This document shows positions 1 to 64,000 of a stretch of 64,000 nucleotides of DNA, piece by piece. Positions within the stretch are counted from its first letter, which is position 1, and every line of letters begins with the position of its first letter. The position numbers were made by a program, and so were the translations under genes. Origin of the DNA: Polaromonas sp. (GTDB lineage: Bacteria; Pseudomonadota; Gammaproteobacteria; Burkholderiales; Burkholderiaceae_C); contig NZ_JAQSDL010000043.1 of assembly GCF_029945895.1 (NCBI RefSeq), forward strand, positions 1 to 64,000. The letters run 5' to 3'. A model generated the notes under the pieces. The model did no database searches. It was not told the origin of the DNA and was given only the letters and a program-made list of their open reading frames with translations.

Positions 1-152
1 TCGGCGTGATGCAGGCGCAGCCGCAAGGCAGCATGGACGAGTGGGTGGCCGCCGCCTATGACGACGTGAACCCGCGCATCTGGCCGGTGGCCAAACGTTC
101 GCTGCTGGCGCATGTGGAGCGGATTCAGGCGCAGGGTTTGTTTAATTTGTAG
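1..152 (+). CDS. C-terminal end of MBL-fold metallo-hydrolase (partial)
   Basis: An open frame enters from the left edge (codons read from base 3) and ends at the TAG at 150-152, giving about 49 residues. The tail contains a helical stretch with AKRSLLAHVERIQAQG, which resembles the C-terminal winged-helix region of LACTB2-like metallo-beta-lactamase-fold hydrolases. The metal-binding part lies outside the window, so the family call rests on the tail alone. It could be another helical C-terminus. Confidence 0.5.
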   Translation, partial: GVMQAQPQGSMDEWVAAAYDDVNPRIWPVAKRSLLAHVERIQAQGLFNL

Positions 153-315
153 GGTTTGCACAGCACGGTGTTGGCGCCGGTTTCAGAATGGTCGAAAAGA
201 CTTGCGATTGATGCTTGCCCGCACAGGACACGGCCGGTCGAAAGGACAAGTCTGCGCTGAAACCGCGACCGGTGCGACCCGGGGGCGGACGTCCCATGGC
301 GAAGGCCGGTCGCCG

Positions 316-1209
316 CTAGGGCGTGAACTTCCTGCGCGCGAAGTCGGTGATGGCCGCCACGCAGGGATGTTTGATTCGTCGCTCCAGAGACACCGCAAAA
401 AAGTGCTCAATGATTTCCTCGGTGTGGCCGACGACTTCCACCCCGTATTGCGCAATGGTTTCAGCCTCCAGAACGCTGGCGCCCATGAACACGCCCCGTC
501 CTTCGCGGCCAAAAGACTTCATCAGCGGCAGATCGTCGAATTCACCAATGATCTCTGGCGTGATGTGGTGTTTGACCAGCCAGCCTTCGAGGGGTTCGCG
601 TATGGATGCCGAGCGCCCCATGACCAGCATGGGCGCACCGTCCAGGCATTGCGGAAATTTGCCCTTGAGTGATCGCTTCAGCGTTGGGGCACAGAAAAAG
701 CTCATGGCCGTGCTTCCGATCGCATGGTTGAACGCCTTGATGTTCGCGCGGCTGGTGACAGGCTCATCGGAAAGCACCATGTCAATCCGGTTCAGTCCGA
801 GTTGCCCGAGCAGGTCCGGAAATTTGCCCTCACTGCACGCCAGCCGTACCGGCTGCTGCAGCGACAAAGCGGGCTCCAGCAGGCGATAAACCACAGCCTT
901 GGCGAAGGAGTCGGTCACGCCAACACGAAATTCCAGCACGCTTTTTTTGTCCCTGGCCTGCCGCAAGGCGGATTCCATCTCGGCGCCCAGCCCAAAAATC
1001 TGCTCGGCGTAGCCCAGCGCCAGTTGCCCCTCGCCTGTCAGCTCCAGTTGCCGGCCGTTCTTGCGAAACAGCTGCAAACCCAGCGATTGCTCCAGCAGCT
1101 TGATCTGCCCGGACAAGGTCTGGGGCGTGGTGTGCAGTTGCTTGCCGGCCCGGACGATGCCGCCGGCCTTGGCCGTGACCCAAAAATAATGCAGGTGTTT
1201 GAAATTCAT
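316..1209 (-). CDS. LysR-family regulator, NhaR type
   Basis: A 297-residue LysR-type transcription factor. The N-terminal winged helix-turn-helix (about residues 1-60: LHYFWVTAKAGGIVRAGKQL, then TPQTLSGQIKLLEQ and RLELTGEGQLAL-like wing) closely matches the NhaR subfamily, whose founder activates the nhaA Na+/H+ antiporter. The rest is a LysR co-inducer domain, and the length is normal. No nhaA is nearby. The gene is divergent from tctBA across about 310 bp, so control of that transporter is the most natural inference. The ligand is unknown. Confidence 0.85.
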   Translation of the reverse strand: MNFKHLHYFWVTAKAGGIVRAGKQLHTTPQTLSGQIKLLEQSLGLQLFRKNGRQLELTGEGQLALGYAEQIFGLGAEMESALRQARDKKSVLEFRVGVTDSFAKAVVYRLLEPALSLQQPVRLACSEGKFPDLLGQLGLNRIDMVLSDEPVTSRANIKAFNHAIGSTAMSFFCAPTLKRSLKGKFPQCLDGAPMLVMGRSASIREPLEGWLVKHHITPEIIGEFDDLPLMKSFGREGRGVFMGASVLEAETIAQYGVEVVGHTEEIIEHFFAVSLERRIKHPCVAAITDFARRKFTP

Positions 1210-1523
1210 TGTTTTCCCCGAAGCGGGTGGAAAAAGCCTCGTCCGCCGGCCCGCTTCCAGATAGTTCGCGTTTTTCGAAATAAACCGCTTCCAAATACGA
1301 ATTTACACGAGGTGACGACTCGCCTACGCTCCCCCTTCCAGTCGTGCGCAGCGCGGCCTGCCTGCCAAGCTGCTTCTGCACACCCGTTCGCCGGTCGCGA
1401 CCCGCGCAAAGCAGGTTGATCGCCGCGCTGTCGTCTGCCACTTCACTGCTGCCCTTCATGCCGCCGCCCCTGTGGCGCGGTGGATCGGCGTTGATCAGCA
1501 TTTTTTTACACAGGAGACAAGCC
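1210..1523. promoter_or_regulatory. Divergent control region between the LysR gene and tctB
   Basis: A 314-bp stretch without a convincing gene, separating the minus-strand LysR gene from plus-strand tctBA. It must hold both promoters. The segment around 1264-1282 has TTCG and CGAA arms flanking an AT-rich centre (TTCGCGTTTTTCGAA), which could be part of a LysR site. A good Shine-Dalgarno (AGGAG, 1512-1516) precedes the tctB GTG. The operator assignment is an inference. Confidence 0.4.
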
Positions 1524-2018
1524 GTGACCCTCAGAATCAAAAGCCAGCCCGACTTTTACTCAGGACTCATGTTCATGGGGGCAGGCATCGCGTTTGCCTG
1601 GGGTGCCACCAACTACACCGTTGGCGAGGCTGCGCGAATGGGACCGGGGTATTTCCCCCTGATGTTGGGCATCCTGATGGCGCTGGTAGGCGTCGTCATC
1701 ACCTTCAACGCCCTGGGGCGCACGGCACCCGGAGAGGAGAAGATGGGCCCCTGGGCCTGGCGACCGCTGTTCTACGTGATCGCCGCCAACGTGGTTTTTG
1801 GCGTGCTGCTGGCCGGCGTGCGCGGCTTCGGCGTGCCGGCTTTCGGACTCATTGTCGGGATCTACGCCCTGACCTTTGTGGCCAGCATGGCGCAGGCTGA
1901 CTGGAGATTCAAACCGACGCTGATTCTGGCCACGGCGCTGGCCATCGGCAGTTATCTGGTTTTTGTCCTGGCACTGCGGCTTCAGTTCCCGGTCTGGCCC
2001 GAATTCATCACAGGCTGA
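1524..2018 (+). CDS. tctB: Tripartite tricarboxylate transporter small membrane subunit TctB
   Basis: A 164-residue integral membrane protein of the TctB family, the small poorly conserved membrane component of secondary tripartite tricarboxylate transporters. Four or five hydrophobic segments are visible. The family-like N-terminal FYSGLMFMGAGIAF and GPGYFPLMLG motifs are present. I chose the GTG at 1524 because AGGAG lies 7 bases upstream. An upstream extension of the frame reads into the promoter region and looks non-coding. tctA follows after 8 bases. No TctC (Bug) binding protein is adjacent, so the periplasmic partner must be encoded elsewhere. Confidence 0.85.
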   Translation: MTLRIKSQPDFYSGLMFMGAGIAFAWGATNYTVGEAARMGPGYFPLMLGILMALVGVVITFNALGRTAPGEEKMGPWAWRPLFYVIAANVVFGVLLAGVRGFGVPAFGLIVGIYALTFVASMAQADWRFKPTLILATALAIGSYLVFVLALRLQFPVWPEFITG

Positions 2019-2026
2019 GGATCACC

Positions 2027-3538
2027 ATGGAATTGCTGTCACATTTGTCCCTGGGATTTGGCGTGGCCTTCACGCCCATCAACCTGGTTTATGCGTTTGT
2101 AGGCTGCCTGCTGGGCACACTGATTGGCGTGTTGCCGGGCATCGGTCCTGCGGCAACCATCGCCATGCTGCTGCCTGCGACTTACGCCTTGCCGCCGGTG
2201 TCGGCGCTGATCATGCTGGCCGGCATTTATTACGGCTCCCAGTACGGCGGCTCGACCACGGCGATTCTGGTCAACCTGCCGGGCGAGTCTTCGTCTGTGG
2301 TGACCTGTATCGATGGGTACCAGATGGCCCGAAAAGGCCGGGCCGGGCCGGCCCTGGCCGCGGCCGGGCTCAGTTCATTTTTTGCAGGTTGCGTGGGAAC
2401 GGTCATGATCGCCGCCTTTGCCCCGGCGCTGACCGAGGTGGCTTTCAAGTTCGGGCCCGCCGAATATTTCGCCCTGATGGTGCTGGGCCTGATTGGCGCC
2501 GTGGTGCTGGCCTCAGGCTCGCTGCTCAAGGCCGTCGGCATGATCCTGCTCGGCCTGCTGCTGGGCCTGGTGGGGACGGACGTGAACTCCGGGGTGGCGC
2601 GTTTCAGCTTTGACGTGCCGGAGCTGACCGACGGGATTGGCTTTGTCGCCATCGCGATGGGCATTTTTGGCTACGGTGAAATCATCAGCAACCTGGCGCA
2701 ACGCGAGGAGCAGCGCGAGGTGTTTGCGGTCAAGGTGCAGGGACTGTTCCCGACCCGCCAGGATTTCAGGGACATGACACCGGCGGTGCTGCGTGGCACC
2801 GCCCTCGGTTGCGCCTTGGGCATTCTCCCGGGGGGCGGTGCCTTGCTGTCTGCATTTGCGGCTTACACCATCGAAAAGAAGGTCAAGATGCGCGCAGGCG
2901 AAGTACCCTTTGGCGAGGGCAACATTCGCGGTGTTGCCGGACCGGAAGCGGCCAACAATGCAGGCGCACAGGCATCTTTTATCCCCTTGCTGACCCTGGG
3001 CATCCCGTCCAACGTGGTGATGGCGCTGATGGTCGGCGCGATGACCATCCACAACATCCAGCCGGGGCCGCAGGTGATGACCAGCAACCCCGAGTTGTTC
3101 TGGGGCCTGATCGCGTCGATGTGGATCGGCAACGCCATGCTGGTGATCCTGAACCTGCCGCTGATCGGCATCTGGATCAAGCTGCTGACGGTTCCCTACC
3201 GCTACCTGTTTCCTGCCATCGTGCTGTTCTGTGCAATCGGCGTCTACTCCACCAACAACAACACCTGGGACATCTGGGTGGTGGGTGTGTTCGGGATCGT
3301 CGGTTATGTCTTCCACAAGTTGCGGGCAGAACCCGCACCCTTGCTGCTGGGGCTGATCCTGGGGCCGATGATGGAGGAAAACCTGCGGCGGGCGCTGCTG
3401 CTGTCGCGCGGGGACTGGAGCGTGTTTGTGACGCGTCCGCTGTCAGCCGGATTGCTGGTGGCCTGCGTCCTGCTGCTGCTCGTCGTGCTGCTGCCCTCGG
3501 TCAGGAAGACGCGCGAGGTGGCCTTTGTTGAAGAGTAG
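2027..3538 (+). CDS. tctA: Tripartite tricarboxylate transporter large membrane subunit TctA
   Basis: A 503-residue polytopic protein, normal length for TctA. It carries the two diagnostic glycine/proline-rich repeats: GTLIGVLPGIGPAATIAMLL near residue 27 and GILPGGGALLSAF near residue 263, plus PLLTLGIPSNVVMAL in the central region. About a dozen membrane segments are expected. TctA is the main translocation subunit for Na+- or H+-coupled uptake of carboxylates delivered by a Bug-type binding protein. It is co-transcribed with tctB. The substrate cannot be read from the sequence. Confidence 0.93.
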   Translation: MELLSHLSLGFGVAFTPINLVYAFVGCLLGTLIGVLPGIGPAATIAMLLPATYALPPVSALIMLAGIYYGSQYGGSTTAILVNLPGESSSVVTCIDGYQMARKGRAGPALAAAGLSSFFAGCVGTVMIAAFAPALTEVAFKFGPAEYFALMVLGLIGAVVLASGSLLKAVGMILLGLLLGLVGTDVNSGVARFSFDVPELTDGIGFVAIAMGIFGYGEIISNLAQREEQREVFAVKVQGLFPTRQDFRDMTPAVLRGTALGCALGILPGGGALLSAFAAYTIEKKVKMRAGEVPFGEGNIRGVAGPEAANNAGAQASFIPLLTLGIPSNVVMALMVGAMTIHNIQPGPQVMTSNPELFWGLIASMWIGNAMLVILNLPLIGIWIKLLTVPYRYLFPAIVLFCAIGVYSTNNNTWDIWVVGVFGIVGYVFHKLRAEPAPLLLGLILGPMMEENLRRALLLSRGDWSVFVTRPLSAGLLVACVLLLLVVLLPSVRKTREVAFVEE

Positions 3539-3581
3539 CCACCGGGCCTGCGATGGCAGTCGCCGCCGCCTTGAATAAAGT

Positions 3582-3919
3582 GTGAAGCCCGCCGATAGGC
3601 CGGATTTTGTGCGGAACGGTTTCCTTGCGGTTGCCGCCCCGTGACTGCCATTAATCTGGGCCGTCTGTCACCAGACGGCTCGGTGCTACCTACCCGCACA
3701 CTCCGGGGGCCCCGTCAACGTGTGCCTACTTGGTATTGCTGCGCGTAGAGATTGCTCGTTTCACCCGTCCCGGGTTGCCCCGGTCCGACTCGTCTCTGTA
3801 GCTCTGATCCTCACCTCACGGTGGACAGCTGTTAGCTGCTACGCTGCCCTTTGCAGTCCGGACCTTCCTCCAGTGCGGTGTTTCCACCCTTGCACCAGCG
3901 GCAGTCTGGCGTGCTTCAC
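3582..3919 (-). ncRNA. rnpB: RNase P RNA (bacterial type A)
   Basis: The catalytic RNA of ribonuclease P, which trims tRNA 5-prime leaders. On the minus strand the RNA begins with a P1 arm (GTGAAGCACGCCAG) that pairs with the 3-prime segment GGCGGGCTTCAC. The conserved core GAGGAAGGTCCGGACTGC lies shortly after the start. Near the 3-prime end CAGATTAATGGC is followed by AAATCCGGCCTATCGG, as in E. coli M1 RNA. Length is about 338 nt. Ends are judged from P1 pairing and may be off by a few bases. No protein gene here is real. Confidence 0.95.
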
Positions 3920-3925
3920 CCCCCT

Positions 3926-3931
3926 ATTATC
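3926..3931 (-). promoter_or_regulatory. Probable -10 element of rnpB
   Basis: On the minus strand GATAAT sits about 7 bases before the inferred 5-prime end of the RNase P RNA, a good match to TATAAT. With a 17-bp spacer the -35 region would fall at 3949-3954, inside a dispersed repeat copy, and it matches TTGACA poorly. Confidence 0.4.
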
Positions 3932-3946
3932 CCGGCAAATCGTTCG

Positions 3947-4000
3947 CTACTGATTTGATAGCTGCTTGCGCCCGCGATATATGGGCCAGGAGGCTAAAAT
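3947..4000 (+). repeat. Family-1 dispersed repeat, copy A
   Basis: Matches the family-1 pattern ATAGCTG - 4 nt - CGC - 10 nt - WGGGC - about 4 nt - GGC, here ATAGCTG, CTTG, CGC, 10 nt, TGGGC, then CAGGAGGC. It lies between the rnpB promoter and the start of the FAD oxidoreductase gene and may contribute to either leader. Confidence 0.75.
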
Positions 4001-4041
4001 GCTTCATAGATCCGAAATACAGATCCACGAGGTAACCCCCC

Positions 4042-5676
4042 ATGATCCGCCTGACCGAGCTCAAGCTGCCGCTTGATCACCCCGAAGATGCGCTGCCCGC
4101 GCTGATTGTCAAGACGCTGGGCATCCAGCCTGCCGAGCTGCTGCGCCACAGCATCTACAAACGCAGCTACGACGCACGCAAACAGAAGCTGCTGCTGGTC
4201 TACATCGCCGATGTCGAAGTGGCCAGCCCCGAGCTGGAGCAAACACTGCTCAGGCACTTTGAAGGCAACCCCCACATCCGCCCCGCCCCCGACCAGAGCT
4301 ACCACCTGGTGGCCAAGGTGGACAGCGCACCGGCTGTGCGCCCCGTCGTTGTCGGCTTCGGCCCCTGCGGCATTTTTGCGGCGCTGCTGCTGGCACAGAT
4401 GGGTTTCAAGCCCATCGTGCTGGAGCGCGGCAAGAAGGTACGGGAACGCACCAAGGACACCTGGGGCCTGTGGCGCAAGGGCGTGCTGGACCCGGAGTCG
4501 AATGTGCAGTTCGGCGAGGGCGGTGCCGGCACGTTTTCCGACGGCAAGCTCTGGAGCCAGATCAAGGACCCGCGTTTCCTCGGCCGCAAGGTCATGACGG
4601 AATTCGTCAAGGCCGGCGCGCCGGAGGAAATCCTGCTGGTCAGCAAGCCGCACATAGGCACCTTCAAGCTGGTCAAGGTGGTGGAACACATGCGCGAGCA
4701 GATCACGTCGCTGGGCGGCGAGATCCGCTTCCAGCAACGCGTCAGCGATGTGCAGATTGAACAGGGACACATTCGCGGGCTGACCGTGCAGAACCTGCAG
4801 GACGGCAGCAGCTACGAGCTGCGCGCCGACCATGTGGTGCTGGCACTGGGCCACAGCGCACGCGACACCTTTGCCATGCTGCATGAACGCGGCGTCTACA
4901 TGGAAGCCAAGCCTTTTTCGATCGGCTTTCGCATCGAACACCCGCAGGGCCTGATCGACCGCGCGCGGCTCGGCCAGCACGCCGGCCACCCGCTGCTGGG
5001 CGCGGCCGACTACAAGCTGGTGCACCACGCGGCCAACGGGCGCTCGGTCTACAGCTTCTGCATGTGCCCGGGCGGCACCGTGGTCGCCGCCACCTCCGAG
5101 GTGGGCCGGGTCGTGACCAACGGCATGAGCCAGTACTCGCGCAACGAGCGCAACGCCAACGCCGGCATCGTGGTCGGCATCACCCCAGCCGACTACCCGG
5201 GCGGGCCGCTGGCCGGCATCGACTTCCAGCGTGCGCTGGAATCACACGCCTTCACGCTGGGCGGCGGCACGTACGCAGCGCCTGGCCAGCTGGTCGGCGA
5301 CTTTGTCGCTGGCCAAGCCTCGACGCAGCTTGGCAGCGTAGAGCCTTCCTACAAGCCCGGCGTGCTGATGACCGACCTGGCCAGCGCCCTGCCCGCCTAT
5401 GCCATCATGGCCATGCGCGAGGCGCTGCCGGCCTTCGGCAAGAAGATCAAGGGTTTCGACATGCACGACGCCGTGCTGACCGGCGTTGAAACCCGCACTT
5501 CGTCGCCACTGCGCATCACGCGGGGCGACGACTTCCAGAGCCTGAACGTCCGGGGCCTGTACCCGGCCGGCGAAGGCGCCAGCTACGCGGGCGGCATTTT
5601 GTCGGCCGGGGTGGACGGCATCGAGGTGGCCGAGGCGGTGGCGTTGAGCATCACGGCTCAAGCTGCGAAGGCATAA
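4042..5676 (+). CDS. FAD-dependent dehydrogenase (COG2509-like)
   Basis: A 544-residue flavoprotein. After an N-terminal domain of about 100 residues comes a dinucleotide-binding beta-alpha-beta fold (VVVGFGPCGIFAALLLAQMG, near residue 100) ending in a glutamate-rich strand (IVLERG). A second motif, NVQFGEGGAGTFSDGKLW, is typical of the COG2509 FAD-dependent dehydrogenases of unknown substrate. The C-terminal FAD-contacting segment reads GLYPAGEGASYAGGILSAG. The ATG at 4042 has a GAGG Shine-Dalgarno about 9 bases upstream. It stands alone between rnpB and a strong terminator. The physiological reaction is unknown. Confidence 0.85.
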   Translation: MIRLTELKLPLDHPEDALPALIVKTLGIQPAELLRHSIYKRSYDARKQKLLLVYIADVEVASPELEQTLLRHFEGNPHIRPAPDQSYHLVAKVDSAPAVRPVVVGFGPCGIFAALLLAQMGFKPIVLERGKKVRERTKDTWGLWRKGVLDPESNVQFGEGGAGTFSDGKLWSQIKDPRFLGRKVMTEFVKAGAPEEILLVSKPHIGTFKLVKVVEHMREQITSLGGEIRFQQRVSDVQIEQGHIRGLTVQNLQDGSSYELRADHVVLALGHSARDTFAMLHERGVYMEAKPFSIGFRIEHPQGLIDRARLGQHAGHPLLGAADYKLVHHAANGRSVYSFCMCPGGTVVAATSEVGRVVTNGMSQYSRNERNANAGIVVGITPADYPGGPLAGIDFQRALESHAFTLGGGTYAAPGQLVGDFVAGQASTQLGSVEPSYKPGVLMTDLASALPAYAIMAMREALPAFGKKIKGFDMHDAVLTGVETRTSSPLRITRGDDFQSLNVRGLYPAGEGASYAGGILSAGVDGIEVAEAVALSITAQAAKA

Positions 5677-5706
5677 AAAAAGCCGCTGCACCTGCAGCGG
5701 CTTTTC
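5677..5706. terminator. Bidirectional rho-independent terminator
   Basis: A perfect hairpin (AAAGCCGCTGCA, loop CC, TGCAGCGGCTTT) flanked by A and T runs directly follows the FAD oxidoreductase stop codon. It sits just past the convergent htpX stop, so it can serve both genes. Confidence 0.9.
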
Positions 5707-5726
5707 TGGTTCGTGACCCTGACAGC

Positions 5727-6611
5727 TCAGACCTGACCAGGCTGTGCGTTCTGCAGCGCGGCAATACGCTCTTCAATCGGCGGGTGCGTGGCAAACAGCT
5801 GGCCGATGCTGCCGGTGATGCCCATGGCTTCCACCGCCTTGGGCAGCTGGCCGGGCACCATGCCGCCCAGACGGGCCAGCGCGTTGATCATGGGCTGTTT
5901 GCGGCCCATCAGCTGGGCGGCGCCGGCGTCGGCGCGGAACTCGCGGTGGCGCGAGAACCAGGCGACCACGATGGCGGCGGCAAAACCGAGCACGATGTCG
6001 AGCACGATGGTGCTGACGTAATAACCGATGCCGGGGCCGGAGTTGCTGTCGCTGCCCTTGCGCAGAAAGCTGTCCACCGCATAACCGATGACGCGGCTCA
6101 GGAACACCACAAAGGTGTTCATCACGCCCTGGATCAAGGTCATGGTCACCATGTCACCGTTGGCCACGTGGGCAATCTCGTGCCCCAGCACGGCTTCAAT
6201 CTCTTCACGCGTCATGCCCTGCAGCAGGCCGGTGGAGACGGCGACCAGCGCCGAGTTCTTGAAAGCCCCCGTGGCAAAGGCGTTGGGCGCGCCTTCGAAA
6301 ATGCCGACTTCGGGCATGCCGATGCCGGCGGTGGTCGCCAGCTTGCGCACGGTTTCGACAATCCAGGCTTCGTCGGCATTTTGCGGTTCGTTGATCACGC
6401 GCACGCCAGAACTCCACTTGGCCACGGGCTTGCTGATCAACAGCGAGATGATGGCGCCGCCAAAACCGATGACCGCGGCAAAACCGAGCAGCATGCCCAG
6501 GTTCAGCCCTTGCGGCGTGAGGTAGCGGTTGACGCCCAGCAGGCTGGCGACAATGCCCAGCACCACCACAACGGCGAGGTTGGTCATGACAAATAAAACA
6601 ATACGCTTCAT
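5727..6611 (-). CDS. htpX: Membrane zinc metalloprotease HtpX
   Basis: A 294-residue inner-membrane M48 protease that helps degrade misfolded membrane proteins. Two hydrophobic segments occupy about residues 4-58. The zinc motif HEIAH is at residues 144-148, followed by two more membrane segments, and the third-ligand region (EFRADAGAA) is further on. I chose the ATG at 6609-6611 because GGAG lies 6 bases upstream. A 20-residue upstream extension in the same frame lacks a comparable site. Length and motifs are normal. Confidence 0.96.
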
Positions 6612-6742
6612 GGATGCTCCGTAGAGAACGATAACGAACAGATGCTGCTGCAGGAAAGACTCATGCGGCACATGGGGAGGCTTCCGCCCAAAATCAAGAT
6701 GGCGGGGCTGACCGTGGCGCAGGATTTTTTACTGGGTGTTGT

Positions 6743-7498
6743 TCACCGGCGCGGGCGGAATACGAAAGAGTCATCATAAAAGGAAAAGTTCTCGTTCTCC
6801 GGCCACCAGAGCGGCACACCGAGCACCGGCAAGGGCAGAAAGGGTTTGGCCGCCAGCCTTTCCGCACTCAGGTCGGCCGCCACCCAGGCGTCCAGATCCG
6901 CTATGGAATTCATAGCTGGCTGCGCCCGGTAGATATGGGCTGTGATCGGTTTTCGTGGGTAAACCAGCTTTTCCAGCAAGGCATGGCCAAACAGCACCAG
7001 CTGCGCCTGCTGCCAGAGCGGGCGCAGGTCAATAAACAGGCGCTGCCAGTGGCGTCCGGCCAGCGCATCCCACAGCGGCGCCGGTGCCGACAGAAAGGCC
7101 GCGTTTTCGTCGAACACCGTCAGTGCGTCGCGCACCGGCCCGCGCAGCGGCGCCACACCGGCCGCGGCGATTTCTGCCGCCTGCAGCTGGTTGAGCTTTT
7201 TCTTGGTCAGCGGAAAGCGCATCCAGCACAGCCCGTTGAAAAAGTCGTGCAGGTTGTCGCGTGTCGGAACGGTGCCGGTGTCAAAAATGAACTGCTCGTA
7301 AGCCTGCCCGTCGGGCAAGGCCGACTGCGGCACAAAACGCCGTGGCGCAGCTGGTTCGCGGTTCAGGGCTTCATGACACGACACACCGGCTGCAATGGCC
7401 TGGGCCACGCGCTCCCCGGGCTCGCGCCAGACGTTCAGCCAAGGCTGGGACCAATCAATCTGGACTACCGATACTGTCCCTGTCGCCGACGCTCGCAC
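6743..7498 (-). CDS. DUF3025 domain-containing protein carrying an in-frame repeat
   Basis: A 251-residue protein with the DUF3025 signature (FVPQSALPDGQAYEQFIFDT, then PTRDNLHDFFNGLCWMRFP). Its function is unknown. The GTG start abuts the TAG stop of the upstream NYN gene, suggesting translational coupling. No better start is visible before the conserved IDW. Residues about 182-200 are encoded by a family-1 dispersed repeat in frame (PRKPITAHIYRAQPAMN region), which is unlike an ordinary domain insertion. Confidence 0.8.
   Translation of the reverse strand: MRASATGTVSVVQIDWSQPWLNVWREPGERVAQAIAAGVSCHEALNREPAAPRRFVPQSALPDGQAYEQFIFDTGTVPTRDNLHDFFNGLCWMRFPLTKKKLNQLQAAEIAAAGVAPLRGPVRDALTVFDENAAFLSAPAPLWDALAGRHWQRLFIDLRPLWQQAQLVLFGHALLEKLVYPRKPITAHIYRAQPAMNSIADLDAWVAADLSAERLAAKPFLPLPVLGVPLWWPENENFSFYDDSFVFRPRR
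6900..6955 (+). repeat. Family-1 dispersed repeat, copy B (inside DUF3025 gene)
   Basis: ATAGCTG, GCTG, CGC, 10 nt, TGGGC. The 3-prime half is more diverged than in other copies. It is read antisense through the DUF3025 gene without a stop, contributing about 19 residues. Confidence 0.65.
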
Positions 7499-8320
7499 CT
7501 ACAGACCGTTCAAAAGTTTCACCTTGTTCGGCTGTTTATCAGGAGTCAGCTCAAACCAACCTGGATACTTTTTGAAAAACTTGGTGGAAGTCGCATTCTT
7601 TCCCAGAAGTTTGGCGTCATGCAGCAATTTGACGACATCTCCGAGGGGCTGTGGCCGTCCAGTTTTCAATGTCGGCACAGCAGCGAGAATGTGCTGAACC
7701 TCAATTTTCACAGCGACATCAGCTTCTTTTCCCTTTACCGCCGCCACGGTCTTTTTAGCTGCGGTCTTCTTGGAAGGCGCATTTTTTTTTGCGACTTTCT
7801 TCGCTGAAACTTTTTTGGCAACTACTTTTTTGGCAGGCGAAGGGGCTAAAGATGCAGTTGGCCCGCTTAGCTCTGAGCTTGGCGACGACATCTCATGCGA
7901 GGCAGATTCTCGTCCAACCAAAATCACTTGGTCATACCAGTGTTCGGCTTCTGGAGACATCTTTCCCGGCTCCGAAACACAAACCATCCGGATACCGCGT
8001 TCGCGGAGCCTGACTACCAGAGGTACGAAGTCGGCATCTCCAGAACCGATAACAACTGTCGTGGGCATCGGCAATTGCCAAGACAGTTCCATGGCATCAA
8101 CGGCTAGGGCAACATCGGTTGTATTTTTCGACATCGAGAGATTGGCGAATGGCCGTATCGCTCGAGCATGAAGCACCGAGGACATGCCTTTGAGCTTCTC
8201 AGCGCTACCGTAGGCTCGCCTAACCGAAATTCCACCTTCGGCTTCTTCAAGCTTCTGAAACGCCTCTTCGATCCATGCTGATGCACATAGATTGTCCGCG
8301 TCTATCAAGAATACGATCAT
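7499..8320 (-). CDS. NYN-domain protein with basic linker and putative LOTUS-like C-terminus
   Basis: A 273-residue protein. The N-terminal NYN (PIN-like) domain shows MIVFLIDADN, then DVALAVDAMEL and VIGSGDADFVPLV, the acidic positions expected for a metal-dependent RNase fold. A Lys/Ala-rich linker follows (about residues 155-195, repeats such as AKKVSAKKVAKK). The C-terminal segment of about 70 residues (LLHDAKLLGKNATSTKFFKKYPGWFEL) resembles the OST-HTH/LOTUS RNA-binding fold. The ATG at 8318-8320 sits directly before the NYN core. Base composition is visibly AT-richer than neighbouring genes, hinting at transfer. The likely role is RNA binding or cleavage; the substrate is unknown. Confidence 0.8.
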   Translation of the reverse strand: MIVFLIDADNLCASAWIEEAFQKLEEAEGGISVRRAYGSAEKLKGMSSVLHARAIRPFANLSMSKNTTDVALAVDAMELSWQLPMPTTVVIGSGDADFVPLVVRLRERGIRMVCVSEPGKMSPEAEHWYDQVILVGRESASHEMSSPSSELSGPTASLAPSPAKKVVAKKVSAKKVAKKNAPSKKTAAKKTVAAVKGKEADVAVKIEVQHILAAVPTLKTGRPQPLGDVVKLLHDAKLLGKNATSTKFFKKYPGWFELTPDKQPNKVKLLNGL

Positions 8321-8370
8321 GCTTTGCCTTTCTTGTCTTTGCATTCGTCAGAGCATTGTGACGTAAGCAT

Positions 8371-9426
8371 TCAGGTCACCAACCTCCAGGCCAGCGCTTC
8401 GCCCGAACGCAGCGGCTTGAGTTCGGCCTCGCCAAAGGCAAAACTCTCGGGTGGCGTCCAGCGTTCCTTCTTCAGCGTGACGGTGCCCTGGTTGCGCGGC
8501 AGGCCGTAGAAGTCGGCCCCGTTGAAGCTGGCGAAGGCCTCGAGCCTGTCCATGGCGCCCACGGCATCAAAGGCCTCGGCATACAACTCCATCGCCGCGT
8601 GGGCGGTGTAACAGCCGGCGCAGCCGGTGGCGTGTTCCTTCAGGTGGGCCGGGTGCGGGGCGCTGTCGGTGCCCAGAAAAAACCGGGGGTTGCCGCCGGT
8701 CGCGGCTTCCACCAGCGCCACACGATGGGTTTCGCGTTTGAGCACCGGCAGGCAGTAATAGTGCGGGCGGATGCCACCGGTGAAGATGGCGTTGCGGTTG
8801 TAGAGCAGGTGGTGCGCGGTGAGGGTGGCCCCTAGAAAGCGGCCAGCGTCGCGCACATAATGCGCGGCCTCTTTCGTCGTGATGTGTTCGAACACGATTT
8901 TCAGCTCCGGAAAATCGCGGCGCAGCGGGATCAGCTGGGTGTCGATGAACACCGCCTCGCGGTCGAACAGGTCGATCTCGGGCGAGGTCACCTCGCCATG
9001 CACCAGCAGCAGCAGGCCTTCGCGCTGCATGGCTTCCAGCGTCTTGTAAGTCTTGCGCAGGTCGGTCACGCCGGCGTCGCTGTTGGTGGTGGCGCCGGCC
9101 GGGTAGAGCTTGAGCGCGACCACACCGGCGTCCCGGGCGCGTTTGATTTCGTCAGGCGGCAGGTTGTCGGTCAGGTACAGCGTCATCAGCGGCTCGAAGG
9201 CCACCCCTGCCGGCACGGCCGCCTGAATGCGCTCGCGGTACGCCATGGCCTGCGCCGCAGTGGTCACCGGCGGGCGCAGGTTGGGCATGATGATGGCGCG
9301 GCCGAACTGAGCCGCGGTGTGTGGCACCACGGTGCTCAGGGCATCGCCGTCACGCACATGCAGGTGCCAGTCGTCCGGTCGGGTCAGGGTCAGGGAAGTG
9401 GGGGTCGTGGGGGCGGCTGAGGTCAT
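8371..9426 (-). CDS. pyrC: Dihydroorotase
   Basis: A 351-residue class II dihydroorotase, interconverting N-carbamoyl-aspartate and dihydroorotate in pyrimidine synthesis. Metal ligands HLH are in [10 protein letters not shown] (H21, H23). The carbamylated lysine is K106 in [10 protein letters not shown]. Further ligands are in LLVHGEV, FEHITT and [10 protein letters not shown]. The start ATG at 9424-9426 places the conserved [10 protein letters not shown] about 15 residues in; an upstream extension of 18 residues is not conserved. All key residues are present. Confidence 0.96.
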
Positions 9427-9493
9427 GACCTGAATTGTCTCACCGGCGGCCCTTGCTAGGCACATCCGCAGGCCCGGCACGGCCCTGACGCGG

Positions 9494-9910
9494 CTACAGC
9501 AGGTAGTCGCCGCTTTCTTCCGGCTGGAACAGGATGTCCACGATTTTCGCCGTAGCCGTGCCGCCGTCCGGCGTGGGCCAGCGGGCCATGCGTCCTTTCT
9601 TCAGGCCCAGCAGGCCTGCACCGACCGGCGACAGCACCGAAACAAATCCGGCCGCTGGATCCGCGTCGTGCGGGTAACACAGGACCAGCTTACGCTGTTC
9701 ACCGGTCCGTGCATCCGCAATCAGGACCTGGGAATACATGGTGACGACGTTGGCGGGCACCTGGTACGAGGAAATCAGTTCTGCGCTGTGGATCAGATCC
9801 TCCACCTCGGCCTCCGTCTCCGGTGAGGCGCCCGGGCGCTGGAGCAGCTTGCTGATACGGATGTGGTCAAGCTCGGTCAGCAGACGCGCCGGCTGGTTGG
9901 AAAAAAACAT
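9494..9910 (-). CDS. rnk: Rnk-family GreA/GreB-like regulator
   Basis: A 138-residue protein of the Rnk family (regulator of nucleoside diphosphate kinase), built of a short N-terminal coiled coil and a GreA/GreB C-terminal domain that docks on RNA polymerase. The C-terminal half reads [20 protein letters not shown], then [18 protein letters not shown], characteristic of the Gre C-domain. The ATG at 9908-9910 has AGGAG 6 bases upstream and is preferred over an earlier in-frame start. It is transcribed towards pyrC. Confidence 0.88.
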
Positions 9911-10033
9911 GGGAACTCCTGAATCAAACGCCCGGGTCAAGGCTGGCCGGGCACGCCGCGCGGAAGGCGAGGGGCCCGGTGATCCAGAAATGCGCTAAAA
10001 GAAAAGGAAGGGGAGGGAGTTGGATCGCCGGGC

Positions 10034-10159
10034 TCAGGAATGTGCGACGGGCTGATGCGGCCACTGCACGTCCAGACCCGCGCATGCACCGGCCGCCACG
10101 GACACAAGGCCGGGCAACAGGCGCGCAAAACGCGGGAGGCGGTTCAAAGAGGCGGACAT
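10034..10159 (-). CDS. Possible small ORF, 41 residues
   Basis: A short frame in the 296-bp gap between rnk and gltL. It begins MSASLNRLPRFARLLPG and continues with a hydrophobic, small-residue segment (LVSVAAGACAG), like a signal or membrane segment. No clear ribosome-binding site precedes it and no family is recognised. It may be spurious; nothing else is visible in the gap. Confidence 0.2.
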   Translation of the reverse strand: MSASLNRLPRFARLLPGLVSVAAGACAGLDVQWPHQPVAHS

Positions 10160-10206
10160 GGCTATACCGTACACCGGGGACCAGCCCCGGGTCAAGGCAA
10201 GACCTT

Positions 10207-10944
10207 TTAATGCTGCAGGATTTTGTTGAGGAAGTCCCGCGTCCGCTCCTGGCGGTTCTCGGGGTGGCTGAAAAATTCGTCCTTCGTGCAGTCTTCCAGG
10301 ATCTTGCCGCCCACGTCCATGAAAATCACGCGGCTACCGACCTTGCGGGCAAAACCCATCTCGTGCGTGACCACCATCATGGTCATGCCTTCGACGGCCA
10401 GGCCCATCATGCAATCGAGCACCTCGCCGACCATTTCAGGGTCGAGCGCCGAGGTTGGCTCGTCGAACAGCATGGCAATCGGGTCCATGCTCAGCGCTCG
10501 GGCAATCGCCACACGCTGCTGCTGGCCGCCCGAGAGCTGGCCGGGGAACTTGTCCTTGTGCGCCATCAGGCCCACGCGGTCGAGGTACTTCAAGCCGTGC
10601 GTTTTGGCTTCTTCGGCCCCGCGGCCCAGCACCTTGATCTGGGCCAGGGTCAGGTTTTCCGTCACGCTCAGGTGCGGGAACAGCTCGAAGTTCTGGAACA
10701 CCATGCCGACACGCGAGCGCAGCTTGGGCAGGTCGGTCTTGGGGTCGTGCACGGCCTGGCCGTCCACGTAGATCTCGCCCTTCTGGAAAGGCTCGAGTGC
10801 GTTGATGGTCTTGATCAGCGTCGACTTGCCCGAGCCGGACGGGCCGCAGACCACCACCACCTCGCCTTTCTTGATGCTGGTGCTGCAGTTGTTGAGCACC
10901 TGCACGGCGCCATACCATTTGGAAACTTCTTTGAGTTCGATCAT
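10207..10944 (-). CDS. gltL: Glutamate/aspartate ABC transporter ATPase
   Basis: A 245-residue ATP-binding subunit of a polar amino-acid importer. Walker A is GPSGSGKST (residues 34-42), the Q-loop [10 protein letters not shown], the signature LSGGQQQR, Walker [12 protein letters not shown], and the switch histidine is in VVTHEMGFA. The protein matches GltL/GlnQ in length and motifs. It is the last gene of the gltIJKL operon. Confidence 0.94.
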
Positions 10945-10976
10945 CTTGTTTCTCCGGGAGCGGGTGCGATGGGTTG

Positions 10977-11663
10977 TTAGCGAATGATGGCGATCTTGTT
11001 TTGCAGCTTCTTGACGATGTACGACAGGCCAAAACAGATCACAAAATAAACCACGGCGGCCAGCAGGTAGGCCTCTTCGGGTCGGCCGTAGATCTTGCCC
11101 GCCGTCGTCAGGCCCTTGAGCAGGTCGTAGGCGCCGATGGCGTAGACCAGCGAGGTGTCCTGGAACAGGATGATGGTCTGCGTCAGCAAAATCGGCACCA
11201 TGTTGCGAAAGGCCTGCGGCAGCACGATCAGGCGCATGTTCTGTGCGTAGGTCATGCCCAGCGCGCGCCCGGCGTTGACCTGGCCGCGCGAGATCGACTG
11301 GATGCCGGCGCGCATGATCTCACTGAAATAGGCGGCTTCAAACGCAATGAAGGTGATGATGGCCGAGATTTCGGAACGGTTGTTGGCGCCGCCGGGAATC
11401 ATGTCAAAAAATGCGGCGGGCATCAGCAGGTAAAACCACAGGATCACCATGACCAGCGGCACCGAACGCATGCCGTTGACGTAAAAAGTCGCGGGAACCG
11501 TCAGCAGCCTGGTGCCCGAAAGCCGCATCAGCGCCAGCAGCGTCCCCAGAATGATGCCGCCTATGGTCGCAATCACCGTCAGCTCCACGCTGAAAATGAA
11601 ACCCTTGATGACGAACTTGGAAATGATGTCCCAGTTCAGGAAGCTCATGTCGAGACCCAGCAT
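10977..11663 (-). CDS. gltK: Glutamate/aspartate ABC permease, GltK type
   Basis: A 228-residue permease of the HisMQ/GltK family with about five membrane segments. The EAA loop ([23 protein letters not shown] region) contacts the ATPase. The chosen ATG lies one base after the gltJ stop (TGACATG), consistent with translational coupling. An alternative ATG five codons downstream (11648) is possible. Together with GltJ it forms the membrane channel. Confidence 0.92.
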
Positions 11664-11664
11664 G

Positions 11665-12387
11665 TCAGTGCCCCCCACCGGTGCTGCCGGCCACGATGTA
11701 GCCCGGAATCTGGACTTTTTTCTCGACAAAAGCCATGACGCGGTTCACGGCAAACGCCGATACCGCATACAGCACGGTCACAGCCAGGTACACCTCCACA
11801 CCGCGCGAGGTTTCTTCCTGCGCCTGCATGGCGAACATGGTCAGTTCCGCGATCGACACCGCAAAGGCGACGGAGGAGTTCTTGAGCAGGTTCATCGACT
11901 CGCTCGTCAGCGGCGGAATGATGATGCGAAACGCCATGGGCAGGATCACGTAACGGTAGGTCTGGGCTGTCGTGAAGCCCATGGCCATGCCGGCATAACG
12001 CTGACCACGCGGCAGGGCCTGCACGCCGGCGCGGACCTGCTCGGCAATCCGTGCCGAGGTGAAAAAGCCCAATGCAAACACGACCAGCAAAAAGCTGGGT
12101 ACCTGCTGCATGAAAGGGAACATCTTGGGAACAACGAAGTACCAGATGAAGATCTGCACCAGCAAAGGCACGTTGCGAAACAGTTCGACCCAGACATTGG
12201 CCAGCCGCACCAGCCACGGGCTGTTGGGCAGGGTGCGCAACGTGCCCATCAGGCCGCCAGCCAGCATGGCCACCACCCAGGAACTGCCCGCCACCGCCAG
12301 GGTCCAGCCCCAGGCGTCGAACATCCATTGCAAATACGTCCGGCCGCTGCCGTCGTCATTCAGAAAAACCTGCCAATCCCAGTTCAT
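11665..12387 (-). CDS. gltJ: Glutamate/aspartate ABC permease, GltJ type
   Basis: A 240-residue HisMQ-family permease beginning MNWDWQVFLNDDGSGRTYL, typical of GltJ. Several membrane segments are visible, with an EAA-like loop (EQVRAGVQALPRGQRYAGMA). The ATG at 12385-12387 has GGGAG about 6 bases upstream; the longer frame extends into the intercistronic stem-loop region and is rejected. It pairs with GltK. Confidence 0.93.
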   Translation of the reverse strand: MNWDWQVFLNDDGSGRTYLQWMFDAWGWTLAVAGSSWVVAMLAGGLMGTLRTLPNSPWLVRLANVWVELFRNVPLLVQIFIWYFVVPKMFPFMQQVPSFLLVVFALGFFTSARIAEQVRAGVQALPRGQRYAGMAMGFTTAQTYRYVILPMAFRIIIPPLTSESMNLLKNSSVAFAVSIAELTMFAMQAQEETSRGVEVYLAVTVLYAVSAFAVNRVMAFVEKKVQIPGYIVAGSTGGGH

Positions 12388-12469
12388 GTTCTCTCCCGCC
12401 AGGAATTTTTCAATCAATCCACCGGCAGCCGGCGCTGCATCGCATTCGCCAGGGCTGCCACCAAACAAC

Positions 12470-12501
12470 AAACCCCGCCAGCAAGATCACAGACGGGGTT
12501 T
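12470..12501 (-). terminator. Intercistronic stem-loop between gltI and gltJ
   Basis: A perfect 8-bp inverted repeat (AAACCCCG and CGGGGTTT) just downstream of the gltI stop, with no long T run after it. Hairpins here are usual in binding-protein-dependent operons and let the binding protein be made in excess by partial termination or by mRNA protection. The effect is inferred. Confidence 0.6.
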
Positions 12502-12522
12502 GAGGTTCAGCTCAAGCCAGGA

Positions 12523-13422
12523 TTACTTCTTGGCGTAGTCTTCCATCGGCTTGTCGTTCGGGTTGGCCCAGGCCGCCTTGGTGCTTTCGCTGGCTGCCAG
12601 ACCGACACGGCTGTTCTTCGGGGGGATGGGCTGCATGAACCATTTGTCCCAGGTTTTGGCCATGTCGCCGGACTTGATCATGGCGGCGATGGTCTCACTA
12701 CCCACCTTCTTGAGGCCGGCGTCATCCTTGCGGATCATGATGGCAATCGGCTCAACGCTCAGCACTTCACCGACGATCTTGAAATCGGCCGGATTTTTGG
12801 AAGTGGCGATGTTGCCGGCCAGGATGGAGCCGTCCATCACGAAAGCGTCGGCGCGGCCGGACTCGAGCAGCAGGAAGCTGTCAGAGTGGTCCTTGCCGAA
12901 CACTTCCTTGAAGTCGATGCCGTTGGCGCGCTCGTTCTTGCGCAGGGTCTGCACGGACGTGGTGCCGGTGGTGGTAGCCACGTTTTTGCCATTGAGCTGG
13001 GCGATCGAGGTGATGCCGGAGTTGGCTTTCACGGCAATTCGGACTTCCTCAACAAAGGTCGTTGGCAGGAAAGACACGTCTTTCTGGCGCGTGGCATTGT
13101 TGGTGGTCGAGCCGCACTCGATGTCCACCGTGCCGTTTTGCACCAGCGGGATGCGGTTTTGCGAGGTCACCGGCAGGTACTTGATCTCGAGCTTGCGGCC
13201 CACGGCTTTTTCAACGTCGGCAATGACACGCTGACAGATTTCCACGTGATAACCGGCGTACTTGCCGTCACCCAGGGTGTAGGAGAGAGCGCCCGAGGAA
13301 TCACGGACACCCATGGTGATCACGCCGGAAGCCTTGACTTTGGCGAGCGTGTCGGAGGCCTGGGCAAATGCGCCGCTGGATGCCAGCAATGCGAGAGATA
13401 AAGCGGCCAATTTGAGTTTCAT
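12523..13422 (-). CDS. gltI: Glutamate/aspartate periplasmic binding protein
   Basis: A 299-residue solute-binding protein with a signal peptide (MKLKLAALSLALLASSGAFA, cleavage after AFA). The SBP family 3 fold begins VKASGVITMGVRDSSGALSY. Ligand-binding features include VDIECGSTTNNATR and LLLESGRADAFVMDG. It captures glutamate or aspartate and delivers it to GltJK. It is the first gene of the operon; GGAAA-type Shine-Dalgarno upstream. Confidence 0.94.
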   Translation of the reverse strand: MKLKLAALSLALLASSGAFAQASDTLAKVKASGVITMGVRDSSGALSYTLGDGKYAGYHVEICQRVIADVEKAVGRKLEIKYLPVTSQNRIPLVQNGTVDIECGSTTNNATRQKDVSFLPTTFVEEVRIAVKANSGITSIAQLNGKNVATTTGTTSVQTLRKNERANGIDFKEVFGKDHSDSFLLLESGRADAFVMDGSILAGNIATSKNPADFKIVGEVLSVEPIAIMIRKDDAGLKKVGSETIAAMIKSGDMAKTWDKWFMQPIPPKNSRVGLAASESTKAAWANPNDKPMEDYAKK

Positions 13423-13838
13423 GGGGAGTTTCCTTCGGGTTAAGTGAAAAGTTGGTGAATACCATTCTAAGGAGGGGGTACTGGGGCGAACCCCTTGGTT
13501 TACCCCAGCACTGGAAGTGGCATCGAATGGACGGACTCGTTCCAGAAAGAGGTCAACGCAGAGGAAGCTGGCAACACGTGGGAAAAGTCCGAAAGGTCCG
13601 GAAAGTGGTAAGTCATCAGCGGATCAAACAAAAGGCAGTCCCCAAGATAGTGCGTACGTTGATTCAACGGAACATGGACGAGCTGACTAGCAGTCTTTGT
13701 GCCACCTCCGACTGGCCTTCGCAGGTCTCGCCAGAGGTGACGCCAACTGCCTCGGCAGAACGTGACGGACTGTAAATTTACGGTGTGTGAAAAGCCAATG
13801 CTGTTTGGGCGAACCATTATGCATATTATTTATAACCA
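13423..13838. promoter_or_regulatory. Intergenic region upstream of gltI
   Basis: 416 bp with no recognisable gene; the two frames of about 105 residues on opposite strands resemble nothing and overlap each other. On the minus strand TAGAAT (13464-13469) could be a gltI -10 box. A hairpin with CTGGGG and CCCCAG arms (13481-13508) lies where the -35 region would be. An imperfect inverted repeat at 13807-13815 and 13844-13852 flanks an AT-rich stretch at the end of the neighbouring LysR gene. Confidence 0.35.
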
Positions 13839-14792
13839 CTAAGGGTTGCCCCCAAGGCGTGGTTTGCCTGTCACCTTCGGCTGGGCCTGGCTTTCCAGGA
13901 ATTGCCACAGCGCCTGCGCGGGGTTTTTGGCTGCCGCCTTGCCGGTCGGCCGCTCACGGTAGACGCGCACGTCCATGGTCATTTCCAGTCCCTCGCCGGC
14001 ACTGACCAGCTTTTTGGCCCGCAACTCCTTCTTGACGGCGCTGAAGGGCAAAAACGCAATGCCGTGGCCCTCCAGCGCCATGGCTTTCAGACCCTCGGCC
14101 ATGTCGGTCTCGTAGACCCGGTCGAGGTGGATGGCGGTGTTGGACTGCTTGAGGATCAGATCCACCATGCGCCCCAGGTAAGCCCCGGGGGCATAACCCA
14201 GGTAAGGCAGGGGCTGGCCGGCGCGGCCTGGCAAGCGAAACAGCGGCGCGCCGTCGGCCTCGGCTTTCACGAAAGGCGCCAGCACCTCCTGCCCCAGGCT
14301 GATCATCTCGTAACGGTCAGCGTCCAGCTGGAAGGGTTGTGAGTCATGGTAGTAGGCAATCAGCAAATCGCAACTGCCTTCCACCAGACGCAGCACGGCG
14401 TCGTGCACATTGAGCGCAATCAGCCGGCTTTTGATGGGACCGAACTTCTCGCGCAGGCTGCTGACCCAGGCCGGGAAGAAGGTGAAGGCCAGCGAATGGG
14501 GCACGGCGAATTCAATGACGTCATGCGCAGCCGAGTTGTGGCCGCGCAGCATGGCACGTGTGGACTGCAGACCCTGCAGCATCTCCAGCGACTGGCTGTA
14601 CAGCGTTTCGCCAGCGGGCGTCAGGCGCGTGGGATAGGAGCTGCGGTCCACGAGGTCGGTCCCCGCCCAGGCTTCCAGCGCCTGGATGCGGCGCGAAAAC
14701 GCCGGCTGCGTCACGTGGCGCAGCGTGGCCGAGCGGCTGAAGCTGCGGGTTTCAGCGAGACTGACAAAATCTTCCAGCCATTTGGTTTCCAT
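13839..14792 (-). CDS. LysR-family regulator, HypT/YjiE-like
   Basis: A 317-residue LysR protein starting METKWLEDFVSLAETRSFSR with the helix-turn-helix continuing VTQPAFSRRIQALE, a pattern shared with E. coli HypT (YjiE). The co-inducer domain includes LLIAYYHDSQPF and GYAPGAYLGRMVD, again HypT-like. It lies upstream of gltIJKL in the same direction, so it may regulate that operon or a stress response. The target is not evident from sequence. Confidence 0.83.
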   Translation of the reverse strand: METKWLEDFVSLAETRSFSRSATLRHVTQPAFSRRIQALEAWAGTDLVDRSSYPTRLTPAGETLYSQSLEMLQGLQSTRAMLRGHNSAAHDVIEFAVPHSLAFTFFPAWVSSLREKFGPIKSRLIALNVHDAVLRLVEGSCDLLIAYYHDSQPFQLDADRYEMISLGQEVLAPFVKAEADGAPLFRLPGRAGQPLPYLGYAPGAYLGRMVDLILKQSNTAIHLDRVYETDMAEGLKAMALEGHGIAFLPFSAVKKELRAKKLVSAGEGLEMTMDVRVYRERPTGKAAAKNPAQALWQFLESQAQPKVTGKPRLGGNP

Positions 14793-14876
14793 GCTTTTTA
14801 TTATGCGAGCGCGGCGTGCGCTTGTGTCTACGGGAATCCCTCATGAACGGGAACAATGGCAAGGCGGTCTGACTTC

Positions 14877-14934
14877 GCTACCAATTTGATAGCTGTCAGC
14901 GCACGCCCGACAAGGGCTACAGGCCTAAAACATT
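14877..14934 (+). repeat. Family-1 dispersed repeat, copy C
   Basis: ATAGCTG, TCAG, CGC, 10 nt, AGGGC, TACA, GGC. It is preceded by GCTACCAATTTG and lies intergenically, just after the stop codon of the Atm1-type transporter gene. Confidence 0.8.
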
Positions 14935-14940
14935 CACAAA

Positions 14941-16788
14941 TTACTCGGAACTCTGCTGCAATGCCCACATCGAGGCGTAGCGCCCGCCCAGGGCCAGCAA
15001 GGCAGTGTGGGTGCCCCGCTCGATGATCTGGCCGGCTTCCATGACCAGGATTTCATGCGCCTCCACCACGGTGGACAGCCGGTGCGCCACCACCAGCGTG
15101 GTCTTGTTTTCGGCGATGCTGCGCAGTTCGGCCTGGATGGCCCGTTCGTTGGCCGAGTCCAGCGCCGAGGTGGCCTCGTCAAAAATCATGATGGGCGGGT
15201 TTTTCAGCAGGGTGCGGGCAATCGCCACGCGCTGCTTCTCGCCGCCCGAGAGTTTCAGGCCGCGCTCGCCGACCATGGTGGCGTAACCAGCGGGCGTGGA
15301 GCTGATGAAGTCATGGATACGCGCCGCGCGCGCAGCCTCTTCCACCTCCGCACGGCTGGCGCCGGGCTTGCCGTAGGCGATGTTGTATTCGACCGTGTCG
15401 TTGAACAGCACGGTGTCCTGCGGCACGATGCCGATGGCCTGGCGCACGCTGGCCTGGGTCAGCTGCTTGATGTCCTGGCCAGCGATGGTGATGCGGCCCC
15501 CAGCCACCGAAGGCCGGCCTGGAATGCCCACGTCGTAGAAACGGAACAACAGGCGCGCCAGGGTGGACTTGCCGGCACCTGACGATCCAACCACGGCCAC
15601 CGTCTTGCCCGGCGGTATCACGAAGCTGATGTTGTGCAGGATGGGCCGGGACGCCTCGTAGGCAAAACTGACATTTTCAAAACGCACTTCCGGCGAGGCC
15701 TGCAGGACGAGGGCCGGCGCGCCGGGCTGGTCGGCGATCTCGCGCTCGCGCTCCATCAGGTTGAACATCTTGGACAGGTCGGTCAGGCTTTGCTTGATCT
15801 CGCGGTACAGCACGCCCAGAAAGCCCAGCGGAATGTAGAGCTGGATCATGAAGGCATTGACCATGACCAGGTCGCCCAGCGTCATGCGGCCGTCCACCAC
15901 ACCTTGCGTCGCCCGCCACAGCATGGCCACCAGGCCGGTGGCAATGATCAGCTGCTGGCCGGTGTTGAGCAGGCTCAGCGTGGTCTGGCTCTTGACGGCG
16001 GCGCGGCGGTAACGCTTGAGGTTTTCGTCGTAGCGCTGCGCCTCGAACTCTTCGTTGTTGAAGTACTTGACGGTTTCGTAGTTGAGCAGCGAGTCGATCG
16101 CGCGGCTGTGCGCCGAGGAGTCGAGCTCGTTCATCTCTTTGCGGAACTTGGTACGCCATTCCGTCACGGTCACGGTGAAGGTGATGTAGAACACCAGCGC
16201 AATGATGGTGATGCCGGCAAACCAGACATCAAACTTGACGGCCAGCAGCGTCAGCACCAGCGTGACTTCGATCAGTGTCGGGATGATGCTGTACAGGGAA
16301 TAGGAAATCAGCGAATGCACGCCGCGGGTGCCGCGCTCGATGTCGCGTGTCATGCCGCCGGTCTGGCGTTCCAGGTGAAAACGCAGGCTCAGCGCGTGCA
16401 GGTGGCGAAACACCTCCAGCGAGATGCGGCGCGCTGCGCCCTCGGTGGCCTTGGCAAACACCAGCTCGCGCAGCTCGGTGAACAGCGAGGTCGACAGCCT
16501 GAGCAGCCCGTAACCCACCAGCAGCGCGACCGGCACGATCAACACGGCCTCCACCGCGCCGGGCTTGAAACTCATGGCGTCGACCAGGTTTTTCAGCAGC
16601 AGCGGAACGCCGACGTTGGCGAGTTTGGCGCCCACCATGAAGGCCAGCGCGGCCATCACGCGCCACTTGTAGTCCCAGAGGTAGGGAAACAGGCGCCGCA
16701 GGGTCGCCCAGTCAGAGCGGTTCAGTTCGGGTTTGGGAGCTGCGCCCGGGGCGGGCGGCGTTTCGGTGGCGGGGGCATAGGAGCGCAT
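14941..16788 (-). CDS. Atm1-type ABC exporter (fused permease-ATPase)
   Basis: A 615-residue half-transporter: six-helix membrane domain (about residues 30-340) followed by the ATPase. The segment NYETVKYFNNE, specific to the Atm1/HMT1 group that exports glutathione-linked metals or persulfides, is present. Walker A is VGSSGAGKST, signature LSGGEKQR, Walker B IMIFDEATSALD and the H-loop VVAHRLST. The start is unclear: ATG at 16788 is used here, and a TTG at 16797 adds three residues. It is divergent from the thioesterase gene across about 50 bp. Confidence 0.9.
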   Translation of the reverse strand: MRSYAPATETPPAPGAAPKPELNRSDWATLRRLFPYLWDYKWRVMAALAFMVGAKLANVGVPLLLKNLVDAMSFKPGAVEAVLIVPVALLVGYGLLRLSTSLFTELRELVFAKATEGAARRISLEVFRHLHALSLRFHLERQTGGMTRDIERGTRGVHSLISYSLYSIIPTLIEVTLVLTLLAVKFDVWFAGITIIALVFYITFTVTVTEWRTKFRKEMNELDSSAHSRAIDSLLNYETVKYFNNEEFEAQRYDENLKRYRRAAVKSQTTLSLLNTGQQLIIATGLVAMLWRATQGVVDGRMTLGDLVMVNAFMIQLYIPLGFLGVLYREIKQSLTDLSKMFNLMEREREIADQPGAPALVLQASPEVRFENVSFAYEASRPILHNISFVIPPGKTVAVVGSSGAGKSTLARLLFRFYDVGIPGRPSVAGGRITIAGQDIKQLTQASVRQAIGIVPQDTVLFNDTVEYNIAYGKPGASRAEVEEAARAARIHDFISSTPAGYATMVGERGLKLSGGEKQRVAIARTLLKNPPIMIFDEATSALDSANERAIQAELRSIAENKTTLVVAHRLSTVVEAHEILVMEAGQIIERGTHTALLALGGRYASMWALQQSSE

Positions 16789-16836
16789 CGGAGACAATTG
16801 TCCTGTTGTTTTACTTTTCCACTACCGATTGTGCCT

Positions 16837-17274
16837 ATGTCCATCGAATCCAGCCTTCCCAATGCCCCCTTGAGCGTCAAGTTGCCTCTGGACAAGGAAC
16901 TGGTACTCAAGGTGATCCCGATGCCGGCGGACTGCAACGCCAACGGCGACATTTTTGGCGGCTGGGTCATGGCCCAGGTCGACCTGGCCGGCTCGGTGAT
17001 TCCCGCGCGTTACGCTGGCGGCCGCATGGCCACCGTCGCGGTCAACGAGTTCATTTTCAAGCAGCCGGTGCGAGTTGGCGACATCCTGTCCTTTTATTCC
17101 GAGCTCACGCGCATAGGCCGCACGTCAATGACGGTCAAGGTCGAGGTGTATGCCGAACGTTTTGGCTCGCAGGGCAGCTACATCAAGGTGACCGAGGCCA
17201 GCGTGACCTATGTGGCGATCGACGAACAGGGCCAGCCGCGTCCGGTGCCGCCGTCGTCGCTACCGCGGCCCTAG
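16837..17274 (+). CDS. Acyl-CoA thioesterase, YciA-like hotdog protein
   Basis: A 145-residue single-hotdog thioesterase. The motif DCNANGDIFGGWVMAQVDLAG contains the catalytic aspartate region of the YciA/BACH family, and AVNEFIFKQPVRVGDILSF follows. It hydrolyses acyl-CoA to free acid and CoA in the cytoplasm. ATG at 16837 is the only start compatible with family length, though no strong Shine-Dalgarno precedes it. Confidence 0.9.
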   Translation: MSIESSLPNAPLSVKLPLDKELVLKVIPMPADCNANGDIFGGWVMAQVDLAGSVIPARYAGGRMATVAVNEFIFKQPVRVGDILSFYSELTRIGRTSMTVKVEVYAERFGSQGSYIKVTEASVTYVAIDEQGQPRPVPPSSLPRP

Positions 17275-17278
17275 GATC

Positions 17279-17336
17279 GCTACAATTTTTATAGCTATTT
17301 CCGCTCGTCCTGCATGGACTGGCAGCCGATTTGACT
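17279..17336 (+). repeat. Family-1 dispersed repeat, copy D
   Basis: ATAGCTA, TTTC, CGC, 10 nt, TGGAC, TGGC, AGC, followed by GATTTGAC. It fills the entire gap between the thioesterase stop and the convergent enoyl-CoA hydratase stop, so it may act in 3-prime ends of both messages. Confidence 0.78.
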
Positions 17337-17337
17337 C

Positions 17338-18138
17338 CTAGAATTTGCCGTGCCGGCCCTGGCCATCGGCAAACCGGGCCGCGCCCTGCAGACCCTCGCC
17401 GATACACTGCATGCCGCGCTCCCACTCCTGCTTGAGCGCCTGGGGCAGGGGCAAATCCCACTGGGTGTAAGCGCTCTGACGATCGGCCAGCATGGTCTTT
17501 TGCGGAAAGGCCGCGAGTTGGCGCGCCAGCACCAAGGCCTCCTCGCGTGCCGTGCCTTTGGGCACGACCCGGTTGCACAGGCCCATTTGCAGCGCTTCAG
17601 CGGCCTCGACCTTGCGCCCAGTGAGGATCAGGTCCATGGCATGGCCCATGCCGACCAGGCGCGGCAGGCGAACCGTGCCGCCGTCGATCAGCGGCACGCC
17701 GAAACGGCGGCAATAGACGCCGAAATAGGCGTCGTCGTCCATCACCCGCATGTCGCACCACAGGGCGAGCTCCATGCCGCCGGCCACAGCCGCGCCGCTG
17801 ACGGCCGCAATCACCGGCTTGGACAGCAGCAGGCGCGACGGGCCCATCGGGCCCAAGGGGTGCTCGTCTTCCGGCTGAAAGTCCAGATCGGCAAACACAC
17901 CCGATTCGCCGCCCCGGGTTTCGCGCAGCATCCTGGCGCCGAACTGCAAATCCCAGCCAGCGCAAAAATGCCCATGCGCGCCATGAAACACCGCGACTTT
18001 CGCGCTGTCATCGGCATCAAAAGCCAGAAAAGCGTCGTACAGCGCACGCGCATGGTCGCTGTCCACCGCGTTTCGCACGTCAGGGCGGTCCAGCGTGATG
18101 ACCGTGATCTCGCCGTCCTTGTCTACATGAATACTCAT
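17338..18138 (-). CDS. Enoyl-CoA hydratase/isomerase family protein
   Basis: A 266-residue crotonase-fold protein. The CoA-binding/oxyanion segments HGHFCAGWDL and SGAAVAGGMELALWCDMRV are present, and FGVPLIDGGTVRLPRLVGMG replaces the usual PG-containing loop. It starts by a four-base ATGA overlap with the upstream AtuA-like gene, so it belongs to the atuA operon. A role in hydration of an unsaturated acyl-CoA from the atu pathway is inferred from context. Confidence 0.85.
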   Translation of the reverse strand: MSIHVDKDGEITVITLDRPDVRNAVDSDHARALYDAFLAFDADDSAKVAVFHGAHGHFCAGWDLQFGARMLRETRGGESGVFADLDFQPEDEHPLGPMGPSRLLLSKPVIAAVSGAAVAGGMELALWCDMRVMDDDAYFGVYCRRFGVPLIDGGTVRLPRLVGMGHAMDLILTGRKVEAAEALQMGLCNRVVPKGTAREEALVLARQLAAFPQKTMLADRQSAYTQWDLPLPQALKQEWERGMQCIGEGLQGAARFADGQGRHGKF

Positions 18139-18524
18139 GGTTTGTCTCCCCACCAGCCGACTCGCGGCGCAGCTACACAAGCGGCGAGCTCATCGGCGCT
18201 GACATCAATGTCCATTCGCAGCAGCGCCGCCGCCATGGACTTGCCCAGGTTGTCCAGACGCAGGTTGCGCGCGCCGCCGCCCTGCAACGCATCATGCAGC
18301 ACCAGCTTGATCGCCAGGATATTCGGTAAATACCAGCACTCGACTTTGCCCGGCAGCCAGGGGGCAAAGTGGGCCTGCACGCGCTCTGCCGTGACCTCGC
18401 GCGCCAGCACGGCGTAACCCGCTTCATTCCAGGCAAACAGGCCGAAGTCCACCCAGTCGGCCTTGTCGCCGCTGCGTGCATGGGCCAGCCGGACGAGCTG
18501 GATTTTTTGAGTGGGCGTTGTCAT
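18135..18524 (-). CDS. AtuA-like C-terminal (ferredoxin-fold) domain protein
   Basis: A 129-residue stand-alone protein matching the C-terminal domain of AtuA (begins IQLVRLAHARSGDKADWVDF; later LPNILAIKLVLHDALQGGGA and LRLDNLGKSMAAALLRM). In Pseudomonas AtuA this domain is fused to the N-terminal DUF1446 part; here it is a separate gene overlapping its partner by ATGA. The two proteins probably form a complex. ATG at 18522-18524 is chosen from the overlap and domain start. Confidence 0.85.
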   Translation of the reverse strand: MTTPTQKIQLVRLAHARSGDKADWVDFGLFAWNEAGYAVLAREVTAERVQAHFAPWLPGKVECWYLPNILAIKLVLHDALQGGGARNLRLDNLGKSMAAALLRMDIDVSADELAACVAAPRVGWWGDKP

Positions 18525-19915
18525 GTCTGCAACAGCTCCACACGGGTGTTGGGCTCCACCAGGCGGCGGTCGATCAGGGCTGGCCAGATGCCCAGCAGCT
18601 CGCTGGTGTTGTGCAGGCCGTGAAAGCCGCAGGTGTAGGCCGGCCCGCTCAGTCCCATCCACGGAAACAGCCGGCCGAAACCATCGGCCGCTTTTTTGTC
18701 GCGCGTGCGCAGCACCATGCGCACCCAGACCTCGTTGAGCTCGGCCAGCGCCTGTGCATCGGGCAGGGGCGCCAGCGCGCCGTGCGCCGAATTCAGACCC
18801 GGGAACTCGACAAAGAGGGCCTCGTGTGGCACCGCCTTGTCGGCCAGCTGGCTCTTGACCATCTCCACCGCCGCCAGCGCCTTGTCATAAGCGTCCGGCC
18901 AGCTGAAGCCCCAGGTCACCTCGGCCTTGAAGCCGTCCCGGTAGCCACCGACGACCTTGAGCTGGTCGGTGCGTGGCCGGCCGGTGGCGCCCGTCAAACG
19001 CACACGGTCCTGGCCCAGGTCCTCGAGATGGATGGTGGACAGGTCCAGCACCACATCGGGCGAGACATAGGCATGCGGGTTATGCACTTCGTACAGCAGT
19101 TGCTGGCGCACCGTGTCGAAGTTGATGCGCCCGCCGGTGCCCGGCGCCTTGGTGATGACTGCGCTGCCGTCCTCGCTGACCTCGGCGATCGGGTAACCGA
19201 TGTGGGCCAGGTCGGGAATGGCTTTCCAGGCCTGGGCGCTGCCGAAGTTGCCGCCACTGCCCTGGCCCGAGCATTCAAGCAGATGCCCGACCGCAAGGCC
19301 TTGCGCCAGACGGGTCAGGTCGGCCGGTGTCGGTGCATCTTCTGCGTCGCCGAGATTCCAGTTGAACTCGTGCACCAGCGGCGCAAGGAAGAGCGCGGCA
19401 TCGGCAACGCGGCCGGTGATCACGATGTCGGCCCCCTGCTGCAGCGCAGAAACGATGGGGCGCGCACCGAGATAGGCATTGGCAAACACCATGCGCTCAC
19501 GCACGGCATCAAACGGGGCGCCGCTGAACATGTGCGCCGGCGCCAGCCCGCTGACCTGTTGCAACACCTCGTCACCTGTCACAACGGCGACGCGGGCAGT
19601 CCACCCTTTTGCCGAAAAAGCCTCGCGGACGGCCGCCGCGGCACCGGCCGGATTGAGCCCGCCGGCATTGCAGATGAAGCGCACTTTTCGCTGCACCATC
19701 GCAGGCCACAAACGCAAAAGCATGGGCACCACGTCCCTAGCGTAGCCAAGGGAAACATCACGCTGCAGATCCTTCTGCAGAATGGCCAGTGTGAGCTCCG
19801 CGAGGTGGTCGCTGGCGATGTACTGAACCCCTCCGCGCTCGATGCTTGCGAGCACCGGTTCCCATGCGTCTCCGTAGAAACCCAACCCGGCACCAATCCG
19901 GATTGATTTTTTCAT
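18521..19915 (-). CDS. atuA: Acyclic terpene utilisation protein AtuA (DUF1446)
   Basis: A 464-residue protein of the AtuA/DUF1446 family (RIGAGLGFYGDAWEPVLASI, then VRFICNAGGLNPAGAAAAV and ADIVITGRVADAALFLAP). Genetic studies in Pseudomonas place AtuA in citronellol/geraniol degradation, but its reaction is not established. Compared with the ~590-residue Pseudomonas protein it lacks the C-terminal domain, which is encoded by the next gene. It is the first gene of an operon divergent from livH and starts at the stop of a five-codon upstream ORF. Confidence 0.88.
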   Translation of the reverse strand: MKKSIRIGAGLGFYGDAWEPVLASIERGGVQYIASDHLAELTLAILQKDLQRDVSLGYARDVVPMLLRLWPAMVQRKVRFICNAGGLNPAGAAAAVREAFSAKGWTARVAVVTGDEVLQQVSGLAPAHMFSGAPFDAVRERMVFANAYLGARPIVSALQQGADIVITGRVADAALFLAPLVHEFNWNLGDAEDAPTPADLTRLAQGLAVGHLLECSGQGSGGNFGSAQAWKAIPDLAHIGYPIAEVSEDGSAVITKAPGTGGRINFDTVRQQLLYEVHNPHAYVSPDVVLDLSTIHLEDLGQDRVRLTGATGRPRTDQLKVVGGYRDGFKAEVTWGFSWPDAYDKALAAVEMVKSQLADKAVPHEALFVEFPGLNSAHGALAPLPDAQALAELNEVWVRMVLRTRDKKAADGFGRLFPWMGLSGPAYTCGFHGLHNTSELLGIWPALIDRRLVEPNTRVELLQT

Positions 19916-19929
19916 TGAATGCAGCTCAT
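19912..19929 (-). CDS. Five-codon upstream ORF coupled to atuA
   Basis: Minus-strand frame encoding MSCIQ then TGA. A strong GGGAG Shine-Dalgarno (19935-19939) lies 5 bases before its ATG, while atuA itself has none that close. The uORF stop overlaps the atuA ATG (ATGA), so ribosomes finishing the leader could re-initiate at atuA. Translation of this leader is inferred. Confidence 0.4.
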   Translation of the reverse strand: MSCIQ

Positions 19930-19990
19930 GATCACTCCCGTCAGATTCGAGTCAGAAAAAAGCAATGGGTTCCGCCGGCGGCCTGTTGCT

Positions 19991-20020
19991 TTATTTTTAC
20001 CAAGCACCTGCTTTGTAAAA
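19991..20020. promoter_or_regulatory. TetR-type operator in the atuA-livH divergent promoter region
   Basis: A 30-bp element with the palindromic core AAGCA-CC-TGCTT. It matches 27 of 30 positions of the element upstream of the TetR gene at 37767-37796. It lies between the atuA (minus) and livH (plus) starts, 18 bases before the livH GTG, where a bound repressor could block both promoters. Confidence 0.7.
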
Positions 20021-20037
20021 TTTATTGTGGAGTAAAA

Positions 20038-20934
20038 GTGCAGTTATTGCAATTGATCATCAGCGGCATCGCGCAAGGTTGCATCTACGGGCTCATTGCC
20101 CTGGGTTTTGTCCTGATTTACAAGGCCACCGAAACCGTGAGCTTCGCCCAGGGCGAGCTCATGATGCTGGGCGCGTTTGGCGGCCTGGCCTGCATGACCA
20201 TGCTGGGTTTTCCGTTCTGGCTGGCCATCCTCAGCGCCATCGCCGGCATGGCCCTGTTCGGTGTGCTGCTCGAGCGGCTGGTGATACGGCCGATCCTGGG
20301 TCAGCCGGCGTTTTCCATCGTGATGCTGACCATTGGTGTCGGCTACGTGGCGCGCGGCCTGATCACCATGATCCCCGGCATAGGCACGGAAACCCACACC
20401 CTGCCGGTGCCCTACAAGGACATGATCTGGCAAATCGGCGGCGACGCCAATGCAAAGGGTGCCCTGATTCTGAATGTTGAGCAGATGGCCGTCATCGGCA
20501 GCACCGCGGTGTTGTGCGTGCTGCTGTTCGCCCTGTTCAAGTACAGCAAGCTCGGCATCGCCATGCAGGCGTCCTCGCAGAACCAGCTGGCCGCCTACTA
20601 CATGGGCATTCCGGTCAAGCGCCTCAACGGCCTTGTCTGGGGCCTGGCTGCCGCCGTGGCGGCGGTCGCCGGTCTGCTGCTGGCCCCCATCACCTTTGTG
20701 CACGCCAACATGGGTTTCATTGGCCTGAAGGCTTTTCCGGCGGCCGTGGTCGGCGGCTTCGGCAGCCTGCCCGGCGCCATTGTGGGCGGCCTGATCATCG
20801 GCATTGTCGAATCGCTGGCGGGCTTTTACGCGCCTGACGGCATCAAGGACATCGCGGCCTACGTGGTGGTGCTGATCATGCTCATGGTCAAGCCCAACGG
20901 GCTGTTCGGCGAAAAACTGCGGAAGAAGGTATGA
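20038..20934 (+). CDS. livH: Branched-chain-type ABC permease LivH
   Basis: A 298-residue permease of the LivH family with about eight membrane segments. It begins VQLLQLIISGIAQGCIYGLI with the family motif ATETVSFAQGELMMLG. The coupling-loop region carries the conserved FGSLPGAIVGGLIIGIVESL. The GTG start at 20038 follows GGAG by 5 bases. In this operon the substrate is probably a carboxylic acid degraded by the atu enzymes rather than leucine; that is inference from context. Confidence 0.9.
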   Translation: MQLLQLIISGIAQGCIYGLIALGFVLIYKATETVSFAQGELMMLGAFGGLACMTMLGFPFWLAILSAIAGMALFGVLLERLVIRPILGQPAFSIVMLTIGVGYVARGLITMIPGIGTETHTLPVPYKDMIWQIGGDANAKGALILNVEQMAVIGSTAVLCVLLFALFKYSKLGIAMQASSQNQLAAYYMGIPVKRLNGLVWGLAAAVAAVAGLLLAPITFVHANMGFIGLKAFPAAVVGGFGSLPGAIVGGLIIGIVESLAGFYAPDGIKDIAAYVVVLIMLMVKPNGLFGEKLRKKV

Positions 20935-21020
20935 CCCCCACGCCTGTCGCTTCGCGTACTGCGCTGCACCCGGAGGGGGCCGCTGCGCCTGCGGCCCGGC
21001 CAAGCCGGACCCGCGGCCCC
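20935..21020 (+). repeat. Family-2 GC-rich dispersed repeat, copy R1
   Basis: Starts CCCCCACGC, contains CTTCGCG, then GGAGGGGGCCGCTGCGCC, and ends CCGGACCCGCGGCCCC. It fills most of the unusually long 157-bp livH-livM gap. Confidence 0.7.
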
Positions 21021-21091
21021 TGCTTGAAAAGTCAGTTGCCCCCCTGCTCGCTCGCTGCGTGCAATTCACTGCAACCAGAAAAATAAAATTC

Positions 21092-22168
21092 ATGAGATTC
21101 ATTTTTAAAACTGACTACGGGCAGGACATCAATCTTGCCAAACACGGCGGCCACATCTTCTGGTACAGCGCCCTGATGCTGTTGCTGGTGGCAGCACCGT
21201 GGCTTTTCGCCGAATATTGGCTGGCACAGCTGACCTTCATCCTGATTTATTCAATCGCTGGTCTGGGGCTGATGCTGCTGGCCGGATTCACCGGTCTGTT
21301 TTCGCTGGGGCATGCGGCCTTTCTCGGAGTGGGCGCCTATACCCAGGCGGTGATGACCAACGCCGGCGTGCCCTTCCCGATTGCACTGGCGTGTGCGGCG
21401 GGGCTGTCCGCTGCCGTAGGTCTGGTGGTCGGGCTGCCGGCGCTGCGCGTCAAGGGCATCTATCTCGGCATTGCCACACTGTCCTTCGGCTTCATCGTCG
21501 AAGAAGTGTTTGCGCGCTGGGAGTCCGTCACGGGAGGCAACTCGGGCATCCACATCAAGGCGCCCGACCTGTTCGGCTGGAAGTTGAACAGCGGGGAGGA
21601 GTTCTATTTCCTCTGTCTGGTGATTGCCATTGGCGCCACGCTGGCGATTCTGAACCTGCTGCGCTCGCCGACGGGCCGCGCCTTTGTTGCCATCCGCGAC
21701 TCGGAAATCTCGGCACAAAGCATGGGCATTCACCTGGCCCGGTACAAGACGCTGTCGTTCGCGCTGTCCGCCGCACTGGCCGGAATTGCGGGAGCGCTCT
21801 ACGCCCACAAGCTGCAGTTCATTTCGCCCGACCAGTTCAACATTCTGCAATCGATTGACCTGCTGCTCATGATTGTGGTCGGCGGCCTGGGGTCGGTGCA
21901 CGGCGCTTTCCTGGGCGCCATCTTCCTGATTTCCATGCCGCAGGCCATTGCGCTGGTCAAGGACTACCTGCCAGCCTTCATCGGCCAGGCGCCCGGCCTG
22001 CAGGGCCTGGTGTACGGCCTGGTGCTGATTGGGTTTGTCCTGTTTGAACCCCTGGGTCTGTACGGGCGCTGGCTCAAGATCCGTACCTACCTGCAGACAT
22101 TCCCGTTCTATCGAAAAGGCATGTTCAAACGCCAGAAATCCTTTCAAAAATCGGATCGACTCAAATGA
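21092..22168 (+). CDS. livM: Branched-chain-type ABC permease LivM
   Basis: A 358-residue permease with about ten membrane segments. LivM motifs are GLGLMLLAGFTGLFSLGHAA, then LPALRVKGIYLGIATLSF, and GGLGSVHGAFLGAI near the C-terminus. ATG at 21092 begins MRFIFKTDYG; the longer frame runs back into repeat R1. Its stop overlaps the livG start (ATGA). It forms the membrane channel with LivH. Confidence 0.92.
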   Translation: MRFIFKTDYGQDINLAKHGGHIFWYSALMLLLVAAPWLFAEYWLAQLTFILIYSIAGLGLMLLAGFTGLFSLGHAAFLGVGAYTQAVMTNAGVPFPIALACAAGLSAAVGLVVGLPALRVKGIYLGIATLSFGFIVEEVFARWESVTGGNSGIHIKAPDLFGWKLNSGEEFYFLCLVIAIGATLAILNLLRSPTGRAFVAIRDSEISAQSMGIHLARYKTLSFALSAALAGIAGALYAHKLQFISPDQFNILQSIDLLLMIVVGGLGSVHGAFLGAIFLISMPQAIALVKDYLPAFIGQAPGLQGLVYGLVLIGFVLFEPLGLYGRWLKIRTYLQTFPFYRKGMFKRQKSFQKSDRLK

Positions 22169-23016
22169 GCGCCCTACAACCATCCGCCATTCAGCCCCTG
22201 CTGTCCGCAAAAAATCTAAGCGTCCGTTTTGGCGGCGTGCTGGCGGTCAACAATGTCAGTTTTGATGTCAAGCAGGGCGAGGTCTTTACCCTCATCGGTC
22301 CCAATGGTGCCGGCAAGACCACGGTGTTCAACCTGATCAGCCGCATCTACACGCCGACCTCCGGCGAGATCGACTACCTGGGAAAAAAGCTGACCGACCA
22401 GCCGCCGCACAAGATTGCCGCGCTAGGCATCGCCCGCACCTTCCAGAACATCGAGCTGTTCGAACACGCCACCGTTCTGCACAACCTGCTGATTGGCCGG
22501 CACACGCACCGGCAAACCGGTTTGTGGAGCGAGATTTTTTTCACCAAAAAAACCCGCGAAGCCGAAATTCAGGCGCGAGAAAAAGCCGAGCAGATCATCG
22601 ACCTGCTGGACCTGCAGCATCACCGCGACTCCTATGTCGCCGGCCTGCCCTATGGCGTGCGCAAGGTGGTGGAACTGGCGCGTGCGCTGTGCACCGAACC
22701 CAAGCTGCTGCTGCTGGACGAACCTTCATCCGGCCTCAACGTGGAGGAAACCGACGACATGGCCTTCTGGATTCAGGACATCAAGAACGAACTCGGCATC
22801 ACCGTGCTGATGGTCGAGCATGATATGACACTGGTCTCCAAGGTGTCCGACCGCGTGCTGGCCATGAACCAGGGGGAGGTGCTGGCCATGGGCACACCCC
22901 GCGAGGTACAGAACGACCCCGGTGTCATCGAGGCCTACCTTGGGTCCATCGACGATGTGTCCTCACTGCGCCGGCAACACAAGGCTGTCGACTTGCACGC
23001 AGAGGTCCGCTCATGA
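22165..23016 (+). CDS. livG: Branched-chain-type ABC ATPase LivG
   Basis: A 283-residue ATPase. Walker A GPNGAGKT (residues 45-52), Q-loop ARTFQNIELF, signature-like YGVRKVVELARAL, Walker B LLLLDEPSSGLN, and switch VEHDMTLV. The degenerate YGxxKxxE signature is normal for LivG. It overlaps both neighbours by four bases, indicating tight translational coupling. Confidence 0.93.
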   Translation: MSALQPSAIQPLLSAKNLSVRFGGVLAVNNVSFDVKQGEVFTLIGPNGAGKTTVFNLISRIYTPTSGEIDYLGKKLTDQPPHKIAALGIARTFQNIELFEHATVLHNLLIGRHTHRQTGLWSEIFFTKKTREAEIQAREKAEQIIDLLDLQHHRDSYVAGLPYGVRKVVELARALCTEPKLLLLDEPSSGLNVEETDDMAFWIQDIKNELGITVLMVEHDMTLVSKVSDRVLAMNQGEVLAMGTPREVQNDPGVIEAYLGSIDDVSSLRRQHKAVDLHAEVRS

Positions 23017-23810
23017 GCGCTGTGCCACCCCCCGTGAGCGACCAGCCCGTGCTCAAGCTGCTCAACGTCGAAAGCTCCTATGGCCCGATCAAGGCGATAC
23101 GCGGCGTGAGCCTGCAGGTGCGTCGCGGTGAAATCGCCACCGTGCTGGGCTCCAACGGCGCGGGCAAGACCACCATTCTGAAAACCATCTCCGGCATCAT
23201 TGATCCGCGCAAGGGCTCCATCGAATTCAAGGGCGGCAACATCACCGCGCAGGACCCGGCCTATATCGTCCAGCAGGGCCTGAGCCATGTGCCCGAGGGC
23301 CGCGAAGTGTTTCCACTGCTCAGCGTCCGCGACAACCTGTTGATGGGCGCCTACACGCGCAAGGACCGCGACGGGGTGGCACGGGACATTGAGGTCGTCT
23401 TCGGCTACTTTCCCATCCTGCGCGAGCGTGCGCTGCAGGACGCCGGCCTGCTGTCCGGCGGCCAGCAGCAGATGTTGTCGATCTCGCGCGCCCTGATGGC
23501 CTCGCCGGACCTGATCCTGCTGGACGAACCCAGCCTGGGCCTGTCCCCCAAGCTGACCAAGGAGATCTTCGAGATCGTGGTGCGCATCAACCGCGAGCGC
23601 GGCACCACGATATTGCTGGTGGAACAAAACGCCAACATGGCCCTGAACGCCTCCGACTACGGCTACGTGCTGGAAAACGGCCGCATCGTGATGGAAGACA
23701 CCTGTGCCCGGCTGCGGGAAAAGGAAGACATCAAGGAGTTCTACCTGGGCATGAAGGAAGACGGCGTGCGCAGCGAGCGCCGCTGGAAGAAAAAGAAAAC
23801 ATGGCGGTAA
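23013..23810 (+). CDS. livF: Branched-chain-type ABC ATPase LivF
   Basis: A 265-residue ATPase with Walker A GSNGAGKT (about 46-53), signature LSGGQQQ, Walker B LILLDEPSLGLS and the switch VEQNANMAL. It is the second, asymmetric ATPase of the Liv importer. The C-terminal tail (EFYLGMKEDGVRSERRWKKK) is lysine-rich, as in many Comamonadaceae LivF proteins from catabolic clusters. Confidence 0.93.
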   Translation: MSAVPPPVSDQPVLKLLNVESSYGPIKAIRGVSLQVRRGEIATVLGSNGAGKTTILKTISGIIDPRKGSIEFKGGNITAQDPAYIVQQGLSHVPEGREVFPLLSVRDNLLMGAYTRKDRDGVARDIEVVFGYFPILRERALQDAGLLSGGQQQMLSISRALMASPDLILLDEPSLGLSPKLTKEIFEIVVRINRERGTTILLVEQNANMALNASDYGYVLENGRIVMEDTCARLREKEDIKEFYLGMKEDGVRSERRWKKKKTWR

Positions 23811-23816
23811 ATAGGA

Positions 23817-23900
23817 CGCCCCCCCAAGCGGCCTTCGGCCGCCTCCCCCCACTGGGGGACGCCGCTGGCGGCCCGGCAAAGCCGGTTCCGCGGCGGCCTG
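23817..23900 (+). repeat. Family-2 GC-rich dispersed repeat, copy R2
   Basis: CCCCCCCAAGCGGCC, then GGGGGACGCCGCTGGCG and GCCCGGCAAAGCCGG-TTCCGCGG. It fills the livF-to-synthetase gap and is folded by two local palindromes. Confidence 0.7.
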
Positions 23901-23939
23901 GAATTAATTCAACTGCCGCATCTGGCTGTGGAGCTCGAA

Positions 23940-25796
23940 ATGTCTAATCTTTGGGACTTGTCCCACATCCAGCCAGAGACCCGCGTGGTGCTCGAAGGCC
24001 AAACCATTCCCGAACTGTTCTGGAACGGCGTGGCGCAGCGGCAGGACCAGGTCTGGATGCGCCAGAAAAAACTGGGCATCTGGCGCAGCTGGTCCTGGAA
24101 CCAGACCGGTGAAGCCGTGCGCGAGATCGCCGGCGGCCTGATCAGCCTGGGCTTTGCCCCCGGCGAATGCGCCTCCATCCTCTCGAACACGGTGATCGAA
24201 TGGGTGCTGGCCGACCTCGCCGTGCTCAGCTGCGGCGGTGTGGCCAACGGCATTTACCCGACGGACGCTGCTTCCCAGGTGCATTACCTGTGCGAAGACT
24301 CGCGCACCACCCTGCTGTTTGTTGAAGACGACGAGCAGCTCGACAAGGCCCTTGAGGTGCGCAGCGCACTTCCCGGCCTGCGCAAGATCGTGGTGTTTGA
24401 CATGGAGGGTTTGCGCGACCTTGACGAGGCTGATGTCATCAGCCTGTCTGCCCTGCGCGAGCTGGGACGCAGCTACCTCGCCGCTCACCCCGGCGTGGTG
24501 GATGAACGTGTCAAGGCCTGCCGGCCCGAAGACCTGGCCATTCTGGTCTACACCTCGGGCACCACCGGAAAGCCGAAGGGGGCCATGCACAGTCACCGGG
24601 GCCTGGTGTTCACCGCGCGCGGCTACAACACCCTGGTGGCGCAGGACGAAAACGACGAACGCATGTGTTTCCTGCCGCTGTGCCACATCGCAGAACGCAT
24701 GGGTGGCGAATACTTTGCCATGTATACAGGCGCCAAGCTCAACTTTGTCGAGAACCCCGAAACCATTCCGGAAAACGTGCGCGAAATCGCGCCTACCGTG
24801 TTCACCGCGGTGCCGCGCGTCTGGGAAAAGTTCTACTCGGGCGTGATGATCGCGCTCAAGGAAGCCAGCCGCCTGCAGCAGGCGGCCTACGCCTGGGGCA
24901 TTGGCGTGGGCAGCGAGATCGCCGAGCTGGTCATGGCCGGCCAGCCGGTCAGCAGCTGGCTCAAGCTGAAATTCACCATCGCCCGGTGGATCGCGCTGGA
25001 CAACGCGCGCAAGCTCATAGGCATCCACCGCGCCCGCTTTTGCGTGACCGGCGCAGCACCCATCTCCCCGGAGCTGGTCAAGTGGTACATGGCGCTGGGT
25101 GTGCCAATGCTGGAGGTCTGGGGCATGACGGAAACCTGCGGCGCTTCGACCGGTGTTCCTGCCAGCCGCATCAAGCCGGGCTCCATCGGGCCGGCGGCCG
25201 GCTACAACGAGATGAAGCTCGATCCGGCCACCGGTGAAATCATGGTGCGCGGCACCAATGTCTTCATGGGCTACCTGAACCTGCCTGAGAAGACCGCAGA
25301 AACCATCGATGCCGACGGCTGGCTGCATACCGGCGACGTCGGCCTGGTGGACGGGGAAGGTTTTTACCGGATCACCGACCGCATGAAAGACATCATCATC
25401 ACTGCCGGCGGGAAAAACGTGACCCCCAGCGAACTGGAAAACGAGTTGAAGTTTTCGCCCTACATCACCGATGCAGTGGTGATCGGCGACAAGCGCCCTT
25501 ACCTCACTGCCATCATCATGATCGACCAGGAAAACGTCGAAAAATATGCGCAGGACCATGACGTTCCCTTCAGCAACTACCAGAGCCTGACGCGCTCGGC
25601 GGAAGTCCAGGAGCTGATTCAGGCGGAGCTGGACCGGGTCAACAAGAAGTTCGCGCGGGTCGAGCAGATCAAGAAATTTTTCCTGCTTGAAACACAGCTG
25701 AGCGCGGAGGACGAGGAACTGACGCCGACCATGAAGCTCAAGCGCAAGCTGGTCGAAAAAAAATACGCCGACACGATCGAAGCGATGTACCGCTAG
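23940..25796 (+). CDS. AMP-forming acyl-CoA synthetase (long-chain type, AtuH-like role)
   Basis: A 618-residue adenylate-forming ligase. The ATP-binding P-loop YTSGTTGKPKG is at residues 204-214; the adenylation motifs WGMTETCG, GWLHTGDVG and ITDRMKDIIITAGGKNVTP follow, and a C-terminal lysine-rich end is complete. It resembles the FAA1/COG1022 long-chain group. It would activate the imported acid with CoA, the step assigned to AtuH in Pseudomonas. ATG at 23940 follows GGAG by 6 bases; a GTG four codons upstream is less likely. Confidence 0.9.
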   Translation: MSNLWDLSHIQPETRVVLEGQTIPELFWNGVAQRQDQVWMRQKKLGIWRSWSWNQTGEAVREIAGGLISLGFAPGECASILSNTVIEWVLADLAVLSCGGVANGIYPTDAASQVHYLCEDSRTTLLFVEDDEQLDKALEVRSALPGLRKIVVFDMEGLRDLDEADVISLSALRELGRSYLAAHPGVVDERVKACRPEDLAILVYTSGTTGKPKGAMHSHRGLVFTARGYNTLVAQDENDERMCFLPLCHIAERMGGEYFAMYTGAKLNFVENPETIPENVREIAPTVFTAVPRVWEKFYSGVMIALKEASRLQQAAYAWGIGVGSEIAELVMAGQPVSSWLKLKFTIARWIALDNARKLIGIHRARFCVTGAAPISPELVKWYMALGVPMLEVWGMTETCGASTGVPASRIKPGSIGPAAGYNEMKLDPATGEIMVRGTNVFMGYLNLPEKTAETIDADGWLHTGDVGLVDGEGFYRITDRMKDIIITAGGKNVTPSELENELKFSPYITDAVVIGDKRPYLTAIIMIDQENVEKYAQDHDVPFSNYQSLTRSAEVQELIQAELDRVNKKFARVEQIKKFFLLETQLSAEDEELTPTMKLKRKLVEKKYADTIEAMYR

Positions 25797-26007
25797 GCCG
25801 AACCCACCGCCTCGCAGAGGCCTTCCCCCCTTCTTTTTAACCGTCGCCAGAAGAACCCAGCTGGCGGCAATGGCTTTGCCATGCCCATTTTTTTAGAGAC
25901 GCCCCTTTTAGCTGCTGCATCCTGATCTGACTGCTGGCGTCAGGATGCCAGGCGTGACCGCGCCTGACACGTGCCAGCGATAGACCATTCATCAAACGGA
26001 GACCTCA

Positions 26008-27234
26008 ATGAATTTCAGAACCACCGCAACCCTTGCCCTCCTGGCGCTCAGTGCCGGCCATGCCATCGCCCAGCAGGGCGTCACCAAGACCGAAATCACC
26101 CTCGGCTCCATCCAGGACCTGTCCGGCCCCCTGGCCGGCTTCGGCAAGCAGATCCGGCTGGGGATGATGCTGCGTGTGGACGAACTCAACGAGCAGGGCG
26201 GCGTCAACGGACGCAAGGTCAAGCTGCTGATCGAAGACTCCGGCTATGACCCCAAGAAGGCCATCCTGGCCGCGCAGAAACTGGTCAACCAGGACAAGAT
26301 TTTCATGATGGTCGGTCACCTCGGCACGGCCCAGAATCTGGCGGCCATGCCGGTGCAGTTCGAAAAGAATGTCATCAACTTCTTTCCAATCACCGCCGCA
26401 CGCGAGATGTACGAGCCACTCGACCGGCTCAAGTACGCCTTCGCCGCGACCTACTACGACCAGATCCGCATCGCAACGCCCAAGCTGATGAAGGACAGAA
26501 ACATCAAGAGCGCCTGCATCATTTACCAGGACGACGACTTTGGGCAGGAGGTTCTGCGCGGTGCTGAAGCGGGCCTCAAAACCATAGGCGCGACTTTTGT
26601 TGAAAAGACCTCGTACAAACGCGGTGCAACTGATTTTTCATCCCAGGTTGCCAGAATGAAAGCCTCCGGTTGCGAAATGGTTGTGCTGGGCACCATCATC
26701 CGCGAAACCATAGGCACCATTGGGGAATCTCGCAAGACCGGTTTCAACCCCGTCTTTCTCGGCTCCAGCGCGGCCTACACCGACCTGATCCACAAGCTCG
26801 GCGGCAAGGCCATGGACGGACTGTTTGCCACCATGACATCCCAGCACCCCTACCTGGACGCCGCGGAGCAGCCAGTGCGCTTCTGGGCCAACAAGTACAA
26901 GACCAAGTTCAACGATGAGCCGACAGTTTTCTCGGTTTACGGCTACGCCGCCATTGATGCTTTCCTCCGTGGGGCCCAGAAAGCCGGGACCGATCTCACC
27001 ACCGACAGCTTCATCAAGGCCATGGACACCATGGTGATCCCGCGCGACATGTTCGGCACGGCAGAGGCCAGCTTCAGCCCGACCAAGCGCCTGGGCAACA
27101 ACTTCTCACGGCTTTCCCAACTGCAGGAGGGCCGCTGGAAAGTGGTGTCCGAATACGTGGCGTTCAACGGTCTGCGCCCCGTGCTGCAGAAAAACGGCAC
27201 GTGGAAGATCAGCGCCGACCAGTTCAAGGACTAG
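26008..27234 (+). CDS. Liv-type periplasmic substrate-binding protein 1
   Basis: A 408-residue type I periplasmic binding protein (peripla_BP_6) with a signal peptide (MNFRTTATLALLALSAGHAIA). The mature part begins QQGVTKTEITLGSIQDLSGP and continues with PITAAREMY and SGCEMVVLGTII. GGAG lies 6 bases before the ATG. It is a close paralogue of the next gene but has an extra C-terminal tail of about 22 residues. It presumably feeds LivHMGF. Confidence 0.92.
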   Translation: MNFRTTATLALLALSAGHAIAQQGVTKTEITLGSIQDLSGPLAGFGKQIRLGMMLRVDELNEQGGVNGRKVKLLIEDSGYDPKKAILAAQKLVNQDKIFMMVGHLGTAQNLAAMPVQFEKNVINFFPITAAREMYEPLDRLKYAFAATYYDQIRIATPKLMKDRNIKSACIIYQDDDFGQEVLRGAEAGLKTIGATFVEKTSYKRGATDFSSQVARMKASGCEMVVLGTIIRETIGTIGESRKTGFNPVFLGSSAAYTDLIHKLGGKAMDGLFATMTSQHPYLDAAEQPVRFWANKYKTKFNDEPTVFSVYGYAAIDAFLRGAQKAGTDLTTDSFIKAMDTMVIPRDMFGTAEASFSPTKRLGNNFSRLSQLQEGRWKVVSEYVAFNGLRPVLQKNGTWKISADQFKD

Positions 27235-27291
27235 GAATTGCTTCCGACACAGCCCTCGGATCAGGAACAACCCTGACAGGGTCGCGCATGT

Positions 27292-27319
27292 GACAAGGCC
27301 GCCCTCGGGCGGCCTTGTC
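27292..27319 (+). terminator. Long perfect hairpin after the first binding-protein gene
   Basis: A 28-base perfect inverted repeat (GACAAGGCCGCCC and its complement around TC). It has no T run, so it may be a processing or partial-termination hairpin that sets the ratio of the two binding proteins. Confidence 0.6.
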
Positions 27320-27441
27320 GTTGATGAAGGCACGAACAGTGATGGCAGGGCTGCCCCCTAAGTGAATACGCCAGCTTGACAGGCGCGGGCGAAGGTTAAG
27401 AATGCCAAGCTGCAAGCACCTTCGTTTTACAGGAGACATCC

Positions 27442-28599
27442 ATGAAATTCAAGACCACTCTGGCGCTGGCCGTCCTGGCACTCGGCACCAGCTACGCCAC
27501 CGCCCAGCAGGGCGTGAGCAAGACCGAAATCACCCTGGGTTCCATCCAGGACCTGTCCGGGCCGATCGCGGGTTTCGGCAAGCAGGCTCGGTTGGGCATG
27601 CTGCTGCGGGTGGACGAGATCAACGAACAGGGTGGCATCAATGGCCGCAAGCTGAAGATCATCGTGGAAGACTCGGCCTACGATCCAAAGAAAGCCGTGC
27701 TGGCGGCCCAGAAGCTGGTCAACCAGGACAAGATTTTCATGATGGTCGGTCACATCGGAACAGCGCAGAATCTGGCAGCCATGCCGGTGCAGTTCGACAA
27801 GAACGTCATCAACTTCTTCCCGATCACCGCCGCGCGTGAAATGTACGAACCCTTTCACAAGCTCAAATACTCTTTCGCCGCCACCTATTTTGACCAGATC
27901 CGGAATGCCGCACCCAAGCTGGCCAAGGAAAAAGGCATCAAGAAAGTGTGCACCATGTACCAGGACGACGAGTTCGGCCTGGAGGTGATGCGCGGCGGTG
28001 AGGCGGGCCTCAAGACCATTGGCATGGAATTCGCCGAAAAAACCTCATACAAACGGGGCGCAACCGATTTCTCGTCGCAGGTGGCGAAGATGAAAGCGTC
28101 CGGCTGCGAAATGGTGGTGCTCGGCACCATCATCCGTGAAACCATTGGCGCCATCGGGGAATCGCGCAAGACCGGCTTCAACCCCGTGTTTCTCGGCTCC
28201 AGCGCGGCTTACACCGACCTGATCCACAAGTTGGGCGGCCCGGCCATGAACGGCCTGTACGCCACCATGACGGTGCAGAACCCCTACCTGGATGAAGCTT
28301 CGCAGCCCATCCGCTTCTGGGCCAACAAGTACAAGACCAAGTTCAATGAAGACCCGACCGTCTTCTCGGTCTATGGCTACAACATCATCGACACCTTTGC
28401 CAAGGCGGCACAGAAGGCTGGTCCCAACCTGACAACCGACAGCTTCATCAAGGTGATGGACACCATGACCATTCCGCCCGACATGTTCGGTAGCGCCCAG
28501 GCGACTTTCTCGCCGACCAAGCGCCTGGGCAGCGACGTGTCACGGCTGTCGCAGATTACCGATGGCAAGTGGAAGCCCGTGTCCGAGTACATCAGGTAA
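27442..28599 (+). CDS. Liv-type periplasmic substrate-binding protein 2
   Basis: A 385-residue peripla_BP_6 protein with a signal peptide (MKFKTTLALAVLALGTSYATA). By eye about three-quarters or more of its residues match the preceding paralogue across the whole mature domain. It ends earlier, at KPVSEYIR. The tandem copies may broaden substrate range for related acids. AGGAG precedes the ATG by 7 bases. Confidence 0.92.
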   Translation: MKFKTTLALAVLALGTSYATAQQGVSKTEITLGSIQDLSGPIAGFGKQARLGMLLRVDEINEQGGINGRKLKIIVEDSAYDPKKAVLAAQKLVNQDKIFMMVGHIGTAQNLAAMPVQFDKNVINFFPITAAREMYEPFHKLKYSFAATYFDQIRNAAPKLAKEKGIKKVCTMYQDDEFGLEVMRGGEAGLKTIGMEFAEKTSYKRGATDFSSQVAKMKASGCEMVVLGTIIRETIGAIGESRKTGFNPVFLGSSAAYTDLIHKLGGPAMNGLYATMTVQNPYLDEASQPIRFWANKYKTKFNEDPTVFSVYGYNIIDTFAKAAQKAGPNLTTDSFIKVMDTMTIPPDMFGSAQATFSPTKRLGSDVSRLSQITDGKWKPVSEYIR

Positions 28600-28620
28600 G
28601 CCGCAACGGGCCATCCCAAC

Positions 28621-28645
28621 AAGCCACCTTCGGGTGGCTTTTTTC
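28621..28645. terminator. Rho-independent terminator after the liv operon
   Basis: AAGCCACC-TTCG-GGTGGCTTTTTT: a 7-8 bp stem with a UUCG tetraloop and a six-T run. It also lies just past the stop of the convergent thioesterase gene and could serve both operons. Confidence 0.9.
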
Positions 28646-29135
28646 ATGACACGATGTAGGCGCCCGCCCCGGTGGACAACAGCTTGCCGTCCGCACCGAG
28701 AAACTCCATACGGGTGGACGCAACGCGCGAACCCAGGCGCAGGACCTCAGCGCGCAGTTCGAAAAACTCGCCGATGGCAGGGCGCAGGTAATCGACTCGC
28801 AAGTCAATGGTGCCCAGTTTGGAGAAGCGGTGCATGCGCTGCTCCGGCGACTCACCCATGTGGCGCGCACCTATCGCAGCCATGATGGCCAGCCCCGCCA
28901 TCGCGTCCAGCCCCGCGCTCACCACCCCGCCATGGATGCGGTTGTAGGCGTAGTGACCCACCAGCGATGGCCGCATGTCGATGCGGCCAACAACACCTTC
29001 GGGGCGAACCGACACCACCTTCAGACCCAAAGCCTGGTTGAAGACAATTTTTTCTTCAAAAAGTGTTTTCAGGGCAGCGATGAACTCGGGCTCGAATTCA
29101 ACGATGGCGGCCGGCGGTGGGGTGGTTCGGGTCAT
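28644..29135 (-). CDS. PaaI-type acyl-CoA thioesterase
   Basis: A 163-residue hotdog protein with the motif NRIHGGVVSAGLDAMAGLA, the PaaI-like HGG pattern where an aspartate or glutamate on the helix activates water. It would release CoA from dead-end or overflow acyl-CoAs. It is the last gene of the atu operon and starts by ATGA overlap with the dehydrogenase gene. Confidence 0.86.
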   Translation of the reverse strand: MTRTTPPPAAIVEFEPEFIAALKTLFEEKIVFNQALGLKVVSVRPEGVVGRIDMRPSLVGHYAYNRIHGGVVSAGLDAMAGLAIMAAIGARHMGESPEQRMHRFSKLGTIDLRVDYLRPAIGEFFELRAEVLRLGSRVASTRMEFLGADGKLLSTGAGAYIVS

Positions 29136-30358
29136 AGGCCCAATTGTCGTGCAGCCAGGTCCTTCATGATTTCTTCGGCGCCTCCGCCAATCATCATGAC
29201 CTTGACTTCACGGTAGATGCGTTCGCTTCTGGTGCCGCGCATGAAACCCATGCCGCCGAGAATCTGCACCGCCTGATCCGCGCAGAACTGCATGGTCTGC
29301 GTTGCGTGGTTCTTCAGCATGCAGACATGGGCCACCCAGTCGGCGCCGTGGTCGCCGGCATCGGCACGGTCGGCCACCGCCTCGACCCAGGCCTGGGTCG
29401 AGGCGATGCGCATCTGCATGTCCACCAGCTTGTGGCGAATCACCTGCTTGTCGACCAGCGTACTGCCAAAGGCCTTGCGCTGGCGCGCCCAGTCCAGCGC
29501 CTCGTCGTAACAAGCCTGGGCAAAACCCAACGCGGCGGCCGACATCGCCAGGCGTTCGCCGTTGAAGTTGCCCATGATGATCCTGAAACCACCGCCCTCT
29601 TCGCCGAGCAAATGGCTGGCCGGCACCCGCACGCCATCAAAGCGCAGGTGGGCCGTGTCCGAACACCACCAGCCCATTTTCGCCAGCCGGGTGCGAGACA
29701 GCCCCGGGCTGTCGCCGGGCACGAGAATCATCGAGATGCCACTGGACCCTTTGGCGCCGCCGGGCCGCCCCAAGGCGCCAACGCCCCCTTGGGGGGCAGC
29801 GAAGCGTGGGGGCTCAGTTGTGCCGCCGTCGCCGGTGCGCACCGCCACCGTGATGAAGTCCGCGCGCATGCCTGAGGTGATGAAAACCTTCTCGCCGTCA
29901 ATCACATAGTCTGCCCCGTCGCGCCGCGCTGTGGTGCGCAGCGCCGCCACATCGGAGCCGCCGCCGGGCTCGGTAATCGCCAGGGCGGCAATTTTTTCGC
30001 CACGCAGCACCGGTGGAATGACCGCCTCCTGCAAGGCCGCAGAGCCATGGGCCAGCACCGGCGGCAGGCCGATGTTGTGCGAAAACAGACTGGCCAGCAC
30101 ACCGCCGCTGCCGCCGTAGCGGCACAAGGCCAGCGTCATTGCGTTACGCAGCCGCCAGGACGCGGGGGTCCCGCCCAGCGCCTCGGGGTAACCCAGCGCC
30201 AGCAGGCCCAGCCCGGCCGCCTGGTGATACAGGGCGCGCGGAAACTCGCCGGCGTCGTCCCACTGGCTGACATGCGGCGCGATGTCGTTCTGCGCAAAAC
30301 GCCGGACCGACGCGGTGACCTCCACCAGCATATCGAGATCGGCGGAAGAAGAATTCAT
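29132..30358 (-). CDS. Acyl-CoA dehydrogenase with in-frame repeat insertion
   Basis: A 408-residue FAD-dependent dehydrogenase, some 25 residues longer than usual. Typical segments are AITEPGGGSDVAAL, GEKVFITSGMRADFI and QILGGMGFMRGTRSERIYRE. Between VRTGD and GISMILVPGD (about residues 178-206) lies a Gly/Pro/Ala-rich stretch encoded by a family-2 repeat, at a loop where relatives have only a few residues. It is the second dehydrogenase of the operon; it may act on a later intermediate. It is translationally coupled on both sides. Confidence 0.88.
   Translation of the reverse strand: MNSSSADLDMLVEVTASVRRFAQNDIAPHVSQWDDAGEFPRALYHQAAGLGLLALGYPEALGGTPASWRLRNAMTLALCRYGGSGGVLASLFSHNIGLPPVLAHGSAALQEAVIPPVLRGEKIAALAITEPGGGSDVAALRTTARRDGADYVIDGEKVFITSGMRADFITVAVRTGDGGTTEPPRFAAPQGGVGALGRPGGAKGSSGISMILVPGDSPGLSRTRLAKMGWWCSDTAHLRFDGVRVPASHLLGEEGGGFRIIMGNFNGERLAMSAAALGFAQACYDEALDWARQRKAFGSTLVDKQVIRHKLVDMQMRIASTQAWVEAVADRADAGDHGADWVAHVCMLKNHATQTMQFCADQAVQILGGMGFMRGTRSERIYREVKVMMIGGGAEEIMKDLAARQLGL
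29753..29815 (-). repeat. Family-2 repeat, copy R3 (inside acyl-CoA dehydrogenase gene)
   Basis: Contains GGGCCGCCCCAAGGCG, CCCCCTTGGGGGGCAGCG and AAGCGTGGGGG in the orientation of copies R6 and R7. It encodes residues about 182-202 of the dehydrogenase with no frame loss. Confidence 0.7.
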
Positions 30359-32409
30359 GCTTCAAACCTCAACAAGACCTGGCCTGGCGCCGTCTGCTGG
30401 CCGGGTGCCACCGCCACGACCGCCACCACTGCATCACGCGTCGCACACACCGCATGTTCGAGCTTCATCGACTCGATGACCAGCAAGGTGTCGCCGCGCC
30501 TGACTGATTCGCCGGCGCTCACCTGGACGGCGATCACCTTGCCGTTGAACGGGGCCCGCAGTTCCATGGACTGGTTGCCTGGGGTCAGCCCGGCCGCAGG
30601 CTCGAAACTCGCGTCTCTCAGCCACACCTCCGTCTCGCCGACCTGCACATGCCAACGCCCGCCGGTCACCTGACAGGCCTGTACCGTGTGGCTCAGGCCA
30701 TCGACCGTGACACGCATTCGGCCGTCGCTGCCACGCACACACACGACCGCGTGTTGCTGCGTGCCCGACGAAACTTCCAGCCCACCCGCTCCGGTTTCCG
30801 TCACGGTGATGGCCAGCACCTGTTCGCCATGCACCACCCGCAAGGCCTTGCCGAAGGGGCAGGGCAAGGCCAGCGCAGCGCCGCCGCTGCCCTGAAAATA
30901 CATCCCCACGGCCGCTGGCAACAACACCTGCGTTTGCCCGTGCTGCAGGGTTTTGCGAATGCCGTCACCGTGTTCGGCCAGAAAGGGAATCAGCGCCTGG
31001 CCGGCGCGGAAAACCGGGTGTGCCAGGCATGCCGCCAGAAAAGCGCGGTTGGTCGGCAGCCCCAGCACCTGCGTGCCGGCCAGCGCTGCGATCAGCCGGT
31101 CAATCGCCTGCGCCCGTGTCGCCCCACGCACGATCAGCTTGCCCAGCATGGAGTCGTAAAACGGCGTGACCTCGCCAGCGGCCTGCAGCGCATGGTCAAA
31201 ACGCGCGTGCGCAGGCTCCATGAAGTGCTGCACCCGCCCGGCATGTGGCGAAAAATTTTCGTCCTCGGCGCACAGGCGCACCTCGATGGCATGGCCGCTG
31301 AAGGTGATTTCTTCCTGGCGCAGCGGCAGCGACTCGCCCTGGGCGATGCGCAACTGCCACTCGACCAGGTCCAGGCCAGTGACGGCTTCGGTGACCGGGT
31401 GCTCGACCTGCAGCCGGGTGTTCATCTCCATCAAAAAAAATTGAGCCGCCCCGCTTTTCACTTCGTGTAATACGCTGCCCCCCGGGGGGGTGCCGCGCCT
31501 GCGGCCCGGCGAAGCCGGTTCCGCGGCCCCGGCTGGTGGAGAGGCAGCCTCCACTAAAAACTCTACCGTGCCAGCGCCTACATAGCCCGCCGCCTGCGCC
31601 AGCGCCACTGCGCAGGCGCCCATGCGTTCGCGCAGGTCAGCGTTCACTGCCGGACTCGGCGACTCTTCAATCAGTTTCTGGTGCCGCCGCTGTACCGAGC
31701 AGTCGCGCTCTCCGAGATGGATGCAGTCACCATGCGCATCGGCGAACACCTGCACCTCGACGTGGCGCGGATTCAGGAGCGCGCGCTCCAGCAGCAGGTC
31801 GCCGCTGCCGAAGGACGAGAGCGCTTCGGAACGCGCGCTGTCCAGCGCTGCCTGCAAAGCCGAGGCATCCGTCACCAGACGCATGCCGCGCCCGCCACCG
31901 CCGGCCGTGGCTTTCACCATCAGCGGGTAGCCCACTTTCTCCGCCTCGGCGGCCAACCCCTCATTCGACTGGTCGGCGCCCTGGTAGCCCGGCAGGCAGG
32001 GAACGTTCCGCGCCAGTGCAAGCTGTTTGGCAGCGGCCTTGTTGCCCAGGGCGCGGATGGCAGACGGCGGTGGCCCGACCCAGGTCAGGCCGGCATCAAT
32101 CACGGCCTGCGCAAAATCCGCGTTTTCGCTGAGGAACCCATAGCCGGGATGCACCGCATCGGCGCCGGCGGCCTTTGCGGCAGCCAGCAACTTGTCGATG
32201 CGCAGGTAGGAGTCGGCCGAGAGCATGCCGCCCAGCGCCACCGCACTGCCCGCTTCCTGCACATGCAGGGCCTGCGCGTCAGCGTCGGAATACACGGCCA
32301 CGGTGGCGATGCCCATGCGGTGTGCGGTGCGGATGATGCGACGGGCGATTTCGCCGCGGTTGGCGATCAGCAGGCAGCTTATGGGGGCGGTCGGAGTCGT
32401 GGTGCTCAT
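30355..32409 (-). CDS. atuF: Acyl-CoA carboxylase biotin-carrying alpha subunit (geranyl-CoA carboxylase-like, AtuF)
   Basis: A 684-residue biotin carboxylase fused to a biotin carrier domain. ATP-grasp motifs (HPGYGFLSENADFA, KATAGGGGRGMR, MEMNTRLQVEHPVTE) are followed by a C-terminal carrier domain with the biotinyl lysine in ESMKLEH (K649). Residues about 288-322, just before FFLMEMN, are an in-frame family-2 repeat. With AtuC it would carboxylate the methyl branch of geranyl-CoA. Assignment to geranyl- rather than methylcrotonyl-CoA carboxylase rests on operon content. ATG at 32409 overlaps the upstream stop; a GTG at 32418 is an alternative. Confidence 0.82.
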   Translation of the reverse strand: MSTTTPTAPISCLLIANRGEIARRIIRTAHRMGIATVAVYSDADAQALHVQEAGSAVALGGMLSADSYLRIDKLLAAAKAAGADAVHPGYGFLSENADFAQAVIDAGLTWVGPPPSAIRALGNKAAAKQLALARNVPCLPGYQGADQSNEGLAAEAEKVGYPLMVKATAGGGGRGMRLVTDASALQAALDSARSEALSSFGSGDLLLERALLNPRHVEVQVFADAHGDCIHLGERDCSVQRRHQKLIEESPSPAVNADLRERMGACAVALAQAAGYVGAGTVEFLVEAASPPAGAAEPASPGRRRGTPPGGSVLHEVKSGAAQFFLMEMNTRLQVEHPVTEAVTGLDLVEWQLRIAQGESLPLRQEEITFSGHAIEVRLCAEDENFSPHAGRVQHFMEPAHARFDHALQAAGEVTPFYDSMLGKLIVRGATRAQAIDRLIAALAGTQVLGLPTNRAFLAACLAHPVFRAGQALIPFLAEHGDGIRKTLQHGQTQVLLPAAVGMYFQGSGGAALALPCPFGKALRVVHGEQVLAITVTETGAGGLEVSSGTQQHAVVCVRGSDGRMRVTVDGLSHTVQACQVTGGRWHVQVGETEVWLRDASFEPAAGLTPGNQSMELRAPFNGKVIAVQVSAGESVRRGDTLLVIESMKLEHAVCATRDAVVAVVAVAPGQQTAPGQVLLRFEA
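31447..31530 (+). repeat. Family-2 repeat, copy R4 (inside atuF)
   Basis: CTTCGTGTAATACGCTGCCC, a CCCCCCGGGGGGG palindrome, then GCGCCTGCGGCCCGGCGAAG and CCGGTTCCGCGGCCCC. It is one of the best-preserved copies, yet lies within the biotin carboxylase frame (residues about 294-321). Confidence 0.8.
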
Positions 32410-33206
32410 GCTGCCCACCCGGGCTTGCGCTTTTGCGCAAAGGCCGCCAGGCCTTCAGCAGCTTCCGGGCTGCGCAGGTTTGCTGCAAATTTGATAGCTG
32501 CTTGCGCAGGCAGGTCAAGGGTTGGCAACTGATTTAGCATGTAAATCAGGGCCTTGGTGTGGGCCACAGCGCCCGGGGCCGACCGGCGCAGCGCGCTGAT
32601 GCGATGGGCCACGGCGGCTGGCAGATCATCGGCAACCTCGTCCACCAGACCTTGGTCCAGCGCCTGCTGTGCGGAAAGTTTCTCCCCGGACAACATCAGC
32701 TGCCGCGCCAGCCTGTCACCCAGCCGCCTGTGTACAAATGGCGCAATTTGCGCCGGCACCACACCCAGCGTGACCTCAGGGGTGGCAAACACGGCGGCAG
32801 GTGTGGCCAGGACAAAGTCACCGCAACACAGCAGCCCCAGGCCGCCACCCATGGCCGGGCCGTCTACCGCCACCAGCAAGATTTGCGGCAAGGCACACAG
32901 TTTGCCGAGCAGGTGGCCAAAGCCTGCGTTCATGGCAATCAGCGGATCGATTTGCCCGGGCGGCAAGGTCTGCCCTATCGACCGGGCAAAGCCGCCCAGA
33001 CTGCCACCCGCACAAAACGAGCCACCGCTGCCTTGCAGCACGACAAAACGCAAGGCGGTGTCCTGTGCGGCGCGTTCGCAGGCCTGTGCCAGCGCGGCCA
33101 CCACCTCATCGGTCAGCGCGTTGCGTGTGGCCGGATCGTTCAGGGTCCAGTGTTCGACTTCCCCCAAGCGGGTGATCTGCAGCTTGTCGCTCATGGCTGT
33201 GGTCAT
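32406..33206 (-). CDS. atuE: Enoyl-CoA hydratase family protein (AtuE-like)
   Basis: A 266-residue crotonase-fold protein in the operon position of AtuE, the isohexenylglutaconyl-CoA hydratase. CoA-binding GSFCAGGSLGGF is present. The helix motif is MGGGLGLLC, so the first catalytic glutamate position of classical hydratases (GGGCEL) is glycine; the second (PEVTLGVVP) is retained. Residues about 223-242 come from a family-1 repeat. Its start may be at 33206 or four codons later (33194). Confidence 0.78.
   Translation of the reverse strand: MTTAMSDKLQITRLGEVEHWTLNDPATRNALTDEVVAALAQACERAAQDTALRFVVLQGSGGSFCAGGSLGGFARSIGQTLPPGQIDPLIAMNAGFGHLLGKLCALPQILLVAVDGPAMGGGLGLLCCGDFVLATPAAVFATPEVTLGVVPAQIAPFVHRRLGDRLARQLMLSGEKLSAQQALDQGLVDEVADDLPAAVAHRISALRRSAPGAVAHTKALIYMLNQLPTLDLPAQAAIKFAANLRSPEAAEGLAAFAQKRKPGWAA
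32481..32538 (+). repeat. Family-1 dispersed repeat, copy E (inside atuE)
   Basis: TGCTGCAAATTTG then ATAGCTG, CTTG, CGC, 10 nt, AGGGT, and a diverged 3-prime end with GATTTAG. It is read antisense in frame, encoding part of the C-terminal helical region of the hydratase. Confidence 0.72.
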
Positions 33207-33208
33207 CC

Positions 33209-34390
33209 TCAGGCGGCAGGTTTCTTGCTGCTTTTGGCCAGGCCCATGTACTTGGCGATGATGCCCATCATCACCTCGTCGGCACCACCGCCTATCGAGG
33301 CCAGCCGGCCGTCGCGAAACATGCGCGCCACCTTGTTCTCCCAGGTGAACCCCATGCCGCCCCAGAACTGCAGGCAGGTGTCAGGCACCAGCCGGTTCAG
33401 CCGCCCGGCCTTGAGCTTGGCCATGGAGGCGAGCTCGGTCACGTCCTGGCCCTGCACATACAGCTCGCAGGCGCGGTAGGTCATGGCGCGCAGGCTTTCG
33501 ACCTCGGTCTTCATCTCGGCCAGCTTGAACTGCACCCACTGCTGGTCGGCCAGCGTGGCGCCGAAAAGCTTGCGCTCGTGCGCCCACGCCACCGTCCAGT
33601 CAATGCAATTCGTCAGCGACTGGATGCAGCTGGCCGCACACCAGAGACGCTCTTCCTGGAACTGCATCATCTGGTACATGAAGCCCGAACCTTCGGCGCC
33701 TATCAGGTAACGCTGCGGCACCCGCACTTCGTCGAAATAGATCAGGCCGGTGTCACTGGCATTCATGCCAATCTTCCTGATCTTTTTGCCGACTTCGATG
33801 CCCTTGCGCAGCTTGCCGCCTTCACGCATCGGCACCATGACCAGGCTTTTGTTCTTGTGCTGGGGCCCCTCGCCGGTGTTGACCAGCATGCACATCCAGT
33901 CGGCCTGCAGGCTGTTGGTGATCCACATCTTCTGGCCGCTGATCACATAGTCGCCGCCATCCTTGCGCGCATGGCTTTTGATGGACGCCACGTCACTGCC
34001 GGCGCCCGGCTCGCTCACGCCAATGCAGCCGACCATGTCACCTGCAATCGCCGGAGCCAGGAATTCACGCTTGAGCTCGTCACTGCCGAAACGCGCCAGC
34101 GCCGGCGTACACATGTCGGTCTGCACACCAATGGCCATGGGGATGCCGCCGCAGTCGATATGACCCAGCGCCTCGGCCATGGCGACGCCGTAGGAGTAGT
34201 CGAGACCTGCACCGCCATACGCTTCAGGCTTGGTCAGTCCCAACAAGCCGAGATTGCCAAGTTTCTTGAAAACCTCGTGAGCGGGAAAGATCTCAGCCGC
34301 CTCCCATTCGTCCACATGCGGGTTGATCTCGGCGTCGACAAATCGCTTGAGGGTCTTCTGGATTTCGAGGTGCTCGTGGGTGTATTGCAT
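33209..34390 (-). CDS. atuD: Acyl-CoA dehydrogenase (citronellyl-CoA dehydrogenase-like, AtuD)
   Basis: A 393-residue dehydrogenase of normal length. Key segments are CIGVSEPGAGSDVASI, GQKMWITNSLQADWM, NASDTGLIYFDEVRVP and FWGGMGFTWENKVARMFRD. It would introduce the alpha-beta double bond in the CoA ester formed by the synthetase (citronellyl-CoA to geranyl-CoA in Pseudomonas). ATG at 34388-34390 has GGAG 6 bases upstream and is preferred over a start 8 codons earlier. No repeat interrupts it. Confidence 0.82.
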   Translation of the reverse strand: MQYTHEHLEIQKTLKRFVDAEINPHVDEWEAAEIFPAHEVFKKLGNLGLLGLTKPEAYGGAGLDYSYGVAMAEALGHIDCGGIPMAIGVQTDMCTPALARFGSDELKREFLAPAIAGDMVGCIGVSEPGAGSDVASIKSHARKDGGDYVISGQKMWITNSLQADWMCMLVNTGEGPQHKNKSLVMVPMREGGKLRKGIEVGKKIRKIGMNASDTGLIYFDEVRVPQRYLIGAEGSGFMYQMMQFQEERLWCAASCIQSLTNCIDWTVAWAHERKLFGATLADQQWVQFKLAEMKTEVESLRAMTYRACELYVQGQDVTELASMAKLKAGRLNRLVPDTCLQFWGGMGFTWENKVARMFRDGRLASIGGGADEVMMGIIAKYMGLAKSSKKPAA

Positions 34391-34414
34391 GCTTGTCTCC
34401 TTGGGTCTGTCCAT

Positions 34415-36139
34415 TCACATGCGCGCCACGCCAAACTGCATGGGCCGCAACTGCCGGATGTCGGCCTCGGCACACATGGCCAGGCACTGCACCAGCACCG
34501 CCCGTGTATCGCGCGGATCAATCACACCGTCGTCGAGCAGCAGGCCGGAGGTGTAGAAGGCATCGGCCTGCGCCTCGAACACGGCGACGATCTTGTCGAA
34601 CTGGGCCTGCGACTGCGCCGCATCAATGGGGACGCCTTTACGCACCATCGCGGCCTCCGTCACGATCTGCATGGTGCGCGCGGCCTGTTCGCCACCCATG
34701 ACCGCGGTTTTGGCACTCGGCCAGCTGAACAGGAAACGCGGTGCATACCCGCGACCACACATGCCGTAGTTGCCGGCGCCAAACGAGGCGCCGCACTGGA
34801 TGGTGATCTGCGGCACGGTGGCATGGGTGACCGCCTGGATCATCTTGGAGCCGTGTTTGATCATGCCGCCCTGCTCCGCGTCCTTGCCAACCATGTAGCC
34901 GGTGGTGTTCTGCAGGTAGACGATGGGATGGCCAAGCTGGCACATCAGCTGGATGAAATGGGTGGCCTTGTTCGCGCCCGCCACGTCGATGGGGCCGTTG
35001 TTGCTGATGATGCCCACGGCGTGACCGCCAATCGCCGCCTGCACACAGACTGTGGCAGCACCGTACAGCGCCTTGAAGGGCAGAAAGTCCGAGCCATCGA
35101 CCAGCCGTGTTATCACTTCATGCATGTCCACCGGCTGGCGCAGATCGCCGGCCATCAGCCCGAGCAGGTCTTCGGCCGGGTACAGCGGTTCTCTTGCTAC
35201 TGAATTAATAGCTATTTGCGCACGTCCTGCCTGGGCTGGAGGCCGATTTGACCATGCAGTCCGGGCCACGACCTGGCGCGCCAGGCCCAGCGCGTGACGG
35301 TCGTCCTCGGCCAGCTGTTCACCGAGGCCCGACACACTGGTGTGCATGGCGGCGCCGCCGAGTTCCTCTTCGGTGGCCACCTCGCCGGTGGCCGCCATCA
35401 GCAAAGGCGGGCCGGCCAGAAAGGCGCGCGAGCGGTTGCGCACCATGATCACCACATCGCTCAGGCCCGGCATGTAGGCTCCGCCCGCCGTGCCGGAGCC
35501 GTGCTGCACGGTGATGACCGGAATACCCGCCGCCGACAGGCGCGCGAGGTTGCGGAACAGGGCACCGCCGTGGACAAAACCCTCGACGCGGTAACGCATC
35601 AGGTTGGCGCCGGCGCTTTCCACCAGATGAATGAATGGCAGCTTGTTCTGCAGCGCGATCTCCTGCACCCGCAGGATTTTCTCCAGCCCCATGGCCTGAA
35701 TGGCGCCGGCCTCGATGCCCGAGTCGCTGGCCACGACCATGCAGCGCGCGCCCTCGATGAACCCGATGCCCGCCACAATGCCACCACCGGGCACGGAACG
35801 TGCCCCCACGCTCCCCACTTCGTGTGGTTCGCTGCCCCCCGAGGCGGCCCTCGCGCCTTGGGGCGGCCCGGCGTCGCTCGCCGCAGGGTCCTTGTGGTCC
35901 TGCATGAACCCGGCCAGCGAACACAAAGGCAGCCAGGGCGCGCCCGGGTCCAGCAGCAGCGCCACCCGTTCACGCGGCAGCAGCTGGCCGCGTTTGTCGA
36001 ACACCGGTTTTGATTTCGCAGAAGCCTGGGCGGCACGGCCCTCCAGCGCGCGCAGCGCCGCGATTCGCCCCAGCATGGCGTCGCGCCTTTGCACGGCGAC
36101 GCTGCCTTCGGCATTCCAGGCGGTCTGAAAAACCGTCAT
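34415..36139 (-). CDS. atuC: Acyl-CoA carboxylase carboxyltransferase beta subunit (geranyl-CoA carboxylase-like, AtuC)
   Basis: A 574-residue carboxyltransferase with tandem crotonase-like domains. N-domain: LVESAGANLMRY and HGSGTAGGAYMPGLSD. C-domain: GAATVCVQAAIGGHAVGIIS, then CGASFGAGNYGMCGRGYAPR. FLAGPPLLMAATGEVATEEE agrees with the methylcrotonyl/geranyl-CoA carboxylase group. It carries two in-frame repeats: family 2 at residues about 85-113 (before the first domain core) and family 1 at about 296-315 (linker between the domains), making it longer than relatives. It partners AtuF. Confidence 0.83.
   Translation of the reverse strand: MTVFQTAWNAEGSVAVQRRDAMLGRIAALRALEGRAAQASAKSKPVFDKRGQLLPRERVALLLDPGAPWLPLCSLAGFMQDHKDPAASDAGPPQGARAASGGSEPHEVGSVGARSVPGGGIVAGIGFIEGARCMVVASDSGIEAGAIQAMGLEKILRVQEIALQNKLPFIHLVESAGANLMRYRVEGFVHGGALFRNLARLSAAGIPVITVQHGSGTAGGAYMPGLSDVVIMVRNRSRAFLAGPPLLMAATGEVATEEELGGAAMHTSVSGLGEQLAEDDRHALGLARQVVARTAWSNRPPAQAGRAQIAINSVAREPLYPAEDLLGLMAGDLRQPVDMHEVITRLVDGSDFLPFKALYGAATVCVQAAIGGHAVGIISNNGPIDVAGANKATHFIQLMCQLGHPIVYLQNTTGYMVGKDAEQGGMIKHGSKMIQAVTHATVPQITIQCGASFGAGNYGMCGRGYAPRFLFSWPSAKTAVMGGEQAARTMQIVTEAAMVRKGVPIDAAQSQAQFDKIVAVFEAQADAFYTSGLLLDDGVIDPRDTRAVLVQCLAMCAEADIRQLRPMQFGVARM
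35196..35253 (+). repeat. Family-1 dispersed repeat, copy F (inside atuC)
   Basis: GCTACTGAATTA then ATAGCTA, TTTG, CGC, 10 nt, TGGGC, TGGA, GGC and CGATTTGAC. It is a complete copy, read antisense, inserted in the interdomain linker of the carboxyltransferase. Confidence 0.85.
35802..35885 (+). repeat. Family-2 repeat, copy R5 (inside atuC)
   Basis: CCCCCACGCTCCCCACTTCG, GGTTCGCTGCCCCCCGAGG, CGCCTTGGGGCGGCCCGGCG. In frame, it encodes a Gly/Ser/Ala-rich segment between DHKD and GGGIVAGIGF. Confidence 0.78.
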
Positions 36140-37020
36140 TTCTGGAAAACCTTCGGCGTCGTGGCCAGATGAAACCCATCAAACGGTTTCACGGCACCGC
36201 GCTGCTGCGCCTCGGCATCGGGCAGGCGCATGGGCCAGCCCAAACGCACCTGCGGCCGCGCGCCGTCCACCCGCAACACGCTGCCGCTGATGAAGCTGGC
36301 CGCCGGGCTCAGCAGAAACACAATGGCGGCCGAGGTTTCCGCCTCGGTGCCGAAGCGGCCCAGCGGCACCGTGCTGCGCATCTCGCGCAACATCTCCCCG
36401 GCCTCGGGCGGGTAGTGGTCCATGCCGCTCGATGCGATGTAACCCGGCGCCACCGCATTGACCCGCACGCCGCTGTGCGCCCACTCGGCGGCGGCGGTTT
36501 CGGTGAAGCTGACCATGCCGGCCCGCGCCGCGCCGCTGTGGCCCATGGAGGGCATGGAACCCCAGATGTCGGCCACGATGTTGACAATGGCCCCGCCATG
36601 CGCTGCCATCGCCTGCAGGTAACACTCGCGCGCCATCAGGAAACCGCCCGTCAGGTTGGTGTTGAGGACCGCTTCCCAGCCCTTGGCGCTGATGCTTTCC
36701 AGCGGCGCAATGTACTGCCCACCCGCGTTGTTGACCAGGCCATCGATACGGCCGTGGGCCAGCACGATGGCAGCGACCGTCGTCTGCACGGCAGCCTCCT
36801 GGCGGATGTCGCAGGGGTGGAAACTGGCGCGGCCTCCGGAGGCCACAATCTCGCCGGCCACCTCGTGCAGCTTCTCGATCTTGCGGCCAATCAGCACCAC
36901 ATGCGCGCCCAGGGCTGCCAGCTCGTGCGCCGTGCAGCGGCCTATGCCGGAGCCGCCACCGGTGACGACCACCACCTTGCCGGCAAACAGGCCGGCGCTG
37001 AAAACGGAACGGTAAGTCAT
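36136..37020 (-). CDS. atuB: SDR-family reductase, PECR-like (AtuB-like)
   Basis: A 294-residue short-chain dehydrogenase fold. The dinucleotide motif is TGGGSGIGR (about residues 21-29), then NNAGGQYIAPLESISAKGW. The usual YxxxK pair is absent: the aligned stretch reads MGHSGAARAGMVSFT, as in peroxisomal trans-2-enoyl-CoA reductase and dienoyl-CoA reductase relatives. A roughly 35-residue C-terminal extension follows the last strand. It probably acts on an unsaturated CoA ester. It lies between the TetR gene and atuC, overlapping both by ATGA. Confidence 0.78.
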   Translation of the reverse strand: MTYRSVFSAGLFAGKVVVVTGGGSGIGRCTAHELAALGAHVVLIGRKIEKLHEVAGEIVASGGRASFHPCDIRQEAAVQTTVAAIVLAHGRIDGLVNNAGGQYIAPLESISAKGWEAVLNTNLTGGFLMARECYLQAMAAHGGAIVNIVADIWGSMPSMGHSGAARAGMVSFTETAAAEWAHSGVRVNAVAPGYIASSGMDHYPPEAGEMLREMRSTVPLGRFGTEAETSAAIVFLLSPAASFISGSVLRVDGARPQVRLGWPMRLPDAEAQQRGAVKPFDGFHLATTPKVFQK

Positions 37021-37742
37021 GCTCGGGCTTTCCTTGTGGGGGGCGTCCGCTCGTCGCCGATGAACAGCGCCATGGCTGCGTCGGCCAGCTCATCGAGCGA
37101 CGCGCCTTTTTTGGCGTCAAACCACTGCGCCGACCAGTTCAGCGCACCAAAAATCAGCAGCCGCGCCAGCTTCACCGGTGCCTGTAGCCGGCCCTGGTTG
37201 CTCAGGGCCTGGAGCACCGGCTCCCAGACAGACTCGTAGTCGCCCTGCAGCCTGGCCAGCGATGCGCGTTGCCTGGCGGTGATGGAGCGCGACTCGTACA
37301 GCATCACGGGAATGAAGTCGCTGCCCGGGCCCAGCAGCACGTCAAAATGGTTGCGGATCAACACGCGCAGCAAGGCCGCCGCGTCGGGTGTGGAGGGTGC
37401 CGCCGCCTCCAGCGCCGCCGCCTGCCGGGCCATGGCCGAACGCATACCCTCCTCCATCACGGCATACAGCAGCGCACCCTTGCTTTTGAAGTGATAGAAA
37501 GGCGAGCCGCTGTGCATTCCGACGGCTGCCGCGATATCGCGCGTGCTGGTGCCGTCAAACCCCTTGCGGCGAAACAGCCGCGCGGCGGAGTTGACCAGCT
37601 CCACCCGCCGGTTGCCGTCGTCGCGTTCGCCGGGCGTCTTGCGTGGCCGGCCGCGCGGTCGCTTTTCTGCCACTTCGACAGCAGCAACCGGCAGGGCCAG
37701 CGTCCGCCCGGCCGGTCGGGTACGAGCAGGTGTTTTGTCCAT
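37017..37742 (-). CDS. atuR: TetR-family repressor of the atu locus (AtuR-like)
   Basis: A 241-residue TetR protein. A basic N-terminal arm (RPRGRPRKTP) precedes the helix-turn-helix (FDGTSTRDIAAAVGMHSGSP, then FYHFKSKGALLYAVME). The C-terminal ligand domain is all-helical. It is the first gene of the atu operon, overlapping atuB by ATGA, so it should be autoregulated through the operator at 37767-37796. The inducer may be a CoA ester or the free acid. ATG at 37742 is preferred over a TTG six codons upstream. Confidence 0.85.
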   Translation of the reverse strand: MDKTPARTRPAGRTLALPVAAVEVAEKRPRGRPRKTPGERDDGNRRVELVNSAARLFRRKGFDGTSTRDIAAAVGMHSGSPFYHFKSKGALLYAVMEEGMRSAMARQAAALEAAAPSTPDAAALLRVLIRNHFDVLLGPGSDFIPVMLYESRSITARQRASLARLQGDYESVWEPVLQALSNQGRLQAPVKLARLLIFGALNWSAQWFDAKKGASLDELADAAMALFIGDERTPPTRKARA

Positions 37743-37766
37743 GGAATGCGACCATAACAAAAGCTG

Positions 37767-37796
37767 TTATTTTTAGCAAGCGCGTGCTTTGTAAAA
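37767..37796. promoter_or_regulatory. TetR-type operator upstream of atuR
   Basis: A 30-bp element (core AAGC-GCGT-GCTT, followed by TGTAAAA) found upstream of the repressor gene. It differs from the atuA-livH element at 3 of 30 positions only. Its position 25-55 bases before the atuR ATG suits autorepression of the whole operon. Binding by AtuR is inferred. Confidence 0.7.
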
Positions 37797-37875
37797 ATAG
37801 GCGCCAACTGCGGCACCGGGGCGCAAGCCCGGCTGACTACACTGGGGACCTCCCCAAAACAAAGTCGAAGCATTG

Positions 37876-38481
37876 ATGGACCTCCTTTTTCTGGCGCTCA
37901 TGATCGCCGCCGGCGCCTATGCGCTCAAATCGGGCTACGAACGCAAGCGCATCGCCTTGCTGGGCAGCCACCTCGGCCAATACCAGATCGAAAAGCTCAT
38001 GGAAAGCCTGGTGGAAGGCTATATGCGCGCACTTCGTGAGGACGACCCGCAGCGCCGCGAAAGCATCTGGAACCTGTTGACGAGCACCGAGACCCAGCTG
38101 TGCGAGCAGTTCAACAACTTCGTGGCCGGGTTCTCCCGCGTGGAAGGCGCTGCCGCACGCGTGAGCCGGCTTCCCCTCCCCCTGCCCTACGCCGACAGGC
38201 TCTTTCCCGCAGCGACTTTCGACTTGCGCCAGGTCCTGCTGGTGCATGCAGAAGGACTCACGCGAGCCGCCAAAGGCACGTCCGGACAATCGCCCAAAGC
38301 CAAGGCCTTCACCCTGTCCGCCGAGATGTTCCTGATGCAGCACAGCTGCCACTGGTTCTGCAAATCCAGGGCCGTCGCCTCTGCCCGGCTGCTGGTTCGC
38401 CACAAGACGACTTACGAGCAGGTGCTGGCGTCGGTGGCGCCGGAAACGCGCCGCGCCTACCTCGCGCTGGTCGGCTCTTGA
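37876..38481 (+). CDS. Conserved-looking hypothetical protein with N-terminal membrane anchor
   Basis: 201 residues, no family recognised. A hydrophobic N-terminus (MDLLFLALMIAAGAYALKSG) suggests a membrane anchor, followed by a mostly helical cytoplasmic part rich in Arg, Glu and Leu (RKRIALLGSHLGQYQIEKLM, then MRALREDDPQRRESIWNLL). Codon usage and the absence of stops suggest a real gene. It is divergent from atuR, sharing the 130-bp gap with the operator. No Shine-Dalgarno is obvious. Confidence 0.6.
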   Translation: MDLLFLALMIAAGAYALKSGYERKRIALLGSHLGQYQIEKLMESLVEGYMRALREDDPQRRESIWNLLTSTETQLCEQFNNFVAGFSRVEGAAARVSRLPLPLPYADRLFPAATFDLRQVLLVHAEGLTRAAKGTSGQSPKAKAFTLSAEMFLMQHSCHWFCKSRAVASARLLVRHKTTYEQVLASVAPETRRAYLALVGS

Positions 38482-38491
38482 ATCAATGCCA

Positions 38492-39775
38492 TCAGGGGAG
38501 CAGCCCCTGTGCACGCTCGAGCAGCAACTCGCGCTCGCGCAGGTTGCCCGCCAGCGCCGCGGCGCGTTCAAATTCATGGCGCGCCTCGTCGTTGCGGCCC
38601 AGCCTGGCGAGCAGGTCGCCGCGCACGCCGGGCAGCCACTGGTAGTTCTGCAGGGCTTTGTCGCCACGCAGCACGTCGATGATGGCCAGCCCGGCCGCCG
38701 GCCCGAAGGCCATGCTGACCGCCACGGCGCGGTTGAGCTCCACCACGGGTGAGGGTGCGGTTTGTGCCAGCGCGTCGTACAGGGCGGCAATACGCACCCA
38801 GTCGGTCTCCGCGGACGTTGGTGCGCGGGCATGGCAGGCGGCGATGGCGGCCTGCAGCGCATACGGCCCCAGGACGCGGGCTGACGACTCGGCCAGCGCC
38901 AGCGCCATGTCGAGCGCGGCCAGCCCCCTGCGGATCAGGAGATGGTCCCAGCGCGCCCGGTTCTGGTCGGCCAGCAGTATCGGCCGGCCGGCGGCATCGA
39001 CCCGGGCGGCCATGCGCGAGGCCTGCAGCTCCATCAGTGCCAGCAAACCCTGCACCTCGGACTCGCCCGTTGCCAGCCCGGCCAGCATGCGGCCCAGACG
39101 CAACGCTTCGTCGGTCAGTGCGGGCCGCATCCAGTGGTCGCCGGCGGTGGCGGTGTAACCCTCGTTGAACAGCAGGTAAACCACCTCCAGCACCGAAGCC
39201 AGACGTGCGCCCAATTCATCCCCGCGTGGTACTTCGAACGGCACCCGTGCCTCGGCCAGGGTGCGCTTGGCGCGCACGATGCGCTGGGCCATCGTGGGCT
39301 CAGGCACCAGGAAGGCGCGGGCGATTTCATGCGTGCTCAGGCCGCCCAGCAGCTTGAGCGTCAGCGCCAGCCGCGCCTCGGTGGAAAGCACCGGGTGGCA
39401 GGCAGTGAAGATCAGGCGCAGCAGGTCGTCGCCGATCTCGTCCTGCCGGGCCTCGTCCAGCGCGTCCACGAAATCGGGCACGACCAGCACTTCCAGCGCC
39501 TGCAGCTCATGGCCGATCTGCTCCAGCTTATCGCCCTGCATCTTCTGGTGCCGCAGGTGGTCCAGCGCGCGGTTTTTGGCCACCCGCATCAGCCAGGCGC
39601 CGGGATTGTCCGGCACACCCTTGCCAGGCCAGCTTTCCAGCGCGGAAACCAGCGCGTCCTGCGCCAGCTCCTCGGCCAGCCCGATGTCGCGCACCATGCG
39701 CGCCACCGAAGCCACGATCTTCGCGGACTCGATGCGCCAGACGGCGGAAATCGCTTCATGGGTGGAAGAATGCAT
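38492..39775 (-). CDS. ECF-family sigma factor, ECF42 type
   Basis: A 427-residue RNA polymerase sigma factor with regions 2 and 4 (LAEELAQDALVSALESWP; then KLLGGLSTHEIARAFLVPEP) followed by a long C-terminal extension (about residues 190-427) with TPR-like helices. This architecture and the company of YCII/DGPF-domain proteins define the ECF42 group, in which the C-terminal extension is thought to control activity in place of an anti-sigma factor. It is the last gene of the cassette. Confidence 0.88.
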   Translation of the reverse strand: MHSSTHEAISAVWRIESAKIVASVARMVRDIGLAEELAQDALVSALESWPGKGVPDNPGAWLMRVAKNRALDHLRHQKMQGDKLEQIGHELQALEVLVVPDFVDALDEARQDEIGDDLLRLIFTACHPVLSTEARLALTLKLLGGLSTHEIARAFLVPEPTMAQRIVRAKRTLAEARVPFEVPRGDELGARLASVLEVVYLLFNEGYTATAGDHWMRPALTDEALRLGRMLAGLATGESEVQGLLALMELQASRMAARVDAAGRPILLADQNRARWDHLLIRRGLAALDMALALAESSARVLGPYALQAAIAACHARAPTSAETDWVRIAALYDALAQTAPSPVVELNRAVAVSMAFGPAAGLAIIDVLRGDKALQNYQWLPGVRGDLLARLGRNDEARHEFERAAALAGNLRERELLLERAQGLLP

Positions 39776-39860
39776 GAATCAATGGTAACGGCATGCCTCA
39801 GGCGCCAGGCGCAACGAGCGGCACGGAATGAGTGAGTGCTGGACCTCTTCAATCAAGCAG

Positions 39861-39946
39861 GGCGCGGGTCCGGCCTTGCCGGCCCGCAGGCGCAGCGGCC
39901 CCCTCGGGGGGGCAGGGCGCTACACGCAGTGAGCAACCGTGGGGGG
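39861..39946 (-). repeat. Family-2 GC-rich dispersed repeat, copy R6
   Basis: CGCAGGCGCAGCGGCCCC, CTCGGGGGGGCAGGGCG and AACCGTGGGGGG, in the reverse orientation to R1. It is intergenic, just after the VOC gene stop. Confidence 0.75.
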
Positions 39947-40339
39947 TCAACTGGCCATCCAGAAAACCTCCCAGACGTGACCGTCCAGATCGGTGAAGCC
40001 GTGGCTGTACATGAAGCCATGGTCCTGCGACGGGTTGGGCGCGCTGCCGCCAGCGGCCAGTGCTTTCTTCACCAGCTCATCCACTTCGGAGCGGCTTTCA
40101 CATGAGAGGGCAATCAGCACCTCGGTGGTCTTTGTGGCATCGGCAATCGGTTTCTTCGTGAAGCCCTGGAAGAAGGACTCGATCAGCAGCATCACGTAGT
40201 TGTGATCCTCGCTGATGACCATGCAGGCGCCCTGCTCGTTGGTGAACTGCGGGTTGAAGGAAAAGCCCAGGCTCTTGAAGAAGGCCTGGCTCTTTTCCAT
40301 GTTCTTGATGGGCAAGTTGACGAAAATCTGGCGTGACAT
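39947..40339 (-). CDS. VOC (glyoxalase-fold) family protein
   Basis: A 130-residue VOC protein (MSRQIFVNLPIKNMEKSQAF; ending HGFTDLDGHVWEVFWM). The C-terminal glutamate (VWEVFW) is a usual metal ligand; the fold and length match the PhnB/glyoxalase-like proteins often found beside ECF42 sigma genes. The substrate is unknown. It lies between SRPBCC and sigma genes in one direction. Confidence 0.86.
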   Translation of the reverse strand: MSRQIFVNLPIKNMEKSQAFFKSLGFSFNPQFTNEQGACMVISEDHNYVMLLIESFFQGFTKKPIADATKTTEVLIALSCESRSEVDELVKKALAAGGSAPNPSQDHGFMYSHGFTDLDGHVWEVFWMAS

Positions 40340-40379
40340 GGTTGTTCCTTTGAAGATGGTTTCAATAAGGCCGCGGCTC

Positions 40380-40919
40380 TCAGGCTTTGTCTGCTTTGGC
40401 CTTGAGATTGGAGAGGCCGGCTTCGAAATCTGCGCCGATCATCTTGTCCATGTTGAAAATCACACCCATGAACTTTGAAAGGAAGGGCGCAGGGCCTTGC
40501 ATGGCCCAGGTGACCTGTGTGGTCTGACCTCCAGGTACCAGTGAAAAGGTGATCAGGTTGTTGGTCTTGAAGGGTGCGGTCATGTCGAGCCGCATCTGTA
40601 CCTGCGAAGGCGCCATGGCCTGCACGATTTCAAAGCTGCCGCTGCCTGACTTCCTGCTTTCGAAATCGTAGTGGGCGCCGGGCCCGATGAACGGACCGCT
40701 GTAGCGGCCTGTCATCTCCGGGTCTTTCAGCGCATACGGGTTCCAGGTATTGAAAGCCCGGACGTCGTTCACCAGCGGGAAGATTTTTTCAGCCGCTGCG
40801 GCAATGCTGGTGCTGCGAGACACACGGAAAGTGTCGGGCCGTTGCAAAGCAATGACCGCAACGACAGCGATGGCCAGCACAATCAGCCCCAGCAGGGTGA
40901 GCAAGGTGGTTTTGATCAT
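40380..40919 (-). CDS. SRPBCC-family protein with N-terminal membrane segment
   Basis: A 179-residue protein: a hydrophobic N-terminus (LLTLLGLIVLAIAVVAVIAL) anchors a polyketide-cyclase/SRPBCC lipid-binding domain (VSRSTSIAAAAEKIFPLVND, NTWNPYALKDPEM, then TQVTWAMQGPAPFLSKFMG). A hydrophobic ligand is likely, not known. It lies 10 bases after the YCII gene in the ECF42 cassette. Confidence 0.85.
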   Translation of the reverse strand: MIKTTLLTLLGLIVLAIAVVAVIALQRPDTFRVSRSTSIAAAAEKIFPLVNDVRAFNTWNPYALKDPEMTGRYSGPFIGPGAHYDFESRKSGSGSFEIVQAMAPSQVQMRLDMTAPFKTNNLITFSLVPGGQTTQVTWAMQGPAPFLSKFMGVIFNMDKMIGADFEAGLSNLKAKADKA

Positions 40920-40929
40920 GGCGCGCCTC

Positions 40930-41355
40930 TTACTTCAGGCTGGGCGTGTTCATCTCGCGGAAACGCTCGACCTGCGCACTGGGCTCGAAGTCGTCGAGTT
41001 CATACAGCTGGCGGACCTCGATCACGGCCGGCGCGTTTTCGCCAACAGGGTTGGGAAAGCGTCGCGACCACTCCAGCGCCTCCTCGCGGCTGCGCACCTG
41101 GATGGTGGTGAAGCCGGCAATCAGTTCCTTGGCTTCCGCGAAAGGGCCGTCAACCACGGTGCGCTTCTGGCCGTCGTAGTGGATGCGCCAGCCCTTGCGG
41201 CTGGGCTGCAGCCCACTGCCATCGAGCAGCACCCCGGCCTTGACCATTTCCTCGTGGAAGTCGGCCATGGCAGCCATCAGTTTTTCGTCGGGGGTCTGCG
41301 GGGTGGTCTCGGCCTCGAACTCGGGTGTCGATTTGACGATGATCATGAATCGCAT
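40930..41355 (-). CDS. YCII/DGPF-domain protein (copy 1)
   Basis: A 141-residue YCII-related (DGPF) protein: MRFMIIVKSTPEFEAE, LQPSRKGWRIHYDG and VVDGPFAEAKELIAGFTTIQ. The DGPF motif is intact. YCII proteins are small ferredoxin-like folds proposed to be ancient dehydratase-like enzymes or ECF42 partners; function is unproven. Confidence 0.88.
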   Translation of the reverse strand: MRFMIIVKSTPEFEAETTPQTPDEKLMAAMADFHEEMVKAGVLLDGSGLQPSRKGWRIHYDGQKRTVVDGPFAEAKELIAGFTTIQVRSREEALEWSRRFPNPVGENAPAVIEVRQLYELDDFEPSAQVERFREMNTPSLK

Positions 41356-41489
41356 GGGGTCGCTCCTTTTTCAGTTGGATGGCAGGCTTTTTGCGGCCCG
41401 TACCCACACGACGAAGCAAAGCATGCGAGATCGACATGCCGAATCTGAAAAAAAATGTAACGAAGAGCGGTGGAGCCCCGACTCCTCTG

Positions 41490-41545
41490 CCAAATCAGGC
41501 CGGCGCCATTATTCTGTGGGCGCCAACAGCTATCGATTCAGGATC
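41490..41545 (-). repeat. Family-1 dispersed repeat, copy I (reverse orientation)
   Basis: Read on the minus strand: ATAGCTG, TTGG, CGC, 10 nt, ATGGC, GCCG, GCC, then TGATTTGG. It is the only copy found on the minus strand, intergenic between the two YCII genes. Confidence 0.65.
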
Positions 41546-41548
41546 AAT

Positions 41549-41902
41549 TCAGATGAAGCAGGGGCCGGTGGCCCTTATCTCCAGGGTGGCCCACTCGGCC
41601 GCAGGGCACTGGCCCGCAATCGCGACCGCCTCCTCGCGGGTCTGGCAATCAATCAGAAAAAAACCTCCGACCATTTCCTTGGCTTCGGCGAAAGGTCCAT
41701 CCAGCACATGCGTCCGATCCCCGCGGACCTGGACCCGCGCGGCCTCATTCTGCGACGCCAGAGATTCGGTGGCCAGCAACAGACCACGCGCCTTCAGGTC
41801 TGCAGCAAAGTCCAGCATGCGCCCATACACGGCGCGGCCTTCGTCCTCGGTACGCATCAGCCGCTGGCCGACCTGCTCATGAATTAACAACATGTAAGCC
41901 AT
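41549..41902 (-). CDS. YCII/DGPF-domain protein (copy 2)
   Basis: A 117-residue protein with MAYMLLIHEQVGQRL, HVLDGPFAEAKEMVGGFFLI and IAGQCPAAEWATLEIR, the second YCII protein of the cassette. It precedes copy 1 by 190 bp, a gap containing a family-1 repeat. Only about a third of residues match copy 1. Confidence 0.86.
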   Translation of the reverse strand: MAYMLLIHEQVGQRLMRTEDEGRAVYGRMLDFAADLKARGLLLATESLASQNEAARVQVRGDRTHVLDGPFAEAKEMVGGFFLIDCQTREEAVAIAGQCPAAEWATLEIRATGPCFI

Positions 41903-41910
41903 GGTTTTCC

Positions 41911-42750
41911 TCAGTCCACAAAAAAGTCAGGAATGAAATTTTTTGTGCCCGGTGTCACCGAGTATTTTTCCAGATCGGTCACGCCATGTGCGGCCAACAG
42001 CTCGTCGTCAATGTAGAAATGACCGGTGGCCGGGTTTGGACTGGTCAGGATCAGCCAGGCCGCGTCCGAAAGAATCTCCGGCTTGCGGCACAGCTTCAGG
42101 TCCACGCCGGGAATCATCTGCAGTGCCGCCGTGGCAATCGCGGTGCGCGGCCACAGGCTGTTGACGGCGATGCCGTATTTTTTGAACTCCCCGGAATGAC
42201 CCAGGGTGCACATGCTCATGCCGTACTTGGCCATGGTGTAGGCCGTGTGGTTCTCGAACCAATGAGGCTTCATGCTCAGCGGCGGCGACATGGTGAGCAC
42301 CTGTGGCTTGCGCCCGGCCAGCGCGGATTTTTTCAACTCCGCCAGACATGCCTGGGTGCACAGGTAAGTGCCACGCGCGTTGATACCGTTCATCAGGTCA
42401 TAACGCTTCATCGGTGTGTGTTCGGTGTCGGTCAGGCTGATGGCGCTGGCGTTGTTGACCAGGATGTCGATGCCGCCGAAAGTGTTCACCGCCTTGGCCA
42501 CTGCCGCCGTCACCGCGTCTTCATCACGGATATCCACCGCCAGCGGCAGCGCCTGGCCACCGGCGGCCTTCACCGCTTCGGCCGCGCTGTAAATCGTGCC
42601 CGGCAGCTTGGGGTTGGGGTCGGTGGTTTTGGCCAGGATCACGATGTTGGCGCCGTCGGCCGCGGCACGGGTGGCAATCGCCAGGCCAATGCCACGCGAG
42701 GCGCCAGTGATGAACAGGGTTTTGCCTTTGAGACCGGGTACTGAACTCAT
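41911..42750 (-). CDS. SDR-family oxidoreductase, HSDL2-like
   Basis: A 279-residue short-chain dehydrogenase resembling the SDR domain of HSDL2. NAD(P) motif TGASRGIGLAI, NNASAISL, and the catalytic YTMAK are present. It ends ...NFIPDFFVD. Such proteins occur in fatty-acid catabolic clusters, but the substrate is unknown. It could be transcribed together with the YCII genes 8 bases downstream. Confidence 0.85.
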   Translation of the reverse strand: MSSVPGLKGKTLFITGASRGIGLAIATRAAADGANIVILAKTTDPNPKLPGTIYSAAEAVKAAGGQALPLAVDIRDEDAVTAAVAKAVNTFGGIDILVNNASAISLTDTEHTPMKRYDLMNGINARGTYLCTQACLAELKKSALAGRKPQVLTMSPPLSMKPHWFENHTAYTMAKYGMSMCTLGHSGEFKKYGIAVNSLWPRTAIATAALQMIPGVDLKLCRKPEILSDAAWLILTSPNPATGHFYIDDELLAAHGVTDLEKYSVTPGTKNFIPDFFVD

Positions 42751-42764
42751 GATGCCTCCTGAAT

Positions 42765-42822
42765 GCTACATAATTAATAGCTGCTTGCGCATACCGAATA
42801 AGGGCCCCAGGCCAATTTGACC
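42765..42822 (+). repeat. Family-1 dispersed repeat, copy G
   Basis: GCTACATAATTA, ATAGCTG, CTTG, CGC, 10 nt, AGGGC, CCCA, GGC and CAATTTGAC. It is a textbook copy, and ends exactly at the stop codon of the adjoining hydratase gene. Confidence 0.88.
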
Positions 42823-43590
42823 TCAAACCTTGGAGAAATCCGGCTTGCGCTTCTGCATGAAGGCGCCAAAGGCCTCGCGGGCGGCCGGCTCCTTGAGCAT
42901 GCGGCCAAAACTCACGCCCTCCTCGGCCATGCGCTCGGCAACCATGCCAGCCTGGCCCTTTTTCATCAGGCGCTTGGTTTCCACCAGTGAGCTCAGCGGT
43001 TTGGCCGCAAGTTTTTGCGCCTGGCGCTGCGCCAGGGCATTGGCTTCGGCAGGAGGAACGATGCGGTTGATCAGGCCCATCTCGAGCGCCGACTCGGCGG
43101 TGAACGGCTCGCCGAGCAGCAACGCTTCGGCCGCGCGCGCGTAACCCATGAGTTGCGGCGCCAGAAAGCTCGACGCCGCTTCCGGGCACAGGCCCAGATT
43201 CACAAACGGCATGGAAAAGGCAGCATTGTCGCCGGCATAAACCAGGTCGCAATGCAGCAGCAAGGTGGTGCCTATGCCCACCGCGGGGCCGCACACGGCA
43301 GCCACCAGCGGCTTGGGAAAGGTGCTGATGCCGCGCAGAAAGCGGAACACCGGCGACTCGGGGGTGGCGGGCGGGCCGTTGAGGAAATCACCGATGTCGT
43401 TGCCGGCCGAGAAAATGCTTTCATGGCCCTGGATCACCACGGCGCGCACCGCAGGGTCCGCGTTCGCAGCGTCGAGCGCGTCGGCCATGGCGGCGTACAT
43501 GGCCGAGGTGATGGAGTTTTTCTTCTCGACCCGGCTCAGGGTGATGGTCATCACCGCGTTGTCGGTGTGGACCAGGATGTCTGTACTCAT
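42823..43590 (-). CDS. Enoyl-CoA hydratase
   Basis: A 255-residue crotonase-fold protein: EKKNSITSAMYAAMADAL, HESIFSAGNDIGDFL, AVCGPAVGIGTTLLLHCDLV, and the C-terminal KRKPDFSKV. The helix motif GIGTTLL replaces the GGGCEL glutamate, as in many Delta3-Delta2-enoyl-CoA isomerases; PFVNLGLCPEAASS follows. It may therefore be an isomerase rather than a hydratase. ATG at 43588-43590 starts MSTDILVHTD. Confidence 0.82.
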   Translation of the reverse strand: MSTDILVHTDNAVMTITLSRVEKKNSITSAMYAAMADALDAANADPAVRAVVIQGHESIFSAGNDIGDFLNGPPATPESPVFRFLRGISTFPKPLVAAVCGPAVGIGTTLLLHCDLVYAGDNAAFSMPFVNLGLCPEAASSFLAPQLMGYARAAEALLLGEPFTAESALEMGLINRIVPPAEANALAQRQAQKLAAKPLSSLVETKRLMKKGQAGMVAERMAEEGVSFGRMLKEPAAREAFGAFMQKRKPDFSKV

Positions 43591-43650
43591 GTGGTGCTTT
43601 CCAGTTTTTGTTTGACGAAACAGATACAGACGCCAACCCTTCCAGGCCAA

Positions 43651-43757
43651 CCGGGGCCGCGGATCTGGCTTTGCCAGTCCGCAGGCGCAGCGGCCCCTCT
43701 TCTTCGTTCAAGGGGCAGCGCACCGCCGTAGGCTCGCGAAGCGACAAGCGTGGGGGC
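43651..43757 (-). repeat. Family-2 GC-rich dispersed repeat, copy R7
   Basis: GGGGCCGCGGATCTGGCTTT, TCCGCAGGCGCAGCGGCCCC, GGGGCAGCGCACCGCCGTAG and GCGAAGCGACAAGCGTGGGG. It is the most complete copy and occupies most of the intergenic gap before the thioesterase stop. Confidence 0.82.
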
Positions 43758-43762
43758 CATCT

Positions 43763-44572
43763 TCATTCCTTGTAATAAACGACCTGGTGTGTCGTCACCA
43801 GCAATTGGCCGGCTTCGTTCCATAACTGCGCCGTCTGGTCGAAATAGCCGCTGCGAAAGGCCTGGGCCTGCGTCTGCCCCAGCAGGTAGCCGCTACCTGT
43901 GGCTTGCAGCAGGGCTGCATCGGCATGGTAATACACCGTCATCGACACTGTGCCGACGGGAACCAGCAGCGGACGTCGCTTCCAGACGCGCGGGTAAAAC
44001 ACATCCGACAGCGCCGTGAGCGAGGCGAAATCGAGCGGCCGGGGCGGGTCGTCGCGCAGCCACAGCAGGGTGCGGCTTGCGCCCTGGTCCGCCCCGTGCC
44101 ACTCGACAGGAATGGCGCCTTCGGCAAAACGCATCTCATACCGCTTGACCCACTCGACCCGGGTCGGGCCGCCGGCGCGGGCTACATCGGCAGGGGCTGC
44201 GACGGCCGGCATGGCGTGTTCGTCGGCGCCCCAGGTGTCACGCCGCAGGCCGAAAAAGGCGGTGCCGGTCAGCACCGTCGCGCCGTCTTGCTGCATCTCG
44301 ATCACCCAGTGCTGGGTAGACCGGTTGGTGCGCGCGGGGCGCGCGCTCACGGTGAACGGCCCATCCGCCAGCGCGGCGGCGAAGTTGACGGTCAGCGAAA
44401 TCGGATCGCCCAGGCGCTGCGGATGCTGCAGCACGGCATTCAGGGCCTGCGCCGCCGTGACACCACCGAATGGGCCGACCATGTTGGCATACGCCGCGCT
44501 GGTGTGGCCGAGACATGTCCCGTCGGGCTGCGCCTGCAAGGCCACCGCGGTATCAAAAGGATGAAAACTCAT
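43763..44572 (-). CDS. Acyl-CoA thioesterase family protein (double hotdog)
   Basis: A 269-residue TesB-type protein with two hotdog halves (FGGVTAAQALNAVLQHPQRL; then PLDFASLTALSDVFYPRVWK and MTVYYHADAALL). In the family an Asp/Thr/Gln triad hydrolyses acyl-CoA. It sits in the beta-oxidation cluster in the same direction as the neighbours. Catalytic residues were not assigned individually. Confidence 0.82.
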   Translation of the reverse strand: MSFHPFDTAVALQAQPDGTCLGHTSAAYANMVGPFGGVTAAQALNAVLQHPQRLGDPISLTVNFAAALADGPFTVSARPARTNRSTQHWVIEMQQDGATVLTGTAFFGLRRDTWGADEHAMPAVAAPADVARAGGPTRVEWVKRYEMRFAEGAIPVEWHGADQGASRTLLWLRDDPPRPLDFASLTALSDVFYPRVWKRRPLLVPVGTVSMTVYYHADAALLQATGSGYLLGQTQAQAFRSGYFDQTAQLWNEAGQLLVTTHQVVYYKE

Positions 44573-44599
44573 GGTCAGAGTATGCCGCCGACATCGGTT

Positions 44600-45496
44600 T
44601 CAGGCAGTCGTACCGGGGACGCCAGCCACCAGGCTGGCCCGGCGCATGCGCTCGAGCATCTGCACCGTGCGCGGCCACAGGTTCTGGCGGAACTGCTGCC
44701 TGAAAAAGCCGAAATGGCCGATGCGCTTGACGCCCAGCTCGTCAGGCGTGATGCGCTCGAAACTGCGCGAGGCGCCGCTGTACAGGTTGATCAGGTTTTG
44801 CGTGCCGCGCCAGGTCATCAGCTCATCGTCGGTGATGGAGAGCGCCAGCACCGGAAACCTGGCCTGCGCATAGGCCAGGCGCGCGCCTTCGCCTTCGGCA
44901 CCCACGCTGTAAAGCGGATCCAGGCACCACTTGCGCCACTGCAGCATCACACCCGCCGGCAGGTCGCCCACTTTTTTCAGTTTGCGCCCGGGAAAATAGC
45001 CGCACAGGCGTGTGGCCAGCGGCACCAGCACGTACCAGAAATAGAGAATCATGCGTCTGAGCTGCGGCGCGTTGTCGCGCCAGTAACCACTGCCGGCGGC
45101 AATGCTGACCAGCCCGTCCACCTTGCCCTGGTTTTTCAGGAAGCCCGGCAGTTGTGCGCCCAGGCTGTGGCCCAGCAGGTAGAGCGGTGCATCCGGTAAG
45201 GCGGCCTTGGCCGAATCGACAACCGCCTCATAGTCGCTCGCCCAATCAAAGAGATCGGCCCGGAAGCCACGCAGCGATCCATCCGGCGTACCGGGCAGCG
45301 ACTCGCCGGAACCGCGGTAGTCAAACGTCGTGACCCGAAAGCCCTGGCCCGACAACCATTCGGCAAACGGCGCGTAATAGTCCTGTCGTACCCCCATCGC
45401 CCCGCCAATCACCACGCTGGCCCGCGCAGGCGTGCCGGCGTGGTAAACCCGCAAGGCGAGTTGGGAAGTGCCCGATTCCAGAACCTGTTGTTGCAT
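44600..45496 (-). CDS. Alpha/beta-hydrolase fold protein
   Basis: A 298-residue serine hydrolase. GGAMGVRQDYYAPFAEWL and TTFDYRGSGESLPGT are typical of the S33 hydrolase group, and the nucleophile elbow is GHSLGA. The acid and histidine are plausibly in LALSITDDELMTW and GHFGFFRQQ. ATG at 45494-45496 follows GGAGG by 8 bases. It probably cleaves an ester or lipid, as inferred from fold and context. Confidence 0.84.
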   Translation of the reverse strand: MQQQVLESGTSQLALRVYHAGTPARASVVIGGAMGVRQDYYAPFAEWLSGQGFRVTTFDYRGSGESLPGTPDGSLRGFRADLFDWASDYEAVVDSAKAALPDAPLYLLGHSLGAQLPGFLKNQGKVDGLVSIAAGSGYWRDNAPQLRRMILYFWYVLVPLATRLCGYFPGRKLKKVGDLPAGVMLQWRKWCLDPLYSVGAEGEGARLAYAQARFPVLALSITDDELMTWRGTQNLINLYSGASRSFERITPDELGVKRIGHFGFFRQQFRQNLWPRTVQMLERMRRASLVAGVPGTTA

Positions 45497-45530
45497 GACT
45501 CGTTTCCTCCAACAAACCACCATTCCCGAC

Positions 45531-45648
45531 GGCGTAGCGAGCGGGATGCAGTGCGAGGCGCGGGTGCCCGAAGAAAACCGGAGCGACCTTCAGGGTCGTG
45601 AGGATTTTCTTGGGGCTGCAACGACGCAATGCGCCCGCGCAGTAGCCG
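45531..45648 (-). repeat. Family-3 repeat, copy 1
   Basis: A ~118-bp element that includes GCGTAGCGAGCGGG, GAGGCGCGGGTGCCCG, CGTGAGGATT and GGGCTGCAACGACGCA, ending CGCAGTAGC at the stop codon of the thiolase gene. A second copy is at 47406-47524. Confidence 0.8.
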
Positions 45649-46848
45649 TCAAACTCTCTCGAAGATGCCGGCGGCGCCTTGTCCCATGCCCACACACATC
45701 GTCACCATGCCGTACTTCAGCTGGTGCCGGTGCAGCGCATGGATCACGGTCGCGGCGCGGATCGCACCGGTGGCGCCCAGCGGGTGGCCCAGCGCAATCG
45801 CGCCGCCCATCGGGTTCACTTTCGCCGCATTCAGGCCCAGCGTGTTGATAACCGCCAGCGATTGCGCGGCAAACGCTTCATTCAATTCATACCAGTCCAT
45901 GTCGTCCTGCTGCAGGCCGGCATAACGCAAGGCGGCGGGAATGGCCTCGATCGGGCCTATGCCCATGATGTGCGGCGGCACACCCTTGGCCGCGTAACTG
46001 ACAAAACGCGCGAGTGGCTTGAGGCCGTGTTCCTTGACCGCCTTTTCGCTGGCCAGGATCAGCGCACCGGCGCCATCCGACGTCTGCGAGCTGTTGCCCG
46101 CCGTGACCGAGCCGCGCGCAGCGAACACGGTCTTGAGTTTGGCCAGCCCTTCGAGCGAGGTGTCGGGGCGTGGGCCTTCGTCCAGGCTGACGGTGCGGGT
46201 TTTGCTGATGACTTCGCCGCTCTCCAGGTCCGGCGAGCGGTCGGTGACCTCGACCGGCGTGATCTCGGCGGTGAACTCGCCGGCCTGCTGCGCCTTGATC
46301 GCCTTCTGGTGCGACTCGACCGCAAACTGATCCTGCGCCTCGCGCGAGACTTTCCACTGCTGCGCGACTTTTTCAGCCGTCAGGCCCATGCCATAGGCGA
46401 TGCCGATGTTCTCGTCGTTGGCAAACATGGCCGGCGACAGCGAGGGCGAGTTGCCAGACATGGGCACCATGCTCATGCTTTCGGTGCCGGCGGCAATCAT
46501 CACGTCGGCCTCGCCGACACGGATGCGATCGGCCGCCATCTGGATGGCGGAGAGACCAGAGGCACAAAAACGGTTGACGGTGATGCCACCGACGCTGGTC
46601 GGCAGGCCGGCCAGCACCGCGCCAATACGCGCAATGTTCAGGCCCTGCGGGCCTTCGGGAATGGCACAGCCGCAAATGAGGTCTTCGATGGCCTTCGGGT
46701 CCAGCGTCGGCACTTGCGCCAACGCCGCCTGTAGCGCGCGCACCAGCAGTTCGTCGGGTCGGGTGTTGCGGAAAAACCCCCGGTGCGAGCGCCCGATGGG
46801 CGTGCGCGTGGCGGCGACGATGTAGGCTTCCTGGACTTGTTTGGACAT
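45649..46848 (-). CDS. fadA: Acetyl-CoA C-acyltransferase (3-ketoacyl-CoA thiolase)
   Basis: A 399-residue thiolase. The nucleophile C95 is in NRFCASGLSAIQ, the second-half catalytic histidine in GHPLGATGA and the acid/base cysteine C385 in CVGMGQGAAG; ELNEAFAAQSLA is also conserved. It cleaves 3-ketoacyl-CoA in beta-oxidation and presumably works with the FadB-like protein encoded two genes upstream. Confidence 0.94.
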   Translation of the reverse strand: MSKQVQEAYIVAATRTPIGRSHRGFFRNTRPDELLVRALQAALAQVPTLDPKAIEDLICGCAIPEGPQGLNIARIGAVLAGLPTSVGGITVNRFCASGLSAIQMAADRIRVGEADVMIAAGTESMSMVPMSGNSPSLSPAMFANDENIGIAYGMGLTAEKVAQQWKVSREAQDQFAVESHQKAIKAQQAGEFTAEITPVEVTDRSPDLESGEVISKTRTVSLDEGPRPDTSLEGLAKLKTVFAARGSVTAGNSSQTSDGAGALILASEKAVKEHGLKPLARFVSYAAKGVPPHIMGIGPIEAIPAALRYAGLQQDDMDWYELNEAFAAQSLAVINTLGLNAAKVNPMGGAIALGHPLGATGAIRAATVIHALHRHQLKYGMVTMCVGMGQGAAGIFERV

Positions 46849-46869
46849 GATGTCAGTTCCTTTGATTCT

Positions 46870-47382
46870 TTAATTTTTTCGCGGGCCGGAAGGTATCCAG
46901 GCCCAGACAAATTCACACTCGACCGGCTCCACGCCGGCCTCGTCGGTCACCGTGACGGCAACCGTTACTTCGCCCTTGTCGCTGGCCTGCATGGCGGCGC
47001 GCTGCTCGTCGCTCAGGGTCGCCACGGCGCGCAGCGCGCCGGTGGCGCGCTTTTTGAAGGCCATCTTCAGCTCCTTGGCCAAAGGGATGCAGTCGTCCCG
47101 CACATTCATGCCCACCACCATGCCGGTGGCGGTTTCGGCCAGCAGGTTCATCGCCGAAGCATGGATGCCCCCGATGTGGTTCTGCACCTTCTTCTCGTTC
47201 CTGATACCGATCTCAACAAGGGCCGGCGTCATCTGCAGAAAGTCCAGCCCCGCCGTTCCGGTGAACGGCACGGCGCGGTGCATCACCACACCGCGAAACC
47301 AGGTGCGCGCAAAAGCCGGCACGTCGGACAGGCGCTCCAGCTGGCGTTCGAGGCGATTGGGGTTGTTGTGTGGGGTCGTCAT
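46870..47382 (-). CDS. DUF4442 hotdog-fold protein
   Basis: A 170-residue protein of the DUF4442 family (YiiD C-terminal-like hotdog): AVPFTGTAGLDFLQMTP, NHIGGIHASAMNLLAETATG, then KELKMAFKKRATG. The IHASA and AETATG pattern fits thioesterase-like hotdogs. It lies between fadA and fadB-like genes in the same direction. ATG at 47380-47382 starts MTTPHNNPNRLER. Confidence 0.83.
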   Translation of the reverse strand: MTTPHNNPNRLERQLERLSDVPAFARTWFRGVVMHRAVPFTGTAGLDFLQMTPALVEIGIRNEKKVQNHIGGIHASAMNLLAETATGMVVGMNVRDDCIPLAKELKMAFKKRATGALRAVATLSDEQRAAMQASDKGEVTVAVTVTDEAGVEPVECEFVWAWIPSGPRKN

Positions 47383-47405
47383 AAAGTTGCGGTTCGCGAT
47401 TGAGA

Positions 47406-47524
47406 AAGCGTAGCGAGGAGGCATCAGGCTAGGCGCGGGCGCCCGGAAGCACTTGGCCCGTACTTCTGTACGTGAGGATTGGTTCTGGGCTGCAACGACG
47501 CATGATGCCTCCGCAGTAGCTTTA
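47406..47524 (-). repeat. Family-3 repeat, copy 2
   Basis: GCGTAGCGAGGAGG, AGGCGCGGGCGCCCGGAAGC, CGTGAGGATT, GGGCTGCAACGACGCA and CGCAGTAGC, ending at the stop codon of the FadB-like gene. Order and spacing match copy 1 closely, while the middle part has diverged. Confidence 0.8.
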
Positions 47525-49933
47525 TCAATTACGAACAGGTTTGCCCGTGCTCATCATGCCCATGATCCGCTCCTGCGTTTTGGGATGCTCAAGCAACGAA
47601 CAAAAGGCCTTGCGCTCCAGCGTCATCAGGTACTCTTCGGTCACCAGCGAGCCGGCATCGACATCGCCGCCACAGACCACGTTGGCGATCAGGCTGGCAA
47701 TGTGGAAGTCGTGCGCGCTGATGAAGCCGCCGTCGCGCATGTTGACGAGCTGGCCCTTGATGGTCGCCAGGCCGCTGCGCCCCACTACCGGGAACAGCCG
47801 CTTGTGCGGTGCGCGGTAGCCGGAATTGAACAGTGCGCGTGCCTCGTTGAGCGCCACATGCAACAGCTCGTCCTTGTGGGGCACGATCACATCGCTGTCG
47901 AGCAAGTAGCCAATCTTGCGGCTCTCAATGGCGCTGGTGCCCACCTTGGCCATGGCCGCGGCAGTGAAACCCTCGGTCAGGAAAGGCAACACGTCCTTGT
48001 TGGTGGACGTTGCGGCGTTTTCAGCCGCCCGGCGCGCAATATAGGTCAGGCCGCCGGCACCGGGCACCAGGCCGACACCAACCTCGACCAGGCCGATGTA
48101 GCTTTCCATCGCAGCCACCCGTTTGGCCGAATAAACCGCGAGTTCGCAGCCGCCGCCCAGGGCCAGGCCGCGAACGGCCGACACCACGGGAACAGCCGCA
48201 TAACGCAGCTTGAGCATCACGTTCTGCATCTCGGCCTCGGCGCCCTCCACGGCCGAAACACCGGCCATCATGAAGGCGGGCAGCATGGCCTGCAGGTCGG
48301 CACCGGCAGAAAACATCTCGTCGTTCGACCAGATCACCAGGCCCTTGTAACTTTTCTCGGCGAGGTCCACACCCATCGCCAGGCCTTCGACCACATCGGG
48401 GCTGATGGCGTGCATCTTGGTCTTGATGCTGGCGATCAGCACGTCGCCCTGTTCACCAGCCAGCGTCCACAAGCGGATCGCGTCGTCTTCGTGCAGCGTC
48501 GTGCCGGCTGTCGTGAAGTCGGGCAGCGCCTCGCCGAGCAGTTTTTCAGGGAAGTGCTGGCGCTCGTAGACCGGCAGCGCGCGGCGCGCCACAAATTTGC
48601 CGGCCGAAGCGCTCCATGAGCCCTGCGCCGTGTGCACGCCGCCGGCCTCGGCCACCGGACCCTTGAAAACCCATTCGGGCAGCGGCGCCTTGCACAGCGC
48701 CTTGCCTGCCGCGATGTCCTCCTGGATCATCGTCGCCACGGCGAGCCAGCCGGCTTCCTGCCACAGCTCGAACGGACCCTGTTTCATGCCAAAGCCCCAG
48801 CGCATGGCCTGGTCCACGTCGCGCGCGTTGTCGGCAATGGTGGCCAGATGCACGGCAGCGTAGTGAAAGCTGTTGCGCAGGATGGCCCAGAGGAACTGGC
48901 CCTGCGGTCCTTCGGCGTTGCGCAACAGCCGCAGGCGTTCGGCTGCCGGCCTCTTGAGCATGCGGGTGTACACCTCGTCGGCCTTCTGGCCGCCGGGCAC
49001 GTACTCCTCGCTCTCCAACTCGAAGCGCAACACGTCACGCCCCACTTTCTTGTAGAACCCGGCTTTGGACTTCTGGCCCAGGTTGCCCAGTTCCAGCAGT
49101 TTTTTGAGCACATCGGGCGTGCCGAAACTGGCGTAAAACGGGTCGCTCTTTTCGTCCAGGTTGTCCTGCAGCGTCTTGATGACGTGGGCCATGGTGTCCA
49201 GGCCCACCACGTCGGCGGTGCGGAAAGTGCCGCTGCTGGCGCGGCCCAACTTCTTGCCGGTGAGGTCATCGACCACGTCGTAGGTCAGGCCGAAATTCTC
49301 GACCTCTTTCATCGTCGCCAGCATGCCGGCAATGCCGACGCGGTTGGCCACGAAGTTGGGCGTGTCGTGAGCGCGGATCACGCCCTTGCCCAGGCCGCTG
49401 GTCACAAAGGCTTCGAGGTCGTCGAGCACCTGGGGATCGGTGGTCGGTGTGTTGATCAGCTCGACCAGCGTCATGTAACGCGGTGGGTTGAAAAAATGGA
49501 TGCCGCAAAAACGAGGCTTGATGGACTCGGGCAGGGCTTCGCTCAACTTCGTGATCGACAGGCCCGAGGTGTTGCTCGCGACGATGGCGCCTTCACCGAT
49601 GAAAGGCGCGATCTTGTGGTACAGATCGGTCTTCCAGTCCATGCGTTCGGCAATCGCCTCGATGATCAGGTCGCACTCCCTGAGAACCTCCATGTGTTCC
49701 CCGTAGTTGGCCTGCTGGATCAGGGCCGCATCTTCGGGCACGCCCAGCGGTGCGGGCTTGAGCTTTTTCAACCCTTCGATCGCGCGGCTGACGATGCCGT
49801 TTTTTGGCCCCTCTTTGGCGGGCAGGTCAAACAGCACCACCGGCACCTTGAGGTTGACCAGATGGGCCGCAATCTGCGCACCCATCACGCCGGCACCGAG
49901 CACGGCGACTTTTTTGACTTGGAAGCGGGACAT
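47525..49933 (-). CDS. fadB: Bifunctional 3-hydroxyacyl-CoA dehydrogenase/enoyl-CoA hydratase
   Basis: An 802-residue fusion, dehydrogenase first (unlike E. coli FadB, which starts with the hydratase). The NAD motif is VLGAGVMGAQIAAHL (about residues 11-25), then GIHFFNPPRYMTLVE and a C-terminal dehydrogenase domain. The hydratase-type domain follows at about residues 480-680 (VRGLALGGGCELAVYSAKRV, VEVGVGLVPGAGG). Both GGGCEL and PGAGG motifs are intact. This order is common in beta-proteobacteria. Confidence 0.93.
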   Translation of the reverse strand: MSRFQVKKVAVLGAGVMGAQIAAHLVNLKVPVVLFDLPAKEGPKNGIVSRAIEGLKKLKPAPLGVPEDAALIQQANYGEHMEVLRECDLIIEAIAERMDWKTDLYHKIAPFIGEGAIVASNTSGLSITKLSEALPESIKPRFCGIHFFNPPRYMTLVELINTPTTDPQVLDDLEAFVTSGLGKGVIRAHDTPNFVANRVGIAGMLATMKEVENFGLTYDVVDDLTGKKLGRASSGTFRTADVVGLDTMAHVIKTLQDNLDEKSDPFYASFGTPDVLKKLLELGNLGQKSKAGFYKKVGRDVLRFELESEEYVPGGQKADEVYTRMLKRPAAERLRLLRNAEGPQGQFLWAILRNSFHYAAVHLATIADNARDVDQAMRWGFGMKQGPFELWQEAGWLAVATMIQEDIAAGKALCKAPLPEWVFKGPVAEAGGVHTAQGSWSASAGKFVARRALPVYERQHFPEKLLGEALPDFTTAGTTLHEDDAIRLWTLAGEQGDVLIASIKTKMHAISPDVVEGLAMGVDLAEKSYKGLVIWSNDEMFSAGADLQAMLPAFMMAGVSAVEGAEAEMQNVMLKLRYAAVPVVSAVRGLALGGGCELAVYSAKRVAAMESYIGLVEVGVGLVPGAGGLTYIARRAAENAATSTNKDVLPFLTEGFTAAAMAKVGTSAIESRKIGYLLDSDVIVPHKDELLHVALNEARALFNSGYRAPHKRLFPVVGRSGLATIKGQLVNMRDGGFISAHDFHIASLIANVVCGGDVDAGSLVTEEYLMTLERKAFCSLLEHPKTQERIMGMMSTGKPVRN

Positions 49934-49954
49934 GGTTTCTCTTTCTTTTCTATT

Positions 49955-50025
49955 CCGTTCGGGCTGAGCTGGTCGAAACCATGGGCGATTTCGTGAAGCC
50001 CCTTCGACAGGCTCAGGGAGAACGG
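49955..50025. repeat. Long imperfect hairpin repeat (family 4)
   Basis: Inverted arms: CCGTTCGGGCTGAGCTGG on one side, TTCGACAGGCTCAGGGAGAA then CGG on the other, about 25 bases in between. Repeats with TTCGACAGGCTCAG are common between genes in many proteobacteria. It separates the FadB-like start from the DUF2147 stop and could form a terminator-like structure. Confidence 0.7.
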
Positions 50026-50035
50026 ATGTTGATGG

Positions 50036-50470
50036 TTACGGGATGCGGACCCAGGTCTGGGTGCGGCCGAAAGGACCGAACGAGCCCCGGACTTCAAGCT
50101 TTTTGCCGCCCTCGACGGGCGTCAGGCGCAGGGTGTAGTTGCGTCCGTTTTCCGGGTCCAGGATCTTGCCGCCCTCCCACACCTCTTTGCCTTCGGCCTT
50201 TTGGGCGCCGCGGATGATCTCCAGGCCAAGAATCGGCTTGTCCTTGCGGTCATCGCTGCACTTGTCGCAGACGTCGTCAGGCTTGACGTCCTTGCCCAGA
50301 CGCGTGGCGATCTTGCCGCTGAGCACACCGGCGCTCTCGACAATCCGGATCTCGGCCTTGGCCTCCCCGGTCTTGTCGTCCACATTGCGCCACAAGCCGA
50401 CCGGCGTCATCTGGGCCAGGGCGGGGAAAGCCAATGCTCCCAAAACAATAGCTGTCAGCGCACGGTACAT
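50036..50470 (-). CDS. DUF2147-family secreted protein
   Basis: A 144-residue protein with a signal peptide (MYRALTAIVLGALAFPALAQ). The mature part has the DUF2147 pattern (GLWRNVDDKTGEAKAEIRIV, then ENGRNYTLRLTPVEGGKKLE). Two cysteines (CDKC) in the middle are typical of the family. Function is unknown. The start codon, its GGAG Shine-Dalgarno and the first residues lie in a family-1 repeat, so an upstream ATG (50494) is less likely. Confidence 0.83.
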   Translation of the reverse strand: MYRALTAIVLGALAFPALAQMTPVGLWRNVDDKTGEAKAEIRIVESAGVLSGKIATRLGKDVKPDDVCDKCSDDRKDKPILGLEIIRGAQKAEGKEVWEGGKILDPENGRNYTLRLTPVEGGKKLEVRGSFGPFGRTQTWVRIP

Positions 50471-50491
50471 AAGGGCTCCAGGGCTAAAATG
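50436..50491 (+). repeat. Family-1 dispersed repeat, copy H (spans DUF2147 start)
   Basis: ATAGCTG, TCAG, CGC, 10 nt, AGGGC, TCCA, GGGC, ending TAAAATGC. Read on the minus strand, it gives GGAG-CCCTT-ATG and codons MYRALTAIV. Confidence 0.8.
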
Positions 50492-50516
50492 CATATAAAA
50501 AACAGGCGCCAGCCGC

Positions 50517-52313
50517 TCAAGCCAGCGCGGCGTCCGTGTCCATCAGCGCGTTGCTGCCGCTGCGCGCGGTACGCATCAGCGTCGCGGTCTCGGGGAACAG
50601 TTTCGCGAAGTAAAAACGCGCCGTCTGCACCTTGGCCAGATAGAAGGGATCGGTGTTGCCGGCAGCGATTTCGCGCAGCGCGGTTTGTGCCATGCGCGCC
50701 CAGAAGTAGCCAAACACCAGGTGACCGGCCACGCGCAAATAGTCCACCGCGGCGGCGCCGACTTCATCCGGGTTCTGGAAACCCTTGAAACCCAGCTCGG
50801 TCGTGAACTTGGTCATCTGGTCGGCCAGGTAGGCCAACGGGTTGATGAACTCGGCCATCTTCTCGTTGACGCCTTCTTCGGCAATCAGCGCGCCAATGAT
50901 CTTGCCGAATTTCTTCAGCGTGGCGCCATTGTTTCCGAGAACCTTGCGGCCCAGCAAGTCCAGCGACTGGATGGTGTTGGTGCCTTCGTAAATCATGTTG
51001 ATGCGGTTGTCGCGCACAAACTGCTCCATGCCCCATTCCTTGATGAAGCCGTGGCCGCCAAAGACCTGCATGCAGGCGTTGGTGGAAATATGGCCGTTGT
51101 CGGTCAGGAAGGCTTTCACAATGGGCGTGAGCAGCGCGACGATTTCGCCGGAATCCTTGCGGACCTTTTCGTCGGGGTGGTGCAGCTCCTTGTCGAGCAG
51201 CATCGTGCAGTAGATCGCCAGCGCGCGGCCGCCTTCGGCATAGGCCTTGGCGGTCAGCAGCATCTTGCGCACATCGGGGTGCACGATGATGGGGTCGGCC
51301 GGCTTGTCTTTGGCCTTCACGCCCGACAGCGAACGCATCTGGATGCGGTCCTTGGCGTAGGCCAGCGCGTTCTGGTAAGCCACCTCGGTGAGGCCCAGCG
51401 ACTGGTTGCCGACACCCAGGCGGGCGGCGTTCATCATCACGAACATGGCAGCCAGGCCCTTGTTGGGCGCGCCCACCATGGTGCCGACGGCGCCCTCCAT
51501 CACGATCTGCGCGGTGGCGTTGCCATGGATGCCCATCTTGTGCTCCAGGCTGGCGCAATAGATGCCGTTGCGCGCACCAATGGCGCCGTCCTTGCCGACA
51601 TTGAACTTGGGGACGGCAAACAGGCTGATGCCCTTGCTGCCCTGCGGTGCATCGGGCAGGCGCGCCAGCACCAGGTGCACGATGTTCTCCGTCATGTCGT
51701 GTTCGCCGGCACTGATGAAGATCTTGTTGCCGGTAAGTTTGTAGCTCCCGTCAGCTTGTGGCTCGGCTTTCGTGCGCAACATGCCCAGGTCGGTGCCGCA
51801 ATGCGGCTCGGTCAGGCACATGGTGCCGGTCCACTCGCCGCTGGTGAGCTTGGGCAGGTAGATTTTTTTCTGTTCGTCGGTGCCGTGGGCATGCAGGGCC
51901 TCATAGGCGCCGTGCGACAGGCCGGGGTACATGGTCCAGGCCTGGTTGGCGGAATTCAGCATTTCGTAGAGGCACTGGTTCACGACAAAGGGCAGACCCT
52001 GGCCACCGTACTCGGGGTCGCAGGACAGCGCTGCCCAGCCACCTTCGACGTACTTGGCATAGGCTTCCTTGAAGCCCTTGGGCGGCGTCACCTCGTGCGT
52101 GGCCTGGTCCAGCTTGCAGCCTTCCGTGTCTCCGCTGATGTTCAGCGGGAAGGTCACTTCGGTTGCAAACTTGCCGGCCTCCTCGAGCACGGCATTGATG
52201 GTGTCCGCGTCCACATCGGCGTGTTTCGGCAGGGCCTTGAACTCGTCGGTGACCTTGAGCACTTCGTGCATGACGAACTGCATGTCGCGCAGTGGCGGGT
52301 TGTATTGAGGCAT
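50517..52313 (-). CDS. fadE: Acyl-CoA dehydrogenase with C-terminal extension (FadE-type)
   Basis: A 598-residue dehydrogenase of the long bacterial type (N-domain, middle beta domain, helical C-domain, extra C-terminal helical domain). MCLTEPHCGTDLGMLR and GNKIFISAGEHDMTENI bind FAD. The catalytic base is E443 in IYEGTNTIQS. It performs the first step of beta-oxidation and is the first structural gene after the TetR regulator, 25 bp downstream of it. Confidence 0.93.
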   Translation of the reverse strand: MPQYNPPLRDMQFVMHEVLKVTDEFKALPKHADVDADTINAVLEEAGKFATEVTFPLNISGDTEGCKLDQATHEVTPPKGFKEAYAKYVEGGWAALSCDPEYGGQGLPFVVNQCLYEMLNSANQAWTMYPGLSHGAYEALHAHGTDEQKKIYLPKLTSGEWTGTMCLTEPHCGTDLGMLRTKAEPQADGSYKLTGNKIFISAGEHDMTENIVHLVLARLPDAPQGSKGISLFAVPKFNVGKDGAIGARNGIYCASLEHKMGIHGNATAQIVMEGAVGTMVGAPNKGLAAMFVMMNAARLGVGNQSLGLTEVAYQNALAYAKDRIQMRSLSGVKAKDKPADPIIVHPDVRKMLLTAKAYAEGGRALAIYCTMLLDKELHHPDEKVRKDSGEIVALLTPIVKAFLTDNGHISTNACMQVFGGHGFIKEWGMEQFVRDNRINMIYEGTNTIQSLDLLGRKVLGNNGATLKKFGKIIGALIAEEGVNEKMAEFINPLAYLADQMTKFTTELGFKGFQNPDEVGAAAVDYLRVAGHLVFGYFWARMAQTALREIAAGNTDPFYLAKVQTARFYFAKLFPETATLMRTARSGSNALMDTDAALA

Positions 52314-52338
52314 GGAAGGGTCCTTTGATGGGGAGGGA

Positions 52339-53103
52339 TTAAAGGGGAGAAACGGAGGAAGCGGAGGAATCAGGTACCGGCCGGGCGCTGCCGCCGGTCA
52401 GGGATGCCGAGTCAATGAGCGGGGCCATCGCGCCGGCGGCGTCGCTGCCATAACGCGCCAGGATGCTCTGGAAGGCGCGCAGTGTCCGGTCGATGGAGCC
52501 GGGCGTCTTGAGAAAGCGGGCTTCGTAATGCAGGGCCAGGATCAGGCCGTGGATTTCGAAGGCAATCTGGCGCTCGTCGGCGTCTGCCCGCAGATGGCCA
52601 GCCTCCTTGGCCAGTACCACGGCACGGTACATGGCGGCCAGCCAGGTCTGCACCGAGGTGGCCAGCGCGTCGCGCACCGGACCGGGCCGGTCGTCAAATT
52701 CGACGGCGCCACTGATGAAGATGCAGCCCGACTGCAGCTCGACCGCCACACGTTTCATCCAGTTGCCGAACAGGGCCTGCACACGCGGCAGGCCTTTGGG
52801 CTCTTTCAGTGCGGGGTAAAAGACCTCTTCTTCGAACCGCGCGAAATACTCGCGGATGACCGAGATCTGCAATTCTTCGCGAGAGCCGAAGTGGGCAAAC
52901 ACGCCCGACTTGCTCATGTGCATGACTTCGGCGAGCGCGCCGATGCTCAGGCCCTCCAGGCCAATCTGCGTGGCCAGCCCGAGAGCGGCATCGACGATCG
53001 CAGCCTTGGTCTGCTGGCCTTTTTGCATGCCGGCGTGCGCAGCGCGACCACTTTCCCGGGGTCCCGGGCGGGCTGCCTTGACAGGAAGTTCGGTAACAGA
53101 CAT
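52339..53103 (-). CDS. TetR-family regulator of the beta-oxidation operon
   Basis: A 254-residue TetR protein: the helix-turn-helix region reads LEGLSIGALAEVMHMSKSGV then FAHFGSREELQISVI. The C-terminal domain has ESGCIF-like FISGAVEFDDRPGPVR. An Asp/Ser-rich C-terminal tail is variable. It sits at the head of the fad block, like atuR in its operon, and has a palindrome just upstream of its start, so autoregulation together with fadE is likely. Confidence 0.87.
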   Translation of the reverse strand: MSVTELPVKAARPGPRESGRAAHAGMQKGQQTKAAIVDAALGLATQIGLEGLSIGALAEVMHMSKSGVFAHFGSREELQISVIREYFARFEEEVFYPALKEPKGLPRVQALFGNWMKRVAVELQSGCIFISGAVEFDDRPGPVRDALATSVQTWLAAMYRAVVLAKEAGHLRADADERQIAFEIHGLILALHYEARFLKTPGSIDRTLRAFQSILARYGSDAAGAMAPLIDSASLTGGSARPVPDSSASSVSPL

Positions 53104-53120
53104 GGAAAGCCAGACAAAAA

Positions 53121-53134
53121 AGAACGACCGTTCT
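53121..53134. promoter_or_regulatory. Palindrome AGAACG-AC-CGTTCT upstream of the TetR gene
   Basis: A 14-bp inverted repeat with 6-bp arms, about 18 bases before the TetR ATG. This is a typical TetR-family operator geometry and position. Binding and repression are inferred; no second copy was found by eye in the window. Confidence 0.65.
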
Positions 53135-53211
53135 ATTTTGCCGCAAAACCCGCCACGTTCAAGCCGACAGCCCGTAAATCCCGGTTTATAGGGTTGAGGC
53201 CCTAGGTCAAA

Positions 53212-55599
53212 TCAGGGTAAACCCGTATCAATTTGAGGCGCAGCGAGCGGGAATTCTGCGATCCAGTCAGAAAGCTGTTGTGGGTCGAAGGGCTTGGTCA
53301 GGTGGCGATTGAAGCCTGCTGCCATGGCCTTCTGCCGGTCGTCGTCCTGGCCCCATCCAGTCGCCGCGATCAACAGCGGGCGGCCGCCCCAGGGCTGGGC
53401 GCGAACCATCTGCGCGACTTCGTAACCATTGAGGCCAGGCATGCCGATATCGAGCACCAGGACATCGGGCTGCAGCCGCGTCGCCAGGTCGGCCGCCTGC
53501 CGTCCGTCGTTGGCCGTGTGCACGAGGTAGCCATCCATGCGCAGCAGTTCGGCCAGCACCTGCACCGCGTCGCGGTTATCGTCGGCGAGCAGCACGGTCC
53601 GGGCCTCAGGTTGACGCAGTGCCGGCAAGGGCGCAACAGGGCTGGCGACGACCGTTTGCCGGTCGGCGCAATAAGGCAGCTTCACGACAAAGCGACTGCC
53701 GCGGCCCGCGCCGTCGCTGGAGGCCGACACCGTGCCGCCATGCAGTTCGACCAGCCCCTTGGCCAGCGCCAGCCCGATGCCCAGTCCGCCTTCCGAGCGG
53801 TCCAGCGCGGATTGTTCCTGGGCGAACATGGTGAAGATGTTTTCGATGGCCGCCGGACTCAGGCCCATCCCGCTGTCCGACACGGTGAAGCTCAGCCAGC
53901 GCCCCTCCACCTGCACGTCGAGCCTGATCCGCCCGCCCTCGTCGGTGTATTTCACGGCGTTGTTCAGCAGGTTGGACAGCACCTGCGCCAGTCTGAGCGG
54001 ATCGGCCACCAGCTGCAAGCCGTCGCCGCCGATCGTGGCCACCAGCCCATGCCCCTTGGCCTGCGCCAGGGGACGCACCGTTTCCAGGACGGTCTCGACC
54101 AGATCGTCAACGGCCAGGGGCACTTTTTTGAGGATCACCCTGCGCTGGGTGATGCGGGCGACATCAATCAGATCGTCCAGCAGGCGTGCCATGTGGCCCA
54201 CCTGGCGTCCGATCACCTCCACGGCATGTTCGCGCGCCTCCGGCCGGGAAGCCGGAGAGCCCAGCAGCTGCACGGCGGCCCGAATCGGCGCCAGCGGGTT
54301 GCGCAGTTCGTGCGCCAGCGTCGCCAGGAACTCGTCTTTCTGCCGGTCCGCATCGCGCAGCGCCTGGTGGTTCTTTTTTGCGTCCTCAATGTCAGTGGTG
54401 GTGCCGAACCAGCGCAACACGCGACCGGAGGCATCAAGCTGCGGTACCGCCCGGGTCAAAAACCAGCGGTACACCCCATCGTGGCGGCACAACCGGTACT
54501 CGACCTGCCATTCGATGCCCTGTTCACGCGCGGCCACAAAGGCTCGCCCCGGCGCGTCGCGATCCTCGGGGTGAAGCGCGCCCGTCCAGCCATGGTCGAG
54601 TGCGGCCTCGGCGCTCTGACCGGTATAGACCGACCATTGGGAATTGAAACGTTCCAGGCCACCGTCGACCCTGGCCACCCAGGCCATCGCGGGAATGCTG
54701 TTGGAAAAAACCAGCAGGGCCTCCTGCGCGCGCTGCAGCTCCGTCACTTCATGGCCATGCACAAAAACGCCTTCGACCTGCCCGGTCAGCCCCCGCAGCG
54801 GATGATAGACAAAATCAAGGTAAGCCTCCGTCTGGGGCGCACCGGGTACGCTGTTGAGCAGCACTCGTACCGAGCGGCCAACATAAGGTTCGCCAGTGGC
54901 AAACACCTGGTCGAGCAGGGCCACAAAACCCTGCTCAACCACTTCCGGCAGCGCCTCAGCCACCGGTTTGCCGATGACCTCGCGAAAGCCGGTCAGCTGC
55001 AGGTAGGCGTGGTTGGCGATCTCGAAGACATGGTCTGGTCCCCGCATCACCGCGACAAAGCCGGGCGCCTGACTGAACAACGTCTGCAGACGCTCCTGCT
55101 CTGCGCGCTGGTGCTGTTCGGCCAGCACCATGGCCGTGGTTTCGGTGCAGGCGCAATACAGGCCGGCAATCGCATCGGCCTCGTCCCGCACGGGCGAATA
55201 GGAAAAGGTGAACCAGGTGTCTTCATCGTAGCCATGGCGGCGCATGCGAAGCGGCAGGTTTTCGACAAAAAAAGCCTCTCCGCCCAGCGCACGTTGCACC
55301 AGGGGCTCAATGTCGGCCCGAATGTCGTGCCAGGCCTCGTAAAAAGGCCGGCCCAGCGCCTGCGGATGCTTGGCGCCCAGAATCTCGGCGTAGGCATCGT
55401 TATAGAGCAGGGACAGGGTCGGTCCCCAGGCCACAAACATCGGAAAGGCCGAGCCCAGCATGAGGTTGACTACCGAGCGCAAGGACTGCGGCCACATCCC
55501 AGGCGGGCCCAGCGGCGAGCCGGCCCAGTCCTGTTCGCGCATCAGCCGGGGAACGCCGGTATCTCCGGTCAGAAATGCAAGCGGGGAGTCGGCACTCAT
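53212..55599 (-). CDS. Hybrid sensor histidine kinase with PAS domains and receiver
   Basis: A 795-residue soluble kinase. Three PAS-like segments (about 40-155, 165-290, 295-405) are followed by HisKA (H430 in FLATLAHELRNPL), an ATPase domain with N-box NLLNNAVKYT, G1 DSGMGL and G2 GGLGIGLALAKGLVEL. The C-terminal receiver has the acceptor aspartate D717 (LVLDIGMPG) and the conserved lysine K769. No membrane segment or output domain is visible, so it would signal through a separate partner. The sensed signal is unknown. Confidence 0.92.
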   Translation of the reverse strand: MSADSPLAFLTGDTGVPRLMREQDWAGSPLGPPGMWPQSLRSVVNLMLGSAFPMFVAWGPTLSLLYNDAYAEILGAKHPQALGRPFYEAWHDIRADIEPLVQRALGGEAFFVENLPLRMRRHGYDEDTWFTFSYSPVRDEADAIAGLYCACTETTAMVLAEQHQRAEQERLQTLFSQAPGFVAVMRGPDHVFEIANHAYLQLTGFREVIGKPVAEALPEVVEQGFVALLDQVFATGEPYVGRSVRVLLNSVPGAPQTEAYLDFVYHPLRGLTGQVEGVFVHGHEVTELQRAQEALLVFSNSIPAMAWVARVDGGLERFNSQWSVYTGQSAEAALDHGWTGALHPEDRDAPGRAFVAAREQGIEWQVEYRLCRHDGVYRWFLTRAVPQLDASGRVLRWFGTTTDIEDAKKNHQALRDADRQKDEFLATLAHELRNPLAPIRAAVQLLGSPASRPEAREHAVEVIGRQVGHMARLLDDLIDVARITQRRVILKKVPLAVDDLVETVLETVRPLAQAKGHGLVATIGGDGLQLVADPLRLAQVLSNLLNNAVKYTDEGGRIRLDVQVEGRWLSFTVSDSGMGLSPAAIENIFTMFAQEQSALDRSEGGLGIGLALAKGLVELHGGTVSASSDGAGRGSRFVVKLPYCADRQTVVASPVAPLPALRQPEARTVLLADDNRDAVQVLAELLRMDGYLVHTANDGRQAADLATRLQPDVLVLDIGMPGLNGYEVAQMVRAQPWGGRPLLIAATGWGQDDDRQKAMAAGFNRHLTKPFDPQQLSDWIAEFPLAAPQIDTGLP

Positions 55600-55679
55600 G
55601 GGTTTAAGTGTAGCCTCGGCTGGAGCAAGTCAGCCCCTGCGCGCGCAGGAAACCGGACCGTCCTGCGCTCAAGCCGGCG

Positions 55680-56528
55680 TCACAGCTTGAAAGGAAGCAC
55701 CACCTGGCGCTGTTCGCCCAGGCCTTCAATGCCCAGGGTCATGACGTCGCCCTTTTTCAGGAACAAGGGCGGCTTCATGCCCATGCCCACGCCGGGCGGT
55801 GTGCCGGTGGTGATCACGTCGCCGGGCATCAGCGTCATGAACTGGCTGACATAACTGATGATTTTGGCCACGCTGAAGATCATGGTTTTCGTGCTGCCGG
55901 TCTGCGCCCGCTGGCCATTGAGGTCCAGCCACATCGCCAGCTTCTGCGGGTTCGGCACATCGTCGCGGGTGACCAGCCAGGGGCCGATCGGACCGAAGGT
56001 GTCGCAGCCCTTGCCCTTGTCCCAGGTGCCGCCGCGCTCGATCTGGTACTCGCGCTCGCTGACGTCGTTGATGGTGCAATAGCCGGCCACAAAATTGAGC
56101 GCGTCTTTCTGCGAGACGTAACGCGCGCGGGTGCCGATCACCACGCCAAGTTCGACCTCCCAGTCGGACTTGACCGAGCCCTTGGGCAGCATGACCGGGT
56201 CGTTGGCCCCCTGGATGCAGGTGGTGGCCTTCATGAAAACGATGGGCTCTTTAGGAATCGGCAGGCCCGACTCCGCCGCGTGGTCCGCGTAGTTGAGGCC
56301 GATGGCGATGAACTTGCCGACGCTGGCGACCGGGCTGCCCAGGCGCGGCTGGCCCTTGACCAGCGGCAGGTTCGCCGTCTTGAGCTTGCGCAGTTTGGCC
56401 AGTGCGGCATCACCGAGCTGCTCGGGGCCAATGTCCTTGACCACTGCGCTGAGGTCGCGCAGTTTGCCCTCGGCATCGATGAGACCTGGTTTTTCCTTGC
56501 CGGGTTGGCCGTAACGAACGAGTTTCAT
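55680..56528 (-). CDS. Fumarylacetoacetate hydrolase-family protein (sugar-acid hydrolase)
   Basis: A 282-residue FAH-family enzyme: KFIAIGLNYADHAAESGLPI, the metal-ligand stretch DWEVELGVVIG, and GDVITTGTPPGVGMGMKPP. In the L-fuconate and L-rhamnonate routes such proteins hydrolyse 2,4-diketo-3-deoxy acids to pyruvate and a hydroxy acid. The neighbours (two SDRs, an enolase-superfamily dehydratase) support that kind of role; the exact sugar acid is not determined. Confidence 0.88.
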   Translation of the reverse strand: MKLVRYGQPGKEKPGLIDAEGKLRDLSAVVKDIGPEQLGDAALAKLRKLKTANLPLVKGQPRLGSPVASVGKFIAIGLNYADHAAESGLPIPKEPIVFMKATTCIQGANDPVMLPKGSVKSDWEVELGVVIGTRARYVSQKDALNFVAGYCTINDVSEREYQIERGGTWDKGKGCDTFGPIGPWLVTRDDVPNPQKLAMWLDLNGQRAQTGSTKTMIFSVAKIISYVSQFMTLMPGDVITTGTPPGVGMGMKPPLFLKKGDVMTLGIEGLGEQRQVVLPFKL

Positions 56529-56552
56529 GGTTTTCCTTCTGGTTAAAACGAA

Positions 56553-57299
56553 TCAGTATGTAGAACGGCCGCCGGACAGGTCAAACACGGCGCCGGTTGA
56601 AAACGAACATTCTTCGGTGCAGAGCCAGCCCACCATGGCGGCCACCTCCTCGGGTGTGCCGAAGCGGCCCATCGGAATTTTCGACAGCATGAAAGCGATG
56701 TGTTCGGGGCTCATCTGGTCGAAGATTGCCGTCTTGACCGCAGCCGGGGTGACGCAATTGACCCGTATGCCCGTGTCGGCGAGTTCCTTGCCCAGCGATT
56801 TTGTCAGCGCAATCACGGCCGCCTTGCTGGCGCTGTAGGCGCTGGCATTCGGGTTGCCGTCCTTGCCGGCCACCGACGCGATGTTGACGATGCGGCCGTA
56901 GTTGTTGGCGCGCAGGTGCGGCGCCCATTCGCGGCAGCACAGGAACAGGCCGTTGAGGTTGACGGCCATCACCTGCTCCCACGCATCAACCGGGTAGTCC
57001 CAGAGCTTGACGTTGGGGCCAGTCACGCCGGCGCTGTTGACCAGCGCATCAACCTTGGGGGCCAGCAGCAAAGTCGCCTGGACCGCCGCGCGCACCGAGG
57101 CATGCTGCGACACGTCCACCGCCACCGCCGAGGCCCGCGGGCCCAGCGCGGCCGCCGCCTGCCCAGCCGCCGCCTCGTCGCGGTCCCACAGCGTGACACT
57201 GCCGCCGGACTGGATCAGCCGCTGTGCAATCGCGTAGCCCAGACCGGTGGCGCCACCGGTGACCACGGCGTGCCGACCCTGGAAGTCGAGCTGGTTCAT
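56553..57299 (-). CDS. SDR-family oxidoreductase
   Basis: A 248-residue classical SDR. TGGATGLGYAIA binds NAD(P), VNSAGVTGPN follows, and the active site is NIASVAG with YSASK. ATG at 57297-57299 begins MNQLDFQGRHAVVTGG and overlaps the upstream SDR stop by ATGA. It could act as a sugar-acid or lactone dehydrogenase. It is transcribed as part of the sugar-acid operon. Confidence 0.88.
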   Translation of the reverse strand: MNQLDFQGRHAVVTGGATGLGYAIAQRLIQSGGSVTLWDRDEAAAGQAAAALGPRASAVAVDVSQHASVRAAVQATLLLAPKVDALVNSAGVTGPNVKLWDYPVDAWEQVMAVNLNGLFLCCREWAPHLRANNYGRIVNIASVAGKDGNPNASAYSASKAAVIALTKSLGKELADTGIRVNCVTPAAVKTAIFDQMSPEHIAFMLSKIPMGRFGTPEEVAAMVGWLCTEECSFSTGAVFDLSGGRSTY

Positions 57300-58039
57300 A
57301 TGGTCATGCCACCATCGATGTTGTAGTGCTGGCCGGTAACAAACGCCGCTTCGTCGCTGGCCAGAAAGGTCACGACGGGTGCAATCTCGTGGGCCTGCGC
57401 GAGCCGGCCCATGGGCTGGCGCGCAATGAAATTGCGGCGCGCCTCGGCCGGATCTTCGTAAACATTGATCCGGTCCTGCAGCGAGGGTGTGTCGACGGTG
57501 CCGGGACAGATGCAGTTGCAGCGTACGCCCTGCATCACGTAGTCGGCCGCCACACTTTTGGTCAGGCCGATCACCGCCGCCTTGGACGCGCCGTACACAA
57601 AGCGGTTCGGCAGCCCCTTGATGCTGACCACGCTGGCCATGTTGATGATGCTGCCGCCCCCCTTGCCACCGTTGTTTGCAAGCATGCGCGGCAAGGCCGC
57701 CTGGATGGTCCAGAACTGCGAACGCACGTTGAGATTGAAGGCGAACTCCCACTCTTCGTCAGTGGCCTGCAGGGCGGTGCCCGCGTGCACAAAACCCGCG
57801 CAGTTGAACAGCACGTCGAGCGCGGGCATGTCAGCGATGACCTGGCGAATCGCCGCCTTGTCGAGCACGTCCAGCGGCAGGGCACGGATGTTGGGCATGC
57901 CCGCGTAACCGTCGAGCAGCTTCGCATTGACGTCGGTCGCCCAGACCTGGGCGCCTTCTGCCGCCATGGCCAGTGCACTGGCCTTGCCGATGCCCTGCCC
58001 GGCGGCGGTGATCAGCGCGGTTTTCCCTTGAAGTCGCAT
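57296..58039 (-). CDS. SDR-family dehydrogenase, 2-keto-3-deoxy-fuconate dehydrogenase-like
   Basis: A 247-residue SDR with TAAGQGIGKA and the active site NMASVVSI with YGASK. VYGASKAAVIGLTKSVAAD and CICPGTVDTPSLQDRI match the DHRS6/keto-deoxy-fuconate dehydrogenase group, which oxidises 2-keto-3-deoxy acids. It would provide the substrate for the FAH hydrolase. Specificity is inferred. Confidence 0.88.
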   Translation of the reverse strand: MRLQGKTALITAAGQGIGKASALAMAAEGAQVWATDVNAKLLDGYAGMPNIRALPLDVLDKAAIRQVIADMPALDVLFNCAGFVHAGTALQATDEEWEFAFNLNVRSQFWTIQAALPRMLANNGGKGGGSIINMASVVSIKGLPNRFVYGASKAAVIGLTKSVAADYVMQGVRCNCICPGTVDTPSLQDRINVYEDPAEARRNFIARQPMGRLAQAHEIAPVVTFLASDEAAFVTGQHYNIDGGMTI

Positions 58040-58057
58040 GTTTTTTCCTTGGTTGAT

Positions 58058-59173
58058 TTATTGATTCAGGGTGGTGTCGGCAAGCTGCCGTTTTTTGATG
58101 ACAGGCCAGTCCCACGTGATGCCCAGGCCCGGCGTGTCGGGCGGCCAGGCATAACCGCCCTCGACCCGGATGCGGCTGGTCGTGATGTCGTCAAGCTGCG
58201 GGATGTATTCAACCCAGGCGGCATTGGGAACCGCGGCGCACAGGCTCACATGCAGCTCCATCAGGAAATGCGGACAGACGGGCACGCCAAAACCTTCGGC
58301 CAGATGGGCCACCTTGATCCATGGCGTGATGCCGCCTATGCGGGCCACATCGGGCTGGACAATGCTGCAGGCGCCGCGCTCCAGGTATTCGCGGAACTGG
58401 CTCAGGTGGTACATCGACTCCCCCACGGCCACCGGAATGGCCGTCTGGGTGCGCAGCTGGCTGTGCCCCGACACATCTTCGGCCGCCATCGGCTCCTCCA
58501 GCCAGGCCAGGTCCAGGCCCGCAAAGGCAACCGCGCGACGCAGGGCTTCCGGGCGGTTGAAGCCCTGGTTCGCGTCGACCATGATGTCAAAACCCGGGCC
58601 GACGGCGTCCCGCACGGCGGACAGCCGCGCCACGTCCTCGCTGACGTGCGGCCTGCCGACCTTGATCTTTGCCCCCCGAAAACCCTGGGCCTGGGCCGCC
58701 AGCGTCTGCGCCACCAGTTCGTCGGCATCCAAATGCAGCCAGCCACCCTCGGTGGTGTACACCGGCACGCGTGTTTGCGCGCCACCGAGCAGCTGCCACA
58801 GCGGCAAGGCCTGGCGGCGGGCGCGCCAGTCCCACAAGGCGGTGTCCACACAGGCCAGCGCCAGGCTGGTGATGGCCCCCACGGCGGTGGCGTGGGTGTG
58901 AAAAAACAGGTCTTTCCAGATGGCCTCGACATGCAGCGGGTTGCGGCCCAGCAGACGCGGCGCAAGGTGGTCGTGCAGCAGGGCCATGACCGACGAACCG
59001 CCGGTGCCTATGGTGTAGGCATAACCGGTGCCCTCCACGCCGTCGCTGCAGCGCAAGGTCAGCAGCAGGGTCTCCTGTGTCACAAAGGACTGGATGGCAT
59101 CGGTGCGCACGACCTTGGGCGGCAGGTTGACCTGACGCAGGCGGATGGACTCAATCGTGACAGACGCTGTCAT
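58058..59173 (-). CDS. Enolase-superfamily (mandelate racemase/muconate lactonizing) dehydratase
   Basis: A 371-residue enzyme. The catalytic lysine pair region is GAKIKVG; metal ligands are in DIMVDANQGF, AWLEEPM and VAVGESMY; a histidine near the end (CPHFLMELH) completes the site. Members dehydrate sugar acids such as fuconate, rhamnonate or galactonate to 2-keto-3-deoxy acids. The downstream SDR and FAH genes fit that pathway. Confidence 0.9.
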   Translation of the reverse strand: MTASVTIESIRLRQVNLPPKVVRTDAIQSFVTQETLLLTLRCSDGVEGTGYAYTIGTGGSSVMALLHDHLAPRLLGRNPLHVEAIWKDLFFHTHATAVGAITSLALACVDTALWDWRARRQALPLWQLLGGAQTRVPVYTTEGGWLHLDADELVAQTLAAQAQGFRGAKIKVGRPHVSEDVARLSAVRDAVGPGFDIMVDANQGFNRPEALRRAVAFAGLDLAWLEEPMAAEDVSGHSQLRTQTAIPVAVGESMYHLSQFREYLERGACSIVQPDVARIGGITPWIKVAHLAEGFGVPVCPHFLMELHVSLCAAVPNAAWVEYIPQLDDITTSRIRVEGGYAWPPDTPGLGITWDWPVIKKRQLADTTLNQ

Positions 59174-59258
59174 GGGCGGACGCGGGGGAAAAACATTACA
59201 GGAACCATTACAGGGTTTAGCCGGATGGCAGCAAAGGCTGGAATCATGGGATTATCAA

Positions 59259-59270
59259 TTGGCCTTACCA
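59259..59270. promoter_or_regulatory. Possible GntR-type operator TTGGCCTTACCA
   Basis: TGG and CCA arms spaced by five bases, lying in the 143-bp gap between the dehydratase gene (minus) and the GntR gene (plus). FadR-subfamily GntR proteins often bind TGGT-ACCA-type half sites. It is short and could be chance. Confidence 0.25.
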
Positions 59271-59316
59271 CTTGTCCACTTCTGGCTAACCCTTAATACC
59301 TCTCCTTGCTGAAAAA

Positions 59317-60036
59317 ATGCCGCTGCAAGCCGTCGAACCGCAACGCCTTTACCGCCAGATCGCCGAGCAGCTGCGCTCGCTGATCAGCAAGGGGGAATTT
59401 GCGGCCGGCACGCGCCTGCCGGCAGAACGCGACCTGGCCAAACAGCTCGGTGTGAGCCGGCCGTCGGTGCGGGAAGCTTTGATTGCCATGGAAGTCGAGG
59501 GCTGGGTCGAGGTGCGCACCGGCTCCGGCGTGTATGTGCTGGACCGGTCCATGCGTGCCAGCCGGTCCGCGGGGCCGCAGGTCACGCTGACCGAATGGGG
59601 ACCGCTGGAACTGATACGCGCGCGCCGCGTGGTGGAGGGTGAGATCGCCTCCATGGCCGCTCTGCAGGCCAGACGCAAGGACATTGACGCCATGCGCGCC
59701 GCCATCGACATGATGGTCACCGACGCCAACCGCGGCGTGTTGCCGCTGGACGGCGACCGGGCCTTCCACAGCGCGATTGTCGAAGCTTGCGGCAACGTGG
59801 TGCTGATCGAAACCGTGCAGAGTTTCTGGGACTCCCGCCGCGGCCCGCTGTTCACGCGCCTGACCGGCTATTTCGAGACGATGAAGTCTTGGCAATCGGC
59901 GATTGCCGAGCATGAAGCGATTTTTGCGGCCATCTGCGCACATGACGGCCCCGCCGCCCGCACGGCCATGCATGCCCACATGGACAAGTCCCATTCCCGA
60001 TTCAGCGCGAGCTGGCGCCGCGCGAAGACAAGCTGA
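59317..60036 (+). CDS. FadR-subfamily GntR regulator
   Basis: A 239-residue regulator. The winged helix spans about 10-75 (AGTRLPAERDLAKQLGVSRP then SVREALIAMEVEGWVEVRTG). The C-terminal FCD domain has metal-binding-type positions in DGDRAFHSAIVEACGN and AIAEHEAIFAAICAHD. It is divergent from the sugar-acid enzymes and upstream of the TRAP operon, so it likely controls both in response to a sugar-acid intermediate. Confidence 0.9.
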   Translation: MPLQAVEPQRLYRQIAEQLRSLISKGEFAAGTRLPAERDLAKQLGVSRPSVREALIAMEVEGWVEVRTGSGVYVLDRSMRASRSAGPQVTLTEWGPLELIRARRVVEGEIASMAALQARRKDIDAMRAAIDMMVTDANRGVLPLDGDRAFHSAIVEACGNVVLIETVQSFWDSRRGPLFTRLTGYFETMKSWQSAIAEHEAIFAAICAHDGPAARTAMHAHMDKSHSRFSASWRRAKTS

Positions 60037-60089
60037 AGAAAGCGCCCGGCAACTCCCCTTTTCTTTCAACCTTTAACCGAGGAGACAAC

Positions 60090-61076
60090 ATGACAAAACG
60101 ATTCGCTCTGAAAAAAATAGCATGCTGCGCAATCATCGCGGGCACCCTGGGCACATTTGGCATTGCCCACGCGCAAACCAAACTGAAGTGGGCACACGTC
60201 TATGAAACGTCCGAGCCTTACCACAAGTGGTCGGTCTGGGCGGCCGACGAGTTCAAGAAACGCACCAACGGCAAATACGAAATCCAGGTCTTCCCGGCTT
60301 CCAGCCTGGGCAAGGAAAGCGACATCAACCAGGGCCTGCAGCTGGGCACGGTGGACATCATCCTGACCGGCGCCTCCTTTGCCTCCAACTCCTATCCGCG
60401 CCTGGCCGTGAGTTATTACCCGTTCACCTTCCGCGACGCCGACCATGTGGTCAAGTACGGCAAGAGCGATATCTTCAAGGAGCTGACCGAAGGCTACAAA
60501 AAGGCCACCGGCAACACGGTGACGGCCCTGACCTATTACGGTGCGCGCCATGCCACCAGCAACAAGCTGTTCACCAACTGCGACCAGATGAAGGGCTTGA
60601 AGATGCGCGTGCCGGACTCCCCGGCCTACACCGCCCTGCCACGCGCCTGCGGCGCCAACCCGACGCCGATTGCCTTTGCCGAGGTTTACCTGGCGCTGCA
60701 GAACGGCACCGTGGACGCGCAGGAAAATCCGCTGCCCACCATCGAGGCCAAAAAATTCTTCGAGGTTCAGAAGAACATCATCCTGACCGGCCACATCGCC
60801 GACGCGCTGCTCACGGTGATTGCGCCCAGCCTGTGGGGCAAGCTGTCCCCGGCCGAGCAGAAAATCCTCACCGACGTGACGCAGGAAGCCGCCGTCAACG
60901 CCACCAACGACATCCGCAAGCGTGAAGGCGAACTGGTGGAAGAGTTCAAGAAGAAGGGCAACAACGTGGTGACGGTGGACCGCGCCGACTTCCAGCAACG
61001 CGTGCTCAAGGCGATCACCTTCGAATCCATGAAGCTCGACAAGAAGGACTGGGACCGCATCATCGCGATCAAGTAA
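60090..61076 (+). CDS. dctP: TRAP transporter substrate-binding protein
   Basis: A 328-residue DctP-type binding protein. Signal peptide: about residues 1-28, ending GIAHA. Mature part: TKLKWAHVYETSEPYHKWSV, then GLKMRVPDSPAYTALPRACG containing the arginine (KMRVP) that binds the ligand carboxylate, and GTVDAQENPLPTIEAKKFFE. GAGGAG precedes the ATG. It probably delivers the sugar acid to DctQM. Confidence 0.93.
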   Translation: MTKRFALKKIACCAIIAGTLGTFGIAHAQTKLKWAHVYETSEPYHKWSVWAADEFKKRTNGKYEIQVFPASSLGKESDINQGLQLGTVDIILTGASFASNSYPRLAVSYYPFTFRDADHVVKYGKSDIFKELTEGYKKATGNTVTALTYYGARHATSNKLFTNCDQMKGLKMRVPDSPAYTALPRACGANPTPIAFAEVYLALQNGTVDAQENPLPTIEAKKFFEVQKNIILTGHIADALLTVIAPSLWGKLSPAEQKILTDVTQEAAVNATNDIRKREGELVEEFKKKGNNVVTVDRADFQQRVLKAITFESMKLDKKDWDRIIAIK

Positions 61077-61090
61077 GCCACGACAACGAC

Positions 61091-61115
61091 CGGGCTGCCC
61101 GACTGCGGCAGCCCG
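61091..61115 (+). terminator. Intercistronic stem-loop between dctP and dctQ
   Basis: A perfect 9-bp stem (CGGGCTGCC and GGCAGCCCG, 7-base loop) about 14 bases after the dctP stop. There is no T run. As with gltI-gltJ, it is a likely partial terminator or mRNA-protecting hairpin that favours the binding protein. Confidence 0.6.
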
Positions 61116-61164
61116 CCTCTTCTCTTGCCAGCTCACCAGCCGACCAGCCCAGGATCATCAGACC

Positions 61165-61740
61165 ATGAAGATAGAAACCATTGACGACATGGCCCCCGTG
61201 ATGGGGGCGGACGGACAGTTCCACGCGCAGGACGACGCAGTGGATCTCTCCGACACCAAACTGGAAGCCTGGGTGGCGCTGGGCTTCTTCTGGATCCTGG
61301 GCGCCACGGTGTTCTACCAGTTTTTTACCCGCTATGTGCTCAACGACTCGGCGGCCTGGACCGAGGAGATCGCGCGTTACCTGCTGATCGCTGTGGTCTT
61401 CACCGGAGCCACCATTGGTGTGGTCAAGAACAACCACATCCAGGTGGACTTTTTCTACAAGTTCATGCCCGGGCCCATGGCGCGCGCCATGGCCACCATG
61501 GTTGATGTGCTGCGCGTGGGCTTCTTCGCCGCCGCCGCCGTGCTGACGGTGATGATGATGCTCAAGCTGGGCAGCAATTCGCGCATGACCATGGTCGACC
61601 TGCCCATGAACTGGGTCTACGGCGTCTGCCTGCTGGGTTTCGCCGCCATGGCCTTCCGCTCCGTCCAGGTTGCGCTGTTTCACCACCGGCGCGGCTACTC
61701 CGTCCTGGAACGCCCCGAGTCCTCGATGGACGACAAATAA
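61165..61740 (+). CDS. dctQ: TRAP transporter small membrane subunit
   Basis: A 191-residue DctQ protein with four membrane segments. YVLNDSAAWTEEIARYLLIA and GVVKNNHIQVDFFYKFMPG are the family hallmarks. A long charged N-terminus precedes the first segment (starts MKIETIDDMAPVMGADGQFH). It is 12 bases from dctM. Confidence 0.9.
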   Translation: MKIETIDDMAPVMGADGQFHAQDDAVDLSDTKLEAWVALGFFWILGATVFYQFFTRYVLNDSAAWTEEIARYLLIAVVFTGATIGVVKNNHIQVDFFYKFMPGPMARAMATMVDVLRVGFFAAAAVLTVMMMLKLGSNSRMTMVDLPMNWVYGVCLLGFAAMAFRSVQVALFHHRRGYSVLERPESSMDDK

Positions 61741-61752
61741 CACCCACACACC

Positions 61753-63147
61753 ATGCTCAAAATCATTTTCCTGCTGCTCATGAGTGGCGGCATTCCGGTA
61801 GCCATGGCGATGGCGGGTTCCGCCCTGCTGTATATCTGGTGGACGGGCAACCTGCCGGCCTTCGTGGTGATTCACCGCATGGTCAGCGGCATCGACAGCT
61901 TTCCGCTGCTGGCGGTTCCGTTTTTCATTCTCGCCGGCAATTTGATGAACAATGCTGGCATCACCAACCGCATCTATAACTATGCGCTGGCGCTGGTCGG
62001 CTGGCTCAAGGGCGGCCTGGGCCACGTGAATGTGGTGGGTTCGGTGGTCTTCGCCGGCATGAGCGGCACCGCGATTGCCGATGCCGCCGGCCTGGGCACC
62101 ATCGAGATCAAGGCCATGACCGACCACGGCTACAGCAAGGAGTTCGCCGTCGGCGTGACGGCCGCCTCGGCCACGCTCGGGCCCATCATTCCGCCCAGCC
62201 TGCCTTTCGTGATCTACGGGATGATGGCCAACGTCAGTGTCGGTGCGCTGTTTCTGGCGGGCATCCTGCCGGGCATCCTGATCGCGGGCCTGATGATGCT
62301 GACCGTGGCCTGGTTCGCGCACAAAAACGGGTGGGGCGCAGACATCAAGTTTGAGTGGCCCCGCGTGATCAAGGCCCTGACGGAGACCGTGGTGGTGATC
62401 GGCTGGCCGCTGGCCCTCTGGCTGCTGATCACCCAGGCGGGCTTTCCGCCGCAGATCACCGTGTTCGCGGGTTTGATCGTGCTGTTTGCCGCCGACAAGT
62501 TTTTCAAATTCCAGGCGGTGCTGCCCATCATGACGCCGGTGCTGCTGATAGGCGGCATGACCACCGGCATTTTCACGCCCACCGAAGGCGCCATTGCCGC
62601 CTGCCTCTGGGCCATGGTGTTGGGGCTGGCCTGGTACCGCACCCTGAACTGGAAAATGTTCGTCAAGGTCTGCCTGGACACGGTGGAAACCACCGCCACC
62701 GTGCTGTTCATCGTGGCGGCGGCCAGCATCTTCGGCTGGATGCTCACTGCCACCGGTGTCACCGCGGCGATCTCCGAATGGGTGCTCGGGTTCACCAAGG
62801 AACCCTGGGTGTTCCTGCTGCTGGCCAACCTGCTGATGCTGTTTGTCGGCTGCTTTCTCGAACCCACGGCCGCCATCACCATCCTGGTGCCGATCCTCGT
62901 GCCGATCTGCCAGCAACTGGGCATTGATCTGGTCCACTTCGGCCTGGTGATGGTGCTCAACCTGATGATAGGCCTGCTGCATCCGCCCATGGGCATGGTG
63001 CTGTTTGTGCTGGCACGGGTGGCCAAACTCTCGGTCGAGCGCACCACCATCGCCATCCTGCCCTGGCTGGTGCCCCTGCTCGGATCGCTGGCCATCATTA
63101 CCTACTTTCCGAAACTGGTGCTCTGGCTGCCGAAAATGTTCTATTGA
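61753..63147 (+). CDS. dctM: TRAP transporter large membrane subunit
   Basis: A 464-residue DctM-family protein with about 12 membrane segments. Diagnostic stretches are FFILAGNLMNNAGITNRIYN, GSVVFAGMSGTAIADAAGLG and TAASATLGPIIPPSLPFVIY. It forms the translocation channel. The gene is followed by the sugar-acid dehydratase gene after a 14-base gap. Confidence 0.95.
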   Translation: MLKIIFLLLMSGGIPVAMAMAGSALLYIWWTGNLPAFVVIHRMVSGIDSFPLLAVPFFILAGNLMNNAGITNRIYNYALALVGWLKGGLGHVNVVGSVVFAGMSGTAIADAAGLGTIEIKAMTDHGYSKEFAVGVTAASATLGPIIPPSLPFVIYGMMANVSVGALFLAGILPGILIAGLMMLTVAWFAHKNGWGADIKFEWPRVIKALTETVVVIGWPLALWLLITQAGFPPQITVFAGLIVLFAADKFFKFQAVLPIMTPVLLIGGMTTGIFTPTEGAIAACLWAMVLGLAWYRTLNWKMFVKVCLDTVETTATVLFIVAAASIFGWMLTATGVTAAISEWVLGFTKEPWVFLLLANLLMLFVGCFLEPTAAITILVPILVPICQQLGIDLVHFGLVMVLNLMIGLLHPPMGMVLFVLARVAKLSVERTTIAILPWLVPLLGSLAIITYFPKLVLWLPKMFY

Positions 63148-63161
63148 TCGCAGGTATTTTC

Positions 63162-64000
63162 ATGACCCCCTTTATCCGACTCCATCCCGCCGATGATGTG
63201 CTGATTGCCCGCGCCCAGCTGGTGGGCGGCACCCAGGTCGAAAACATCACCGTCAAGGGCCTGATCCCGCCCGGCCACAAGGTTGCCACCCGCGCCATCG
63301 CGACCGGCGAGGCGGTGCGGCGCTACAACCAGATCATCGGTTTTGCCAGCAAGGCGATTCCGCCCGGTGAGCATGTGCACACACACAACCTCGACATGGG
63401 CCCCGACAAGGGCGACTTTGCGCGCGACTATGCCTTTGGTGCCGACGTCAAACCCGCCGCCCCGCTGCGCGAAGCCACCTTCATGGGCATCAAGCGGGCC
63501 GACGGCCGCGTGGCGACGCGCAACTACATCGGCATTCTGTCCAGCGTCAACTGCTCGGCGACTGCGGCGCGTGCCATTGCCGATCATTTTTCGCGGCAAA
63601 CCAACCCGGCCGCGCTGAAGGACTTTCCCAACGTGGACGGTGTGGTGGCGCTGACACACGGCACCGGCTGCGGCATGGCCACCGAGGGCATGGGTATGCA
63701 GATCCTCGAGCGCACGCTGGCCGGTTATGCCACCCATGCCAACTTTGCCGGCGTGCTGGTGGTAGGCCTGGGCTGCGAGGCGAACCAGATCAACGCCTGG
63801 CTGGCGCACAGTGCGCTGCGCGAGGGCGACAACTTCCGCGTTTTCAACATCCAGGACACCGGCGGCACGCGCAAGACGGTGGACAAAGGCATCGCGCTGA
63901 TCAACGAGATGCTGCCGCGCGCCAATGCGGTGAAACGCGAGCCCTGCAGCGCGGCCCACATCACCATCGGCCTGCAGTGCGGCGGCTCGGACGGTTATTC
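63162..64000 (+). CDS. UxaA/GarD-family sugar-acid dehydratase (partial, runs off the window)
   Basis: An open frame from the ATG at 63162 to the window edge (about 279 codons, no stop). The N-terminal SAF domain (about residues 1-80; GHKVATRAIATGEAVRRYNQ, then PPGEHVHTHNL) is followed by the core of altronate/galactarate-type dehydratases (YIGILSSVNCSATAARAIAD, then THGTGCGMATEGMGM and LQCGGSDGYS). It eliminates water from a sugar acid, with Fe or similar metal. It is the last visible gene of the TRAP operon. Confidence 0.9.
   Translation, partial: MTPFIRLHPADDVLIARAQLVGGTQVENITVKGLIPPGHKVATRAIATGEAVRRYNQIIGFASKAIPPGEHVHTHNLDMGPDKGDFARDYAFGADVKPAAPLREATFMGIKRADGRVATRNYIGILSSVNCSATAARAIADHFSRQTNPAALKDFPNVDGVVALTHGTGCGMATEGMGMQILERTLAGYATHANFAGVLVVGLGCEANQINAWLAHSALREGDNFRVFNIQDTGGTRKTVDKGIALINEMLPRANAVKREPCSAAHITIGLQCGGSDGY

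Follow-up and report, generated by a model that had tools for sequence, protein, structure and literature searches.

A lower-GC NYN nuclease gene with a predicted LOTUS-like tail in a recurrent slot behind pyrC of Polaromonas

What does a nuclease gene of low GC content do between the housekeeping genes of a Polaromonas species, and how did it come to lie there? We addressed these questions in the first 64,000 nucleotides of contig NZ_JAQSDL010000043.1 (the whole stretch of DNA analyzed, hereafter the window). We consider it likely that the gene encodes a metal-dependent NYN endoribonuclease with an RNA-holding linker and tail, that it sits in a slot behind pyrC where this lower-GC, window-type gene displaced the canonical one, and that it carries out a conserved but dispensable RNA job. 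The argument draws on the following features.

5727..6671, minus strand: htpX, next in the array after DUF3025 (NF003965, E 1.4e-125)
6743..7498, minus strand: DUF3025 gene, downstream border of the slot (PF11227, E 5.3e-73)
7445..8384, no strand: segment without nucleotide match to three sister species, GC 50.5% (nucleotide alignment)
7499..8320, minus strand: NYN nuclease gene, 273 amino acids, of the window type (also P type, PA lineage) (open reading frame and Pfam)
7502..7726, minus strand: C-terminal winged-helix tail, residues 199-273, predicted LOTUS-like fold, without Pfam match (models, profiles)
7721..7906, minus strand: Lys/Ala/Pro linker, residues 139-200, predicted disordered (pLDDT)
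7907..8320, minus strand: NYN (PIN-like) nuclease domain, residues 1-138, with invariant D7, D9, N10, D69, D75, D95 and D97 (Pfam, alignment, model)
8371..9420, minus strand, start codon assumed at 9420: pyrC, dihydroorotase, upstream border of the slot (TIGR00856, E 2.3e-136)

Gene, neighbors, and composition

The NYN gene reads on the minus strand from an ATG at 8320 to a stop codon at 7501-7499. It begins 50 bp after the end of pyrC, and the DUF3025 open reading frame has a predicted GTG start (from the reading frame alone) immediately after the NYN stop codon. The original prediction had described the gene, placed it at 7499-8320, named pyrC, DUF3025, and htpX as its neighbors, and noted that DUF3025 abuts it; open reading frames and Pfam and NCBIfam matches bear all of this out. 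Its claim of an AT-richer gene also holds, with a GC content of 50.2% against 62.9% for the whole 64-kb window. At third codon positions, the difference is larger still (50.4% in the NYN gene versus 74% in DUF3025, 82% in htpX, and 85% in pyrC). The lowest GC among 49 mechanically picked long open reading frames of the window was 57%, in a list that excludes the NYN frame itself because an overlapping frame took its place.

The NYN gene is probably read within the pyrC transcript. In a promoter scan of 6600-9600, the strand of the gene showed no sigma-70-like site and the opposite strand one weak site, which neither supports nor excludes co-transcription of pyrC and the NYN gene.

Nuclease domain, linker, and tail

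From sequence and model, the assignment of the N-terminal domain to the NYN family is certain. Pfam NYN (PF01936) matches residues 5-127 of the window protein (E 1.9e-19; 71 bits, cut-off 24.2) and was found in all 28 proteins of the first alignment, the window protein included (E up to 1). Six aspartates, D7, D9, D69, D75, D95, and D97, are invariant in all 53 sequences of an alignment made of the window protein and 52 of the best 80 of 383 named-genome relatives; a second alignment comprises the window protein and 49 named-genome relatives. We take these six residues to be catalytic, as in the NYN family. A PIN-like NYN nuclease with acidic residues had been predicted, and loss of those residues in orthologs, which would have spoken against the prediction, was not seen in any of the 53. 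The AlphaFold2 model built on the 53 sequences gave this domain a pLDDT of 87-98 per block of ten residues. Its closest solved structures are those of the MARF1 NYN domain (Foldseek E 3.3e-7; VIA-align 2 Z 18.0, rmsd 2.5 over 138 residues at 19% identity). The bacterial protein VPA0982 of Vibrio (2qip) superposed at Z 16.3 and is the sole solved chain that a sequence profile reached at E <0.001. The score against the TIGR00288 NYN family was 26.3 bits, below its curated cut-off of 178.45. The product is probably an active nuclease, a new variant of a known architecture.

The basic Lys/Ala linker of the original prediction lies at about residues 139-200 and is predicted to be disordered (pLDDT 46-57 per block over residues 141-200, AlphaFold2). 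A Pfam scan gave it a weak, histone H1-like HC2 match under the HC2 cut-off. Behind it, the tail is confidently folded in the full-length model (pLDDT 85 at residues 201-210 and 94-97 at residues 211-270), and when modeled alone it reached a mean pLDDT of 82.6. Its predicted order is four helices followed by two strands.

The structural neighbors of the tail point toward LOTUS domains. The top entries are a MARF1 LOTUS domain (5yad, Z 6.9) and residues 93-167 of Egalitarian (Z up to 6.9), followed by TDRD5 and TDRD7 (Z 6.2) and Tejas (Z 5.9); in all, LOTUS or LOTUS-like domains make up 12 of the top 22 entries, at Z 5.9-6.9. The N-terminal domains of Egalitarian closely resemble LOTUS, according to the part of the source consulted (PMC13186709), and the matched residues are presumably one of them. 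However, non-LOTUS winged helices score nearly as high (MCM, Z 6.5; YodB, Z 6.4), a difference that the tool's own criterion counts as a tie. Foldseek with the tail alone returned no significant match (best E 0.22), and the tail profile had a single match among PDB sequences, at E 0.6.

Sequence comparison did not link the tail to the OST-HTH family. With E values up to 1 admitted, Pfam OST-HTH (PF12872) matched none of 28 and none of 10 window-type proteins, and the window tail alone had no match at E up to 10, whereas the same model matched all 17 canonical proteins scanned, from the slot and elsewhere, as a positive control. An hhalign comparison of window-type with canonical OST-HTH tails gave a probability of 0.13%, a score equaled by 92 of 150 column-shuffled controls; a smaller set gave 0.3%. 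Tails of intermediate appearance (G-x-KPL-x-x-LF) clearly joined the window-type tails (E 7.4e-13). Against canonical tails, 42 of 150 shuffles scored as high as these intermediate tails, and Pfam OST-HTH matched neither of the two such tails scanned. With Pfam, profile-profile, and tail-alone comparisons all negative, we rejected the assignment of the tail to Pfam OST-HTH by sequence. Because its LOTUS scores are tied with those of other winged helices and have no sequence support, we apply the term LOTUS-like only to the predicted fold of the tail and do not assign the tail to OST-HTH. The predicted LOTUS-like or OST-HTH tail thus survives in part: The winged helix folds in the model and LOTUS domains top its list, in a tie, but the OST-HTH match is absent. 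It may represent a bacterial relative of the LOTUS fold.

Like the window protein, most relatives with a tail match carry one copy. Among 193 NYN proteins of all types (some fetched twice), 117 had a tail match, as a single copy in 108, two copies in eight, and three copies in one. The multicopy proteins come from eight different loci (L156, L196, L059, L090, L092, L094, L047, and L055), of which one was fetched twice; these window-type proteins parallel the tandem arrangement of LOTUS domains.

In the mechanism that we infer, the basic, disordered linker and the LOTUS-like tail most likely act together, binding RNA and offering it to the active site of an NYN-type endoribonuclease, whose metal dependence would follow from its family, fold, and conserved residues. 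The winged helix may instead bind DNA or protein.

The slot behind pyrC and gene replacement

The original prediction treated the gene's setting as a landing site among housekeeping genes. We find instead that its place is a recurrent NYN slot behind pyrC, and we dropped the idea of a chance newcomer among housekeeping genes. In the best 80 of 383 named-genome relatives, a set gathered by NYN similarity, 73 loci have pyrC upstream in the same orientation, 72 of them within 170 bp, and the distance between the pyrC match and the NYN gene is often 0-20 bp. The same arrangement is seen in 26 of the 28 loci L129-L156. The seven loci of the 80 without pyrC upstream (L158, L159, L163, L164, L165, L167, and L170) all belong to the window's lineage, to which L167 and L170 were assigned through the identical proteins L132 and L130.

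A genus set gathered via DUF3025, and thus free of the NYN-similarity bias, shows the states of the slot. DUF3025 was present in 78 of 87 genus genomes (nine had no match), and the slot was read in 70 species (eight were unread): 26 carry a canonical NYN-OST-HTH gene, eight carry a window-type gene, and 36 carry no NYN gene, their pyrC and DUF3025 matches being at most 218 bp apart. Because 36 of the 70 species have none in the slot, the NYN gene is not essential in the genus. In this bacterial family, the slot holds one of several distantly related NYN nucleases or none. In one genome (L105, G065), the sequence retrieved upstream of DUF3025 showed no pyrC, and an OST-HTH match lies 5.5 kb upstream of DUF3025 (G065:C1:1051998-1052192); for these two reasons we no longer code this slot as empty. 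The arrangement suggests that an insertion into the slot pushed a canonical gene out of place.

The slot has room for little else. Across 150 loci with both pyrC and DUF3025 (a set partly gathered by NYN similarity, with some genomes represented twice and the frames inside the gaps not listed singly), the 36 gaps without an NYN gene measure at most 218 bp, and 110 of the 114 with one measure less than 1300 bp; the gap in L183 is exceptional at 2440 bp. These sizes bear on whether the gene encodes the toxin of a toxin-antitoxin pair, like PIN-domain VapC. Such a toxin would share the PIN-like fold and the nuclease residues, yet the window locus, with pyrC 50 bp upstream and DUF3025 abutting downstream, has no room for a partner gene and has no VapC-like adjacent antitoxin gene, and the gaps in relatives leave little room either. 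We regard a toxin as very improbable.

Comparison with sister species argues for replacement. In a flank-protein tree, the window nests among five canonical-type species (support 97), and these five nearest species all carry the canonical gene. In the three of the five whose nucleotide flanks were aligned (L032, L034, and L036), identity of about 90% stops some 60 bp outside the gene on both sides. A topology grouping the window with the carrier L038 was rejected at p-AU 0.005; this pair was picked once the tree was known. Because the five nearest species are all canonical and the flanks are about 90% identical in the three that were aligned, this comparison of sequences shows that, inside a stretch of about 940 bp, one NYN nuclease has taken the place of another. 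The predicted compositional newcomer, read from low GC, thereby gains support from the flank trees. In this lineage, the lower-GC window-type gene displaced a canonical NYN-OST-HTH gene, presumably by recombination inside the flanking genes or at their borders. Searches of the window's own genome gave a single NYN match and none to OST-HTH; as this genome is 95% complete, a canonical copy could still lie in the missing part. The same OST-HTH search found nothing in 14 control genomes and matches in 40 of 87 genus genomes. A second case is Variovorax sp. DXTD-1 (L157), which carries the window lineage in a 19-row, almost all-Variovorax clade whose other 18 rows carry another lineage.

Could the same gene have diverged fast in place, with no replacement at all? 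The NYN fold and the slot are common to all types, so an old common origin is conceivable. However, among the five nearest species the three pairs of canonical proteins compared show 99-100% identity. The window protein shares 42% identity with these canonical proteins, aligned over residues 2-109 only, yet 62% over residues 1-269 with a protein from another genus of the family (G755). Furthermore, the NYN-protein tree (FastTree, with three truncated proteins and rows sharing their first 165 residues excluded, and with a warning from the tool that long branches meet) conflicts with the flank tree. In-place divergence is hardly credible on these grounds and already strongly disfavored.

Proteins of the window type are spread over the family. 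A short sequence pattern found no close relatives in genome contigs and viral contigs. A profile from the first alignment yielded the 383 named-genome relatives from which the best 80 were taken, together with nine viral-contig loci. A family-level search matched 182 of 299 genomes at E up to 0.001, all NYN types mixed, and the best family matches share 38-62% identity over almost their full length. The window-type tail profile matched 4 of 398 genomes in a phylum-wide set (the window's own, two of the same family, and a marginal 24-bit match elsewhere) and 4 of 300 in an order set (the window's genome, a second genome from its family, G138 from a different family, and a marginal 21-bit match).

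Selection, function, and known systems

Both types of gene are under purifying selection and are thus working genes: dN/dS is 0.05-0.15 in eight window-type pairs and 0.01-0.03 in four canonical pairs. Three close-species pairs of canonical proteins are 99-100% identical and a more distant pair 93%; in close species, the canonical gene is conserved like a housekeeping gene. Such selection favors a cellular RNA job and speaks against a pure arms-race gene. It points to a conserved but dispensable role that would lie in RNA processing or RNA turnover.

Frequent absence and exchange nevertheless keep a defensive reading open, in which the slot serves as a small site for exchanging RNases directed against phages or plasmids, divergent versions being swapped because they face different invaders, as in defense hotspots. 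The genus flank tree of 70 species has at least 13 changes of slot state (14 when L105 is coded as empty), and a tree of 81 chosen loci has 13 changes among four lineages. The low GC of the window gene fits such traffic, as do NYN-domain relatives on 153 plasmid records, four phage records, and nine viral contigs. PADLOC reported a partial match of the NYN protein to a LabA-like NYN nuclease (E 2.7e-7, residues 68-135 only) and a match to HEC-09 (E 0.0013). On the other side stand the strong purifying selection, with its near-identical canonical pairs, and the gaps in 150 loci, which leave room for little besides the NYN gene. In addition, pyrC, DUF3025, and htpX, as identified by NCBIfam and Pfam, are not known defense genes, and the window-type tail gave nothing below E 0.1 in 12 mobile loci (two plasmid, one phage, and nine viral contigs). 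We therefore judge a defense slot to be unlikely, though worth keeping in view.

We gave up the idea of a window-type tail in mobile relatives, since the tail profile was negative in the 12 mobile loci examined; by eye, the R-x-YG motif of canonical tails is present in 11 of these 12 NYN proteins. Klebsiella accounts for 106 plasmid records with a relative of the window NYN domain. On the one Klebsiella plasmid examined (L246, NZ_AP026424.1), repA is followed by an NYN gene whose tail looks canonical. Another such gene, on a gentR plasmid of Sphingomonas sp. (L247, NZ_CP144671.1, 86741-93109), adjoins genes annotated as a DNA phosphorothioation-associated putative methyltransferase and as an FtsK/SpoIIIE-domain protein, a possible defense context.

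The near-constant place behind pyrC, often at 0-20 bp in the best 80 of 383 relatives, invites another reading: a regulator of pyrimidine synthesis, co-expressed with pyrC, that cleaves or binds pyrC mRNA or some other transcript from this pathway. One window-type gene, in a Polaromonas metagenome genome (L170:497-2479), follows pyrD instead of pyrC at a distance of about 90 bp, which gives a second tie to pyrimidine synthesis. Yet this is the only one of six non-pyrC loci examined (all but L165) to adjoin a recognized pyr gene, the neighbors of the others being judged by eye, and in 36 of 70 genus species pyrC has no NYN gene behind it. No Rfam element was found at gathering thresholds in window positions 5500-11000, and neighborhood alone shows no regulation. 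We hold such a regulator to be quite improbable. A broader conjecture, speculative and rather unlikely in our view, is an exchange slot for interchangeable, deeply diverged RNA-cutting nucleases, one lineage of which has a new LOTUS-like RNA-binding family, with work tied to pyrimidine supply, such as trimming or recycling RNA at low UMP or during phage attack.

The reading that we prefer, a displaced-in NYN endoribonuclease with a dispensable RNA job, can be set against known systems. Bacterial proteins that combine an LK-nuclease (DUF88/NYN) with OST-HTH were described in 2010 by Anantharaman, Zhang and Aravind; the portion of that survey consulted reports lateral transfer, proposes a stand-alone RNA degradation enzyme, and finds no conserved neighborhood with known RNA-processing systems (PMC2848206). 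The pairing of NYN with OST-HTH in the original prediction is thus a bacterial architecture already known from that source, although the tail here lacks an OST-HTH match. By Pfam, the canonical slot genes of the sister species belong to this group. The window protein, compared with the same part of the survey, is like the proteins described there in its N-terminal PIN-superfamily nuclease and C-terminal winged helix (single or duplicated in those proteins) and unlike them in a tail that has no OST-HTH match by sequence. The pyrC neighborhood is conserved here within one Burkholderiales family, whereas the survey, as far as consulted, reported none with RNA-processing systems. In the collection searched, literature on pyrC with the NYN domain, on Variovorax NYN proteins, and on DUF3025 did not describe the pyrC slot. 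What sets this variant apart is a tail without a Pfam model, a recurrent place behind pyrC, and the replacement of the usual version.

Bacterial NYN-OST-HTH proteins have so far had a predicted RNase function, judging from the part of the literature consulted, and the slot in Comamonadaceae and Sphaerotilaceae offers a genomic handle on proteins of this type. The natural swap in otherwise very similar chromosomes provides allele pairs for testing whether both tails do the same job.

Among solved structures, MARF1 (Limkain b1) of mammals supplies both the closest NYN folds (5yaa, 6fdl) and, in a tie, the LOTUS domain that tops the tail list (5yad). Its NYN domain is an endoribonuclease, according to the portion of the source consulted (PMC6294520). 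The MARF1-type likeness that had been predicted is therefore partial. It stands in the NYN domain and in the tied LOTUS list, but human MARF1 has eight LOTUS domains and two RRMs by the sources as consulted, against one tail in the window protein (one to three in relatives) and no RRM match at E up to 10; we rejected the full architecture of NYN, RRM, and tandem LOTUS. Vibrio VPA0982, a bacterial NYN/DUF88 protein, shares the NYN fold at 19% identity and, unlike the window protein, is a short chain of 162-165 residues without a tail.
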